Made by a program: the position numbers and the translations under genes. A stretch of DNA of 51,431 nucleotides, taken from NCBI GenBank assembly GCA_003669055.1, contig RAYB01000038.1, positions 1 through 51,431 on the forward strand, in the 5' to 3' direction. Within the stretch, counting starts at the first letter, position 1; every line of letters starts with the position of its first letter. This document shows, in pieces, positions 1 to 51,431 of this stretch. The notes under the pieces were generated by a model. It was not told the DNA's origin, ran no database searches, and saw nothing but the letters and a program-made list of their open reading frames with translations. The DNA comes from a bacterium 1XD21-70 (GTDB lineage: Bacteria > Bacillota > Clostridia > Lachnospirales > Lachnospiraceae).

Positions 1-378
1 GTTGGTGGATTAGGTACGGATCAGATGGGGGCGGTTACAGTAGCTTTTCCTTTGGGGCAGATTGTTGTCGGCCTGGGGCTGCTTTTCGGGAACGGGGCGG
101 CGGCATATCTTTCCAGGCTGTTGGGGCGAGGGGATAAAGATACCGCTGATAAGGCAGCCAGTACAGCTTTATACAGCAGTGTATTGATTGGAGCGATTGT
201 TATTATAGGCTCCGTCATATTTCTGAAACCAATATTAAATCAGATAGGCGCATTGGAAAGCGTTATGCCTTATGCGATTACCTATACCAGCATTTACATC
301 ACGTTTTCCATTTTTAATGTTTTCAATGTGTTATTTTGCTGCAATCATTCATGTGCATATCCTCCTGCATCCATATAG
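1..378 (+). pseudogene. MATE-family efflux transporter, truncated fragment
   Basis: The frame is open from the first base of the window, so the true start lies outside it. The visible part has the hydrophobic helices and the glycine/alanine-rich stretch (LLFGNGAAAYLSRLLGRGDK) found in the first half of MATE cation/drug antiporters. After the segment around YITFSIFNVFN (near base 325) the family-like sequence stops abruptly and runs into unrelated residues and a stop, although a MATE protein should continue for about 300 more residues. I infer a deletion or rearrangement, leaving a non-functional fragment. The following stretch up to the next gene holds only short unconvincing frames that I could not assign. 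Confidence 0.7.
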
Positions 379-523
379 GTGTTGCTTACAGTTAAGATTA
401 TGCACCATAGAAGAAAGGAATCAACGGGGTACATGGGTTTTATCCCCCGTCTTTTGGCTCTTGCCTCACAAAGTCTGCCGGGGGTGCATTTGCAAAGATG
501 TCGGAAGTCCTTAAACCTTTTGT

Positions 524-1219
524 TTATTGGAGAAAAGAGACATCCTGAAGGCTTTGCGGATTGACAAGGATTTTTACGTCTGTGATATAGGCTATCTTGT
601 AGTCGAATATCTTTTTTTCTTTTAGTCCTGTGAGTATCTCATCTTTGCTTTCCATGAAGAGGGCGAATTCGCTGCCGATATAGTCTGTGCCCAGGCGCAG
701 AAGGATTTGTTTGGGTTTTTCCTCCTGCTGTTGGAGGATGGCTCCCCCGTCCTGCTCCGGGGAAGCTGTGGTTGCTTCGGGGGGTTCCGGGGGCATTTCC
801 GGAGGGGTTTGTCCGGGTTCGCTGCCTTCTTGGCTATTGGCTGGCTCTGGGAATGGGGCGGTCTCCATGGCGGCCTCTTCTTCCCACTCTTCCTCTGGTT
901 CGTCTTCCCAGAAGATCAGTTCCGGCCTTATGGTTTTTTTATTGTAGGTCACGATATAGCGAACCGTGCCTTCGGGCACCGTGCTGTCGGTTTCTAATAT
1001 TGCACCACTGCTTAAGTGGTTTTTGATGATCTTGATTTGTTCCTGCCCGGGGGTGAAGGAATAGTCCAGTTCCTGGACTGCCAGGTTCTCTTCTCCGATC
1101 ATCCTTTCCCCGGCGTAAACCAGGGATGAGTATTCTACCAGGGCTATCCCGGTGCCGATCCCCCCGAGCAAAACCCCGCCTAAAAAAATTGCCCCCAAAA
1201 TTTTCTGAGCCTTATGCAT
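524..1219 (-). CDS. Hypothetical anchored protein of the PadR-HAAS operon
   Basis: This 231-residue protein has one N-terminal transmembrane segment or uncleaved signal (about residues 7-30). An extracytoplasmic part follows, interrupted by an acidic and proline-rich linker (about residues 105-165, many E, P and Q) before a compact C-terminal section. I do not recognise a named domain. Its start overlaps the end of the HAAS gene by 8 bases, so it is probably translationally coupled as the third gene of a padR-HAAS operon. In such operons the third gene often encodes a DUF4097-type protein, but this sequence does not clearly show that domain. Function unknown; membrane or envelope role inferred only from topology and context. 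Confidence 0.7.
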   Translation of the reverse strand: MHKAQKILGAIFLGGVLLGGIGTGIALVEYSSLVYAGERMIGEENLAVQELDYSFTPGQEQIKIIKNHLSSGAILETDSTVPEGTVRYIVTYNKKTIRPELIFWEDEPEEEWEEEAAMETAPFPEPANSQEGSEPGQTPPEMPPEPPEATTASPEQDGGAILQQQEEKPKQILLRLGTDYIGSEFALFMESKDEILTGLKEKKIFDYKIAYITDVKILVNPQSLQDVSFLQ

Positions 1220-2063
1220 GTTGTCCTCTCTTTCTCCTCAATAGGGTTATGCCCAGCCCGGCGGCGGAAAAAAAGCATAGCACCAGCCCCAGGCAGCCCA
1301 GGGTCACACCTGCCAGCGGGTATCCCTGCGCCAAAAGCACTGCCAGCATACCTAGCATGTACAGGCTGAAAAGGCCGCAAAACCCACTGAATAACGCAAA
1401 CATCAGGCAGCAAGCGTTCCATGCCGTGCGCGTCCCCCACAAAACCGTCCTCCAGGCAAAGCGAAAAAGCCTTGCCAGTGCCTTGATGCTGCGGCCTAGG
1501 ACGCCTTCTGCCGTCCTGCGGCGCCGGGAAACAAAGGTGCCTGGCGTTTTTGCCGGGCTGCTTCCGTTTGCTGCATCCCCGGGTTCCTGCTCCCCCATCT
1601 CCAAAAACAGCACATCTGGGGGTAGGCCTTCCGGCATATCCGGCCTTTCCCGGCACCGGTTTTTTATGTAGGCGGCCGGTTTGCCTGCCAGGCTCTGCAA
1701 AAATATCCATAACCTGTGCAGGAGGCTCCCCAAGCCGTGTATGCCCCCTAGGGCGCCGGATTTTACTTTCGTCCCGATCTGCCCGGCCTGCTGCCGGAAG
1801 CGGCCTGCCTTTTCCTGATCCGGAAATGCCGCCTTTTTCCTGGTTTTCTTTGCGTAATCGGCACGCACATGGTAAGCCGCCAGGATGTCTGCTGCCAGTT
1901 CACTTAAGCTTCCAAAATCGGCTATCGCTTCTTCTTCGCTCAGCCCGTTCTTCTGCTTCATGTCAATATGCTGTTCATATTCGCTGATGATATCGTTCAG
2001 TTCCTCCTCCTGAAGCACGGACAGCGCCTGCTTCAGTTCGCTGATAAATGTCTTCTTATCCAT
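1212..2063 (-). CDS. HAAS/DUF1700 family membrane protein
   Basis: The N-terminal 60 or so residues match the HAAS signalling domain (DUF1700): a short alpha-alpha unit followed by EEAIADFGSLSELAADILAAYH. The middle is basic and probably cytosolic. Two or three hydrophobic helices at about residues 215-275 place the C-terminus in the membrane. HAAS proteins are typically encoded beside a PadR repressor and are thought to take part in membrane-linked sensing. The gene overlaps padR by 8 bases upstream and the next gene by 8 bases downstream, so the three form a tight operon. The family call is firm from the N-terminus; the signal sensed cannot be read from sequence. Confidence 0.82.
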   Translation of the reverse strand: MDKKTFISELKQALSVLQEEELNDIISEYEQHIDMKQKNGLSEEEAIADFGSLSELAADILAAYHVRADYAKKTRKKAAFPDQEKAGRFRQQAGQIGTKVKSGALGGIHGLGSLLHRLWIFLQSLAGKPAAYIKNRCRERPDMPEGLPPDVLFLEMGEQEPGDAANGSSPAKTPGTFVSRRRRTAEGVLGRSIKALARLFRFAWRTVLWGTRTAWNACCLMFALFSGFCGLFSLYMLGMLAVLLAQGYPLAGVTLGCLGLVLCFFSAAGLGITLLRRKRGQHA

Positions 2064-2376
2064 GTCGGCACTCCTCCAAAAAACTCCCTACCTTTTCTGT
2101 CAGTTCATTCCACTCCCGCTCCAGGCTGTCCCGGTACAACACCCCTGCCGCTGTCAGATGGTAATACTTCCGCGGCGGGCCTTCCGTGGACTCCCGCAGG
2201 TATGTCTCAAAATAATGCTCGTTCGTCAAACGCTTTAGGAGCGGGTAGATCGTCCCTTCATTCACATCCACCACTTTGGACACTTCCTCTACCAGTTCGT
2301 AGCCGTACATGTCCCGCTGCCGGACGGATTCCAGCACGATCAGTTCCAGGACTCCTTTCTTAAACTGCGCATTCAT
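2056..2376 (-). CDS. PadR family transcriptional regulator
   Basis: At 106 residues this is a standard-length short PadR repressor. The winged helix-turn-helix covers about residues 10-80, with the typical MYGYELVEEVSKV, the wing sequence EGTIYPLLKRL and the PRKYYHLTAAG strand. A short C-terminal dimerisation helix follows. It is first in an operon with a HAAS membrane protein and a third anchored protein. It is probably autoregulatory: the promoter immediately upstream carries an inverted repeat around its -35 box. PadR proteins of this size usually respond to envelope stress or small ligands, but the inducer here is unknown. The start is supported by a GGGG-type purine stretch shortly upstream of the ATG. 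Confidence 0.9.
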   Translation of the reverse strand: MNAQFKKGVLELIVLESVRQRDMYGYELVEEVSKVVDVNEGTIYPLLKRLTNEHYFETYLRESTEGPPRKYYHLTAAGVLYRDSLEREWNELTEKVGSFLEECRHG

Positions 2377-2405
2377 AGTATCCCCGCCTTATTTTTTGTA
2401 CCACT

Positions 2406-2438
2406 ATATTACACCAGGTACTATGTATTGTCAAGTAC
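2406..2438 (-). promoter_or_regulatory. padR operon promoter with candidate PadR operator
   Basis: On the minus strand, TTGACA (2429-2434) and TAATAT (2406-2411) are separated by exactly 17 bases, a near-consensus sigma-A promoter about 30 bases upstream of padR. An inverted repeat GTACT/AGTAC (2418-2422 and 2434-2438) spans the spacer and the -35 box, where an autorepressor would bind. Palindromic element A begins only about 20 bases upstream. Confidence 0.75.
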
Positions 2439-2456
2439 TAACAAAAATAAAATAGT

Positions 2457-2693
2457 GGGCAAAACCCCCTGCGGGCGGAAGCCATGTCCTGGCTGGGTTG
2501 CGGTTTCGGGATCTAAGAATTCCTAAAATCTCCGGATTTCGCATGAGGCGAAAACGAAAACGCAGAAACTCGCTGCGCTCAGACAGTCTGCCGTTTTCGT
2601 TTCCATGCATAATCCGGAGGCTTAAGGAATTCTAATATCCCTGCAAATGCAGCCCAGCCAGGACATGGCTCCCGCCCGCAGGGGGTTTTGCCC
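2457..2693. repeat. 237-bp near-palindromic intergenic element, copy A
   Basis: The outer arms, 2457-2501 and 2649-2693, are 45 bases long and complementary except at two positions. Inner arms are partly complementary (AGAATTCC/GGAATTCT blocks, CTCCGGAT/ATCCGGAG). A 22-base central loop core occupies 2566-2587, starting AAACTCGCTG and ending TCAGACAGT. A second copy with the same layout and almost the same core lies at 11420-11657. The outer arm sequence here (GC-rich, containing CCCCCTGCGGGCGG) is different from that in copy B, yet it is self-complementary. The element sits between the padR promoter and the 3' end of the symporter gene. No T-run follows either end, so it is not a simple terminator. 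I do not recognise it as a named repeat. Confidence 0.9.
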
Positions 2694-2774
2694 GTTTCTT
2701 CCCTGGCTGTTTATGCTGTTTTATGGATCCCATAATGGTTTTTGCTGGCAAAGGGTGTTCATTAGCTTTTGCTT

Positions 2775-4307
2775 TTATTTTTGGATGGATTCGTATTCCT
2801 CCTGGATCTCTTTTGACGGCTCTTTTGTCAGGAGGGATACGATGATGATGGCGGCGCAGGCGGCCAGGAAGGCGGGAAGGAGTTCGTATATGTTCCAGGC
2901 TCCGCCCATGGGGCGTACCAGGTATTTCCACACGAATACCATGATACCGCCGGTAAGCATGCCTGCCAGGGCGCCGTAAAGGTTGCTCCGCTTCCAGAAG
3001 AGGGCAGCCAGCATTACCGGGCCGAAGGCGGCTCCGAAACCCGCCCAGGCAAAGGATACAATATAGAAGACGGAACTGTCAGGGTTCCAGGCCAGTGCCA
3101 GGCTGACAAGGGCAATCGCGGCAATGGTCAGGCGTGCTGCCAGCATGGAAGCGCGTTCGCTGAGTTTCACTTTCAAAAAATCCTGCAACAAGTTCTGCGA
3201 GACGCCGGAGGCCGCGGTCAGCAGCTGGGAATCCGCCGTGGACATGGTGCAGGCCAGGATCCCGGCCAGGACAACGCCTGCAACTACGGAAGCGGCAAAA
3301 CCGGATTCCCCGAGAAGCCCTGACAGGCGGATGATCACGGTCTCGGATTCTGCGCTGGAGGAGAATACCGGTATCTTCCCGGCAACCGAAGCCCCATAGC
3401 CGATAATCCCAATCAGTATCGCCACGAACATGGAAACCACAACCCACACGGAAGCAATCCGCCGGGAGAGCGCCAGTTCTTTCTCATCGCGCACCGCCAT
3501 GAAACGGAGCAGGATGTGCGGCATGCCGAAGTACCCTAACCCCCAGGCGCACATGGACAGCATGTTTAACGTTCCATAGGGAACGGCTGTGCCGGACGTG
3601 CGGTCATGAAGGTATGACATGCTTAAATAGCCATCCAGGGAACGGGCATTTTCCATCACGGCCTGCCAGCCTCCCGCCACATGTACCCCAAAAAACACGA
3701 TCACTGCTAAGGCAACCGTCATCACGATGCTCTGGATTAAGTCTGTCGTGGACACTGCCAGAAAACCGCCCAGCACGGTATAGCCCACGATTACCAAAGC
3801 GCCCAGCACCATGGCTACGTGGTAATCCACATGGAAAAGGCTAAAGAACAGGGTTCCTACCGCCTTAAACCCGGACGCCGTATAGGGGATGAAAAAGACC
3901 AGGATGATAATTGCCGCAATGCACATCAGGATATTTTTCCCGTCCCGGTAACGCCTAGAAAAGAAGTCCGGGATCGTGATCGCCCCGCACGCTGCCGAGT
4001 AACGGCGCAGGCGTTTTGCCACAATCAGCCAGTTTAAGTAGGTTCCTGCCGCCAGCCCAATCGCTGTCCAGCCTGCGTCTGCAATCCCGGAGAGGTAAGC
4101 CACTCCGGGCAGCCCCATCAATAGCCAGCTGCTCATGTCCGAGGCCTCCGCGCTCATAGCCGCTACCAGCGGGCCAAGCCCCCTGCCTCCCAGGTAAAAC
4201 CCTTCTGCCGAACGGTCATTCCCCCTGCTAAAATAGTACCCGATATAGACCATCAATATCAGATATGCCCCAATGGCAAATAAAATCCCCATCTGTCCTG
4301 TATTCAT
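2775..4307 (-). CDS. putP: Sodium/proline symporter
   Basis: This 510-residue protein belongs to the sodium:solute symporter (SSS) family and imports proline with Na+. It has about 13 membrane helices. The PutP-type N-terminus reads YFLGGRGLGP-like (FYLGGRGLGPLVAAMSAEAS), followed by DMSSWLLMGLPG and later the STADSQLLTAASGVSQNL segment that contributes to the sodium site. Length and motif order match PutP throughout, with no break. It is transcribed alone from a promoter at 4396-4424, with GGAGGG a few bases before the ATG. No other proline-catabolic gene is adjacent, so the role may be osmoprotection or amino-acid uptake. Another SSS amino-acid transporter is possible, but PutP is the closest match. 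Confidence 0.9.
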   Translation of the reverse strand: MNTGQMGILFAIGAYLILMVYIGYYFSRGNDRSAEGFYLGGRGLGPLVAAMSAEASDMSSWLLMGLPGVAYLSGIADAGWTAIGLAAGTYLNWLIVAKRLRRYSAACGAITIPDFFSRRYRDGKNILMCIAAIIILVFFIPYTASGFKAVGTLFFSLFHVDYHVAMVLGALVIVGYTVLGGFLAVSTTDLIQSIVMTVALAVIVFFGVHVAGGWQAVMENARSLDGYLSMSYLHDRTSGTAVPYGTLNMLSMCAWGLGYFGMPHILLRFMAVRDEKELALSRRIASVWVVVSMFVAILIGIIGYGASVAGKIPVFSSSAESETVIIRLSGLLGESGFAASVVAGVVLAGILACTMSTADSQLLTAASGVSQNLLQDFLKVKLSERASMLAARLTIAAIALVSLALAWNPDSSVFYIVSFAWAGFGAAFGPVMLAALFWKRSNLYGALAGMLTGGIMVFVWKYLVRPMGGAWNIYELLPAFLAACAAIIIVSLLTKEPSKEIQEEYESIQK

Positions 4308-4395
4308 AATTGCCCTCCTTTTCTAGCAGGCCAGCCTAGGCTGCCGCTTCCTTTTCCGCTTTTGGGGAGTGGGTCCCCCCTGGCGGAATGGGCAC

Positions 4396-4424
4396 ATTAT
4401 AACATAGGGGATAATAGAACACAA
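4396..4424 (-). promoter_or_regulatory. Promoter of the putP symporter gene
   Basis: On the minus strand, TTGTGT (4419-4424) and TATAAT (4396-4401) are separated by 17 bases. The leader to the ATG is roughly 80 bases and contains no riboswitch that I recognise. Confidence 0.6.
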
Positions 4425-4502
4425 TACAGAACGAATTATAGACTATATTCCATACTTTTATGATGAAATCACCATAAATATAAGTAAAATAACAGTAAAA
4501 AT

Positions 4503-4536
4503 AACCGTACAAAAATCAAAATATGTTTGTACGGTT
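4503..4536 (-). terminator. Terminator of the TetR-family gene
   Basis: Perfect 11-base arms AACCGTACAAA/TTTGTACGGTT (4503-4513 and 4526-4536) lie 19 bases past the stop of the TetR gene. On the minus strand they are followed by a T-rich run, ATTTTTAC. Confidence 0.7.
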
Positions 4537-4554
4537 TTTGTGGTAAAATTGTAT

Positions 4555-5151
4555 TTATTTTGATACATCCGGAAGAAAACTGCTTAAAAAATACGGAAGA
4601 ACCGAGGCACTATACTGCCTTAAGGAATATTCACCTCCGCATAAGCACCAGTCATACATCAGGGCTCGTTCGCCCATGGCATAGAGTTTTACCATCTCGC
4701 TGATGCTTAGCCTCCCGCTCAATTCCCCTTTTTCCACGCCCTCGCCGATAATCTTGCGCAGCAGCTTATAGTAGATCCGGTTCCTGTCTAGCAGATGCTT
4801 CTCGCCGTTTGTCACCAGCTGGGTAGACAAGAGCCTGGCCAGCAGATCAACCGGCACGCTGTTTTCAATCATGGCAAACAGCTGGCTGTTCAAAAACAGC
4901 AGTTTTCCCATGGCGCCCGTCTCCGGATCCAGGCTTTGGGAGAGTTCCTCATATTTTTCGTCAAACAAGGAACTCAACGTGCCAAGCAAGGCATCCTTGC
5001 CGTCAAAATAATGGTAAAAAGACCCCTTGGAGGTTTGGGACACCTCAATGATCTCCTCCACGGTAGTGTCTTCATACCCTTGCTCATAGAACAGCTTCCA
5101 GGCAGCATTCACAATCCTGCTGCGGGTGGTGCGTTCTTTTTTCCTGGCCAT
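4555..5151 (-). CDS. TetR/AcrR family transcriptional regulator
   Basis: This 198-residue protein is typical of TetR repressors. The N-terminal DNA-binding domain (about residues 10-58) has RSRIVNAAWKLFYEQGYEDT and the recognition helix region TSKGSFYHYFDGKDALL. The C-terminal ligand-binding domain is variable and gives no clue to the inducer. It is a single gene on the minus strand with its own terminator. The symporter gene lies downstream on the same strand but has its own promoter. Putative targets cannot be named; the divergent or neighbouring transport genes are candidates only by position. Confidence 0.88.
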   Translation of the reverse strand: MARKKERTTRSRIVNAAWKLFYEQGYEDTTVEEIIEVSQTSKGSFYHYFDGKDALLGTLSSLFDEKYEELSQSLDPETGAMGKLLFLNSQLFAMIENSVPVDLLARLLSTQLVTNGEKHLLDRNRIYYKLLRKIIGEGVEKGELSGRLSISEMVKLYAMGERALMYDWCLCGGEYSLRQYSASVLPYFLSSFLPDVSK

Positions 5152-5235
5152 ACCAGACTCCTTTCTGCCTGCCCCCCAACCAAGCCTTATGCCAAAAGGC
5201 AGGGCACCCTGCTGCCCTGCCGCAAAGATAAGCCC

Positions 5236-6381
5236 TCAGCGCGCCATCAGCGCCGCATAATTGGCAAAGCCGTAATCAAGCAACGCCTTTGTGTCCGCAT
5301 AATGTGTCTGTTTGGATTTCATAATCACCACGATCAGCAGCACGCCGTCCCTCTCTGCCCCGGTCACCAGGGTATTGCCTGCCAGGGAGGTATAGCCGGT
5401 CTTGCCGCCGACCACCCCTTCATAATAACGGGAATCCGAAGGGTAGATCATCTTGTGCCCCATGGTGATTGTCCTGGCTCCTGCTTTCTTTGTGGCCGGG
5501 AAATCATAGGTACGGGTGGTGGTGATCCGGCGAAAAACCTCATTTTGCAGCGCCGCCCTCATAATCAGCGCCATATCGTGGGGGGTAGTCTTGTGGGAAG
5601 CATCGTTTAACCCATGGGGGTTGGCAAAATGCGTGTTGGTGCACCCCAGCTCCCTTGCCCTGGCGTTCATCAGTTCTGCAAAACCGGAGACACTCCCTGC
5701 CATGTGCTCGGCCAGGCCATTGCCGATCTCATTGGCAGATTTCATCAGCAGGCCATAAAGGCACTGTTCCACCGTCAGCCTGTCTCCTTCCGTGATATCC
5801 AGCGACACTGCCCCTGATTCCAGGTTCGTGGTGGCAGAAGCAGAAAACCCCACCATGTCGCCCATGCTGCAGCGCTCCAACGTCAGCAGGGCAGTCATCA
5901 CCTTGGTGATGCTGGCCGGATAGAACTGCTGGTCGGCATTCTTGCCGTACAGCACCTTCCCGCTGGCGCCGTCGATCAGCACCGCCCCCTCCGCCGCCAC
6001 CTCCGGCTCCTGCACCGCCTGCGCGGCCTGGCCTGCCGGGTTTCCAGGAGACGGCACGGTGCCTCCCGGCCCACCCGCCTGGCCTGCCGACGGCGTATCC
6101 CCGGAAGCCTGCTGGCCTGCTGCCTGCGGCTCCCCGGGGGTCTGCTGGGTTGTCGGCCCTGCCCCGGAGGAGATCCCTGGCATGCCTCCCCCGACGGTCA
6201 GGGTCTTGCTTTCGCCCCCCGGCAGCCCGCCGGGAAACCCAGGCCCTAAAAACTGCCCCGAAGCCATCCCGCCGCCGTCTGCGGGATGCGGCGGAACAGT
6301 CATCTCCGCATACGATAGCGCGGCAGATGTGATGCTTATGATTATTCCGATGCTTAAGATACGCTTCCAATTCTTCATCAA
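5236..6381 (-). CDS. dacA: D-alanyl-D-alanine carboxypeptidase (peptidase S11)
   Basis: This enzyme removes the terminal D-alanine from peptidoglycan pentapeptides outside the membrane. All three penicillin-binding motifs are present: S157-I-T-K160, S215-A-N217 and K327-T-G329. An N-terminal signal segment (about residues 8-25) is followed by an unusual glycine/proline/glutamine-rich linker of roughly 100 residues before the catalytic domain starts near residue 128. The C-terminal amphipathic anchor domain of classic DacA is missing, because the protein ends about 50 residues after KTG. It is transcribed divergently from the deacetylase gene next door, another peptidoglycan-type enzyme. An AGGAG site precedes the ATG. 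A sporulation or secreted S11 paralogue (DacF-like) is also possible. Confidence 0.88.
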   Translation of the reverse strand: MMKNWKRILSIGIIISITSAALSYAEMTVPPHPADGGGMASGQFLGPGFPGGLPGGESKTLTVGGGMPGISSGAGPTTQQTPGEPQAAGQQASGDTPSAGQAGGPGGTVPSPGNPAGQAAQAVQEPEVAAEGAVLIDGASGKVLYGKNADQQFYPASITKVMTALLTLERCSMGDMVGFSASATTNLESGAVSLDITEGDRLTVEQCLYGLLMKSANEIGNGLAEHMAGSVSGFAELMNARARELGCTNTHFANPHGLNDASHKTTPHDMALIMRAALQNEVFRRITTTRTYDFPATKKAGARTITMGHKMIYPSDSRYYEGVVGGKTGYTSLAGNTLVTGAERDGVLLIVVIMKSKQTHYADTKALLDYGFANYAALMAR

Positions 6382-6531
6382 TTATTCTCCTGTCCGTTTC
6401 TTTCTCCGATCATACCATATTTTCCCCACAAGAAGTATAACAACTTTCTTACGGTTCCCATAATTTCCTTGCATGAAACCATCCGTCCCCCCGTATACAT
6501 GGTAACGACAAAATCCAACGCAGGTTTCTCC

Positions 6532-7383
6532 ATGACCCATTACTACCATAAAAACCAACGGCTTTATCTAAGGCCTGTCGCCAAAACCGTATTCCTGTTC
6601 CTCCTGTCCTTCCTCTTTGGCCACTGGCTGGCCTATGTCACCCACCCTGCCCCCGCCTCGGTCCCTGCCTCCGCGGACGGCAACTGGGGGTTAAGCTTCC
6701 AGCAGGAGGGACGGCCTCCCGTGGGCAACGCCACCTCTGACTACCTGGAACAGTTCAATGCCCACTATACCGCTGGCACCGAGGACAAAGTCATCTATCT
6801 GACCTTTGATGCCGGCTATGAAAACGGGAACACCCCGGCAATCCTTGATGCCCTCAAAAAGCACCAGGCCCCTGCCGCCTTTTTCCTGGTAGGCAATTAC
6901 TTATCCACCAGCCCTGAACTCGTGAAGCGGATGGTGGCAGAAGGCCATACGGTCGGCAACCACACCTTCCACCATCCGGACATGTCAAAGATTTCCACCA
7001 CGGAGACATTTTCCCAGGAACTGCAGTCTTTGGAGGAACTGTACCAGCAAATCACCGGGCAGCCCATGCAGCGCTTCTACCGCCCTCCCCAGGGCAAATA
7101 CAGTGAATCCAACCTGCAAATGGCTAAAGACCTCGGCTACCATACCTTTTTCTGGAGCCTGGCCTATGTGGACTGGTACGAAGACAAACAGCCCTCCCAC
7201 GAGGAAGCCTTCCAAAAACTGCTGGGGCGGGTCCACCCCGGGGCAATCGTGCTGCTGCACAGCACCTCCAAAACCAATGCCGAGATCCTGGATGAACTCC
7301 TGACCCGCTGGGAAGGCATGGGATACCAATTCCGCCCCTTAAGTGAACTTGCCGCGCCGCAGGCCCCTGAAAACGCGGGCTGA
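6532..7383 (+). CDS. Polysaccharide deacetylase, PdaA-like
   Basis: This is a NodB-homology carbohydrate esterase 4 enzyme, probably acting on N-acetylated peptidoglycan. The metal and catalytic motifs are visible: LTFDAGYENGNTP with the catalytic aspartate, and GNHTFHHPDMS with the HxxxH metal ligands. RPPQGKYSE follows, and LLHSTS appears near the end. An N-terminal membrane segment (LFLLSFLFGHWLAY) suggests it is anchored or exported. The order resembles B. subtilis PdaA, which makes muramic delta-lactam in spore cortex. The frame is open from 6469 (TTG) with another ATG at 6499. I prefer 6532, which has a weak AGG upstream and puts the membrane segment close to the N-terminus; the start is uncertain. 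Confidence 0.85.
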   Translation: MTHYYHKNQRLYLRPVAKTVFLFLLSFLFGHWLAYVTHPAPASVPASADGNWGLSFQQEGRPPVGNATSDYLEQFNAHYTAGTEDKVIYLTFDAGYENGNTPAILDALKKHQAPAAFFLVGNYLSTSPELVKRMVAEGHTVGNHTFHHPDMSKISTTETFSQELQSLEELYQQITGQPMQRFYRPPQGKYSESNLQMAKDLGYHTFFWSLAYVDWYEDKQPSHEEAFQKLLGRVHPGAIVLLHSTSKTNAEILDELLTRWEGMGYQFRPLSELAAPQAPENAG

Positions 7384-7414
7384 AAATATCTGCCAAAAGC
7401 ATAACGAAAAATCC

Positions 7415-7442
7415 TTGCCATATTTCCATTTTCCTATATAAT
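7415..7442 (+). promoter_or_regulatory. Promoter of carB-pcp
   Basis: TTGCCA (7415-7420) and TATAAT (7437-7442) are separated by 16 bases. The leader of about 80 bases ends in AAGGAGG before the carB ATG. I saw no T-box or riboswitch fold in it. Confidence 0.65.
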
Positions 7443-7528
7443 GTAAGAGAGCAAGATTCCAAACATCAGATTGGGTAACTTTAAGATCAGAACCATAACA
7501 TAAAATACAGGACAAGGAGGATTTTCTT

Positions 7529-10500
7529 ATGCCGCAGCGAACCGACATCCACAAAGTTCTCATCATCGGCTCCGGCCCTATCATCATCGGCCAGGCCTGT
7601 GAGTTCGACTACTCCGGTACCCAGGCGTGCAAGGCGCTCAAAAAGCTGGGTTACGAAATTGTGCTGGTCAATTCCAACCCTGCCACCATTATGACTGACC
7701 CGGAGACTGCCGATGTGACTTATATTGAGCCCTTAAACGTCCAGCGGCTGGAACAGATTATTGCCAAGGAACGCCCCGACGCATTGCTGCCGAACCTAGG
7801 CGGCCAGTCCGGCTTAAACCTTTGCTCCGAACTCTACAAGGAAGGGATCCTGGACAAATACAACGTCAAGGTCATCGGTGTCCAGGTGGATGCCATTGAA
7901 CGGGGCGAAGACCGCATCGAATTCAAGAAGGCCATGGATGCCCTCGGCATTGAGATGGCACGCAGCGAAGTTGCCTACAGCGTGGAGGAAGCCCTTTCCA
8001 TCGCTGACAGCCTGGGATACCCGGTAGTCCTGCGCCCTGCCTATACCATGGGCGGCGCCGGCGGCGGGCTGGTCTACAACCGTGAAGAGTTAAAGACGGT
8101 CTGCGCCCGCGGGCTCCAGGCCAGCCTCGTAGGCCAGGTGCTGGTGGAGGAGTCCATCCTTGGCTGGGAGGAGTTAGAACTGGAGGTAGTGCGGGACAAA
8201 GACGGCAACATGATCACCGTCTGCTTCATTGAGAATATTGATCCTTTGGGCGTCCACACCGGCGATTCCTTCTGTTCCGCACCCATGCTGACCATCTCTA
8301 AGGAATGCCAGAAGCGGCTGCAGGAGCAGGCCTACCGGATCGTGGAGTCCGTAGAGGTCATCGGCGGCACCAACGTCCAGTTTGCCCATGACCCGGTCTC
8401 CGACCGCATTGTGGTCATTGAGATCAACCCTCGCACCTCCCGTTCCTCCGCCCTGGCCTCCAAGGCCACCGGCTTCCCGATTGCCCTGGTATCTGCCATG
8501 TTAGCCACCGGGCTGACCTTAAAAGACATCCCCTGCGGCAAATACGGCACCCTGGACAGATACGTGCCGGATGGGGATTACGTGGTCATCAAATTTGCCC
8601 GTTGGGCATTTGAAAAATTCAAGGGCGTGGAGGACAAGCTTGGCACCCAGATGCGTGCGGTAGGCGAGGTCATGAGCATCGGCAAGACCTACAAGGAAGC
8701 CTTCCAGAAGGCCATCCGCAGCCTGGAGACCGGCCGCTATGGCTTAGGGCACGCCAAAGATTTCGGCCAAAAGACGAAAGAGCAGCTTTTGCAGCTGCTG
8801 ATCACCCCCTCCAGCGAACGCCATTTTGTGATGTACGAGGCGCTGCGCAAAGGAGCCACCATAGACGAGATCCATGAGGCCACCAAGGTGAAAACCTGGT
8901 TCATCCAGCAGATGAAGGAACTGGTTGAGGAGGAGGAAGCGCTGCTTTCCCACAAAGGCTTTCTGCCTGCCGACAATCTGCTGATCACCGCCAAGAAGGA
9001 CGGCTTCTCGGACAAGTATTTAAGCCAGCTTCTGGAGGTTCCGGAAGACATGGTCCGCAGCCGCCGGATCGAATTGGGGGTCGAGGAGGCCTGGGAGGGC
9101 GTCCATGTCAGCGGCACCAAGGACAGCGCCTACTACTACTCCACCTACAATGCCCCGGACAAGAATCCGGTCAATGCCGATAAGCCCAAGGTGATGATCT
9201 TAGGCGGCGGGCCGAACCGGATCGGCCAGGGCATCGAATTTGACTACTGCTGTGTCCACGCTTCCCTTGCCCTTAAAAAACTGGGCTTTGAAACCATCAT
9301 CGTCAACTGCAACCCGGAAACCGTGTCCACAGACTATGATACCTCCGACAAGCTGTATTTCGAGCCGCTGACCTTGGAGGATGTTCTTAGCATTTACAAA
9401 AAGGAAAAGCCCTTGGGGGTAATCGCCCAGTTTGGCGGGCAGACCCCATTGAACCTGGCCGCCGACTTAGAGAAAAACGGTGTCCGCATCCTGGGCACAT
9501 CCCCTTCCGTCATCGACCTGGCGGAAGACCGGGACCTGTTCCGCGCCATGATGGAAAGGCTCGATATCCCCATGCCGGAATCCGGCATGGCCACCACTGT
9601 GGAGGAAGCCTTAGCGATCGCCGGCAGGATCGGCTACCCGGTGATGGTGCGCCCCTCCTATGTACTGGGCGGCAGGGGCATGGAGGTCGTCTATGACGAC
9701 GAAAGCATGACGGGTTATATGGAAGCTGCCGTCGGCGTGACCCCTGACCGTCCCATCCTGATCGACCGTTTCTTAAACCATGCCATGGAATGTGAGGCGG
9801 ATGCCATCAGCGACGGCACCCACGCCTTCGTCCCGGCTGTCATGGAGCACATCGAACTGGCCGGCGTCCACTCCGGTGACTCGGCCTGTATCCTGCCGTC
9901 TGTCCACATTTCCCCGGAAAATGTGGAAACAATCAAGGAGTACACCCGCCGGATTGCAGAGGAAATGCATGTCCGGGGGCTGATGAACATGCAGTATGCC
10001 ATCGAGAACGGCAAGGTCTATGTGCTGGAGGCCAATCCCCGCGCGTCCCGGACTGTGCCGCTGGTATCCAAGGTCTGCAACATCCGGATGGTTCCCCTTG
10101 CCACGGAGATCATAACCTCGGAACTGACCGGGCGCCCCTCCCCCGTCCCAGGGCTAAAGGAACAAAACATCCCCAACTACGGGGTCAAGGAAGCCGTCTT
10201 CCCCTTCAATATGTTCCAGGAGGTGGACCCGGTATTAGGCCCGGAGATGCGTTCCACCGGTGAGGTGCTCGGGCTCTCCCCATCCTACGGGGAAGCGTTT
10301 TATAAGGCCCAGGAGGCCACCCAGTCCCGCCTCCCCTTGGAGGGCACGGTGCTGATCTCCGTCAACCGCAATGACAAGCCCGAGGTGATGGAAGTGGCCG
10401 AAAGCTTTGCCAGGGATGGCTTTACCATCCTTGCAACCGGCACTACCTACAAGCTGATCCACGAGGCAGGCATCCCGGTAAAAAAGGTAAAGAAACTTTA

Positions 10501-10759
10501 TGAGGGGCGCCCCAACATCCTGGACATGATCACCAACGGCGACATCCAGCTGATCGTCAACTCGCCTTCCGGCAAGGAAAGCCTCCACGACGACAGCTAT
10601 CTGCGCAAGGCTGCCATCAAAGCGAAAGTGCCGTACATGACCACCATTGCCGCCGCGAAGGCTACAGCCAGCGGTATCCATTATGTGAAGACCCATGGGA
10701 ACGGGGAGATCAAATCCCTCCAGACGCTTCATGGGGAGATCCACGACAAGGACTGTTAA
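7529..10759 (+). CDS. carB: Carbamoyl-phosphate synthase large subunit
   Basis: This 1076-residue protein makes carbamoyl phosphate from bicarbonate, ammonia (delivered by the small subunit) and two ATP, for pyrimidines and arginine. Both ATP-grasp halves are complete. The first starts with VLIIGSGPIIIGQACEFDYS, and the repeat begins at about residue 555 with MILGGGPNRIGQGIEFDYCC. The C-terminal MGS-like regulatory domain (from about residue 940) is present. Length matches E. coli CarB (1073), so it is intact. The start has AAGGAGG about 8 bases upstream. No carA, pyr or arg gene is adjacent, so the glutaminase subunit must be encoded elsewhere. It is followed 3 bases later by pcp. Confidence 0.97.
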   Translation: MPQRTDIHKVLIIGSGPIIIGQACEFDYSGTQACKALKKLGYEIVLVNSNPATIMTDPETADVTYIEPLNVQRLEQIIAKERPDALLPNLGGQSGLNLCSELYKEGILDKYNVKVIGVQVDAIERGEDRIEFKKAMDALGIEMARSEVAYSVEEALSIADSLGYPVVLRPAYTMGGAGGGLVYNREELKTVCARGLQASLVGQVLVEESILGWEELELEVVRDKDGNMITVCFIENIDPLGVHTGDSFCSAPMLTISKECQKRLQEQAYRIVESVEVIGGTNVQFAHDPVSDRIVVIEINPRTSRSSALASKATGFPIALVSAMLATGLTLKDIPCGKYGTLDRYVPDGDYVVIKFARWAFEKFKGVEDKLGTQMRAVGEVMSIGKTYKEAFQKAIRSLETGRYGLGHAKDFGQKTKEQLLQLLITPSSERHFVMYEALRKGATIDEIHEATKVKTWFIQQMKELVEEEEALLSHKGFLPADNLLITAKKDGFSDKYLSQLLEVPEDMVRSRRIELGVEEAWEGVHVSGTKDSAYYYSTYNAPDKNPVNADKPKVMILGGGPNRIGQGIEFDYCCVHASLALKKLGFETIIVNCNPETVSTDYDTSDKLYFEPLTLEDVLSIYKKEKPLGVIAQFGGQTPLNLAADLEKNGVRILGTSPSVIDLAEDRDLFRAMMERLDIPMPESGMATTVEEALAIAGRIGYPVMVRPSYVLGGRGMEVVYDDESMTGYMEAAVGVTPDRPILIDRFLNHAMECEADAISDGTHAFVPAVMEHIELAGVHSGDSACILPSVHISPENVETIKEYTRRIAEEMHVRGLMNMQYAIENGKVYVLEANPRASRTVPLVSKVCNIRMVPLATEIITSELTGRPSPVPGLKEQNIPNYGVKEAVFPFNMFQEVDPVLGPEMRSTGEVLGLSPSYGEAFYKAQEATQSRLPLEGTVLISVNRNDKPEVMEVAESFARDGFTILATGTTYKLIHEAGIPVKKVKKLYEGRPNILDMITNGDIQLIVNSPSGKESLHDDSYLRKAAIKAKVPYMTTIAAAKATASGIHYVKTHGNGEIKSLQTLHGEIHDKDC

Positions 10760-10762
10760 ACC

Positions 10763-11407
10763 ATGAAAATACTCCTGACTGCTTTTGACCCCTTCGGGGG
10801 TGACTCCATCAATCCGGCACTGGAATCTGTCAAGCTGGTTCCTGGCCGGATGGATGATATCCAGGTCATCAAGCTGGAAGTCCCTACCGTGTTCGGGAAG
10901 TCTGTTGACACGGTCTGCGCCGCGATAAAAAAGGAGCAGCCGGACGCTGTCCTTTGCATCGGCCAGGCGGGCGGGCGCTATGGCCTGACCCCGGAGCGGG
11001 TTGCGATCAATGTGGATGATGCACGGATTGAGGACAATGAGGGCAACCAGCCCATCGACCGGCCGATCCGCGCAGACGGCGCCCCCGCCTACTTTTCCAC
11101 ACTCCCGGTCAAGGCCATGGTGCAGAAGATCCGCGCCGCGGGGATCCCGGCCAGCCTATCCAATTCTGCGGGGACTTTTGTGTGCAACCATTTGATGTAT
11201 GGGGTGTTATATACCCTGGCCAAGCACTATCCCCATATCCGCGGCGGCTTTATGCATGTCCCGTATACTCCCAGGCAGGTAGCCGGCCGGACGGAACCGG
11301 CGCCCTGCCTGGGGATAAAGGATATTGCGGCTGGAATCGAGGCGGCAATATGGGCAATTGCAGAACATGAGAGGGATATCGTGGCTGCCGAAGGGGCGAT
11401 TCATTAA
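10763..11407 (+). CDS. pcp: Pyroglutamyl-peptidase I
   Basis: This 214-residue cysteine peptidase (family C15) removes N-terminal pyroglutamate from peptides in the cytosol. The catalytic triad is visible: E78 in [11 protein letters not shown]141 in [13 protein letters not shown], and H165 in [10 protein letters not shown]. Length is the family standard. The ATG lies 3 bases after the carB stop, so it is almost certainly co-transcribed and translated by re-initiation or coupling; no separate promoter is visible. Metabolic linkage to carB is not obvious. The palindromic element B begins 12 bases after its stop. Confidence 0.95.
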
Positions 11408-11419
11408 ATGGGGGGGTAC

Positions 11420-11657
11420 GCCTAGGGGAGGGGGAAGGAGGGCAGCGCCATATCGGCCTGCTTTGCGGTCCGGGATTTAAGGATTTCTAAAATATCCAGA
11501 TTTTGCAAAAAGCGAAACGAAAATGCATAAACTCGCTGTGTTCAGACAGTATGCATTTTCGTTTCAAAGCAAATTCTGGAGATTTAAGAACTCCTAAAAT
11601 CCCTTCCAATGCAAAGCAGGCCGATATGGCGCTGCCCTCCTTCCCCCTCCCCTAGGC
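11420..11657. repeat. 238-bp near-palindromic intergenic element, copy B
   Basis: The outer arms, 11420-11466 and 11611-11657, are perfectly complementary over 47 bases. Inner arms are partly complementary (CCAGATTTTGC/GCAAATTCTGG, CGAAAATGCAT/ATGCATTTTCG). The 22-base central core at 11529-11550 differs from that of copy A only at two C-to-T positions. The distance from arm end to core is nearly the same as in copy A. The arm sequence is different, with a purine run GGGGAGGGGGAAGGAGGG here. It lies between the convergent pcp and UDP-glucose dehydrogenase genes. As in copy A, CCTGGCT and a GGATC..ATAATGG block follow on the right, so the unit may extend to about 11691. Confidence 0.9.
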
Positions 11658-11733
11658 TGGTTGTTGCCTGGCTCTAGGGATCGTATAATGGGGGGATGTT
11701 GCCTTTTGTTTGCACTCTGGGTTAGTGTTCGTG

Positions 11734-13008
11734 TTAGTCTCGTTTGAATATGTCGCGGGTGTAGACTTTGTCTATTACGTCTTCTAGGTTGTGGTCATAG
11801 CGGTTGGCTATGATGGCATTGCTTATTTTTTTGAATTCTTCCAAGTCTCCGATTACTTTGCTGCCGAAGAAGGTGCTGCCTGCCTCTAAGGTCGGTTCGT
11901 ATATGACTACGGCGGCGCCTTTGGCCTTGACTCGTTTCATTACCCCTTGGATGGAACTCTGGCGGAAGTTGTCGGAGTTGCTTTTCATGGTTAGGCGGTA
12001 TACACCGATTATGCAGCTTTTTTCATCGGTTGGGCGGTAGTCGCCGCGGTTGTAGTAATCGTAATACCCTGCCATCTTTAGTACGCGGTCGGCAATAAAG
12101 TCTTTGCGGGTGCGGTTGCTTTCTACAATCGCGGACATCATGTTTTGAGGTACGTCCGTGTAGTTTGCCAGAAGCTGTTTGGTGTCCTTAGGCAGGCAGT
12201 AACCGCCGTAGCCAAAGGAGGGGTTGTTGTAAAAGGTTCCGATACGGGGATCCAGACATACCCCTTCGATGATTTTTTTGGTGTCCAAGCCTTTCATCTC
12301 GGCGTAGGTGTCCAGTTCGTTAAAATAGGATACCCGCAGGGCTAAGTAGGTGTTGGCAAACAGCTTGACTGCCTCTGCCTCCGTAAATCCCATAAAGAGG
12401 GTGTCGATCTCTTCTTTGAGGGCGCTTTCCTGGAGAAGGGCGGCAAATGTGTGGGCTGCCTGTACCAGGCCCTCGTCTTCTAAGTCGGTTCCTACGATGA
12501 TCCGTGAGGGGTACAAGTTGTCGTAGAGCGCCTTGGACTCGCGCAAAAACTCGGGGCTGAACAGGATGTTCTTGGTGTTGAACCGCTTCCTGGCTGACTC
12601 TGTGTAGCCGACCGGGATTGTGGATTTGATCACGATCACGGCCTGTGGGTTGGCTTCTTGCACCAGGCTGATCACAGCCTCCACGGCAGAAGTGTCAAAG
12701 TGCTGTGTCGTGGAATCGTAGTTGGTCGGTGCGGCAACCACCACGAAATCGGCATTTTGGTAGGCCATCCCGCCGTCCATGGTTGCCACAAGATCCAAGT
12801 CTTTTTCTGCCAAATATTTCTCAATATACTCGTCCCGGATCGGGGATTGCCTTCTGTTGATCATATCCACCTTTTCCGGAAGGATATCCACGGCATAGAC
12901 CTTATGGCGCTGGGACAGCAGTACCGCGATGGAAAGGCCGACATAGCCGGTTCCCGCCACAGCTATGGTCAGCTGGTCTGTTGGTTTCTTTATCACTGGT
13001 TCTGTCAT
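11734..13008 (-). CDS. ugd: UDP-glucose 6-dehydrogenase family protein
   Basis: This 424-residue NAD-dependent enzyme oxidises a UDP-hexose (most likely UDP-glucose) to the uronic acid for capsule or exopolysaccharide. The N-terminal Rossmann motif is G19-T-G21-Y-V-G24. The central helical domain carries the catalytic cysteine in [12 protein letters not shown] (about residue 260). The C-terminal UDP-binding domain follows, with [15 protein letters not shown]. The order and length fit the UDP-glucose/GDP-mannose dehydrogenase family and the protein appears complete. A UDP-N-acetylmannosamine or similar specificity cannot be excluded from sequence. It is a single gene; GGAG precedes the ATG, and a palindrome fills its promoter spacer. 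Confidence 0.88.
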
Positions 13009-13036
13009 TGCTGGTTCTCCTTGTCTGATCCCATTT

Positions 13037-13065
13037 ATTATAGCAGTTCGGCTGAACTGTTATAG
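13037..13065 (-). promoter_or_regulatory. ugd promoter with palindromic operator in the spacer
   Basis: The minus-strand -10 TATAAT (13037-13042) has a weak -35 at 13060-13065 (CTATAA). The palindrome CAGTTC-GGCT-GAACTG (13044-13059) fills the 17-base spacer almost exactly, as expected of a repressor site or a MerR-like activator site. The protein that binds it is unknown. Confidence 0.55.
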
Positions 13066-13341
13066 CTTTTCCTCATTGAAACATTATAATCGACTTTTCA
13101 TTTATTCTCAATCTTTTTTCTCTTCTTTTATATATATTACTTTTGATACCCTCAGTACACTAGGGGTATTCACTGTTCAAATGCAATTGATGATGCCCAT
13201 GTACGGTAAAGAAGCAAGAAACCGAAAACAAGAGATAGACCGCCAGTTATACACATTCCCACAAATCCAATGCCGACTACTACAAAATCCCACCCCCTTC
13301 TTTCATATCTTTTTATAAATTCTTAAATTTCTTTTAGGGTA
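13066..13341. other. AT-rich gap without a recognisable gene
   Basis: Between the ugd promoter and the BlaI promoter I see no convincing gene, RNA or repeat. Base composition drops sharply from the GC-rich host genes on the left to AT-rich sequence. This may therefore be the left edge of an acquired segment carrying the BlaI/M56 pair. Confidence 0.5.
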
Positions 13342-13400
13342 TTGCATTATCACCTACAAAGTGTTAAGATAAATATACACCTACAAAGTGTTAAGATAAA
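13342..13400 (+). promoter_or_regulatory. BlaI-type promoter with two tandem operators
   Basis: TTGCAT (13342-13347) and TAAGAT (13365-13370) are 17 bases apart. A 23-base sequence containing CTACAAAGTGTTAAGAT occurs twice in direct orientation, at 13351-13373 and 13378-13400. One copy overlaps the -10 box and the other the transcription start. TACA..TGT(T)A resembles the BlaI/MecI half-site pair, so the downstream repressor probably controls its own operon. Confidence 0.75.
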
Positions 13401-13411
13401 AGGAGGACAAT

Positions 13412-13786
13412 ATGGCACAGCAAATTTCTGAATCCGAACTGGTACTAATGAAAATCATCTGGAAGAATGGAGGGGCAGCTTTATATTCCCTCATCATGGA
13501 GGAATTGGAAAAAGACAAGAACGAATGGAAGAACAATACCGTACTCACATTGCTTTCACGTCTGGGCGAAAAAAAGTTCTTGAAAGTGAATAAAATTGGC
13601 AGACGGAATGAGTATGTGGCTACGGTAACAGAAGCAGAATACCAAACCATGCAAACCCATAGCTTTCTTGATAAAGTCTACGGCGGGAATGTGAAAAACT
13701 TAGTATCAACCCTGTTGCGGCAGGATATTCTTTCGGCAGACGAATTGAAAGAGATTGAAACATTTTGGAGAAAAGAAAATGAATGA
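13412..13786 (+). CDS. BlaI/MecI/CopY family transcriptional repressor
   Basis: This 124-residue winged-helix repressor has the family pattern ISESELVLMKIIWKNGGAAL near the N-terminus. NTVLTLLSRLGEKKFL forms the recognition helix and wing (about residues 40-60). The C-terminal dimerisation helix ends in the SADELKEIETF motif. AAGGAGG lies 7 bases before the ATG. Its stop overlaps the start of the M56 protease gene by 8 bases. In BlaI/BlaR1 systems the membrane sensor triggers cleavage of the repressor. No beta-lactamase gene is next to it, so the regulated output is probably the operon itself or a distant gene. Confidence 0.9.
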   Translation: MAQQISESELVLMKIIWKNGGAALYSLIMEELEKDKNEWKNNTVLTLLSRLGEKKFLKVNKIGRRNEYVATVTEAEYQTMQTHSFLDKVYGGNVKNLVSTLLRQDILSADELKEIETFWRKENE

Positions 13787-15542
13787 ATTTGTAATAATAT
13801 TATTGTCGCTGTCTGTTTCCGGCGCACTGTTACTACTTCTCATTTTGGGATTGAAGCCGTTGTATAAAAACAGGTTCAGCAAGCGTTGGCAGTATTATAT
13901 CTGGATAGTTGTTGCGTTGCGGTTTTTACTTCCCTTTACTCCCGATACTACGATTGTTGGGAGCCTGTTTGAAAAGTTCGGCACAGCAGCAATAATGAAT
14001 GAAATCCCTACAAGCCCCAATGTGCCCATTCCAGTAGATACGGGTAACAAAAAATCGGAGCCGATACAGACAAACCGGGAAATAAGCACCGCTGCCATGC
14101 GTGAACCATTTAACAAATATGCCTGCCTGTTTTTTATCTGGTCAGCATTGGCACTGGGTTTATTTGTTCGTAAGATAACGGTTTATCAAGGATTTTTCCA
14201 ATACATCAAAGCAGGCAGCACAGAGGTATCGGATATAAAGATTTTGAATCTGCTATCTGATTGTGAAGAAAAATTAAATATTAAGACGAGGGTTGAATTA
14301 TCCTATAATTCGTTGATTGCTTCCCCTATTATGATTGGATTCTTTCGACCAAGAATTGTTTTGCCTGTCCGTGAATTGGAAGATAAGGAACTGTCTTATA
14401 TCTTTGCGCATGAGCTAACCCACTACAAGCAGAGGGATATGTTTTACAAATGGCTGATACAGATTGTTGTGTGCGCCCATTGGTTCAACCCTTTTGTATA
14501 TCTGCTGGAAAAGGAAGTGAATAAATCTTGTGAACTGTCATGTGATGAAAAAGTCATAGCTATACTTGATGACAAAGAAAAGCGTGAATATGGGGACACA
14601 TTGATTTCCTTTTTGAAGTCAAACAATCTCTACAAAAGTTCTTTAGCTTCCGTCACTTTGACAGAGGGAGCAGAACAGCTAAAAGAAAGGTTAGGTGCTA
14701 TTATGAATTTTAAGAAAAAGAATAAAGCCGTTGTTATTTTGACAAACGTATTGACACTATTTCTTGTTATAAGTGCTATTGTTATTGGTGTCTATACAAC
14801 AAACTCCGGTGCTGCAAATGCTCATGCAGCCCCTCTCTCTAATCCACAGTTAGACACGGAGGGAAATCCCTCATTGACATTAGATGTGAGCAGTTGTGCG
14901 GTAAATGTGCTGCCAGCAACAGATGATAAAATTTCTGCTGAATACAACAGCAATGTTTATGATGTGAAGATTGACGAATCAGATGATAGCCGAAAAGTAT
15001 CTATTTCCTGCAAAACAAGCACGAATACAAATGATGAAGCCATAAAACTATATATCCCGGATATTGATTATGGGGAAGTGAGTTTAACAGCAGATAGCGC
15101 CCATTTAACATATGATTTTATAAGGTCTGGTAACATTGCGGGTAACTTCAATATGGCATCTGTTTTTTTGGCTCTGCCGGAGGGTTTTAATGGTTCACTA
15201 AACGCAGTAGCAAACAGCGGGTATTTCCAGTTGATTTCCAAAGATGATTTTAAAAATACCACCACAACCATTACCAATAGCGGAGATTGGGGAGAAATAT
15301 ATACGCCTGAAAATTTCACAGAAAGCAATGGGAACTATACGTTTAAGAATGGCACAGGGGACAATGTTATCAATGTGACAAGAAAAGGCTCTGGTATCAT
15401 GGGCATTTACACTTCGGACGCATTTGATTCCTCAAATTTCCCGGAGGAATGGAAAGATTTATGGTCTGATACATGGCAGGGTACACCGTGGGAAGATGAC
15501 TGGTGGCAGAACGGTTGGAAAGAGGAAGATTTGCAGGAATGA
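13779..15542 (+). CDS. M56/BlaR1-type membrane metalloprotease with C-terminal DUF4097-like domain
   Basis: This is an antirepressor-type sensor protease. Helices near residues 5-25, 36-50 and 110-130 precede the zinc motif H211-E-L-T-H215, and ELSCDEKV supplies the third ligand. A further transmembrane helix (about residues 315-340) leads to an extracellular C-terminus. That C-terminus is not a penicillin-binding domain. It is a beta-rich DUF4097-like region (LDVSSCAVNVLPATDD, repeated short strands) and ends in a Trp/Asp-rich tail. The open frame begins earlier, at a TTG (13755), but the ATG at 13779 overlapping the repressor stop is the better start. It probably senses envelope damage and inactivates the BlaI-like partner. 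Confidence 0.86.
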   Translation: MNEFVIILLSLSVSGALLLLLILGLKPLYKNRFSKRWQYYIWIVVALRFLLPFTPDTTIVGSLFEKFGTAAIMNEIPTSPNVPIPVDTGNKKSEPIQTNREISTAAMREPFNKYACLFFIWSALALGLFVRKITVYQGFFQYIKAGSTEVSDIKILNLLSDCEEKLNIKTRVELSYNSLIASPIMIGFFRPRIVLPVRELEDKELSYIFAHELTHYKQRDMFYKWLIQIVVCAHWFNPFVYLLEKEVNKSCELSCDEKVIAILDDKEKREYGDTLISFLKSNNLYKSSLASVTLTEGAEQLKERLGAIMNFKKKNKAVVILTNVLTLFLVISAIVIGVYTTNSGAANAHAAPLSNPQLDTEGNPSLTLDVSSCAVNVLPATDDKISAEYNSNVYDVKIDESDDSRKVSISCKTSTNTNDEAIKLYIPDIDYGEVSLTADSAHLTYDFIRSGNIAGNFNMASVFLALPEGFNGSLNAVANSGYFQLISKDDFKNTTTTITNSGDWGEIYTPENFTESNGNYTFKNGTGDNVINVTRKGSGIMGIYTSDAFDSSNFPEEWKDLWSDTWQGTPWEDDWWQNGWKEEDLQE

Positions 15543-15646
15543 TCGTATTGTAAATCCCCTGATAAGGTGATAATGGTAATTTCAACTGTGAATGGTCTTT
15601 CAGCATTTCGGAACCCCCTTTCCCCATATTTCTATTATAATGCAAA

Positions 15647-15694
15647 CACTGAAAAAGTCTGATTCTTTTTTCAAAGAATCAGACTTTTTCAGTG
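15647..15694. terminator. Strong intrinsic terminator hairpin
   Basis: Perfect 22-base arms (15647-15668 and 15673-15694) flank a 4-base loop about 100 bases after the M56 gene. A T-run is part of the right arm (GACTTTTTCAG), and an A-run sits in the left arm, so it could stop transcription from both sides. Confidence 0.8.
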
Positions 15695-15745
15695 CCCTCG
15701 ATTTTCCGGGGTTTCTGAGCAATTTTGATACTGTTTGAACAGCCG

Positions 15746-15763
15746 ATTAACGCTTGCTGAACT
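15746..15763 (+). repeat. 18-bp direct repeat, left copy (possible attachment remnant)
   Basis: The sequence ATTAACGCTTGCTGAACT is repeated exactly and in the same orientation at 21611-21628. The two copies bracket the decaying mobile element. This could be an att-type duplication or a short host sequence duplicated by insertion. Confidence 0.6.
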
Positions 15764-15814
15764 TCAAACCGCATAAAATAAAGCTTTACAGACTATTTGT
15801 GTGCTACAAGTGTG

Positions 15815-16645
15815 TTACGAAAAAACATTTTTACCTATTTTTGAACACTTACAGACACTTTCTTTTTTCTGCTCAAGCATAATTTCTACCTGTCCTTTAT
15901 GTTTTTCATATTCTGCCTGTAATTCTGCCCTGCGTAAAGCGATATACTCCACCGTAGAAGTAAACCCATGCTCATTAAATTTATTCATACTGTTTCTGTA
16001 TGCCCTGGCTTCCACAATATCAAATTTTTCCAATAATTCACGCTTTGCCTTGCCTATCCGTAACCGCCGCAGTCCTTTTTCCTTTATCTGTCGTATTCTG
16101 TCTATGGTTACGCCCTGTTCTCTGGCTACTGCTGCCATTGTCCGATTATTTATGAATATCTCTTTTATTATGCTGTTCTCTCTGTCGCTTGTAAAACGCT
16201 CCACAATGCCCCATAATTGGCTTTTAGAGTGTTCGGCATACATTTTATCTATTGTTTCATCTTCAAGCCTAAAATCGGCTTGTATGGTATCGGAAAGTGT
16301 CAAACTGTTATCGTCTGCTAAAGGGGTGTCTAAACTGGCTATCCCCTGCATCTGTATTCTCAATTCTGCCAGTAGCCTTACAGATACACACATTTTATCA
16401 GCTATTTCATTGTCTGTCGGCACTTTGCCTGATTCCTGCTCCAACTCCTGTACGGTTTTCTTGTAACGTGCTATTTTCTGCCTTATATGGCTCGGTATTC
16501 GCACCATAGAGCCGCATTTTTCAAGATACCGTTATACTGACTGCCTTATCCAGTATTCCGCATAAGTCATAAACCGCACATTTGCAGACGTTTCATAATG
16601 CTGTACCGCTTCCCACAATCCAAATTTTGCATATTTTAAAATATT
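15815..16645 (-). pseudogene. Sigma-70-like protein, interrupted by an in-frame TAA
   Basis: The long part (15815-16507, 230 residues) begins VRIPSHIRQKI and has sigma region 3 (GKVPTDNEIADKMCVSVRLL) and a region 4 helix-turn-helix (MAAVAREQGVTIDRIRQIK). Upstream in the same frame, the region 2 sequence GLWEAVQHYE and FMTYAEYWIRQSV is clearly coded, then meets TAA at 16532-16534, then continues RYLEKCGS into the long part. The frame also lacks the start of region 2, ending at a TGA near 16646. I read this as a decayed sigma factor. Internal initiation giving a region 3-4 protein, or stop-codon readthrough, is less likely. The C-terminus (after about residue 170) is an unassigned charged tail. 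Confidence 0.75.
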
Positions 16646-16764
16646 TCAGAATGGCAGCAGGAGGAAGCCTTTTTGAAAATGCCCGGCAATTTGGCACACT
16701 TACTACCACTATGCGGCGTTTTCATATAAAACCCCCACGGCATGATATTTAGAACAAAAATAAA

Positions 16765-16792
16765 AGGCAGCAGTCCATTATGAACTCTGCCT
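16765..16792 (-). terminator. Terminator of the serine recombinase gene
   Basis: AGGCAG/CTGCCT arms occupy 16765-16770 and 16787-16792, just past the recombinase stop. On the minus strand they are followed by TTTTATTTTTGTT. Confidence 0.65.
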
Positions 16793-16801
16793 AAACAATC
16801 C

Positions 16802-17479
16802 TTATTCTGCTTTTAATTCTCTCTTATATTTATAGAATGTATTTCTTGCAAGCCCTATCAGCTTCATGCAATCCGCATCTGACAATGTACCATTAAAATC
16901 CTTGCTATGCTTCTGTATCTGCTTCTTCGCTTCAATAGATTTCTTTGTTGTCAGCTTTGCCCCCTGCCTCTGTCCGATCTGCTTACCGCTTAATCTCGCT
17001 GTTTCTATTCCCTCTTTTGTTCTCTGATGCAAGTCCTGTACTTCTTTCTCCGACTGCTCAAAAGCAAGCCGTATCTGTTCCTTTGCAAGCGACATAAGGT
17101 ACTTATTCACGCCCTCTAAGATAAAGTCAACATTTGTTCCGGTCATTGATATATTGCTTTCTAATGCTTTCTTATATGTGCTTGTGTTGATATGCGGCTC
17201 TTTCAGAAAGACAAGTTCTATGCCTTTATTATATAATTCCTCATACAGACAAAAACCCTCGTCTGCGTTCCTGCTCATTCGTGATACACTATCAAAGATA
17301 ATAGTATCTCCTGCTTTGGCTTTCTTATACAGCTTATTCCATTCTGGTCTGTCCTGCTTTGTTCCTGTATATACTTCCTGTATTATTACAGCCTTATCAT
17401 AACTGCCCTTAATATTTCTAATCTGCCTGTCAATACTCTGCTGTTTTGTACTTATCCGACAATATCCATACATACACAT
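16802..17479 (-). CDS. Serine recombinase of the resolvase/invertase family
   Basis: This small serine recombinase cuts and rejoins DNA through a 5'-phosphoserine. The N-terminal catalytic domain has Y-C-R-I-S10 followed by QSIDRQ, and later DTIIFDSVSRMSRN with the conserved arginines. The C-terminal helix-turn-helix (LSDADCMKLIGLARNTFYKYKREL) is Hin/resolvase-like. About 225 residues is normal for an invertase or resolvase, not for a large phage integrase. The open frame begins at TTG 17485, but the ATG at 17479 has GAAGGGGG 8 bases upstream. Promoter boxes flank its start region. It is one of the few intact genes of this decaying element and may be a resolvase or an invertase. Confidence 0.88.
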   Translation of the reverse strand: MCMYGYCRISTKQQSIDRQIRNIKGSYDKAVIIQEVYTGTKQDRPEWNKLYKKAKAGDTIIFDSVSRMSRNADEGFCLYEELYNKGIELVFLKEPHINTSTYKKALESNISMTGTNVDFILEGVNKYLMSLAKEQIRLAFEQSEKEVQDLHQRTKEGIETARLSGKQIGQRQGAKLTTKKSIEAKKQIQKHSKDFNGTLSDADCMKLIGLARNTFYKYKRELKAE

Positions 17480-17523
17480 AGGCAACGCCCCCTTCTTTCA
17501 GTATCATTTCTATCGTTCATCTG

Positions 17524-17606
17524 TTTTGATACTACTATTTTACCTCTTGTTATTGTTGTTGTCAATAACTTTTGATACTATTTTTATACACATTACTTTT
17601 GATATT
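17524..17606 (-). promoter_or_regulatory. Recombinase promoter flanked by repeated TTTTGATACTA boxes
   Basis: On the minus strand, TTGACA (17560-17565) and TAAAAT (17537-17542) are 17 bases apart. The plus-strand box TTTTGATACTA occurs at 17524-17534 and 17570-17580, on either side of the promoter. A near copy, TTTTGATATT, is at 17597-17606. Such spacing suggests a bound regulator, possibly the recombinase itself. Confidence 0.65.
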
Positions 17607-17622
17607 CATTGCTAAAATGTGA

Positions 17623-17651
17623 TTGATGAATAGACGGACTTATGATATACT
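17623..17651 (+). promoter_or_regulatory. Promoter of the holin-like toxin
   Basis: TTGATG (17623-17628) and TATACT (17646-17651) are separated by 17 bases. This predicts a leader of about 90 bases before the toxin ATG at 17749. Confidence 0.6.
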
Positions 17652-17689
17652 GTGTGACATGGGAAACCATAGAGCCAAAGGCGGCTTAC

Positions 17690-17742
17690 CCCTCTGTTTT
17701 TCGGAGGGTTCAAGTAGCCCTCCAGATGAAAGAAAGGAGGGC
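17690..17742 (+). promoter_or_regulatory. Leader with mutually exclusive hairpins around the toxin ribosome binding site
   Basis: GCCCTCC (17717-17723) is fully complementary to GGAGGGC (17736-17742), the toxin ribosome binding site, and would hide it. The same CCCTCC can instead pair with GGAGGG at 17703-17708. That segment can also pair with CCCTC at 17690-17694. The pairings therefore compete: 1-2 plus 3-4 (site hidden) or 2-3 (site free). This is a clear candidate for translational control of a type I toxin. Confidence 0.65.
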
Positions 17743-17748
17743 GATACA

Positions 17749-17844
17749 ATGTATGTTACATATCCGGATTTAATTCAGATTGGAATACTCATTGTTGCCC
17801 TTGCTAATTTGATTTATCAGGTTTACAAGGGAAAAAAGAAATAG
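17749..17844 (+). CDS. Holin-like type I toxin, 31 residues
   Basis: The peptide MYVTYPDLIQIGILIVALAN has a short polar N-terminus, one transmembrane helix (about residues 8-25) and a lysine-rich end (KGKKK). This matches the family annotated as putative holin-like toxin (Hol_Tox), small type I toxins that damage the membrane when overproduced. The frame is open further upstream (to 17623), but the ATG at 17749 has GGAGGGC at the correct distance. That site lies inside a sequestering hairpin, and a convergent antisense RNA covers the 3' end. All of this supports a type I toxin-antitoxin locus. Unlike most neighbours it carries no lesion. Confidence 0.8.
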   Translation: MYVTYPDLIQIGILIVALANLIYQVYKGKKK

Positions 17845-17937
17845 CCGCCAACTATTCGCAGTAGTTGACGGCACGCCTACATTGTAGGGGATTTTGTCAA
17901 TGATTACTTAAGGGTAGCCGCTTCTATGGCTTTCCCT
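17829..17937 (-). ncRNA. Predicted antisense antitoxin RNA
   Basis: A minus-strand promoter (17945-17973) would start an RNA near 17937. It would end at a terminator hairpin at 17844-17872 (GCCGCCAACT/AGTTGACGGC), which on the minus strand is followed by TATTTCTTTTTTCCC. The roughly 100-base RNA would be complementary to the toxin 3' untranslated region and the last codons. This is the arrangement of TxpA/RatA-type type I systems. The ends are predicted from sequence only. Confidence 0.6.
17911..17937 (+). terminator. Hairpin at the toxin mRNA 3' end and antisense RNA 5' end
   Basis: AGGGTAGCC and GGCTTTCCCT form an imperfect stem around GCTTCTAT. On the plus strand only a weak T-containing tail follows. 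The hairpin could end the toxin transcript, and on the other strand it would be the 5' stem of the antisense RNA. Confidence 0.4.
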
Positions 17938-17944
17938 CTTCTAT

Positions 17945-17973
17945 AATATAGCATAATCCCCAGATAAATTCAA
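17945..17973 (-). promoter_or_regulatory. Promoter of the antisense antitoxin RNA
   Basis: On the minus strand, TTGAAT (17968-17973) and TATATT (17945-17950) are separated by 17 bases. The promoter points toward the toxin gene and lies just past the stop of the 122-residue gene. Confidence 0.65.
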
Positions 17974-17985
17974 GAATAAATTCCG

Positions 17986-18336
17986 TTAATGCAAACCGTT
18001 AGGAAAGTAATAGACTGCTGTCCTTTGTAACTCTACAGGCTTGAAATAATCGTCTGGGTTTTCTCCGACTTCTATCAATTCCTGTCTGCATTGCTCTATC
18101 CTCTGTAAAAGTTCTTCCCGGCTCTCCCCAGTTATCGCCATTACATCATCTAAAGAGAAATACTCATGCTCATTAAATGCAGATGCAAGGCTCATTCTCA
18201 AACCGCTGTAAATGGCTTCCAATGACAAATCATAATTCTGTATGCCATCTTCTATTATTGGCTCTAATTCCGCTCTGGTAACGCCATATTTGCTATAATT
18301 CGCAAGCAGATTATTTATAAGTGTGTCCTTATCCAT
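17986..18336 (-). CDS. Conserved-looking hypothetical protein
   Basis: I do not recognise this acidic, helix-rich protein of about 116 residues. It has the pattern SREELLQRIEQCRQELIE in the second half and no membrane segment or cysteine motif. The open frame extends to ATG 18354, but the ATG at 18336 has GGAGGT about 10 bases upstream, overlapping the end of the preceding small gene, and is the more likely start. It lies last in a run of small minus-strand genes of the decaying element, directly before the antisense antitoxin promoter. Function unknown. Confidence 0.6.
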   Translation of the reverse strand: MDKDTLINNLLANYSKYGVTRAELEPIIEDGIQNYDLSLEAIYSGLRMSLASAFNEHEYFSLDDVMAITGESREELLQRIEQCRQELIEVGENPDDYFKPVELQRTAVYYFPNGLH

Positions 18337-18344
18337 AATGTGAT

Positions 18345-18503
18345 CTACCTCCATTTTCCGCTTGCATAGTCGCTAATAATTTCACGCCTTGCCCGCTCGT
18401 TCCCTATTCTTTTTGCCGATTTTACAGCCATTTCTTCCGCCGTCAGTGTTTGGCGGTCTTTATGTTCCTGCTGCCTTCGCGCTGTACCATTCTTATTATC
18501 CAT
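18345..18503 (-). CDS. Small basic hypothetical protein, 52 residues
   Basis: This short gene encodes 52 residues beginning MDNKNGTARRQQEHKDRQTL and ending SDYASGKWR. It is rich in charged residues, has many arginines and is probably helical. GAGG lies a few bases before the ATG. Its stop overlaps the ribosome binding site of the next gene, and the previous gene ends 10 bases upstream, so it fits a compact operon. I do not recognise the family. The coding call rests on the start signal and the tight packing. Confidence 0.55.
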   Translation of the reverse strand: MDNKNGTARRQQEHKDRQTLTAEEMAVKSAKRIGNERARREIISDYASGKWR

Positions 18504-18513
18504 AATCCTCCCC

Positions 18514-18793
18514 CTATACTGCTATTGCTCGCCCATCTATAGAAATAAACTTTTGCGGTGTCCGTCCAATCAGCGTTACTTGATATGACGTTCTACTTGT
18601 CTGTATCACTTGTAAATCAATAAATTCTCCTATCCGGTATTCTTCCGGCATTGATACCATCAGCCGCCCCTGCTCGTCACTATTTAGCCATAATTGAAAA
18701 ATTAAGTGTTTATCTTCAATATCTAAAATCCGATGCGCCTTAATTCCGTTCTGATTGCGTAAAGCCTGTTGTCTGAATATGTTTGTATTCCAT
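18514..18793 (-). pseudogene. Small hypothetical gene with an early frameshift
   Basis: A frame of about 90 codons ends at the TAG at 18514. It includes the plausible sequences NGIKAHRILDIEDKHLIF and RIGEFIDLQVIQTS, but it has no start codon of its own. The only ATG with a good GGAGG at the right distance (18793) reads in another frame and stops after 16 codons. I infer a one- or two-base indel in the first codons that separated the start from the body. The protein family is not recognised. An internal ATG start giving about 48 residues is possible but lacks a ribosome binding site. Confidence 0.55.
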
Positions 18794-18882
18794 AATATTT
18801 TACCTCCCTACCTAATCGAAAATGGTTTATTTTTGAATGTGTTTTCAGTCAACCGCCTATTGTGTAGCTTTGCCTGTTCGTC

Positions 18883-19200
18883 CTACTCCTTGTGGTATCT
18901 CTCCCGGTACTGCTGGTATAATTCCGGGGATTCTTTAGCAAATTTTGATAATTCTCTCAATGTTCCCCTTTCGCCGCTATCTGATTTCCGCTTGAATGTT
19001 TCATAGGTCATAGTTTCGCTTTCCTCCTGCTCATTGATATTTACTGCCTTAATGCGTCCACTTCTGATACCCATATCATAATCAAAGACTGCTGCCCGAT
19101 CTGCTTAATTCAATGCAGAAAAGGCTTTCTCTCGCTCCGGGCTATTCCTCGGTGTGCTAAATACTTTGTTGTGTAGCTTTGCTATTCGTGTGTAGTCCAT
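18883..19200 (-). pseudogene. Hypothetical gene interrupted by an in-frame TAA
   Basis: With GAGG 9 bases upstream, the frame starts at ATG 19200 (MDYTRIAKLHNKVFSTPRNS) and meets TAA at 19105-19107. It then continues in the same frame (ADRAAVFDYDMGIRSGRIKA) to TAG at 18883. The sequence on both sides of the stop reads as one protein of about 105 residues. The missing codon would fit glutamine (CAA to TAA). The second half could restart at an internal ATG (19011 or 19074). I do not know the family. The lesion matches others in this element. Confidence 0.6.
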
Positions 19201-19251
19201 TTTCTTATACCTCATTCTTTCTTTATGAAAATTTTTATTATTACCTTAAAA

Positions 19252-19512
19252 TCACTTATCCGGCATATATGCAATCGGATAGCCTTTCACTTCCAATTTA
19301 TAAAACCGCTTTAAATCGTCTGACATACGTCTTTTCAGTAACGACATTTCAGGATAGATTCTTCTAAGCGTTGCACGCACTATGTATAAGTGGAGATTGT
19401 ATTTTTCACATATCATAGTGCAGATTTCAGTTTCAAGAACATAGCCCTGCTTCCCAACCACGCTTAAAACCTCATTTTACAAGATTTCTTCAACATATTC
19501 TTTAAAACTCAT
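19252..19512 (-). pseudogene. Hypothetical gene interrupted by an early in-frame TAA
   Basis: The frame starts at ATG 19512, with GGAGGG 6 bases upstream, and reads MSFKEYVEEIL. It meets TAA at 19477-19479, then continues in frame NEVLSVVGKQGYVLETEICT to the stop at 19252. The remaining 69 codons can be read from a GTG at 19461, but that start has no ribosome binding site. The start overlaps the probable true end of the upstream terminase-like gene by 11 bases, showing former translational coupling. I do not recognise the family; the end is basic and helical. Confidence 0.6.
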
Positions 19513-20039
19513 TTTCTCCCTCCTCATAATCCAGTTTTATTCCCAACTGTGGCAAATCTTCACTCTGTAGCGTTGCAGGCTCTCCCAGTTTCGGCAGCAG
19601 TCAGAATACGCTTTGTTTCTTTGTTTGGTATGCTTTCTTCAATACTAATAGCGTCTTTATAAGACAACCAATTTTTCATTAAGAAAATGCCGCTCGGAGG
19701 GCTTATTTTGCCGCCTAACATGGCTTGCTCAATAAATGCTCCTATAAACGCTTTTGCCGATTGTATCAGTTCTCGACACTTTTCACTGCATCCAGTTCCG
19801 TTATTCCAGTTAAAAAGCGTTGTCCTGCTGATATGCAGTGCCATACAGAGAGATTCAATGCCTGGACGAATGCTTGATTGCTGACAGAATGAAAAATATT
19901 CATCAATCCGCTGTTTGATTTCCTCGCCTGTTTCCGGCTTTCCTCTGTCATGTAATTGCTTCAACGATGTGACAAGTTCCTGCACTGTTGACGGTTCCAT
20001 ATCGTCAATCTGCCCTTGTGGATAACTGTTTCTTCCCAT
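19502..20039 (-). pseudogene. Terminase-small-subunit-like DNA-packaging protein, frameshifted near its end
   Basis: The main frame (stop at 19560) shows a helix-turn-helix (SLCMALHISRTTLFNWNNG), then FIGAFIEQAMLGGKISPPSG and FLMKNWLSYKDAISIEE. This pattern resembles small terminase or DNA-packaging proteins of Firmicute phages and related elements. After KETKRILTA the frame becomes unlike the family. A neighbouring frame instead reads LPKLGEPATLQSEDLPQLG and GIKLDYEEGENEF, ending at 19502-19504 where it overlaps the next ATG. A one-base change near 19600 therefore moved the reading frame. Start: ATG 20039, with AGAGG upstream; the open frame also extends to TTG 20072. Homology is by pattern only. 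Confidence 0.6.
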
Positions 20040-20092
20040 ATTTTTACCTCTTTTCCGCTGATTTTCAGCCAATTATTTTTCTTTTTATGATG

Positions 20093-20299
20093 TTAAAATA
20101 GTTGATACGTTTCTGAATATTCGTTCCGTTCCTGCGGATATGCTCTGATGTGTCTTTCAAAATCTTCCTGCATGACAGAAAGCATATGATTTCTCTGCTC
20201 TATCGTCCTGATTCTTGAAATTGGCTCTCTGTATCTGTGATAAAACATCGCCACTTCACAACTACACTTTGGAACATCTGCCAACTGAATAATACCCAT
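20093..20299 (-). CDS. Small hypothetical protein, 68 residues
   Basis: This 68-residue protein begins MGIIQLADVPKCSCEVAMFY and contains a C-S-C pair followed by a charged helical part. GAGG lies about 8 bases before the ATG. It is the first gene of the minus-strand run of the decaying element and shows no lesion. I do not recognise the family. The position upstream of the terminase-like gene suggests a phage- or element-specific accessory role, which is only inference. Confidence 0.5.
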   Translation of the reverse strand: MGIIQLADVPKCSCEVAMFYHRYREPISRIRTIEQRNHMLSVMQEDFERHIRAYPQERNEYSETYQLF

Positions 20300-20528
20300 A
20301 ATATGTTTTCCTCTCTTTCTGAAATTCCGTTACAAAAACCGTAAAATTGCTTACATTCATTTTGCACACTTCAATTTACTAAAGTGCTTGAAACCGTTGA
20401 TTTTACTCAATGTCATTAACTTAAGGAATTTTTTACATTTAAAATTGTAAAAGGTTCCTTTTTTCTGTATTTTTACTGTATAATAGAAGCAGATAACTGA
20501 TGTTTTTCTTTTAAAGGCAGGTGATTTT

Positions 20529-21399
20529 ATGAAAGACTCTCAAAAACGTACCTGTTGTGATATCAGTTTGATCCATCAGGATGAATTCCATGATTTCTGC
20601 AGAAATGGGAATCCGTCCTCTTTTATAAGGAACAGAAAAATGCCGCTGAAGGATCTTATGTTCACCATGACCAACCGGAGGGGGATTACTTTGAGCCTGG
20701 AACTACGAAATTATATGAAGACCGCACATCCGGGAATGGAAATATCAAAGCCCGGCTATCTGAAGCAGCGCATGGAGCTGAACCCACTGGCTTTTTATGA
20801 GTTTTACCGCCATCATAACAGGAACTTTTACGCGGAACCCGGATTCTCTACCTTCCACGGATATCTGGTCCTTGCCGCGGACGGCTCAGGGATCAATATC
20901 CCTACTACGAAGGAGACCCTGGAAGAATTCGGGACATCCCACAAATCTGCCACCGGAACCCTTTGGCTGCCAGCAGATAGCCGAACTGTACCATATGAGA
21001 TGGGGGATTGAAACGGCATATGAGACACTCAAAGACCGCCTGCAGATAGAGAATTTTACAGGGACCAAGCCGATCCTGCTGCAGGATATATATAGCACAA
21101 TCTATATCAGCAACCTTGCGGAGGACATCATCCGTGATGCCGAGGCGGAATTGGACGAAAAAGAAAGCCACCGGAAACATAAGATGATGATAAACCGGAC
21201 ATTGAGCATTGGGATACTGAAAAATGACCTGATCTATATCCTGTTGGAAACGGACGCGCGGAAACAGGATGAACTGTTCCAGCAGATTTATGAGGACATC
21301 AGCAAGAATCTGGTTCCAATAAGACCAGACCGCCATTACCACCGGACAAAGGGGCAGCTTGCGGGGAAATATTCAAATACGCATAAAAGAGCTTATTGA
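20529..21399 (+). pseudogene. IS4-family transposase with internal deletion and frameshift
   Basis: The first frame (20529-21011) has the N-terminal domain, ending in VLAADGSGINIPTTKE with the first catalytic aspartate, then GTSHKSATG. The second frame (through 21399) has the C-terminal part, IETAYETLKDRLQIENFTG, which carries the Y-x2-K/R-x3-E-x6-K signature, and a helical tail. The section normally in between, with the second catalytic aspartate, is missing, and the two parts lie in different frames. The protein cannot be an active transposase. A ribosome binding site (AGGCAGGTG) precedes the first ATG. Confidence 0.8.
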
Positions 21400-21482
21400 G
21401 CAGAAAAGTTATAGAACATGAGCACGTCCTGAATGATAAATATAGTAGAATGGTATCAAATATTAGAATTAATTTTCCAAAA

Positions 21483-21535
21483 CAATACCGGATGTCCTTT
21501 ACCCCCTGAATGGGGGTAAAGGACATCCGGTATTG
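21483..21535 (+). terminator. Terminator at the end of the IS element
   Basis: Perfect 24-base arms (21483-21506 and 21512-21535) flank a 5-base loop (TGAAT) and are followed by CTTTTTCTT. It lies between the transposase end and the right inverted repeat of the IS. Confidence 0.85.
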
Positions 21536-21610
21536 CTTTTTCTTAAGTTAATGACATTGTGAAAATACTGGACTTTCAAGGGTTTCACTAATTTCATTAT
21601 TCTTCTTGTA

Positions 21611-21628
21611 ATTAACGCTTGCTGAACT
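21611..21628 (+). repeat. 18-bp direct repeat, right copy (possible attachment remnant)
   Basis: Exact copy of the sequence at 15746-15763, in the same orientation, about 130 bases from the end of the first integrase gene. It may mark the junction between the decaying element and the Tn1549-like element. Confidence 0.6.
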
Positions 21629-21759
21629 GCGGAGCCCTACGTGCGGACTTGAGGCCGTACTGAAATTCTCTTAGCGCCGTTTTTCCTTGATTTTACGGGC
21701 TTTCCCGGCTTTTCATTGTTCAGTTATCCTATGTGGGGACCACGAAAAATAGCAATTTT

Positions 21760-22971
21760 TCAATCATCCGTGGCCTGACGAAAAGCGCCATTTACCACGC
21801 CAAACAACTCCTCTGGCTTATTATACTTCACCTTTGCGTAGATGTCCATAGTTGTTTTGCTGTTTTCATGCCCTGCAAGGTACTGGACAGTCTTAGGGTC
21901 AACCCCGGAATACAGCAGGTTGGTGATATAGGTGTGACGCAGCAAATGTGGTGTCACATGGAAATCCAGTGTATACTGAATCTTGGGATTATTTTTCTGC
22001 GTCATCCCCAGTGACGGTGTGACGGTGTACTTGATGCTCTGCCCATTTACATATTTATAATAGTTACGCGCCTGAGTAGAGCGGACCACCACATACTGCC
22101 ATACCCTTTGAAACTGTGAAGCGGATAACGCCTCCCCGTTGCTGTCGCAAATCACATATTCCGAAACAGAGGTTTCTTTGACTTCCCGCAGGCAATCTAC
22201 CAAGCACTTGGGAATTGGTATGTCCCTCCGGGCTGCTTTCGTTTTTAATGTGGTGGAAATCACCGGTCGGTTATGTTCTGTGCGCCATGCTCGCCTTACA
22301 GATATGTAGGGAGTAGGTTCGTCCAGGAATACACAGTCCCATTGCAATGCAAGGATTTCTTCCCGACGTAGACCGGAATACAATCCAAGCACAATAAATA
22401 AGTGGGGAGGAAGTCCTTTGACCGTATCCAAAAGCACCTCTACCTGCTGATCTGTCAATGCCTCTTTCTTTTTCGCGGCCTTGCCACCCTTTCCCGATAT
22501 GCCCACACAAGGGTTGCATTGAAGTATTCGGCTGCGCTCTGCCGAGTAAAAAACGCATTTGAGGAGCATATTCACCTTACTGTATAATCCCTCTGATTTT
22601 TTCGACAGCGGTACAAGCGCCAGCCGAATATCATCCGCTGTGACTTCCTCCATATACATCTCCCCCAGGGGCTTGATGATATAGTTCTTCATATCAGCGG
22701 TATAACCTCTCAATGTAGCAGCGGTCACTTTGGCAGACTGCATCAGCAGCCACTTCTCGCAATACTCAGCTACTGTTGGATGCTGCCGATGAAAGACAAT
22801 CTCCTCCACCTGCCGCCGCGCTTCTAATTGTTTCTCATATAGTTCTTCGCAAGTGGCAGCATACAAACTCACCTGCTTGCCATCTGCATCCATAATCCGG
22901 GTTCTGTAATATTGGATTCCTTTTAACATGATGGTTCCGTACTTTGGAATCTCAGTTTTCTTTTTAGCCAT
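21760..22971 (-). CDS. Tyrosine recombinase/integrase, first of two tandem copies
   Basis: This 403-residue site-specific integrase of the Tn916/Tn1549 type has an N-terminal arm-binding part and a SAM-like core-binding domain (about residues 65-165). The catalytic domain has Arg in YSGLRREEI (about residue 210), H342-L-L-R345, H368 in AGHENSK, and nucleophile Y378 in MDIY. All catalytic residues are present. It lies outermost at the element end and is read after the second integrase, 146 bases away. The two proteins are close paralogues over their whole length. Whether both are needed for integration or one is a relic cannot be decided from sequence. Confidence 0.93.
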   Translation of the reverse strand: MAKKKTEIPKYGTIMLKGIQYYRTRIMDADGKQVSLYAATCEELYEKQLEARRQVEEIVFHRQHPTVAEYCEKWLLMQSAKVTAATLRGYTADMKNYIIKPLGEMYMEEVTADDIRLALVPLSKKSEGLYSKVNMLLKCVFYSAERSRILQCNPCVGISGKGGKAAKKKEALTDQQVEVLLDTVKGLPPHLFIVLGLYSGLRREEILALQWDCVFLDEPTPYISVRRAWRTEHNRPVISTTLKTKAARRDIPIPKCLVDCLREVKETSVSEYVICDSNGEALSASQFQRVWQYVVVRSTQARNYYKYVNGQSIKYTVTPSLGMTQKNNPKIQYTLDFHVTPHLLRHTYITNLLYSGVDPKTVQYLAGHENSKTTMDIYAKVKYNKPEELFGVVNGAFRQATDD

Positions 22972-23068
22972 TTTGGACCTTCCTTTCCTGAAATGTGCGG
23001 CCTATGTACCTACACTCCCTTTTTATCAGAAAGTCCCAATTTAATCAAAGATACGGCCAGCGTAAAGC

Positions 23069-23098
23069 AAAGAGCGAGACATCCTTGCCTCGCTCTTT
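23069..23098 (-). terminator. Terminator between the two integrase genes
   Basis: The arms AAAGAGCGAG (23069-23078) and CTCGCTCTTT (23089-23098) are perfect complements. They lie 20 bases past the stop of the second integrase, with a short T-rich tail on the minus strand. Confidence 0.6.
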
Positions 23099-23117
23099 CT
23101 GTGTTTTCTGTTTTATC

Positions 23118-24341
23118 TTATACAGCATCCCATTGGGCAAATGCACCGCCCATAGCTCTCACAAGTTGATCTGGCCTGTTGTATTTGACCTTGGCGTAAA
23201 TGTCCATAGTGATTTTACTGTTTTCATGGCCTGCCAGGTATTGGACCGTTTTGGGGTCCACCGATGAATGAATCAGATTTGTGATATAAGTATGACGCAG
23301 CTGGTGCGGTGTAACTTCAAAATCCAGGCTGTAAACAACTTTGCCATTATGGGCTGCTTTTTCTCCGAGGACCGGTGTAACCGTATGCTTTACGCGCTTT
23401 CCATCTTCATACCGGTAATAGCAGCGTTCCTTAACCGTTCTGGTAACAATATACTGCCAAAGCCGCTTGAACTGCGTATAAGACAGTGGTTCACCATCTC
23501 GATTGGCAACCACATAGTCCGAAGTGGAAGTTGCCTTTGCTGCTCTTAAGCACTCTGCCAGACAAATGGGGAGGGGAATGTTTCTCTCCGCCGCTTTTGT
23601 CTTTAACTCGGTGAGAATAACCGGCCTGTTATGCTCTGTGTGCCATGCCCGCCTTACCGTCAGATATGGGGTGTCCGTATCCAGATATACAGAATCCCAT
23701 TGTAACGCAAGGATTTCTTCCCGCCGCAATCCAGCATACAAGCCGAGCATAACAAACACATAAGGCGGTAAACCCCGAATAGCATCTAAAAGGCGTTCTG
23801 CTTGTTCATCTGTCAATGCCTGCCGTTCCGCTTGAGGAACACCCCCGCCCTTTGCATCCAAATACATAGTCGGATTTTCGTCAATCACATGGCTCTCTTT
23901 CGCTGCCCGGAAAATGGACTTATAAAGAATCACCACCGACTTGTAAACCGAAGCCGATTTTTTTGAAACAGGAACAAGTGCCAGCTGAATGTCATCCAAT
24001 GTTACATCTGCCATCCGTTTTTGCCCCAGCTCTTTGATGATATGCCGCCGCACCTTAGATGTATAATCAGTCAGTGTGGTGGCACGAATATGAACCGACT
24101 GCATCAGCAGCCATTTTTCGCAATATTCAGCAACAGTGGGCGATTTCCGATGAAAAGTGGCATTGTCAATCTGCTCCAATGCCTCTATTTCTCTATCGTA
24201 CAGTTCTTCAGGCGTTCTTGCATAAAGAGCGATGAGCTTTCCATTCGCATCTCTTATCCTGGTTCTGTAATACAGGACACCTCTTTTCATGACAGTGCCA
24301 TATTCCGGAATTACAACTTTTCTTCTTGCCAATTCCGTCAC
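23118..24341 (-). CDS. Tyrosine recombinase/integrase, second of two tandem copies
   Basis: This 407-residue integrase is paralogous to the one at 21760-22971 and shares long identical segments such as VDPKTVQYLAGHENSK. Catalytic residues are Arg in YAGLRREEI (about residue 213), H346-Q-L-R349, H372 and Y382. The C-terminal domain and the core-binding domain are complete. It follows the excisionase-like gene on the same strand after about 75 bases, the order usual for xis-int. It is therefore the more typical partner of that excisionase, while the outer copy may come from a duplication or a second element. Confidence 0.93.
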   Translation of the reverse strand: MTELARRKVVIPEYGTVMKRGVLYYRTRIRDANGKLIALYARTPEELYDREIEALEQIDNATFHRKSPTVAEYCEKWLLMQSVHIRATTLTDYTSKVRRHIIKELGQKRMADVTLDDIQLALVPVSKKSASVYKSVVILYKSIFRAAKESHVIDENPTMYLDAKGGGVPQAERQALTDEQAERLLDAIRGLPPYVFVMLGLYAGLRREEILALQWDSVYLDTDTPYLTVRRAWHTEHNRPVILTELKTKAAERNIPLPICLAECLRAAKATSTSDYVVANRDGEPLSYTQFKRLWQYIVTRTVKERCYYRYEDGKRVKHTVTPVLGEKAAHNGKVVYSLDFEVTPHQLRHTYITNLIHSSVDPKTVQYLAGHENSKITMDIYAKVKYNRPDQLVRAMGGAFAQWDAV

Positions 24342-24416
24342 CTCCTAAAAATAATCTCCAGCGCTGTATCTTTGTTTTACCAGATATACAGGGTTCCAGC
24401 AAGGATACGGAATGAG

Positions 24417-24647
24417 TCATGCTCTGGCACTTCGTGGTTTGCGGTACGTTGTCCCTTTTTCCACCGGCTTCGCACGATGGGTACATTTTGCGATATACTC
24501 CTGAAGGCCCGCATCAGTGAAGTATACGCAACCATTCTGCACATACTGAACATAGGCAATCAGACCGTTATTACGTGCGGCATCCAGCGTGGCAATACTG
24601 ATCCCCAAAATTTTTGCAGCTTCTTTTCGTGTAATAAGTTTTTCCAT
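24417..24647 (-). CDS. Excisionase-like helix-turn-helix protein
   Basis: This small basic protein (76 residues from the ATG at 24647) has a MerR/HTH_17-type DNA-binding fold: LITRKEAAKILGISIATLDA followed by the wing containing GCVYFTDAGLQEYIAK. That is the form of Tn916/Tn1549 Xis. The lysine/arginine-rich C-terminus is longer than average. The frame is open to 24665, but the later ATG gives the canonical N-terminus. It is encoded just upstream of an integrase on the same strand, which supports the excisionase call. Some proteins of this family instead act as regulators of the integrase gene. Confidence 0.8.
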   Translation of the reverse strand: MEKLITRKEAAKILGISIATLDAARNNGLIAYVQYVQNGCVYFTDAGLQEYIAKCTHRAKPVEKGTTYRKPRSARA

Positions 24648-24665
24648 GAAGCATATTCCCTCCAA

Positions 24666-25186
24666 TCTGTCAAGTTTGTCATTGTGCTTTCAAAATCACA
24701 TGAATACGCTGGCAGACGAAACTACCAGCGCATGGTATCTGATCTTGAAATAGAAAGCTATCACAGCAAAAAAGCCGAAGAATCACTTTCTAATTTATAT
24801 ATCTCTGCTTCTCGTCACATTTGCCACGCCCCCTGACGATGGGGACATAACAGGCCGCTCCCGGCAGAGCTGTCATAACTCCGCAGCGCCGTTTTTCTCG
24901 TGCGCCGCAGGGTTCCCCCCAAGTCTTTGGCGGGCCGTGAGGAAGTATCTTTAAGCCCCCGCACCATCATCGCGCCCGGAACGCCATCTCCGGGTTTAAG
25001 GCTGGACGTAGATCGCTCGGATTGCCTGTCTGTCATCACCTCCTGCAAGCAACCGTCCTGGCGGCGCGCCTTTTCCGCTTCGATACGGGTTATGTACCTG
25101 TTATGCCGTATATTCAGTTGTCAAGCTGCAATGAGGGGCAAGAGGACTTGTCCCTTCAATGTGTAGGCATTGGGAAAAGCCGTTTG
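24666..25186. other. Intergenic stretch between Xis-like and sigma-like genes
   Basis: No firm gene is seen. A minus-strand frame at 24815-25036 (MTDRQSERSTSSLKPGDGVP) follows AGGAGGTG, but the spacing to the ATG is too short and no family is recognised, so I give it little weight. In Tn1549-like elements this interval often holds the control region for xis-int. A minus-strand TTGACA is present near 25120, but I could not fix a matching -10 box. Confidence 0.4.
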
Positions 25187-25657
25187 TCACCCTTGATTCA
25201 AAAATATTTTGATTTTTTTCAAACGCTTATAGATGACATTCCGGGAACAGTTCCACAGCCTTGCGACATCGGCCTGCCGGTATCCGTCCACAATGAGCAG
25301 GGTCAGCAGTTCCAGATCGTCCTGCGACAAGTTGCAGAGCCGCCGGTACAGCAGTTCATCCTCCAGGGAGGACAGCCAGCCAAACCGCCGGGTATCCACA
25401 TCGCCGGTATCCCAGGTGCAGGACAGGGATTCAAATTTTCGGAACAGGCAGGACTGCTCGCTCTCGTCCTCACACTGTTCGCTGGGAAGGGCCTGTACGC
25501 GGTTCTGATAGGTCCGCTGGCTGCAAAACCAGGTCCAGTCATATTCCTTCATCGCCGCGATCTGCCTATCGTCCATACCGGCTGCGCGGTATTCCTGTTC
25601 CAGCCGGGTCCATTCTGCATCAAACTTCCTTTTCTCATATCCATAGTGAAAGCCCAT
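25187..25657 (-). CDS. Sigma-70-like helix-turn-helix regulator of the ICE
   Basis: This 156-residue protein starts with the MGFHYGYEKRKFDAEWTRL segment found in a small protein encoded beside xis-int in Tn1549-like elements. The last 50 residues form a sigma region 4-like helix-turn-helix (LLIVDGYRQADVARLWNCSRNVIYKRLKKI). The first half is charged and has a D-W-x-W-F motif. There is no sigma region 2, so it probably acts as a regulator or partial sigma factor that controls element genes. GGAGG precedes the ATG. Confidence 0.75.
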   Translation of the reverse strand: MGFHYGYEKRKFDAEWTRLEQEYRAAGMDDRQIAAMKEYDWTWFCSQRTYQNRVQALPSEQCEDESEQSCLFRKFESLSCTWDTGDVDTRRFGWLSSLEDELLYRRLCNLSQDDLELLTLLIVDGYRQADVARLWNCSRNVIYKRLKKIKIFLNQG

Positions 25658-26131
25658 AGTTTTCCTCCATTTCGATTCAGGCGTGGTTGACGGGTGAATC
25701 GAATAGAGGCGGGGACCGGCAGCCGGGTCCCCACAAACAATGGAGCCTATGAAATTGTCGGGCTATGTAGAAAAAGCGCGGGGCAGGGGGAGGTTTGTCG
25801 TTTCTCTTTCCCCATACAGTGCGCTTTTTGTCTTTTTTGCCAGAATATCCCTTCTTTTTGCCGAAAAAGGGCAGACAAAAACAGGGCGCAGATGATTGTT
25901 GCATCATCTGCGCCCTGAACGTATCGGTTATTCTGTTATTCAAGCCTCTGCCCCATAAGGGCAGAGATAGATCAAAAGGGACGTTTACGCATAGACGGCC
26001 TCCATAAAATTAACCGCTATGCGACAAAGAAGGATTGGGTCAGCCGGGATTGCGGCACCTAATTACCTCACAACGGTATTCGGTTGTATCGCTTTAGGAA
26101 TCTCCAAGGCTGATGCCGCTCCCTTCCCGTC
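25658..26131. other. Intergenic stretch downstream of the SLH protein gene
   Basis: It holds one clear terminator (25882-25917), a small hairpin CTCTGCCC/GGGCAGAG near 25955, and a CGCATAG/CTATGCG pair near 25989-26030. A plus-strand frame ending at 26062 reads INRYATKKDWVSRDCGT without any start codon and may be a coding relic. I see no complete gene. Confidence 0.5.
25882..25917 (-). terminator. Terminator downstream of the SLH surface protein gene
   Basis: Perfect 15-base arms (25882-25896 and 25903-25917) flank a 6-base loop. On the minus strand they are followed by TTTTTGTCTG. It lies about 215 bases past the stop of the large gene. Confidence 0.75.
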
Positions 26132-29100
26132 CTATTTTCTGGCCCCGTCCGGGCCGATGGTGTAGCCGTCAATGGTGGTATTGGCTGACATGGAACCGTC
26201 CGCATAAAAGTAGTACCACTTGCCGTCAATCTGTTTGAAACCGCCGGCAAACATCCAGCCGTTACTGTCCAGCCAGTACCATTTTTTATCGTCTTGCAGC
26301 CAGCCGGTGACAGGCTTGCCGTTTTTCAGATACTGCCAGGAGCCGCTGTGGTTCTGCATCCAGCCCTGGGCGGTCTGCGGGTCAATGACAATCTCCACAA
26401 ACCGCCGCAGGACGGTAGCGACCTCGGCGCGGGTGGCGGTTCCTTTGGGGTCAAAGCGGTTGCCGCCTTTCCCCGCCATGATACCCGCCTGCTGCATGGC
26501 TTTGACCTCCTTTGCCGCCCAGCCGCTGATCTGCGCGTTGTCCGCAAAGGTCACAGCTTCATGGGCAGCCGGCAGGTCATAGCCCAGCTTTTTCGCGTAA
26601 TTTGCCATAATGACCGCCATCTGTTCCCTGGTGATATTGGTGTCCGGGGAAAAGGTGGTGGCGGAGGTGCCGTTTACAATGCCTTTTTCTGCCGCCCAGT
26701 TCACATAAGGGGCATAGTAGGCATCTGCTTTCACATCAGTGAATTTCCCGGTTTTATAGTCGGCTTGGTCGATGCCTGCCAGCCGCCCCAGGGCGGTGAC
26801 GAACATTCCCCGCGTCATGCCGGTGTTGGGGCTGAATTGGTTGTTTCCAGTACCGGAGAGTAGCCCCCGGCTGGCTACGAAGATGATGTTATCCTCGGCC
26901 CAGTGGCCCTTTATGTCTGTAAAGGCCGGAATCGGGTTTTTGTAGCCTATGCCGTAGATGCTGAAATGCCCGGTTTCAAAAACAACCGTACCCAGGTCAG
27001 GGTCATAGCTGGATTTTGTCAGCCATTCCACCTTGCCCTTGCCATCTACATAGACCGCATAGAGATTTCCGGTCTTTTCGTCCTTTGCCGGAGCATAAGG
27101 CAGACGGACAGCGATGGTGTGGCCGTCAAAATCGGTGATCGGCGTTTCTTTCCCGCCGGAGAGATACACCAGCGACAGGTCATAGACCGGCCTTGTGCCG
27201 ATGGCAGCTTTGGCTTCTTTGGATAAACCGGACGGGTCTGTTTTCTTTACCCGGAAAATAACGTCCCCGTTTGCCGATAGGGTATCCAGCCATTTCAGCA
27301 GTTTTGTGTCCATTCCTCCAACAGCCACGCCCTCAATGTTGATTTCCAGCCGCTTCACCTTTTCGCGGACGAGGGTGTTCAGGGTTTGGGCGTTAATAGT
27401 TACGTTAAAAGAGTTCTGTCCTTCTTTTGGCGTGACAGGAATGACAACCGCCACGCCGTTTGCGGTATTGCCGTTCTTTTTGGCGTCGTTCTTTGCCGCG
27501 TTGATGGCAGACTGGACAGTGCCGTTATCCACCGCCACATTCCCGTTTTTATCCGGTGTTGCCGGTTTGGTCTGGCTGGTGGTAGGAGTGTCCGGCTTGG
27601 TTTCGTCGGGACGCGCTACAATCGTGGAGCCGCCGCCGGACGAACCATTGTTGCCGCTGGAAGAACCGCCGCCAGACGAAGAACCTCCCCCGTTGCCGGA
27701 ACCGCCAGAGTTTCCGTTCCCACCGCCGCCGTTAGTACGCTTGGTTACACTGACTGTACAAGTGGCCATAGCACTGCTGTGCTGGGTGTCACCGCTATAA
27801 TTTGCGGTAAAGGTATATGTTGCCGTTTCGTTAGGTAGGGTGGCTTTCCAGCTTGTTCCGCTGCCGGTAACATTGATACTGCTGTCAGAACAGCTTACCG
27901 TTGCCTCTCCGCCGGAGGGCAGACCGCTGATTGTCAGTGTCACCGTTCCACCGCCAGTGAGAGAGTCAGGAGTTGCTGCTATGGTTAATTGAACGGGGAT
28001 TTTGTCCGTTACAGTCAGCTTGCCGTTTACATAGGTGATCTGGTAGCTGTCCCCGTTGGTCAGTATGCCGCCGCTGATGACAATGGCATATTCTCCAAGG
28101 GTATTGGTATCTGATACACTGGTTGTCATGGTTGGGTCTGTCGTAAAGGTATCGCTGTTCACCAGCCCCGCCGCCTGATAGGTCAGTGTCGGCATAGCCG
28201 CGCCTTTTACCACGGTAAAGCTGTCTGCCGTTAGGGTAATCGGCCTTTTTCCGATGGTCACGGAAATGGCTGCCACGGCTTCATTGTAGTTGTTGTCCGC
28301 CGCTTTTCTTGCGGTGATTGTGACAGTTCCGGCTTTGCGGATGGTCGCGGTGCTGCCATTGATGCTGATAATGGACGGGTCGGAGCTTGTAAAGCTGACC
28401 ACGCCAGAGCCGTTGCCGCCGGTGACAGCAAGGGTAAACGCCGGATCGCCGTAGGTCTTTGCTTCCACCGGGGAAATGGCAAAAGATTCCTGATTTTTCT
28501 TTGCCGCGTCAAAGGTCAACTGGCCGTTAGCCTCTTTGTAGTTGGTATCGCCGCTGTATGCCGCTGTGACCGTGTACTCCTTGTCGGACAGGTTTTCCCA
28601 TTTATAGGCAGCTTTCCCGTTCTGCAAGGTCAGGATTTCGTTTAATCCATCGCTGGCGAGGGTGATGCTACCCGCAGGAGCCGCGCCGTTCTGTGCGCCG
28701 GTAACGGTGACAAGCAAATCTGCCACCCTGCCTTTTGCGCTGTCGCTCATTTTTACCTCTACTGTGACGGCAGGAGTAGCCTGTGCCACAGTGACATTCA
28801 CATCCTGCGTTTTGGTTGCGATAGGTTCATAATTCTGCTCGGTGGAATTGCTTGGCGTAAAGGTCACGCTGTATCCAGATGTCCCAGCGGTTGGAACGGT
28901 ATCCGGGTTCTTCCATGCAAAAGAGCCGTATTCTGTACTGCCTCCGCTCAGCGTACTCTCGGATAGTTTCTGCCCATAGGTCAGGCCATTGGCGGCAGGC
29001 CAGGTAATGGCGGGGGCTGCTGCCTTGTTAATTTGCAGTATCAGTACCTGCTCAGTCTCGGCGGCGGTGTAGTTGCCTTTCGCCCGGATACTTGCCGTTA

Positions 29101-32100
29101 TGCCGTTGAATCCGGCATCGGTGGGCAGCACGAGTTGGTTGGTAAAACCAGGCCAAGTGTAATAAATCGGCCCATCGTAGGTTTCCCCGTTCACCAGTGT
29201 TATGACCGGCTTGATGTCCGCAGGCTGGCCGGTGTAGGTCAATTCCTGATAGGAGGGGTCCCATGCAATCGTGGGCGTGGCCTTGCCGATGGTGTAGGTT
29301 TTTTCCACCGTACCCCTGTAAACTCCCTTGCCGGTGACGGTGAGCGTATGCTCCCCGGCGCTGGTAAAGTTGCCGGTATAGGTAATCTCATAGTCCGTCC
29401 CCTCGGTCAGCCCGGTAACGGTGACTGTCGGCTTTTGCTCTGTGCCGCTGTAAGTGCCGCTCTCCGCGGACAGTATTACCATGTCCGCCGTCAGTGGATT
29501 GGGGGTAATTGTAATCTCCACCTGGGCCTCGGCCCCGGCCATATTGGTATTCTCAACAAATTTTACAATCAGGGTATACTTATCGTCCTGCCCCGCTTGC
29601 CCCTTTGTCAGCACATCGGCGGCGCTGACCTCCATGGTGTAAATGCCGTCCTCGCCCTTGTCTGCGGGAACTGACACCTGTGTAGTACCCACATACACCA
29701 CCATTTGGCCCTCAGTAGGATCAGCCCTCAGACGAGCCGCCGCTTTTACCGGAGCCGCCCCGGTAGCGGTGGGCGTGGCCTTGACGGTGATGGTGTCATC
29801 GGCGGTGAAGCTGGTGGTTTCCGTTTCTCCGTTGTAGGTTTTTATACCGTCCTCAAACTTCGTGCCGGACTGCAAGAGCGTAATCGTTTTCTGGACGGTT
29901 TTTGTGTTACCGCTGTCGTTTGTATAAGTAGCGGTATAGGTCAAGTCGCTGTCTGCCGCTTTTTCAACCGCCAATGTCCAGCCGCTGACCGTAAAGGTCT
30001 GGCCGCAAATCGTAATGCCTTTGTCCAGCTCGCCGGACAGCTCGGTTGTCAGATACTCCGTCCTGTCCTTCCCGTCATAATAGAGATTGGTGGGGACAGA
30101 GATCATATCCTCCGTCAGATTTTCGGTGGTGAACGCATTGCCGCCGCTTAATGTGCCGCTCCCGGACAGGCTGGCCCCAACGGGGATGTTCAGCGTATAG
30201 TCCGCAGGGACAGTATAGCTCCCGTCCAGGGTCACATCGCCGCAGACAGTACCCGCGCCGTTCTCAAACACGATGCCGGTGGTTTTGTTGACGGTCGCCG
30301 TTACGGTTGTGTTCCCGCCGTTGCCGATGGGGTCGCCCGCGTATTGACCGCTGGAGTTCCCCGCGCCGCCTTTGGCATCCACAATGCCGCCGGAAATGGT
30401 GACGCTGCCGGTGCCGCCGGGATAATTATTCGTGGTTCCGTACAACTCGTATTTGTACCCACCGCCGCCGCCAATGCCTGCGGCATACTTGCCTCCCACA
30501 GCGGTCACGGCGCCGCCGCTGATGGTGACAGCGCCATCGCCGGATTTGTAGCTGGAGGCTACATTGACGCCACCGCTGCCGCTGCCGCCGCCAATGCCCG
30601 CGCCTTTGTTGCCGCCTGTGGCGTTTACCGTACCGCCGTGAATTTGGATATCGCTGCCGGTGCCACCGCCTACGGTGCCGCCACCGCCGCCGATACCTGC
30701 GCCGCCAGATTGTGTGCCAGTGGACGCCGCTGTGATGCTGCCGCCATAGATGGTGATATTGCTGCCGACACCGCCATTGCCATTGTTACCGCTGGCACCG
30801 CCGCCGATGCCCGCGCCAGTGACGATACCTGCGCCGCTGCTGGCAGTGACCGTGCCGCCATAAATGATGACCGCACCGCTGTTGCCGCCACTCCCGGAGC
30901 TGGAGGTGCCGCCGCCGATGCCCGCACCGCCGCAGTAACCGGACTGACCGCCGCCGGTGGCGTTGATCACGCCGCCGTGAATGGTAATCGCGCCGCTGTC
31001 AGTGGCAGTTCCAGAGCCGCCGATGCCCGCGCTGGCGTTATACTCATAAGTGAATTCATTAAGGAAAAACACACCTGTGGCGTTCAGTGTGCCGGTGCCG
31101 CCGGACTGGGCGTAGATAGTCAGGCTGTTGCCGTCCGTCACCACAATGCCCTTTTCCGCTGTGAGGGTGCAGCCGTTCGTCAGGATCAGGTGTACCTCCC
31201 CGTTGACGGTGATGGGCTGGTCAATGGTGACGGTGCCGCTGACCGCGTACCAGCCCGCAGTCCATGTGACCGCCTCGGCGCTGTTTTCAACGAGGGTACA
31301 GGTTTCGGTCTTGCTCTCATAGGTCACTTGGCTGCCGTCCCAGGACGCCTCTTGATACTCGACAGATTCCGTTATTGGGGCAGGGTCGTTGGCCCCGTCC
31401 AGCGCCCCTTGCAGCTCGTAGCAGCGGGAAAGGTCGATCTGCTCCTGTTCGTCCTCTGTCAGCACTGAAAACAAAGCGAGGATTTCGTCAAGCTGCCCCC
31501 GTACATCCTCCACATTATCCTCCGTCACTTTATCCGGCAGGGCGGCGATCAGGTCCTCAATGGGGCAGATACGGCACTCATAAGTACACGGACTTCCTTC
31601 ACTGTCCTCCGATTCCGGCTGGTAGCCGCAGGCATCGTCATGTTCCTGATGATGCTTGCAGATGCCGGTATCTTCCGGCTGTTTTGTATCTTCTTTTTCA
31701 GCTTTCCCTTTGCAGTCCGACAGGCCGGCATTCTCTGCGCCGCAGACCGGGCAGTCAGGATTGATTTGACCCTCTGTACAGAGGGTCAAACAAGAGCATT
31801 GCTCTTGTTTGATGATTCCTGTTTCCGGTTCCTCGTCGGCTTCGCCGCTGTCCTGCGGATTGCAGATTTCACACACATAGGTGCATGGTGTTCCCGGCGT
31901 ACTTTCGGTGTAGCCGCACTCGCTGTCATGCTCATGCCGGCAGTCTAATTTTTCCGTAATACAGCCGCTTTCCCCATCGCAGATATGGGGGCAGTTTTCC
32001 GGCTCCCGTTCCTCTGCATTTGCCGGTGTAGCCTCGTTGCCCGATACGCTGTCCTCTGTTTCCTCTGGGTAACACTCCGGCGTATGCTCGTGGACGCACT

Positions 32101-32323
32101 CGGTCACTTCGGTGTAGCAGTCCTCTGTGTGTTCGTGGCCGCATGGCGTTCCCGGCGTTTCTTCCTTGTAGCCGCAATCGTCCGTGTGGGCGGTGTGGTG
32201 TTCGCACAGCCTGGTTTCCGGCTGTCCTCTGTCTGCCACCGCATGAACCGGAGTTCCTGACATGGTGACAATCATCACCGCAGACAGCAGGAACGCCAGC
32301 GGCCTCCTTAACTTGTTTCTCAT
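26132..32323 (-). CDS. Large SLH-domain surface protein with MBG repeats
   Basis: This secreted 2063-residue protein starts with a signal peptide (about residues 1-30, ending near VHAVA). Residues 35-250 form a Cys/His-rich module of repeated CxHxH..C units such as CGHEHTEDC and CVHEHTPEC. A glycine-rich right-handed beta-solenoid-like region follows (about residues 360-680, repeats of GAGIGGG and TISGG). Then come MBG/Ig-like repeats (about 980-1560), a Gly/Ser-rich linker and another globular domain. Three SLH domains for cell-wall attachment lie near 1800-1980, and two choline-binding-type Trp/Tyr repeats (WYWLDSNGW, WYYFYADGS) end it. AGGAGGG precedes the ATG. It is probably an adhesin; ligand unknown. 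It follows a pseudo-receiver gene by 51 bases. Confidence 0.88.
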   Translation of the reverse strand: MRNKLRRPLAFLLSAVMIVTMSGTPVHAVADRGQPETRLCEHHTAHTDDCGYKEETPGTPCGHEHTEDCYTEVTECVHEHTPECYPEETEDSVSGNEATPANAEEREPENCPHICDGESGCITEKLDCRHEHDSECGYTESTPGTPCTYVCEICNPQDSGEADEEPETGIIKQEQCSCLTLCTEGQINPDCPVCGAENAGLSDCKGKAEKEDTKQPEDTGICKHHQEHDDACGYQPESEDSEGSPCTYECRICPIEDLIAALPDKVTEDNVEDVRGQLDEILALFSVLTEDEQEQIDLSRCYELQGALDGANDPAPITESVEYQEASWDGSQVTYESKTETCTLVENSAEAVTWTAGWYAVSGTVTIDQPITVNGEVHLILTNGCTLTAEKGIVVTDGNSLTIYAQSGGTGTLNATGVFFLNEFTYEYNASAGIGGSGTATDSGAITIHGGVINATGGGQSGYCGGAGIGGGTSSSGSGGNSGAVIIYGGTVTASSGAGIVTGAGIGGGASGNNGNGGVGSNITIYGGSITAASTGTQSGGAGIGGGGGTVGGGTGSDIQIHGGTVNATGGNKGAGIGGGSGSGGVNVASSYKSGDGAVTISGGAVTAVGGKYAAGIGGGGGYKYELYGTTNNYPGGTGSVTISGGIVDAKGGAGNSSGQYAGDPIGNGGNTTVTATVNKTTGIVFENGAGTVCGDVTLDGSYTVPADYTLNIPVGASLSGSGTLSGGNAFTTENLTEDMISVPTNLYYDGKDRTEYLTTELSGELDKGITICGQTFTVSGWTLAVEKAADSDLTYTATYTNDSGNTKTVQKTITLLQSGTKFEDGIKTYNGETETTSFTADDTITVKATPTATGAAPVKAAARLRADPTEGQMVVYVGTTQVSVPADKGEDGIYTMEVSAADVLTKGQAGQDDKYTLIVKFVENTNMAGAEAQVEITITPNPLTADMVILSAESGTYSGTEQKPTVTVTGLTEGTDYEITYTGNFTSAGEHTLTVTGKGVYRGTVEKTYTIGKATPTIAWDPSYQELTYTGQPADIKPVITLVNGETYDGPIYYTWPGFTNQLVLPTDAGFNGITASIRAKGNYTAAETEQVLILQINKAAAPAITWPAANGLTYGQKLSESTLSGGSTEYGSFAWKNPDTVPTAGTSGYSVTFTPSNSTEQNYEPIATKTQDVNVTVAQATPAVTVEVKMSDSAKGRVADLLVTVTGAQNGAAPAGSITLASDGLNEILTLQNGKAAYKWENLSDKEYTVTAAYSGDTNYKEANGQLTFDAAKKNQESFAISPVEAKTYGDPAFTLAVTGGNGSGVVSFTSSDPSIISINGSTATIRKAGTVTITARKAADNNYNEAVAAISVTIGKRPITLTADSFTVVKGAAMPTLTYQAAGLVNSDTFTTDPTMTTSVSDTNTLGEYAIVISGGILTNGDSYQITYVNGKLTVTDKIPVQLTIAATPDSLTGGGTVTLTISGLPSGGEATVSCSDSSINVTGSGTSWKATLPNETATYTFTANYSGDTQHSSAMATCTVSVTKRTNGGGGNGNSGGSGNGGGSSSGGGSSSGNNGSSGGGSTIVARPDETKPDTPTTSQTKPATPDKNGNVAVDNGTVQSAINAAKNDAKKNGNTANGVAVVIPVTPKEGQNSFNVTINAQTLNTLVREKVKRLEINIEGVAVGGMDTKLLKWLDTLSANGDVIFRVKKTDPSGLSKEAKAAIGTRPVYDLSLVYLSGGKETPITDFDGHTIAVRLPYAPAKDEKTGNLYAVYVDGKGKVEWLTKSSYDPDLGTVVFETGHFSIYGIGYKNPIPAFTDIKGHWAEDNIIFVASRGLLSGTGNNQFSPNTGMTRGMFVTALGRLAGIDQADYKTGKFTDVKADAYYAPYVNWAAEKGIVNGTSATTFSPDTNITREQMAVIMANYAKKLGYDLPAAHEAVTFADNAQISGWAAKEVKAMQQAGIMAGKGGNRFDPKGTATRAEVATVLRRFVEIVIDPQTAQGWMQNHSGSWQYLKNGKPVTGWLQDDKKWYWLDSNGWMFAGGFKQIDGKWYYFYADGSMSANTTIDGYTIGPDGARK
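31765..31812. repeat. Two overlapping perfect palindromes inside the SLH gene
   Basis: 31765-31790 is a 26-base perfect palindrome centred on GTAC. 31786-31812 is a 27-base perfect palindrome with one central base. They share five bases (TCAAA). They lie in the codons for the Cys-rich segment KQEQCSCLTLCTEGQ. Confidence 0.85.
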
Positions 32324-32374
32324 AAAATGCCCTCCTGATATTTTGAAAAATGTATGGTTCCCAATTCCCTGTGC

Positions 32375-32776
32375 TTACAGGCAGTCTATTTCCATTCCCC
32401 GCCAGCAGGCGGGCATCCTCTGCCACGAATCAGTTTTTCCTGCCATGAGTTTCCTTACCGCCTCCCTGAACCGGGATTCCGCAAGCGGGCGGACGATAAA
32501 GTCAAAAATGTGCGTCCGTATCGCAACCCCCGCAAAATAGGGGTCATCCGTAATCCATATCACCAGCGCATCGCCAAACCGCTCCCGGTAAGCGCAGACA
32601 AGCTCCATCCCCTGCGCGCCATCCACGCCTACCACCACAATGTCGTACTTATGTTCCAGGTGGTAATGCCCGTCCATGCTGCCCTGCGACACACGCATTC
32701 CTGGTGACTCATCCGCAAGTATCCCTGAAAGCATCCCATATTCCTGCCTGCTCTTCGTAAAAACAACGGCATCCAT
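32375..32776 (-). CDS. Stand-alone pseudo-receiver protein
   Basis: This protein of about 133 residues has the alternating strands and helices of a response-regulator receiver (KYDIVVVGVDGAQGMELV, then ALVIWITDDPYFAGVAI, then HIFDFIVRPLAESRFREAV) and no output domain. D52 could be the phosphate acceptor. The acidic pair normally at the N-terminus is absent, and the invariant lysine before proline is an arginine (IVRPL). That makes it a pseudo-receiver that may work through protein contact. The open frame extends to 32848, but the ATG at 32776 has AAAGGAGGG upstream. It lies 51 bases before the SLH gene and divergent from a LytTR/GHKL pair, so it probably belongs to the same regulatory module. 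Confidence 0.7.
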   Translation of the reverse strand: MDAVVFTKSRQEYGMLSGILADESPGMRVSQGSMDGHYHLEHKYDIVVVGVDGAQGMELVCAYRERFGDALVIWITDDPYFAGVAIRTHIFDFIVRPLAESRFREAVRKLMAGKTDSWQRMPACWRGMEIDCL

Positions 32777-32815
32777 TCCCGTTCCCTCCTTTTCCCTCCT
32801 GTGAAAACGCAAAAA

Positions 32816-32883
32816 GACCGCCGGGGAGCGCGGCATCCTGCACGGCATGATAAGCCTGCAGGAAATGCCCGCCCCTGGCGGTC
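32816..32883 (-). terminator. Attenuator-like hairpin in the leader of the pseudo-receiver gene
   Basis: A long imperfect stem has outer arms around GACCGCC/GGCGGTC and inner arms CCTGCA/TGCAGG. On the minus strand it is followed by TTTTTGCG, about 35 bases before the start codon. It would terminate transcription ahead of the gene unless refolded. A second smaller hairpin (GACAG/CTGTC) lies about 40 bases further upstream. Confidence 0.6.
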
Positions 32884-33040
32884 CTGGTTCTGATGGAACT
32901 ATATGTAAAAAGACACGACAAAAGGACAGTATTATCCTGTCTGTCGTTAATTATCTCCCGCTGTGCCATGCCCTGTCAACCTCCTTCCGCAAAAAATTCC
33001 TATTTTTAAGATAGCGGAATTCTGGTAAAAAACAAGGCTT

Positions 33041-33075
33041 CTGGCAGGAACGTCAATTTTCTGGCAAGAACGTCA
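33041..33075 (+). promoter_or_regulatory. Direct repeat upstream of the LytTR operon, candidate binding site
   Basis: CTGGCAGGAACGTCA (33041-33055) and CTGGCAAGAACGTCA (33061-33075) are direct repeats spaced 20 bases apart and end 29 bases before the -35 box. LytTR regulators bind paired direct repeats spaced about two helical turns apart in this position, so autoregulation is likely. Confidence 0.65.
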
Positions 33076-33104
33076 GGGAATTTTTAAATGGGAGGCTGGC
33101 AGAT

Positions 33105-33133
33105 TTGAAACTTATCTTCTTTTGTGCTATACT
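33105..33133 (+). promoter_or_regulatory. Promoter of the LytTR/GHKL operon
   Basis: TTGAAA (33105-33110) and TATACT (33128-33133) are separated by 17 bases, a near-consensus promoter. It would start transcription near 33140, so the real start codon of the regulator must lie downstream of that point. Confidence 0.75.
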
Positions 33134-33159
33134 TAGATTGGATTTTTATACGAATTGAG

Positions 33160-33915
33160 GTGAAACCTATTTTAAAGATAGCTTTAGTGGATGATGAACA
33201 GGAATACCTGGACGGGATGGGAAAGCTCTGCAACAGTTTCGGCAGAAGCGCCGGATACCCTGTGGAGGCAGTCCCCTTCTGCAGCGCAGGGGATTTTCTT
33301 GAGGCGTTTAGCGGCGGCAGCTTTGACCTTGTGTTCATGGATATCTATATGGAAGGCATGGACGGGGTCGCCGCCGCACTGGAAATGCGTAAGTCTGACA
33401 GCGGCTGCCTCCTTGTGTTCCTGACCTCCAGCACAGATTTCATGCCGGACGCCTTCTCCTGCCACGCCTTTGAATATGTCACCAAGCCTTTTTCTGAAAA
33501 GCGCATCTTTGACATACTGGCGGATGCCGTGAAAGTGCTGCCGCAGGAACAGAAATACATAGAACTTGCCGCGGACAGGAAAACCGTGCGCGTGTTCCTG
33601 AGTGACATTGCTTCCGCAGCCACGGACGCACATTACATAATGGTCACACTTGCAGACGGCAGGGGGCTGCGGTGCCGCATGACCATGCCGGAATTCATGG
33701 AAAAAACAGGCGGCGACGCCCGCTTCATCCCCATCAATAAAGGTATTGCCGTGAATGCCGAATTCATCCTTGAATTTAAAAACGGATGCTGCGTCATGGA
33801 AAGCGGAGCCAGGTTCCCGGTCCGTGTGCGTGACAGTGCCAGGGTAGAGCAGATGGCAAGCGATTACCATTTTGAGAAAATACGCAGCAGACAGCGGCAC
33901 AGGAGGGGGGAATGA
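33160..33915 (+). CDS. LytTR-family response regulator, AgrA-like
   Basis: The N-terminal receiver domain has the acidic pair D11-D12, phosphoacceptor D61 in LVFMDIYMEG, and the conserved K in YVTKPFSEK. The C-terminal LytTR DNA-binding domain starts near residue 135 and includes the ARFIPINKGIAVN segment. The open frame reaches a GTG at 33124, but that codon lies before the predicted transcription start. I choose GTG 33160; an ATT at 33169 with GAGGTG upstream is an alternative. Its stop overlaps the kinase start by 4 bases (ATGA). Such pairs often answer peptide signals; no peptide gene was identified nearby. It probably controls itself and possibly the divergent SLH gene. Confidence 0.88.
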   Translation: MKPILKIALVDDEQEYLDGMGKLCNSFGRSAGYPVEAVPFCSAGDFLEAFSGGSFDLVFMDIYMEGMDGVAAALEMRKSDSGCLLVFLTSSTDFMPDAFSCHAFEYVTKPFSEKRIFDILADAVKVLPQEQKYIELAADRKTVRVFLSDIASAATDAHYIMVTLADGRGLRCRMTMPEFMEKTGGDARFIPINKGIAVNAEFILEFKNGCCVMESGARFPVRVRDSARVEQMASDYHFEKIRSRQRHRRGE

Positions 33916-35231
33916 ACATGGATATGCACAGGCTTCTGTCAGCGCTCCTGCAGCTGCTGGTCCTTATTCCAGGCGCGGTGTCCTGTTACCTTCCGGCAAA
34001 AGGACGGATGCGGTTTACGCCGTCAAAGACTGCCGCGCTGTGTGCCGCTGCCCTCATGCCCTGCGCTGCTGCCACAGCCCTGCTTTACGCACTGTTTTCC
34101 ATCCACATGAACTGGATGCTGTTCCCATCCCTGGCGCTGTTCTTTTTCCTGTACCGCCGCACGGTAGACCTGGACCTGCCCCGCTCCCTCGCTATTTATG
34201 TGGGGGTCTGCGCCATAGAATCCTTCCCGGCACAGTTTGCCTGTTCCTTCGATGCTTTCCTCCATCCTGCATCGGGCGCGGCAGACCTTTCCCCGGAAGC
34301 CGCGCTTTTCCAGCTCATGATCTCCCTCCTGCTGCTTGCCGCTTTCTTCCGGCCGGTCACACGGCATTTCACATGGACGGTGGACCGGATTGGCTTCCCA
34401 AAAATCTGGTATTCCACGGTTGTGATTTCCGCTGTTTCACTGATCATGAACGTGATTGCCATCCCCCAGTCCTATGCCACCCTCCACACCGGACGCATGT
34501 ACTGGATCTTCCCTGTGGCTGAGGCAGGCGCGCTCGCAGTCCTTACAGGGTTCTATATCCTGTTCTACCGCGGTGCGGCGCTCATACTGGAACAGGCAGA
34601 ATTAAAGGAACGCTTCCAGCTGCTTGAGATGCAGTCCCGCCAGTACCATGTGCTGTTAGAACACGTCCGGCAGACTGCGAAGCTCCGCCATGATTTCCGC
34701 CATTCCCTGCGACTGATTGCCTCCCTTGCCGAGCAGGGCGATAACGGCAGCATCCGGGCGCACGTAGCGGAATATGAAACCATACTTGACCGGCACGCCA
34801 TTGCAAATTACTGTAAGAACGCGACACTGAACGCCCTTTTCGGCCATTACCATGAGATAGCCACAGCATCTGGCATCCGGACGGACTGGAGCATCGAACT
34901 TCCAGAGCCGTTCCCCTTTTTGGAGCTTGACATGACGGGGCTGTTCGGAAACCTGATGGACAACGCCATCGCCGGATGCCTGACCGTACCGGAAGCCTCC
35001 CGGTATTTCTGCCTGACCACACAGATCCGCCACGGCAGGCTGTATGTCGTTTCCACCAACAGCTTTGACGGGAAAGTCAGGAAAGGGAAGGACGGCTACC
35101 TTTCCACAAAGCGCAACGGAAACGGAATCGGGCTTGCTGCCATCGCTGCCACAGCGGAAAAGTATGGTGGCTCAGCAAAAGCCTCCAACAGCGGCACGGA
35201 ATTTTTTGTGGACATTGTGTTGAAGATATAG
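33912..35231 (+). CDS. GHKL-type sensor histidine kinase, AgrC-like
   Basis: This 439-residue membrane kinase has six or seven N-terminal transmembrane helices (to about residue 220), as in AgrC/ComD peptide receptors. The phosphoacceptor histidine lies in KLRHDFRHSLRLIASL (about residue 255). The ATP-binding domain has GLFGNLMDNAIAGC (N box) and NGNGIGLAAIAATAEKYGG (G box), of the HATPase_c_5 type. Its ATG overlaps the response regulator stop. A second ATG two codons later is also possible. It should phosphorylate the LytTR regulator. No AgrB or AgrD homologue is evident, so the ligand is unknown. Confidence 0.88.
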   Translation: MNMDMHRLLSALLQLLVLIPGAVSCYLPAKGRMRFTPSKTAALCAAALMPCAAATALLYALFSIHMNWMLFPSLALFFFLYRRTVDLDLPRSLAIYVGVCAIESFPAQFACSFDAFLHPASGAADLSPEAALFQLMISLLLLAAFFRPVTRHFTWTVDRIGFPKIWYSTVVISAVSLIMNVIAIPQSYATLHTGRMYWIFPVAEAGALAVLTGFYILFYRGAALILEQAELKERFQLLEMQSRQYHVLLEHVRQTAKLRHDFRHSLRLIASLAEQGDNGSIRAHVAEYETILDRHAIANYCKNATLNALFGHYHEIATASGIRTDWSIELPEPFPFLELDMTGLFGNLMDNAIAGCLTVPEASRYFCLTTQIRHGRLYVVSTNSFDGKVRKGKDGYLSTKRNGNGIGLAAIAATAEKYGGSAKASNSGTEFFVDIVLKI

Positions 35232-35309
35232 GGGAGGGTGCAAATGAACACGGGGGTTCACTTTTTCTGGACACATCTGATAGACACCCCAAGCCTCCAA
35301 AGTGCGTGG

Positions 35310-35448
35310 GTTGTCCCAGAGTGCGGGACAACGTGGCAAGCAATGCCCCAGGATAGCCATCCGGCTCCTGGCGCTGCTTGTTGGGGATTCCCCAAGCCCC
35401 TTTTGAACACAGAATTTCATTCTGTGGCTGCGCGTTCCTTCGGAACGC
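35310..35448 (+). other. Series of small hairpins after the kinase gene
   Basis: The hairpins are GTTGTCCC/GGGACAAC (35310-35332), TTGGGG/CCCCAA (35381-35395), CACAGAAT/ATTCTGTG (35408-35426) and a terminator (35432-35448). They follow each other between the kinase and the convergent relaxase. A plus-strand frame from ATG 35244, behind GGAGGG, could encode 75 residues, but it covers all the hairpins and resembles no family. I do not call it a gene. Confidence 0.55.
35432..35448 (+). terminator. Terminator of the LytTR/GHKL operon
   Basis: The stem GCGTTC/AACGC closes with the very stable C-TTCG-G tetraloop and is followed by TTTT. It lies about 200 bases past the kinase stop. Confidence 0.7.
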
Positions 35449-35494
35449 TTTTCACCTGCCTGCGGCGGTGAGAAAATACGAAAAAACGGGCGCG

Positions 35495-36913
35495 TCAGCG
35501 GTCTTGTCCCTGTTCTTTTTTCCCTTCATTTTGGTGTTCTTCCCCGTATCCCATCAGCCGGTCCACATTGGCTTTTGCGGTCAGCAGTTCCCGCATTTCC
35601 TCGCGGGATTGCCGGTACTCGGCATAGTCTTTTTTCTTTCCTTCCAACAGCTGGGCATACTCGGCCTGCAAGCTCTTGACGGTGGGCAGCTTCTTGATAC
35701 CCAAATCGTCAAATGCCTGCTTTGCCGCCTTGTGGAGCAGAATATCCGCTTCATGTTCCGCTAAAAATTTCTTGGAATATCCCGCCTTGCGGTAGGCCGC
35801 ATAGACCTCGCGGGTTTTCACATAATTGATGATGTGGGTCCGCAATACGGCTATCTCCGCCATGCGGGTTTCCGCCGCCTTGATCTGGGCCGACAGTTCA
35901 TTGTGGCGGGTGGTAGCAGCAGCCGCTTTTTCTTCCAAGACTGCGTATTCCAGCAGGCCATGCTCGGTGAGATAGTTCATCGTCTGCGCCATCTGTTTGA
36001 GGTTAAATACCTTTGCCCAGCGCGCATAGCCAGCGCCTTTTCCGGCCTGCAATTTTGCCTGAATATCCACCAGAAGATTGACCTTCGGAGTGGGAGTTGA
36101 AACTGCGTCCTTTCTACGGGGCGTATGCTGCTTTTCTCCGGCAAGGACCGCCCGTATTTCATCTTCGCTGTACCCTTGTCCCAGCTTTCCATCCATGCGG
36201 GCAACATTCTTCCAGCCGGGGGCTTTGAGCCGGATTGCCTGTCCCCGGCGCGACACTTCACAGCCCATTTCCGCAAGCAGCTTTAACAGCCCGTCAAAGT
36301 CTGCCGGTTTCTGTTCCAATGCCTGGTCAATCATCATACGGAGCTGCTCCCGGTGGGAGGGCTTTGCCCGGTCCCCCAGCCACTTGTTATAGCTTTTTCC
36401 ATGCGGTTTTGGGTCCTCTACAATGGAATAGCCGTTCTCAACGCAGATGGTATCATTCAGCCGCCGGACCGCGCGGGTGCTGCCCCAGAAGTTTCGGAAT
36501 TTCCGGTCACAGTTCAGATTGACCGCGTTCCAGATGATGTGATTATGGATATGTGATTTGTCGATATGGGTGCAGACCACAAAGGCGTGATTTCCCTTGG
36601 TGAACCGCTTTGCAAACTCCACGCCCAGCCGGTTGGCTTCTTCCGGGGTAATCTCGCCGGGGACAAAGGACTGCCGGACATGGTAGGCAAGTACATCGTC
36701 CGCGCCGCGTACCCGTCCAGTGGTGGAAATGTACTCCCGTTTTGACAGCAGAAACTCGGCATCGGCTACCCGGCTGTCACACGCAAAGCCGGTGACGAGC
36801 CTGCCATTGTCTGTCTTTTGTGGGTTGGCTACATAGTCGATAATGTCACTGACCGCTTGGCTTTCGGTGCGGCCCTTGCCGATGTGCAGCGGCATGATGC
36901 GTGTGGTTGCCAT
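35495..36913 (-). CDS. MobP-type relaxase
   Basis: This 472-residue relaxase/mobilization nuclease nicks the element at oriT and stays bound to the strand during transfer. The metal-binding histidine motif is H116-I-D-K-S-H121-I-H123-N-H, as in MOBP relaxases. The N-terminal relaxase domain covers about residues 1-200. A Lys/Glu-rich helical C-terminus has coiled-coil character (about residues 330-460). The gene appears complete, unlike most transfer genes here. MobC is encoded upstream on the same strand, now separated from it by cargo (AbiE, YhcG). Its integrity supports mobilization of the element in trans. Confidence 0.9.
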   Translation of the reverse strand: MATTRIMPLHIGKGRTESQAVSDIIDYVANPQKTDNGRLVTGFACDSRVADAEFLLSKREYISTTGRVRGADDVLAYHVRQSFVPGEITPEEANRLGVEFAKRFTKGNHAFVVCTHIDKSHIHNHIIWNAVNLNCDRKFRNFWGSTRAVRRLNDTICVENGYSIVEDPKPHGKSYNKWLGDRAKPSHREQLRMMIDQALEQKPADFDGLLKLLAEMGCEVSRRGQAIRLKAPGWKNVARMDGKLGQGYSEDEIRAVLAGEKQHTPRRKDAVSTPTPKVNLLVDIQAKLQAGKGAGYARWAKVFNLKQMAQTMNYLTEHGLLEYAVLEEKAAAATTRHNELSAQIKAAETRMAEIAVLRTHIINYVKTREVYAAYRKAGYSKKFLAEHEADILLHKAAKQAFDDLGIKKLPTVKSLQAEYAQLLEGKKKDYAEYRQSREEMRELLTAKANVDRLMGYGEEHQNEGKKEQGQDR

Positions 36914-36967
36914 GATGGAATCCTCCCTTCATAACAAAACGGCCTGCATACGCAGACCGCTTGTTTT

Positions 36968-37177
36968 TTATTCACTATTTTTATATCGGATTACCGGAAT
37001 TTGTTTGACCTTTTTTCCAATGTTCCGGCGTTCTAACGCAAAGGCCATATCGCTGGTGCGCTCAAAAAATCCGATGTCCTTTTTCCAGCTTATCCCGCAT
37101 TTACAATGCTGCAAGCCGATAAACTGCTGTTTCATTTTTTTGCCGCAGCCGGGGCAGACTTTATTACTGGTTCCCAT
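36968..37177 (-). CDS. Small zinc-ribbon protein, 69 residues
   Basis: The sequence has CPGCGKK near the N-terminus and HCKCG about 20 residues later, a four-ligand zinc ribbon. A basic helical end follows (ERRNIGKKVKQI). Its start overlaps the last codons of the YhcG nuclease by 14 bases, so it was probably translated together with that gene. I do not recognise a specific family. Zinc ribbons of this size commonly bind nucleic acid or act as accessory subunits. It has no visible lesion. Confidence 0.6.
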   Translation of the reverse strand: MGTSNKVCPGCGKKMKQQFIGLQHCKCGISWKKDIGFFERTSDMAFALERRNIGKKVKQIPVIRYKNSE

Positions 37178-38193
37178 CTGATTCTTCCAGCTTATAAAAG
37201 CTGTCCAGGTTCAGCTCCCGTTTCAATTCTTCTTCTGATGGCAAATAAGTAAAATACTTAGACGCAAATATTTGATGATTATCTTCCGGCAGCGTATATT
37301 TTACAATGGAATCCCCTTTGTCCGCACAAAGAACAATACCAATCGGCTGTGAATCCCCCTCATTCATCATTTCACGGGTATAATAGTTCACATACATCTG
37401 CATTTGTCCTAAATCCTGATGGGTCAGCTTGCCCATTTTCAAATCTATGAGGACAAAGCATTTCAGAATATAGTTATAAAAAATCGATGAAAAAGTCCTG
37501 CCCATCCAGTGTAAACCGCTTTTGGCGCGCCACAAATGAAAAACCGCGTCCAAGCTCTAAAAGGAAGTGCTGAAGATGGTCGATCAAGGCTTGCTCCAAT
37601 TCGCCCTCATACACATGGGTGTCCGGTTGAATCTGCAAAAACTCCATCACATAGGGGTCCTTGACGATCTTTTCATATTCCGGTTTTGGCTCGGTAGTCT
37701 GGATTTCTTTTGCTACAAGCGATTTATCCTGACTGGCTAAAATACGTTGATAGTACATTGTATTGATCTGCCGTTCCAGCTGCCGGACACTCCACGCGGA
37801 CTTTACACATTCTTCCGCATAGAAAGTCCTTGCCTGCTCGTCTGGCACACGCATCAAAAGCCGGTAGTGGGACCAGCTCAATTCGCTCCACAGTGTGGAG
37901 CGAATTGGAAAGGTGCAGTAAAATTGCCGCATATTGCGTAATCCCTGAACACTAAAACCCTTTCCAAATTCAGCAGTCAGCTGTTCAGACAAATATTGCA
38001 GCAGCTTCTTTCCATACTCGGCCCGGTCATTTTCCCCACACGCTTTATAAATTTGTTCGCCTATTTCCCAATAGGTGATTACCATAGTGGAATTTACCGC
38101 CGCGCTTAAACGGTGCTGCGCGGAAACAATCGAATTGCGGATAGAATGATAGGTCTGTGCCGCATTTTGGTTAATCTGCAAATCGTGATTCAA
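37164..38193 (-). pseudogene. YhcG/DUF1016-family PD-(D/E)XK nuclease, frameshifted
   Basis: The N-terminal frame (37474-38193, 239 residues) has the DUF1016 N domain (STMVITYWEIGEQIYKACGE and LRNMRQFYCTFP) and continues to FTLDGQDFFIDFL, then a stop. A second frame continues exactly where the family does, with FYNYILKCFVLIDLK (the D..LK nuclease core), HQDLGQMQMYVNYY and KYTLPEDNHQIFASKY, to the stop at 37164. The break lies at a run of six A on the plus strand (37478-37483), and a +1 shift restores the frame. Either the gene is dead or the base count of this run is wrong. YhcG proteins are DNA-cleaving accessory or defence-type nucleases. Confidence 0.82.
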
Positions 38194-38415
38194 TTTTGCT
38201 CCCTCCTTGCCTATGGACGATTATACCACGAAACCACCAAAAAACAAATGCCCCAAATATCTTGCTGTCTTTTTCATAAAAGCTGCGCTTGTTCTCATTG
38301 GAGATCGTCAAAAGCCCGCAGTAATGGGACTATGACAATTTAACAGACGGTGTCTGGCATTTTCATAAACCGGACAGAACGCCCTCATAACTGATGGGGA
38401 ACATCCCCCATTAAC

Positions 38416-38508
38416 TTACCTCATTATTGTTTCAGATATTTTACCCGAAAACTTTTCATTTGATTTACACTCGCCGCAGATTTTACAGTAATACCCGCGC
38501 TTTTTCAT
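38416..38508 (-). CDS. Very small cysteine-containing protein coupled to AbiEii
   Basis: Thirty residues, MKKRGYYCKICGECKSNEKF plus ten more, with a C-x2-C-x2-C pattern. The ATG overlaps the AbiEii stop by 4 bases (ATGA), which argues for coupled translation. It resembles the first half of small zinc-ribbon proteins common on Firmicute mobile elements, which normally have two more cysteines. Here those are replaced by an unrelated end (KISETIMR), so it is probably a truncated relic. No function is assigned. Confidence 0.45.
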   Translation of the reverse strand: MKKRGYYCKICGECKSNEKFSGKISETIMR

Positions 38509-39359
38509 TCCGCCTCACCGTCCTCTGTCAGAGCATACAAACGGTGGACCGCACCCATAACGGTGTTCCATTCCAGATCAGCCGCATAGGAAAATTTCTT
38601 GCGATAAGCGGACCAAAGCGCCTGCATCGCATGGCTGTTTTCTACTTCGGAAAACACTTCCTTCGCCTCTTTCAAATGCCCCTCCGTCCCACGCTTGCGG
38701 GCAGTAGCAAGGAGCGCGTGGCGGAGAATATCGGAATCCAGCGTTTTTCTGTGAAGCTGTTCCAAAATGTAGAGGTCATAAAAATCCCTCATGCGGGTGT
38801 TTGTTATGGTCCGGGCAATCATTGTTTCCAGCTTTTCCGCAAGTACGGTTTCCAGATTGTACGCCCAAATATCAATGGAGCGTTCCTCCAGCATAAGCCG
38901 GAAGCTGTACCGGACTGCCCTTGGCGTAATCACATCCCCGGTAGAAATATCAATTTTCAGCGGCGTCACCACTCCGTCAAAAACAGTGGCCATGCTGACC
39001 CGAATCCCCGGATACTCGGCCTCGTCCATGATTTCCGAAATGCTTTTCACCTGGAACTCCACTCCGTCCTCAATGGGGACTGCTATGATGGAGGACATCA
39101 GATTTTCAATGTCCTCCACATTCACGCTGGCTCCTCTGACGGTTGCGTCTAAATCCATTGTAGACCGGGCATCCAACCCTACCATTGCGGCAACCAGCAT
39201 CCCGCCTTTCAAAATAAAGTTATCCCGATACTCAGAAAGGGAAATGCGTTCCAGAAAACGCTCCATCATATAGTTCCGCATCAAAATCTGTGCGTCCGCC
39301 GATTTCTCCTTTGCGAGATTGCGGATCAAATCTTTCAGCTGCCTTGCTGTCTTTATCAT
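38505..39359 (-). CDS. abiEii: AbiEii/AbiGii-type nucleotidyltransferase toxin
   Basis: This 284-residue toxin is the second gene of a type IV toxin-antitoxin and abortive-infection system. The polymerase-beta-like motif is visible: K-G-G at residues 51-53, then the catalytic D69-L-D71 in RSTMDLDATVRG, and KIDISTGDVITP supplying the third acidic residue. Family members transfer nucleotides and stop growth during phage infection. Length is typical of the short AbiEii type. Its ATG overlaps the antitoxin stop by 4 bases. It is cargo placed between mobC and the relaxase, which would help maintain the element. Confidence 0.9.
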   Translation of the reverse strand: MIKTARQLKDLIRNLAKEKSADAQILMRNYMMERFLERISLSEYRDNFILKGGMLVAAMVGLDARSTMDLDATVRGASVNVEDIENLMSSIIAVPIEDGVEFQVKSISEIMDEAEYPGIRVSMATVFDGVVTPLKIDISTGDVITPRAVRYSFRLMLEERSIDIWAYNLETVLAEKLETMIARTITNTRMRDFYDLYILEQLHRKTLDSDILRHALLATARKRGTEGHLKEAKEVFSEVENSHAMQALWSAYRKKFSYAADLEWNTVMGAVHRLYALTEDGEAE

Positions 39360-39949
39360 AATAGCACCTCCAAATACTGCCGCAAAATTTTTTCAACCCG
39401 GAACAGCCCTGCATACTGCATCAGCCTCCGCAGGTTTTTCTCTTTCCTGCGGGCGTACATTTTGAGCGCCCCTTGAAATGTCTGCATCTCAATGCTGCTC
39501 CGGCAGCGAAGCAGGTCGCAGATGGTCCGCTCCATATCATAAGCCGGAACCGTATGCCCGAAAGGGGTTTGAGCCGTACTCTTTCCGACGTCATGTAGCT
39601 CCGGTTTTATGGTGTAGACCAAAATCCCGTCCGCTTTCAATCTGGTCGTGCTGTATCCCCGTCTGACGGTAATGGAATAGGGGGAAGGCTCCCGGTCGGT
39701 CAGATCATGGAAAAACAGCGCCGTTTCATGAGAAAAAATCCCCTGGCTGCATCGTAAATGGAGCAGGTACATCCCATCGACCCAGGCATCCGGCGATACA
39801 TAAACCCCATGTGCCGCCTGTTCCAATTCTTTTTCCTTCACATAGTTGTAAAAAACGGATTTTGGAATTCCCCGTTTCACCACCTCTGATGTTTGGAGCA
39901 TACCGTGTTGTCCCTCTAAAATCGTGTCCAGCTGTTCAAACTGTGTCAT
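39356..39949 (-). CDS. abiEi: AbiEi-type antitoxin (type IV)
   Basis: This protein of about 197 residues starts at MTQFEQLDTILEGQHGMLQT. The open frame runs to 40072, but that part would overlap the operator and promoter; the ATG at 39949 has GTGAGGG upstream. The N-terminal winged helix covers SEVVKRGIPKSVFYNYVKEK, then GVYVSPDAWVDGMYLLHLR. The C-terminal domain includes YDMERTICDLLRCR, a family hallmark. AbiEi proteins neutralise AbiEii without stable binding and repress their own promoter. A perfect inverted repeat lies over the promoter just upstream. Confidence 0.9.
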   Translation of the reverse strand: MTQFEQLDTILEGQHGMLQTSEVVKRGIPKSVFYNYVKEKELEQAAHGVYVSPDAWVDGMYLLHLRCSQGIFSHETALFFHDLTDREPSPYSITVRRGYSTTRLKADGILVYTIKPELHDVGKSTAQTPFGHTVPAYDMERTICDLLRCRSSIEMQTFQGALKMYARRKEKNLRRLMQYAGLFRVEKILRQYLEVLL

Positions 39950-39958
39950 GCCCTCACT

Positions 39959-40000
39959 TCCTTTCGTGCTACTATTATACATGATTGTAGCACGAAAGGA
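39959..40000 (-). promoter_or_regulatory. abiE promoter with perfect inverted-repeat operator
   Basis: The arms TCCTTTCGTGCTAC (39959-39972) and its complement (39987-40000) are 14 bases each and separated by 14 bases. A minus-strand TATAAT (39974-39979) lies between them. Known AbiEi repressors bind paired inverted repeats at this position, so negative autoregulation is expected. Confidence 0.8.
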
Positions 40001-40081
40001 AATAGCGTCAAAAAGAAAAAGCGGAGGAAGGCGCGGCGAAGAACGCCGTTCCTCCCTCCGCAGATGGGGCAAGCTGTCCGG

Positions 40082-40426
40082 TCAGGAGAGCTTGGAAAGC
40101 AGGGTCAGTATCTTCTGCACACCGTCCCAAAGCTGTTCCTGCCGCTGGGATATATCCTCCAGGTCAGCGTCATAAACCCGCCCGGTTTCATGCACTTTGC
40201 GGGTCAGCTGGTTTAAGTTGTTGCTGAAATAGCGCATCAGGGACACCAGCTCCTTCAGCTCCGGCAAATCCAGCTTTACCACATAGCCGTCCAGCGCCAT
40301 TTTCCGCAGATAGGCTTCCCGGTTGACGGTTCCAAGCTGGGACATTTTCTGCTCGATCAGAGCAAGCTCCTCCGGTGAAACCCGGAAATTCACCTGCACC
40401 TCCCGTTTCCGCTTTGCCGCGCTCAT
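40082..40426 (-). CDS. MobC-like relaxosome accessory protein
   Basis: This 114-residue protein has a ribbon-helix-helix N-terminus (VQVNFRVSPEELALIEQKMS-like), then AYLRKMALDGYVV and a helical C-terminus with FSNNLNQLTRKVHETG, the standard MobC pattern. It binds oriT and helps the relaxase nick. It follows the DUF3849 gene with a 4-base overlap. In intact elements the relaxase gene follows directly, but here the AbiE and YhcG cargo separates them. oriT probably lies near this gene, though I could not identify its nick site. Confidence 0.85.
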   Translation of the reverse strand: MSAAKRKREVQVNFRVSPEELALIEQKMSQLGTVNREAYLRKMALDGYVVKLDLPELKELVSLMRYFSNNLNQLTRKVHETGRVYDADLEDISQRQEQLWDGVQKILTLLSKLS

Positions 40427-41229
40427 CGTTCCGGTTCCCGTTTCTTAGGGGCGGCGGGTCTGCGTTCCGGCGGCTCCTGTTTGAGTTTTTCCAGGACGGA
40501 GCCTTTCTCCGGGGCTTGAATGGCTTTCCGCGCCTGTTTCAAAAACAGGTCGGTCAGGCCGGGGTTGACCTTATCCACCACCAGGACATAGCTGTGGCGG
40601 GGATCGCCGCCATCCTCCGGCATGGGGATTGTTTTCGCCCAGGCTTTGTTATCGCGGAAGATGCGCCCGTCATGCTCCTTTTTCAGCACCGTATTGGCAA
40701 GGATGTACTGCATACGCTCCGGCCCGAACTGTTCCAGCACTTCTTTGACAGCGGCCTCGGTATTCAGGCGGTTATCCCCATAGTGGGCGTTAATGGCCTG
40801 CCGGGTGGCTTCTTTGCAGGCAAGACTGACTTGCAGGGAGGCGCGGTACTGCGCCATCTCCCCATGCTCGGACGCATAGGCGGCGGAGTGGGGATAGACC
40901 GGGGCGGCTCTCTGTTCCTCTTTTGCCCTGTGCATCTCATTCGCCCGTTCCTCAATGCTTTCCCGGATCACATCCATATAGCCGGTTTCCAGCTTTTCAA
41001 AATGGCGGTACACATCAGCCAGCGGCGAAGGGGAATCCAGCAGCGCCTGGGCCTGGGCGTCTGTCAGCTCCAATACCTCCATCGCCATCACAATGTCCTC
41101 CCGGACGGTGTACTCATAGGCATGGTTTAAGACCTCCTCCGGGGACTGGCTTTTCAGCCAATCCCGGAAGGTATCCTGTTCAGCGGCCATCTTCTCATAA
41201 AGGGCCGTATTCTTTTCGTTGCTGTTCAT
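40423..41229 (-). CDS. DUF3849/DUF3848 domain protein of the ICE
   Basis: This 268-residue protein has an N-terminal helical part (YEKMAAEQDTFRDWL, LNHAYEYTVREDIVMAME) matching DUF3848. A C-terminal part (VSLACKEATRQAINAHYGDN, FGPERMQYILANTV) matches DUF3849. Such proteins are found between the helicase and MobC in Tn1549-like elements; their function is unknown. The gene sits one base after the helicase stop and overlaps mobC by 4 bases. The last 30 residues are proline, lysine and arginine rich. It appears complete. Confidence 0.82.
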   Translation of the reverse strand: MNSNEKNTALYEKMAAEQDTFRDWLKSQSPEEVLNHAYEYTVREDIVMAMEVLELTDAQAQALLDSPSPLADVYRHFEKLETGYMDVIRESIEERANEMHRAKEEQRAAPVYPHSAAYASEHGEMAQYRASLQVSLACKEATRQAINAHYGDNRLNTEAAVKEVLEQFGPERMQYILANTVLKKEHDGRIFRDNKAWAKTIPMPEDGGDPRHSYVLVVDKVNPGLTDLFLKQARKAIQAPEKGSVLEKLKQEPPERRPAAPKKREPER

Positions 41230-41230
41230 A

Positions 41231-44200
41231 TTATCTTGCCTCCTGTTCCTGTTGTCTGGGTTTCTTTTCCATGCTGCGGGGCGGGATGGGGCGTTTCAGC
41301 CCTTCCAGCACCGAGGGCCTTTCGCGCTTGGCAATCGCCGCTTCTGGACGGGACTGGCCCTTGCTGTCCATGTTCAGCTCCATATCCAGCTCCACCAGAC
41401 GGGCGTTCTTGACCCGCAATTCCTCCTCATAGGGGAAGGCTTTGCCCACTTCCTCCTTTGCGGCGGCCTGCTGCTGATAAAGGTTATCCAGCTGGATTTT
41501 GACGCTTTCCAACCGCTGGGGCATCTGGGAAAGCGCGTTGTCAATCCGGGTCAGGTTGCCGCGCGGGTCCGCGCCCAGGGCGGTACGGTGGGTCATCCTG
41601 CCTTTCAGTTGGAGCATATATTCCTTCTGGAAAGCGTCAAAGGTTACAAACATAGCAAATCCCCGGTAGCTGCCGACCTGCACCGGCTCGGAGCCTTTAA
41701 CCTCCTTGCAGGCGTCCAGAAGGGCGGCTCCGGCGTTCTCTTTGTCGGTGAGCGTATCGCCCCGGACTTCCATGCCGGTAAATCCGTCTGTTGGGTGTGG
41801 GTGTGCCGCCAGGGTTTCCATATCTGTTTCCAGGCCCTGGATAAAGCCTTTGTGTTTTTCAATCTCCTCCGGGAAGTGCTTTAACAGCTGATCTTCCAGC
41901 CGGTACTGCTTGCTCTGGTGGTCGGCCTTCATCAGCTTTAAGCGGGATACCTCCACATCCAGGTCCATACGCTCCTTGATGCGGGGGTCCCCGGCACACA
42001 GGGCCTTGATCTCCGCAAAGGACAGGGCGGTTTCGTCCACATCGTCACAGCTGCGGACCGGAGATTTTGAGGTCATGATCTGGGAGATGAATTTCTGCTT
42101 GTTCTCCACCGTCTGCCAGAGGTATGCGTCGAAGGTCCCCTCGGTCACATAGCGGTAAACATGGACCAGCGGGTTCTGGTTGCCCTGGCGCTCGATCCGC
42201 CCTTTTCGCTGTGCCAGATCTCCGGGCCTCCAGGGGCAGTCCAGATCGTGAAGCGCCACCAGCAAATCCTGCACGTTGGTCCCGGCCCCCATCTTCTGGG
42301 TGGAGCCTAACAGGACGCGCACCTGGCCGGAGCGGACTTTGGAGAACAGCTCCTTTTTGCGGACTTCGGTATTTGCTTCATGGATAAAAGCGATCTGGCT
42401 GGCGGGCATACCCTTTGCGGTGAGTTTCTGCCGGATGTCCTCATAGACCGTAAAGGCCAGCGGTTTCTCCGGCTCTGGAATTGCTTGTTCCAGCGCATGA
42501 AGCATCGGGTTATCCAGCGTTTTAGCCACCTTTTTGGAGCCAGCCGCCTGGGGTGTGGAAATGTCGCAAAACACCAGCTGGGTCAGCTTTTCCGGCTGTC
42601 CGTCCCGCCAGATTTGCAGGATATTGTCCACGCACTGGTTGACTTTTGTACCGGGTTCGTCCGGCAGCATGGGGTTGATGATGCGCTGGTCCAGCCCCAG
42701 CTTGCGGCCATCCGAGGTGATTTTCAGCATATTGTCGGTTGATGGGTCAACGGTCCCCGAATGGACTTTGGCGGCGCGCTCGGAGAGGGCCTTCACCATA
42801 TTCTGCTGGTGTTCGGTGGGCTTTGCCACGATGTTGTGGTATTCCACCTCCGGGGTGGGCAGGTCCAGCTGGTCAGCGGTTTTAATGTCCGCAACCTCTT
42901 TGAACAGGTTCATCAGTTCCGGCAGGTTAAAGAATTTGGAAAACCTTGTCCGCGCCCGGTAGCCGGTCCCCTCCGGGGCCAGTTCCAGGGCTGTCACTGT
43001 TTCCCCGAACCGGCTGGCCCAGCAGTCGAAATGGGTCATGTTCAATTCCTGGAGCCGCTCATACTGGAGGTAGCGTTGGATGGTATAAAGTTCGGTCATA
43101 CTGTTGCTGACCGGCGTTCCGGTGGCGAACACAACGCCCCTGCTGCCGGTGATCTCGTCCATGTAGCGGCATTTGGCAAACATATCGGAGGATTTCTGCG
43201 CGTCAGTGGTAGATAAACCTGCCACATTCCGCATTTTGGTGTATAAAAAGAGGTTCTTATAATTGTGGCTCTCGTCCACAAACAGACGGTCCACGCCCAG
43301 CTGTTCAAAGGTAATCACATCGTCCTTGCGGCCTTCGGCCTGCAATTTTTCCAGCCTTGCCTCCAACGATTTTTTGGTGCGTTCCAGCTGCTTGACGGTA
43401 AAGCGTTCCCCGCCGCTGGCCTCCACCTCGGCAATCCCATCGGTAATCTCATTGATCTGCTCCCGCAGCAGGCGCTCCTGCCGTTCCCGGCTGATGGGAA
43501 TACGCTCAAACTGGCTGTGTCCGATAATCACCGCGTCATAGTCCCCGGTGGCGATTCTGGCGCAGAATTTCTTGCGGTTGTGGCTTTCAAAATCCTTTTT
43601 GGTGGTGACAAGGATATTCGCGGAAGGATAGAGCCGTAAAAACTCGGACGCCCACTGCTCGGTCAGGTGGTTCGGCACCACAAAGAGGGATTTCTGGCAC
43701 AGGCCCAGCCGCTTGGATTCCATTGCGGCGGCTACCATTTCAAAGGTCTTGCCCGCGCCCACCTCATGGGCCAGCAGGGTGTTCCCGCCGTACAGCACAT
43801 GGGCGATGGCGTTTTTCTGGTGTTCCCGTAACGTAATTTCCGGGTTCATGCCCGCAAACCGGATATGCTGCCCGTCATACTCGCGGGGGCGGATGCTGTT
43901 CATTTCCTCGTTGTACTGGCGCACCAGCGTCTGCCGCCGCTGTGGGTCCTTCCAAATCCAGTCCCGGAAGGCTTCCCGGATCGCCATCTGCTTCTGGGCG
44001 GCAAGGGTGGTTTCTTTGGCGTTGAGTACCCGGCGCTCCCGCCCCTCGGCGTCCTCAACGGTGTCATAGATGCGGACATCCCGCAGGTTTAAGCTGTCCT
44101 CCAGAATCTTGTAGGCGTTGGCCCGGTCGGTTCCGTAGGTGGTATTGGCGGCTACATCGCCGTACCCAACGGCGTTTTTACTGGTGATCTGCCACTCGGC

Positions 44201-45172
44201 GGTGTAGGGGACATACTTGACCTCAATCTTCCCTTGCAGATAGTACGGGGTGTGGAAGGTTTCGTACATGAATTGCTGGATGTAGTCTTTGTCAATCCAG
44301 GTAGCGCCCAGGCGCACCTCGATTTCCGATGCGTCCAAATCCTTGGGCTGGGCGGCGGTCAGCGCCTCCACATTGACAGAAAAGGCGGGGTCTTTGTCCG
44401 CCGCCCGCTGTGCCTGCCGCAGTTTCCGGCGCACGTTGCCGGATAGGTATTCGTCCGCTGTCACATAACGGGGCGTTTCCCCCTCCGCCAATGGTCCGGG
44501 CAGACGGAAGATCACGCCCCGCAGTTCCAGCGCCAATTCCTCCTGGGTTTTTCCGCTCAGTTCGGCCATATACGCCATATCCACCTCGGCCTTTTCCGCG
44601 ATGGAAACAGCCAGGGCTTCACTGGCGGTGTCCACCGCAGTAACAGCCTGATGGGGCTTGATGGTGCGCTTGGTGAACATATCCGCCTTTTGCTTCAGAT
44701 GTCCGTCATCGTCAATGACTTCCAGCGCGCAGAGCAGATAATAGCTGGAATCATCGGCAAAGGCCAGCCGGTTGCCCCGGTCATTGATAAGCCCGTATTT
44801 TGCGGAAAATGCGTCATAGAGCCGGTTTAATTCGGCCTGGGTTTCACGGATTGCCGCATCCGAAACAAAGCTGTCCATTTGCTGGCCGATGAGCTTCTGC
44901 ACACAGTCCCGCAGTTCCACCAGACCCTTGATACGAGCCTCGGCGGTGGCGTTTAGGTCAGGGCGCACCATGCGGCTGTTTTCCCGATAGTACACCGCAC
45001 CGTCCACAACGGTGTAGGAATAGTTTTTTACATCAGGGTCAGCGGGGATAGAAGTGTCAATTTCTTCCCCCTCGCCCAGCTCCGGCAGTTCGGCCTCCTG
45101 GTAGGTCCCGCGAATATATTTTATGGCGTCGTGCAGCTGGTCGGAAAGTTCCAGACCCTCAATAGGAGCCAC
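41231..45172 (-). CDS. SNF2-type helicase of the ICE, N-terminus missing
   Basis: The 1313 codons correspond to the C-terminal portion of the very large methylase-helicase protein of Tn1549-like elements. Walker A is LLAHEVGAGKTFEMV (about residue 470), the DEAH-like box is LFVDESHNYKN (about 650), and the helicase C motif is LLGSTQKMGAGTNVQ (about 1000), followed by helical tails. The usual N-terminal methyltransferase/antirestriction part is absent. The first codon is a GTG inside a family-like sequence (YGKQDYTVAPIEGLEL) that runs on upstream to about 45195, where it joins a group II intron reverse transcriptase. So the gene is truncated by deletion and has no proper start signal. Expression is doubtful. 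Confidence 0.82.
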   Translation of the reverse strand: MAPIEGLELSDQLHDAIKYIRGTYQEAELPELGEGEEIDTSIPADPDVKNYSYTVVDGAVYYRENSRMVRPDLNATAEARIKGLVELRDCVQKLIGQQMDSFVSDAAIRETQAELNRLYDAFSAKYGLINDRGNRLAFADDSSYYLLCALEVIDDDGHLKQKADMFTKRTIKPHQAVTAVDTASEALAVSIAEKAEVDMAYMAELSGKTQEELALELRGVIFRLPGPLAEGETPRYVTADEYLSGNVRRKLRQAQRAADKDPAFSVNVEALTAAQPKDLDASEIEVRLGATWIDKDYIQQFMYETFHTPYYLQGKIEVKYVPYTAEWQITSKNAVGYGDVAANTTYGTDRANAYKILEDSLNLRDVRIYDTVEDAEGRERRVLNAKETTLAAQKQMAIREAFRDWIWKDPQRRQTLVRQYNEEMNSIRPREYDGQHIRFAGMNPEITLREHQKNAIAHVLYGGNTLLAHEVGAGKTFEMVAAAMESKRLGLCQKSLFVVPNHLTEQWASEFLRLYPSANILVTTKKDFESHNRKKFCARIATGDYDAVIIGHSQFERIPISRERQERLLREQINEITDGIAEVEASGGERFTVKQLERTKKSLEARLEKLQAEGRKDDVITFEQLGVDRLFVDESHNYKNLFLYTKMRNVAGLSTTDAQKSSDMFAKCRYMDEITGSRGVVFATGTPVSNSMTELYTIQRYLQYERLQELNMTHFDCWASRFGETVTALELAPEGTGYRARTRFSKFFNLPELMNLFKEVADIKTADQLDLPTPEVEYHNIVAKPTEHQQNMVKALSERAAKVHSGTVDPSTDNMLKITSDGRKLGLDQRIINPMLPDEPGTKVNQCVDNILQIWRDGQPEKLTQLVFCDISTPQAAGSKKVAKTLDNPMLHALEQAIPEPEKPLAFTVYEDIRQKLTAKGMPASQIAFIHEANTEVRKKELFSKVRSGQVRVLLGSTQKMGAGTNVQDLLVALHDLDCPWRPGDLAQRKGRIERQGNQNPLVHVYRYVTEGTFDAYLWQTVENKQKFISQIMTSKSPVRSCDDVDETALSFAEIKALCAGDPRIKERMDLDVEVSRLKLMKADHQSKQYRLEDQLLKHFPEEIEKHKGFIQGLETDMETLAAHPHPTDGFTGMEVRGDTLTDKENAGAALLDACKEVKGSEPVQVGSYRGFAMFVTFDAFQKEYMLQLKGRMTHRTALGADPRGNLTRIDNALSQMPQRLESVKIQLDNLYQQQAAAKEEVGKAFPYEEELRVKNARLVELDMELNMDSKGQSRPEAAIAKRERPSVLEGLKRPIPPRSMEKKPRQQEQEAR

Positions 45173-45588
45173 TGTATAATCCTGTTTTCCGTATTGGGCA
45201 CTCCTAGTTTTCTGAATTCGCCTTTTGTTTCTTTGGGTATTTCTACCCTGCGGACTGGATTAGGCTTATATTTCCCATCTCTTATTCTTTGGATTAGTTG
45301 CTTTTGGTTATCTTTCAGAAAGCCCAGAAGTTCATCCACGCTCATTCCGTCAACACCTCCTGCGCCTTTATTTAATTTTACTTTCCTATAAGCCTTATTA
45401 AGGTTATCTTTGTGTAAAATCTGCTCCATTAGATTGTCCGTCTGAAAATCTGTGATGATGTCATTGTTTTCAGCAATCCTCTGATGGGCGGACACTTCTG
45501 CATACTCTTTCTGTTCCGCAGATACCATTTGCAGATAGTCCTCTATATGAAGTTGTCTGTCCTTAAATCCATCTTTGGTTACATTCAT
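45121..45588 (-). pseudogene. Group II intron reverse transcriptase, N-terminal fragment
   Basis: The frame has the RT0/RT1 section of LtrA-like maturases: MEQILHKDNLNKAYRKVKLN, then GAGGVDGMSVDELLGFL and KYKPNPVRRVEIPKETKG, up to RKLGVP. Family members continue TVVDRVIQQ at this point. Here it becomes NTENRIIQWLLLR, because the helicase gene sequence has been joined on. More than 300 residues with the catalytic YADD box, maturase and zinc domains are gone. The 5' part of the intron RNA lies directly upstream. Confidence 0.85.
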
Positions 45589-45988
45589 TTACTCACATCT
45601 CCTAAAGTTCAGTCCTTCCCACCATGTTTGCAACCACAATGGTACTATGACCTCTGCTGACTTCTCGTCATTCGTTGTTACTACAAGTTTCATACTCCGT
45701 TTCCACTTGCTGACGAGACCTCCCTAGGTACCACACGTTTCTTTCTCTCCATCTATCTGCCACATTTACCACAGTTAATTCCGAGTAGTTATTGGACTTC
45801 AGTTTGTGCGGCAACCTTATCCTTAACTGTAGCCTTATGTGATTTCTGTTCGTCAGACCGGAGATTTGCCTCCACCTTCCTTCGGATTCCACCTCACGAT
45901 GGACACCCTTGGTCTTGGCTGTATCCTTCCCACTACTAGGGCGGATTGGGGACTTTCACCCATTAGAAACGTGCGCCGCTAGGCACAC
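45190..45988 (-). mobile_element. Group II intron, 5' half only
   Basis: The 5' end is most likely GTGTGCC at 45988 (minus strand), matching the GUGYG start of group II introns. The GTGAAAGTCCC segment and several long stems follow before the maturase ATG at 45588. The 3' half with domains V and VI is lost. It sits immediately after a transcription terminator, the usual insertion site of bacterial class C introns. The exact right junction with the helicase is near 45190. Confidence 0.75.
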
Positions 45989-45995
45989 CGCAAAA

Positions 45996-46028
45996 AAAGC
46001 AGCAAATCTTTTTCGGATTTACTGCTTT
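45996..46028 (-). terminator. Terminator of the lipoprotein gene and intron insertion site
   Basis: The arms AAAGCAGCAAATC and GATTTACTGCTTT (45996-46008 and 46016-46028) have one G-T pair. On the minus strand the stem is followed by TTTTTTTGCG, directly before the 5' end of the intron. Confidence 0.75.
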
Positions 46029-46139
46029 GTGTGCCGCTGCGGGGCGGCGGAATATTTAGTTTTTATTAACCTTTGATGGAATTATTCATCTAAACATATG
46101 CATATAGGAGGGTATAAGCTAAAACTCCAAAGTTGCTGC

Positions 46140-46511
46140 TTATTTCTGAGTAGATGATAAAGAAAAACGGGCATAACCATTTTCATATTCCACATAGATT
46201 GTATCAGATTTTTTATCATCGGCATAAATCTTTTGCCCTACATCTATACGACTTCCAACAAAATTTTCAGATGGTGGTGTTTCATTATCAACTTCTTCGA
46301 CTGTACCAACATATATATAGTTATTTGGTAATTCCTCATCAAACCCTGTTGCCCAATAATAAAAAATAGTATCGTTATACATAATCTGAGGCTGATCAAT
46401 TTCATTAGAAGGATATCCTGTAGGTGTTGTATTATTATCAGATTTTTTTTGACAAGCAGGCAATAAGCATATCAATAAAAGTGTGACGATTAAAAACACA
46501 ATTTTTTTCAA
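46140..46511 (-). CDS. Small lipoprotein
   Basis: This protein of about 123 residues has a lipoprotein signal peptide: KK, the hydrophobic stretch IVFLIVTLLLICLLP, then the lipobox L-P-A-C with the modified cysteine. A Ser/Asn/Thr-rich spacer and a compact beta-rich domain follow. The frame is open to a TTG at 46526; the TTG at 46511 behind GGGAGGT gives the normal signal peptide and is preferred. It lies 59 bases after the stop of the secreted cysteine-peptidase-like gene. I do not recognise the domain. It could be an inhibitor, immunity or anchoring partner of that protein; this is inference from position only. Confidence 0.7.
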   Translation of the reverse strand: MKKIVFLIVTLLLICLLPACQKKSDNNTTPTGYPSNEIDQPQIMYNDTIFYYWATGFDEELPNNYIYVGTVEEVDNETPPSENFVGSRIDVGQKIYADDKKSDTIYVEYENGYARFSLSSTQK

Positions 46512-46585
46512 AATGATACCTCCCAAATAACAAAAAGAGGGGAGTTCTCAAAAAAGAAACATCCCTACTTTTTGATGTTACTTTA

Positions 46586-47527
46586 TTACTTTGACAATTT
46601 TACTTTCGACATGAAATCGTTATAACTCCCCCATTTTTTCTCTGAAATAGAGGTAGACCAACCGTCCATAACTTTACAGTATTGCACACCATTGACTTCT
46701 CTTGTTCCTACACAAACCGTCATATGTCCTTCTTTATCACTATAAGGGCTGCCTGCTGCAAATCCCAACAGGCAAGGTCTTGATCCAACTTCTGATTTCA
46801 CATTGGTAAAAGAGGGATTCCATTTATTAGTTACAGTAACAGAATAACTATTATCCTTACTCTTGACATAATCCTTGATAGTTGCCGGAATATTATCATT
46901 TGCATATCCACCATGTGAATTGATTAAACGGTCAATTTCTGCTTCAACGCCTTCAAATGTCATACCGTTAGCCAAATTACTGTAACCATTTATTGACCAA
47001 TGCCACATTAAATTGCTAATAGCACCAACTATGCAATTTCCTCCCTGTTCATGAGGATCATACATCAGCTCTGCACCAGTAAATGCATCGAAGCTTTTCA
47101 ATGTCTCACCAGACATATTAAGTTCAGAATATATAGTGCCATTCAAAACAGCTGGCATGGCATTTACATATACTCGTTTTGCTTCGTCTGTTTTTAAAGT
47201 CTCAGACATATTATCATATGCAGGCGTACCAACAGAAAATTCCAATATTGTATTTCCTTCTCTGTTAATAATAACATATCCTACATTTTCTCCATTACTA
47301 TTCATATAATACAAATCGCCAACTATGTTTTCCAAATCTGCTCCATATAATTCATAACCAAAAATGGGAGTAGATTCTGTCCATATAGCATAGTCTTCAT
47401 CTTTGGAAATTTCCTGTACAAACTCGGAGATATAGTTCTTTGCATCATCATTCTCTGCTGCCAATACAGGTGTACCACCCAACAGAAAACAACATATACT
47501 TGCTAAAAACAGGATTACTTTTTTCAT
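46586..47527 (-). CDS. Secreted C39-like/papain-fold cysteine peptidase
   Basis: This 313-residue protein has a signal peptide (about residues 1-23, ending VLAA) and a propeptide-like segment. The peptidase domain has the likely nucleophile C165 in GGNCIVGAISNLMWHW, H268 in EGHMTVCVGT, and D288 in CKVMDGW. This is the Cys-His-Asp order of papain-fold families such as C39_2 and staphopain relatives. GGAGG precedes the ATG. Its AT-rich composition differs from the GC-rich transfer genes on both sides, marking it as foreign cargo inserted where Maff2 is cut. Substrate unknown; a bacteriocin-type or host-directed protease are both possible. Confidence 0.72.
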   Translation of the reverse strand: MKKVILFLASICCFLLGGTPVLAAENDDAKNYISEFVQEISKDEDYAIWTESTPIFGYELYGADLENIVGDLYYMNSNGENVGYVIINREGNTILEFSVGTPAYDNMSETLKTDEAKRVYVNAMPAVLNGTIYSELNMSGETLKSFDAFTGAELMYDPHEQGGNCIVGAISNLMWHWSINGYSNLANGMTFEGVEAEIDRLINSHGGYANDNIPATIKDYVKSKDNSYSVTVTNKWNPSFTNVKSEVGSRPCLLGFAAGSPYSDKEGHMTVCVGTREVNGVQYCKVMDGWSTSISEKKWGSYNDFMSKVKLSK

Positions 47528-47892
47528 GATTGACCTCCTTTTATTGTGCCTTGATTGGTTACAAAATAATATTTCCCATTGGAATCTCCTCCCTCTATTT
47601 TACATACATTCTCTAAGTTAATTATAAACTATCACAAAAATAGCTTATATGCAATATGCTTCAACAAAAGTTAATAAACTCTTTAAAAATAGTCATTTAT
47701 AACAATCACAAATATTTCTATCAAAACAGTAGTTAAAACTCTTTCACCTACCATTGGCTGACTCGGTTGGGGTTGCTACTCCTTGTTTTATGAGTCAAGA
47801 GAACAGTTGTTAAAGTTTTATATCGAAGAAATTAATCTATGGCTAAATAACGGAATAGTGGGTTACTGTCTATCAAATTCTTGTGTGTTACT
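47528..47892. other. AT-rich promoter-side gap of the cysteine peptidase gene
   Basis: There is no gene here. The minus strand has a TATAAT-like box near 47622, but I could not pair it with a convincing -35. The left part up to the Maff2 fragment is the junction between foreign cargo and transfer genes and shows no clear repeat. Confidence 0.45.
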
Positions 47893-48033
47893 TTACCGCA
47901 CATGAGCATTGGCCCCAGGGTTGTCATTGCCATAACCTTCCAGCAGGTTGATGACGCCCCAGATACCGAGGCCGGCTCCCAGTGCGATCACGAGGGTCTG
48001 CAAAACTTCGATTGCGCTGTTGAAAAATTCCAT
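47893..48033 (-). pseudogene. Maff2-family small membrane protein, truncated
   Basis: Forty-six codons read MEFFNSAIEVLQTLVIALGA and then GLGIWGVINLLEGYGNDNPG, identical in style to the Maff2 family encoded after VirD4 in Tn1549-like elements. Family members are about 70 residues with a second transmembrane helix. Here the sequence breaks after NPG into ANAHVR and a stop, at the edge of the foreign cargo. The fragment keeps only one helix and is probably not functional. Confidence 0.7.
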
Positions 48034-48254
48034 ACTTTAATTTAGCCGGAATCGCTTTGTGGTTAGTGTTGGTTCATAGGCATACAAAAGCCGGACAACA
48101 AAACCGCCCTGAATTTTGGGCGGCTCGATTCCGGCTATCCTCCTTCTTCATTTTTTTGTTGAGCTGTCCGCTTTGTACGCCAATGGCCTCAACCGAGGCA
48201 GGTTTCAGGGACCCTGGCGGGTAGATAAGATCACTCCTTTCTCGCGGAACGGGA

Positions 48255-49084
48255 TTATTCGCCCTCGGTGTCTACGTCAACTTCAAACACATCGTAGACC
48301 TCGCTGGGTTTTGGTTTGAGCCGGGTGGACAAAAACGCTTCAATGTCAAAGGCGTTCTTATCGTCCGCGTCGGCGGTGTACTGAAAATTGGGGTGCTTGG
48401 TGATGTCATATTTATCTGACAAAAACGGGCGGACGCCCCGCAGCTGGAGGATACATTTTCCACCGTCCATCACCGCAAGCTCATCCTGGCTCATCAGCTC
48501 TTTCCCCAATTTCTGATAGTTGAGAGAGTGGGAGGTTTCCCGTCCCCGGCTCTCCCCGGTGTTGTAGGTGTCAATGGTTTCTTTTCCCAGGGCGGCGGCT
48601 AACTCCTTTAAGGTGGTGGGTTCCTTGCCGCCCAGAAAGATGGAAGTGTCCATATTTCCGATGATGGTGTCAGCATTGTCCTTGTAGATGGCCTTTAACT
48701 GGGACTGCGCCTGCAATACCAGACAGGCGGAAATCTCCCGGCTTCGGATGGTGGCGACCAGCTTTTCCAGCTTTGGAATCTGCCCGATGTTGGCGCACTC
48801 GTCAATCAGGCAGCGCACATGGACCGGGAGCCTGCCGCCGTACACATCGTCCGCTTTCTCGCACAGGAGGTTAAACAGCTGGGTATAGCACATGGAAATC
48901 AGGAAGTTAAAGCTGTCATCGGTATCGCTCATAATGAGAAACAGGGCGGTTTTCCGGTCCCCCAGGGTGTCCAGTTCCAGCTCATCATAGGCTGTGACCT
49001 CCCGCAGCTCGGCAATATCGAATACCGCCAGCCGCGCGCCGCAGGAAATCAGTATAGATTTTGCGGTTTTGCCAGTGACGTTTT
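48255..49084 (-). pseudogene. VirD4/TraG-type coupling protein, C-terminal fragment
   Basis: The sequence NVTGKTAKSILISCGARLAV starts near 49084. It continues with DTLGDRKTALFLIMSDTDDSF, the Walker B region LIDECANIGQIPKLEKLVATI, and the end of a type IV coupling ATPase. The N-terminal membrane helices and the Walker A loop are missing. Upstream, the frame runs into the terminator of the Rpn nuclease gene. The open reading frame from an internal ATG (48932) gives 225 residues. Without Walker A it cannot pump DNA, so self-transfer is lost at this step. Confidence 0.85.
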
Positions 49085-49139
49085 GTAAAGGACTTTTTAA
49101 TCATATTCACAAAAAATTTACATTTCAGGGCAAAAAAAT

Positions 49140-49174
49140 AGAGCCAGGAACCTGTTTTTTAGATTCCCGGCTCT
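49140..49174 (-). terminator. Terminator of the Rpn nuclease gene
   Basis: The arms AGAGCCAGGAA (49140-49150) and TTCCCGGCTCT (49164-49174) pair with one G-T. On the minus strand they are followed by TATTTTTTT, 10 bases past the gene stop. Confidence 0.8.
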
Positions 49175-49184
49175 ATAACGCTGC

Positions 49185-50027
49185 CTATGTGCTTCTATCA
49201 GCTTTCAGTTGTTTGACTTCCTCAAGAGAAAGTCCTGAAATATTAACGATTTCCTCTAAAGCATATTTGCCAGCCGCCAACATACGGAGCGCAACTTCTT
49301 TCATTCCCTCTTTCAATGTCTGATTCCTCATATCTTCCATAGCACGGCACATAATCTCGATTCCCTCCTTGCTCTCTTTGAAAAATCTCACCCTGTCCGC
49401 CAGTGTCCCATAGTACATATCCGCTGCGTCTGTGCAGGAGAAGTCGTGCATTAACTTCCCGATTGGCGTATCTCCACGGTAAGCGCCATTTACATACAGT
49501 ATGTGCGAACCGTCCTCAAATCTTTCCCCGATTCCTAAAAAGCACCGCTCAATCGGATAGAGCGGCAGCCCTTTTCCCATTACGTCATTCTCTGTAATAA
49601 AGATTACCCACGTTTCCGGCAGCTTGTCGAAGTCCTCGCCTTTCTTCAAAAGGTTTGCGTCCATCATGCTGCTGTTGTACCTGGCTCTTTTTCTCCCGGC
49701 TCCTTTGTCGGAGCGCTGTACCTCCACGTTCAGTTTTGCCCCTGTGCTGTCTGTAGCCAGAATATCCAACCTCACTGAACGGTTCAGCAGGTTCTCCACA
49801 AATACCTGGGTGCGGACGTCCAGCACCTTTAAATCCGGTTTTTCCAGAACAATCTGCAATACCAGTTCTATGCTTGCCGTATCTCCCTCAAAACACTTTG
49901 TGAGGAAATCATCATCAAGCAGGCGAAAGCCTCTTAGCCTCTGTAAATCTTCCTGATGTTTCTGGTCTATCTGTTCCGTCACTGTCAATCTTCCCACCTG
50001 CTTTCCCTTCTGTTTTCGTATCTCCAT
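49185..50027 (-). CDS. Rpn-family PD-(D/E)XK nuclease/transposase-like protein
   Basis: This 280-residue protein has the PDDEXK_2 core: D88 in VRLDILATD and E102-V-Q104 in LNVEVQ, with the upstream glutamate in the FLTKCFEGD helix region. LPETWVIFITENDV and PLYPIERCF follow. Rpn proteins are recombination-promoting nucleases, and many are annotated as putative transposases. The C-terminal 60 residues are a helical region ending in EEIVNISGLSLEEVKQLKAD. It lies between TnpW and the cut VirD4 gene with its own terminator, so its arrival may have caused the VirD4 loss. GGAGG precedes the ATG. Confidence 0.85.
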   Translation of the reverse strand: MEIRKQKGKQVGRLTVTEQIDQKHQEDLQRLRGFRLLDDDFLTKCFEGDTASIELVLQIVLEKPDLKVLDVRTQVFVENLLNRSVRLDILATDSTGAKLNVEVQRSDKGAGRKRARYNSSMMDANLLKKGEDFDKLPETWVIFITENDVMGKGLPLYPIERCFLGIGERFEDGSHILYVNGAYRGDTPIGKLMHDFSCTDAADMYYGTLADRVRFFKESKEGIEIMCRAMEDMRNQTLKEGMKEVALRMLAAGKYALEEIVNISGLSLEEVKQLKADRST

Positions 50028-50103
50028 ACTACCATAAACCTCCTGATTTTACAAGCCGGGAGCCAGCGCATTTCTGATTCCCGGCCTGTTTCTATTATCG
50101 TTT

Positions 50104-50286
50104 TTACATCTGCTGTATCTCATTTTTCAGCATACGCTTGATTTTGTCGCTCATGGTTTCCCTGCTGGTCTTACTGAAATGAACCCTCACAATGTAGGTA
50201 GTCCGGCCAATCTTCTTCACCAGTGCGGGAGCGTCCTTAGCCGGTGTCGTGGTGGTAATGTCCTCTGTGATTTTCTCGCTGCCCAT
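50104..50286 (-). CDS. TnpW-family transposon-encoded protein
   Basis: Sixty residues containing TTTTPAKDAPALVKKIGRTT and VRVHFSKTSRETMSDKIKRM, the full pattern of the TnpW family of Tn1549-like elements. The protein is basic at its end and has no membrane segment. It lies 30 bases after the DnaC-like gene on the same strand, with AAGGAG before the ATG, and keeps its usual place in the element. Its function is not known. Confidence 0.85.
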   Translation of the reverse strand: MGSEKITEDITTTTPAKDAPALVKKIGRTTYIVRVHFSKTSRETMSDKIKRMLKNEIQQM

Positions 50287-50316
50287 AAATTCTCCTTTAC
50301 ATACAATCAGGTTTTG

Positions 50317-51174
50317 TTATCCCTTACTCACAATCTCTTTCGCCGCCGCTTTGGTCGCCCTGGCTCCTTCCTCCCGGAAATTTTTACCGGAAAAAAGAAT
50401 CGGCGCACACCGTTCCAGTATGCGGTCATAAATCCTTGCGTGGGCAAGGTCTGGCGGGTTCTTGATTTCTTCCAGTTTCAGGTTGGTTGTGACAATCAAC
50501 GGCTTCTTACTCCGATATCGGCTGTCAATGACGGTGAACATCTGCTCCATGGCATACTCGGTACTGCGCTCCACTCCTAAATCATCAATGACAAGCAGGC
50601 TGTAATCGTCCAGGCTAGCGATAAAGGCCGCCCTGTCCTCGGCAAACACGCCGGTCAGCCGGTTCAGGATAGACGGGAAATTTGTCATCAGAACCGGCAC
50701 GTCACGGTCAAGCAGGGCATTGGCGATACAGCCGGCAAAAAAGGATTTCCCGGTTCCCACGTCACCAAAAAGCAGAAGGCCGGCATTGTCCCAGTATGCC
50801 TCCTTCCAATGCTCCACATAGGCGTGGGCTTTCTCCATGACGGGATTCTGGCCGTTATCATTGGCAAAAGTGTAATCATAAAGGTATCTGTCCTGAAGCC
50901 CCTGCGCCTTCCGGCGTTTGATACGCTCCATGCGTTCCTTCTGTTCCTCCATGGCTTTCCGTTCCTCCTGCGCCTTCTGCTGGCAGGGACAGAGGCAGCG
51001 GGGCATGAAATAGCCGGAGCCTCCGAACCTGGGCACGACAGTCTGGCGGCTGCCATGGCATTTCTTACAGTGGATAAGCCCGTCAGCTTGTTCTATGTAT
51101 TCGTCCCCGGCAAGCTCCATATCTCCGGTGGCCCGGTCAATGGCCGCCCGGACTTCTGCGGTAATCTCAATCAT
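50317..51174 (-). CDS. DnaC/IstB-like ATP-binding replication protein
   Basis: This 285-residue AAA+ ATPase of the DnaC type probably loads the replicative helicase for element replication. The N-terminal zinc-binding cysteines are CKKC (36-39) and CLCPC (60-64). A charged coiled helix covers residues 66-95. Walker A is G137-DVGTGK-S144, Walker B is LLVIDDLG (193-200), and sensor 1 is in KPLIVTTNLK. It is complete. Its ATG overlaps the stop of the upstream RepA-like gene by 4 bases. It belongs to the replication module of the Tn1549-like element. Confidence 0.9.
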   Translation of the reverse strand: MIEITAEVRAAIDRATGDMELAGDEYIEQADGLIHCKKCHGSRQTVVPRFGGSGYFMPRCLCPCQQKAQEERKAMEEQKERMERIKRRKAQGLQDRYLYDYTFANDNGQNPVMEKAHAYVEHWKEAYWDNAGLLLFGDVGTGKSFFAGCIANALLDRDVPVLMTNFPSILNRLTGVFAEDRAAFIASLDDYSLLVIDDLGVERSTEYAMEQMFTVIDSRYRSKKPLIVTTNLKLEEIKNPPDLAHARIYDRILERCAPILFSGKNFREEGARATKAAAKEIVSKG

Positions 51175-51419
51175 ATGGTTTCTCCTTCCTCCACGCTGTA
51201 ATCACGGTTCCGGGCAGGCGGTTCCTCTTTCTTTTTGTCGGCGTTCGCCCAGCGCCGGATTGTGGCTGCGTGGTTTTTATATCCTTTTCCGCTGGATTCC
51301 ATGTACTCGGATAACCGCTCAATGTACTGTTCCCAAAGAGAGGGGAGTTCCGTTTGGAGTTCTGCCAGTTCTGCGGAAGATAGAAATACATTCCGGTATC
51401 TCCCATAGGCGTGTGCCAT
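51171..51419 (-). CDS. C-terminal part of a RepA/replisome-organizer-like protein
   Basis: Eighty-two residues read YRNVFLSSAELAELQTELPS, then LWEQYIERLSEYMESSGKGY and YKNHAATIRRWANADKKK. This is the C-terminal domain normally found at the end of the replication initiator encoded before DnaC in these elements. The ATG at 51419 has GGGAG directly before it but with too short a spacer. The gene may therefore begin outside the window, or this domain may be a separate small gene. It is coupled to the DnaC gene by an ATGA overlap. Confidence 0.65.
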   Translation of the reverse strand: MAHAYGRYRNVFLSSAELAELQTELPSLWEQYIERLSEYMESSGKGYKNHAATIRRWANADKKKEEPPARNRDYSVEEGETI

Positions 51420-51431
51420 ATCTCCCTCTCT

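Follow-up and report, generated by a model that had tools for sequence, protein, structure and literature searches.

Integron attC sites and the ends of IS200/IS605 elements are recognised as folded single-stranded DNA, with extrahelical bases setting the strand, and MITE copies normally share their ends. Palindromes of the REP/RAYT type are 20 to 40 bp long, carry a GTAG or CGTC tag, and have stems of 5 to 13 bp (PMC3733652), and the TMECO repeat, an intrastrand triplex motif of the form CCCTCNCCC-N3-6-GGGNGAGGG-N3-GGGNGAGGG, is G/C-rich, has three tracts, and spans about 33 to 37 nt (PMC4666352), as given in the accessible parts of both sources. At the level of mutation, excerpts of two further papers describe template switching that homogenises the arms of inverted repeats (PMC8604942, PMC8794818). 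The locus described here, in a genome of the family Lachnospiraceae, holds two copies of a palindromic element for which a sequence-only reading knew of no named repeat, and indeed none that fits was found in Rfam or in the open-access literature. No Rfam 15 family matched the element at gathering score, either in the window (the whole analysed stretch of 51,431 nt) or in 16 apex-bearing loci, the only hits being pieces of group II introns, tRNA, and rRNA, and no relevant name or description of the element appeared in open-access papers, which formed the scope of our search. Two of the Rfam hits, both to group II intron domains (RF02001 and RF01998), lie on the minus strand of the window at 45612-45903.

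Copy 1 (2457-2693, 237 nt) and copy 2 (11420-11657, 238 nt), both given on the plus strand as are all their parts, are inverted repeats of near-equal length, as had been claimed and as arm positions and complementarity confirm. The arms of copy 1 (2457-2510/2640-2693) are 89% complementary over 54 nt and those of copy 2 (11420-11466/11611-11657) 100% over 47 nt; by eye, the outer arms look unrelated between the two copies, much as the sequence-only reading had described them. The outer arms of copy 1 lack the GCC...GGC ends usual in the family, and GGGGGGGTAC stands before copy 2. An asymmetric conserved core occupies 2504-2647 in copy 1 (135.9 bits with covariance model R1, E = 7e-31 within the window) and 11468-11609 in copy 2 (153 bits); R1 was made from 41 family cores of the own and related genomes, both window cores among them. 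At the tip of the core is a 22-nt apex, located at 2566-2587 in copy 1 (AAACTCGCTGCGCTCAGACAGT, a 22-mer that recurs identically in many phyla) and at 11529-11550 in copy 2, and the two apices differ only at the two C/T positions already noticed. The DNA fold of copy 2 (−108.5 kcal/mol, shuffle z −20.9) and the RNA fold of copy 1 (−169.5, shuffle z −17.7) are far beyond those of shuffled sequences, and therefore neither hairpin is due to chance. Near-perfect inverted repeats with arms of 21 to 28 nt and short loops are also present elsewhere in the window, at 21479-21539, 15647-15694, and 39958-40001.

The element had been placed at gene ends, which is fully true of copy 2, located between the convergent ORFs 10763-11407 (+) and 11734-13008 (−), and true of one side of copy 1, whose neighbours are the 3′ end of ORF 2775-4307 (−) and the 5′ end of ORF 2056-2376 (−), which makes one of its flanks an upstream region. 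Gene orientation was also compared across the own genome, where 16 of 21 rows have ORFs on both sides, 5 of them convergent, 8 tandem, and 3 divergent (rough ORF calls); a placement at gene ends thus captures these mixed surroundings only in part. A T-run 3′ of the right arm is absent after both 2693 and 11657 by eye, in agreement with the sequence-only reading. Runs of 6 to 12 G at the arm base were seen by eye in 9 of 22 own-genome rows (for example, at 11410-11419 of the window and in L007, L010, and L015); they stand beside purine-rich arms, and triplex formation may be possible there.

The two copies belong to a larger family. The covariance model placed members at at least 23 distinct sites in the own genome (all 26 scored candidates matched, three of them being the other strand of another), and a search at the DNA level returned 22 hits, which include fragments and the other strand of the query. 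Copies are about 190 to 320 nt long and form a long hairpin with the conserved asymmetric core and the 22-nt apex. Read from the left base, a typical copy consists of GTAC, GCC, the first of the two variable arms, about 143 nt of conserved core that include the apex, the partner arm, GGC, and TG. By eye, GTAC stands at the left arm base in 11 of 22 own-genome rows, and the REP tag GTAG was not seen at the arm base in any of the 22. In 18 own copies, the arms are on average 0.91 identical within a copy (minimum, 0.56), and the left arms of different copies have an identity of 0.57 compared to 0.47 after shuffling. Thus, the further copies, which are found in relatives as well and have largely complementary arms, bear out the idea of a palindromic family with a fixed layout whose arms vary from copy to copy and yet remain self-complementary.

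The distribution of the element is patchy and bursty. Allowing for one mismatch at most, the loop pattern occurs in 8 genomes of a genus set of 24 that includes the own genome (20 matches in the own genome G000, 79 in G017, 139 in G022, and 1 to 4 in five others), and is absent from the remaining 16; the same pattern read backward as a control gave 4 matches in the 24 genomes, all in G022. With one genome per genus of the family, the covariance model matched 17 of 120, and in a sample of 398 genomes of the phylum, the loop pattern was present in 14 (1 match for the backward control), the own genome being counted in both cases. Beyond the phylum, at least 119 stretches in 257 billion bases contain the apex 22-mer exactly, searched with a single two-way position; simple arithmetic predicts about 0.06 chance occurrences. 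Among the matches listed are records of Ralstonia, Variovorax, Acidovorax, Pasteurellaceae, Selenomonas, Bacteroides, Flavobacterium, Geobacter, Desulfatitalea, Nitrospirae, and a Thermotoga bin; many apex-bearing records are metagenome bins, and therefore single outliers may be contamination. Mobile replicons gave next to nothing: neither the Ralstonia element used as a query nor the core from the window matched any of 72,556 plasmid records, the exact 21-mer had no match in viral contigs, and phages gave a single weak match of 38 bases (E = 0.6). A Bacteroides element used as the query found none in E. coli.

Closer inspection of the apex-bearing stretches revealed that the apex is fixed, whereas the stem below it is free but paired. 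Of the exact 22-mers, 118 have 40 nt or more of sequence to either side, and they represent 87 distinct apical stems, of which 70 pair at 7 or 8 of 8 positions and 6 at 4 or fewer; when the right sides were swapped between elements, 7 or 8 of 8 pairs were reached in only 2.3%. A TTAACG-like motif on the 3′ side (38/87) and a GCTAA-like motif on the 5′ side (24/87, both by simple search) are, by these counts, not universal. In Ralstonia and Bacteroides, several hairpins are arranged as inverted pairs inside larger mirrored frames, and in six loci of these groups (L125, L132, L137, L151, L164, and L143), the frames begin with tracts like CTTTCTTTG...CAAAGAAAG, which look triplex-like by eye. Identical or similar apices also sit on different stems within a single bacterial family, as in L030, L036, L041, and L046 of G033 and, for a second family, in L033, L183, and L205 of G022; hence, several element families share the module. 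Smaller hairpin-like insertions were seen in the cores of L029, L181, L190, L195, and L197.

Within the 49 copies of G022, apex position 10 is free (C14, T19, G10, A6), position 17 is G in 40 and A in 9, and every remaining position is constant in at least 47. The strand opposite the apex contains GCGNAGC, in which N is position 10, the most variable of the apex. Mini-hairpins of the GCGNAGC type, which have GNA loops, resist heat and nucleases unusually well according to an excerpt of PMC4686876. A nearest-neighbour DNA energy model of the isolated apex did not predict a stable GNA mini-hairpin, and the link, drawn from the motif, is suggestive only; one free position may have other causes. 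The asymmetry of the core, with its one-base bulges and unequal internal loops, and the apex are mostly kept in the same G022 copies.

How the arms change was followed in G022, using 46 of its 49 copies (L061, L134, and L206 were left out since an arm fell beyond the length window). Left and right arms of the same copy differ in 61 of 1978 columns (3.1%), whereas between copies left arms differ from left arms at 30.3% and from right arms at 30.5%. Arm lengths are equal in 44 of the 46 copies, and the internal arm gaps, counted by column, make up 10 cells in 5 copies, all paired and none unpaired. Thirty-six nearest-neighbour pairs with 234 core differences yielded 139 paired arm changes, 61 single changes, and 8 others; the paired changes rise with core distance from 4.8 to 16.1 per pair, and the single changes stay flat (mean, 3.6 in the closest bin and 1.7 to 2.7 beyond). 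An inner three-base marker occurs in several states; 28 of 46 copies have the same state on the left and on the right (10.7 on average and 21 at most under permutation), and 18 are mixed, which fits arms that occasionally overwrite each other. In one copy, L222, 31 nt of the right core exactly complement the left core of the same copy and are bordered by normal sequence on either side; the tract differs from the sibling L223 at five positions, one of which is present in other copies too. L220, considered as a templated conversion as well, has a right half resembling the complement of the left half of another copy and looks like a chimera; it was not counted as evidence. In sum, both arms of each copy change in concert.

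It had been argued that compensated arms by themselves imply a selected fold. This argument is not supported, and the pattern in G022 rather resembles templated copying from arm to arm, for which excerpts of three papers describe a similar signature left by template switching between inverted-repeat arms (PMC8794818, PMC8604942, PMC7202029). Taken together, the mismatch of 3.1% within copies versus 30% between them, the paired gaps, the L222 tract, and outer arms without an excess of G-U lead us to read the arms as matched by copying of DNA. Many paired changes might in principle also result from rapid compensation if the population is very large. The 41 Ralstonia copies, with a left/right identity of 0.80 within copies and left/left and left/right identities of 0.77 and 0.70 between them, favour concerted arms there too, but only weakly, since fixed asymmetries are still included in these values. 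Such copying could also erase the asymmetry of the core, as it did in L222, and yet the asymmetry persists, which suggests selection on the core. Descent from a few intact masters could account for part of the asymmetry, but the core is probably kept by selection, perhaps as a recognition hairpin of single-stranded DNA.

Movement of the element is best seen in relatives. Terminal inverted repeats like CAATGTCAGTTAGTTAAG frame 24 copies at nearly fixed distances in G022, G017, and a few close relatives, and 9 of the 24 are flanked by direct repeats of 7 to 10 bp. In 200 shuffles, such repeats numbered 1.3 on average and never more than 5, from which we conclude that copies move in these genomes. 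A direct repeat of at least 7 bp is absent in the other 15, and the nine cases are not fully independent, since two of them (L026 and L184) carry one shared 9-mer and several targets themselves look repeat-like. The framing repeat of the G022 type has no match in the own genome with up to 2 mismatches, and movement of the element there is therefore inferred from dispersal; the own-genome copies probably moved by way of another frame or route. At the interval orthologous to the copy 1 site in G014, 88% identical beside it, both neighbour regions (PadR-like and symporter-like, names given by eye) were matched and the core is absent, and thus the core was gained or lost there. The same interval of G014 (L282) contains a perfect 25-bp hairpin with GCCATGG...CCATGGC ends that resemble family arm ends; perhaps it is a copy that lost its core.

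As for the mobiliser, a decayed insertion sequence at 20408-21559 of the window (plus strand), with terminal inverted repeats CAATGTCATTAACTTAAG and a split frame that matches DDE_Tnp_1, has ends similar to those framing hairpin copies in G022 and G017, and such an insertion sequence is a possible mobiliser type on the strength of this similarity. G000, G022, and G017 together have 10 matches to PF01609, G017 having none, and no PF01609 match in G022 is bounded by the hairpin-framing ends. The Y1 transposase family PF01797 is matched in 21 of 37 genomes (once in G000, three times in G022) and gave no match in the carriers G017 (91% complete), G014 (92%), and G005 (86%); mobilisation by Y1/RAYT as a general requirement was rejected on account of these three carriers. 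A shared neighbour gene was rejected too: in a Pfam scan of 148 of 209 chosen flanking ORFs, 176 families matched, the commonest of them was present in 5 of the 148, and no transposase was among the 25 commonest. An autonomous partner of the element did not emerge from these searches.

Could the fold be kept as RNA? A transcribed, structured non-coding RNA, its stem, bulges, and 22-nt loop maintained for a function such as stabilisation, processing, or protein binding, would be consistent with the very low folding energy and with paired variation that extends into the core, where 22 of 40 predicted pairs are changed on both sides. Selection on an RNA from the apex strand should leave an excess of G-U over A-C mismatches, and this signature is missing from the outer arms, in which 236 pooled elements have 59 G-U and 83 A-C on the apex strand (lean to A-C, p = 0.05); likewise, a hand count of the 40 consensus pairs gave 20 G-U and 30 A-C cells. 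In the mid-stem zones, A-C prevails over G-U on the apex strand (98 versus 41, p = 1.5e-6, and 79 versus 47, p = 0.006), and in the apical 12 nt G-U (26) are more numerous than A-C (14). The complementary strand of the mid-stem would carry more G-U than A-C, which speaks for the RNA, and the bias there could stem from a transcript of that strand or from fixed mismatch positions. A copy number of 0 to 139 inside one genus is unlike a single functional RNA gene, the left arms of different own copies are 0.57 identical as against 0.47 for shuffled ones, and no Rfam family corresponds to the element. We consider the RNA rather unlikely on balance. A further idea, that the element settles between genes as an insulator or as a terminator of transcription in both directions, would suit the convergent ORFs around copy 2 and those Ralstonia inverted pairs, several in number, that enclose a short extra hairpin (AAGGCCAACC...GGTTGGCCTT), some of them between ORFs called convergent; the missing T-run (by eye) and the mixed gene orientations around the own copies make it very unlikely.

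The mobility data raise the question of whether the element is anything more than a plain selfish MITE, in which the core would be conserved merely through recent copying from few masters and the apex would have no function. Terminal inverted repeats together with direct repeats that resemble target-site duplications, the pair of features that marks a MITE, are present in the congeners and close relatives (9 of the 24 framed copies have the direct repeats), the DDE insertion sequence has similar ends, two congeners show bursts, and sister copies inherit their arms. In the own genome, these terminal repeats had no match when up to 2 mismatches were allowed. Against the plain selfish MITE, one apex tops hairpins with unrelated stems, in different frames and in several phyla, and within one genome the cores stay asymmetric while the arms lose asymmetry, and we judge a purely selfish MITE to be unlikely.

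Our data point, with modest confidence, toward a dispersed mobile palindromic DNA element whose arms are matched by templated copying and whose core and apex are selected for recognition in trans. In our model, the element would be non-coding and, in some hosts, MITE-like, and would be built around a hairpin module with a 22-nt apex common to bacterial phyla. Templated copying from one arm to the other while DNA is replicated or repaired (quasipalindrome template switching) would keep the arms matched, and the arms could then drift together without selection on an RNA fold. Core and apex would be held by selection, most likely through a trans-acting factor that recognises the extruded or single-stranded hairpin. 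It is imaginable, though doubtful, that the module is a so far undescribed DNA signal across phyla, in which the apex, with a strand-specific GNA mini-hairpin, is read as single-stranded DNA by a recombinase or replication protein, on palindromes that match themselves by template copying, which would make the element a hairpin that repairs itself. If our model is correct, copying of DNA from one arm to the other can generate large numbers of paired arm changes, which are usually taken as proof that an RNA fold is under selection, and the family, with dozens of copies in some genomes, is a natural test bed for this process. The 22-nt apex on different stems across phyla, for which our searches yielded no partner protein, would point to a recognition system for which we found no description in Rfam or the open-access literature.

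The element has features of several known systems. With REP, BIME, and REPIN sequences, which go with RAYT (Y1) transposases, and with the GTAG and CGTC palindromic repeats, it shares dispersal as intergenic palindromes, often as inverted pairs and in many copies, and possible DNA hairpins, as far as the excerpt of PMC3733652 describes them; it differs in its length of about 190 to 320 nt and its conserved apex, and in that some carriers have no detected Y1 transposase. The lack of an evident gene product, the terminal inverted repeats in G022, G017, and near relatives, and the direct repeats at 9 of 24 copies are like those of a MITE, but the outer arms differ strongly among the copies of the own genome, and the apex module recurs in other frames and phyla. 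Repeated hairpin-like motifs, sometimes tandem inverted and with no assigned function, are known from TMECO as well (Holder 2015, PMC4666352), and by eye the Ralstonia and Bacteroides frames of the apex hairpin carry triplex-like tracts; a conserved 22-nt apex is, however, not part of the TMECO description in the accessible part of that paper. Compared to attC sites and IS200/IS605 ends, it is the apex that is conserved here and not the ends, and no TnpA link through PF01797 was found. Finally, homogenisation by template switching, as described in parts of PMC8794818, PMC8604942, and PMC7202029, would account for the paired multi-base changes and the perfect stems. It is a process of mutation rather than a family of elements, and in the present case it would operate on a dispersed family while leaving the conserved core unmatched.
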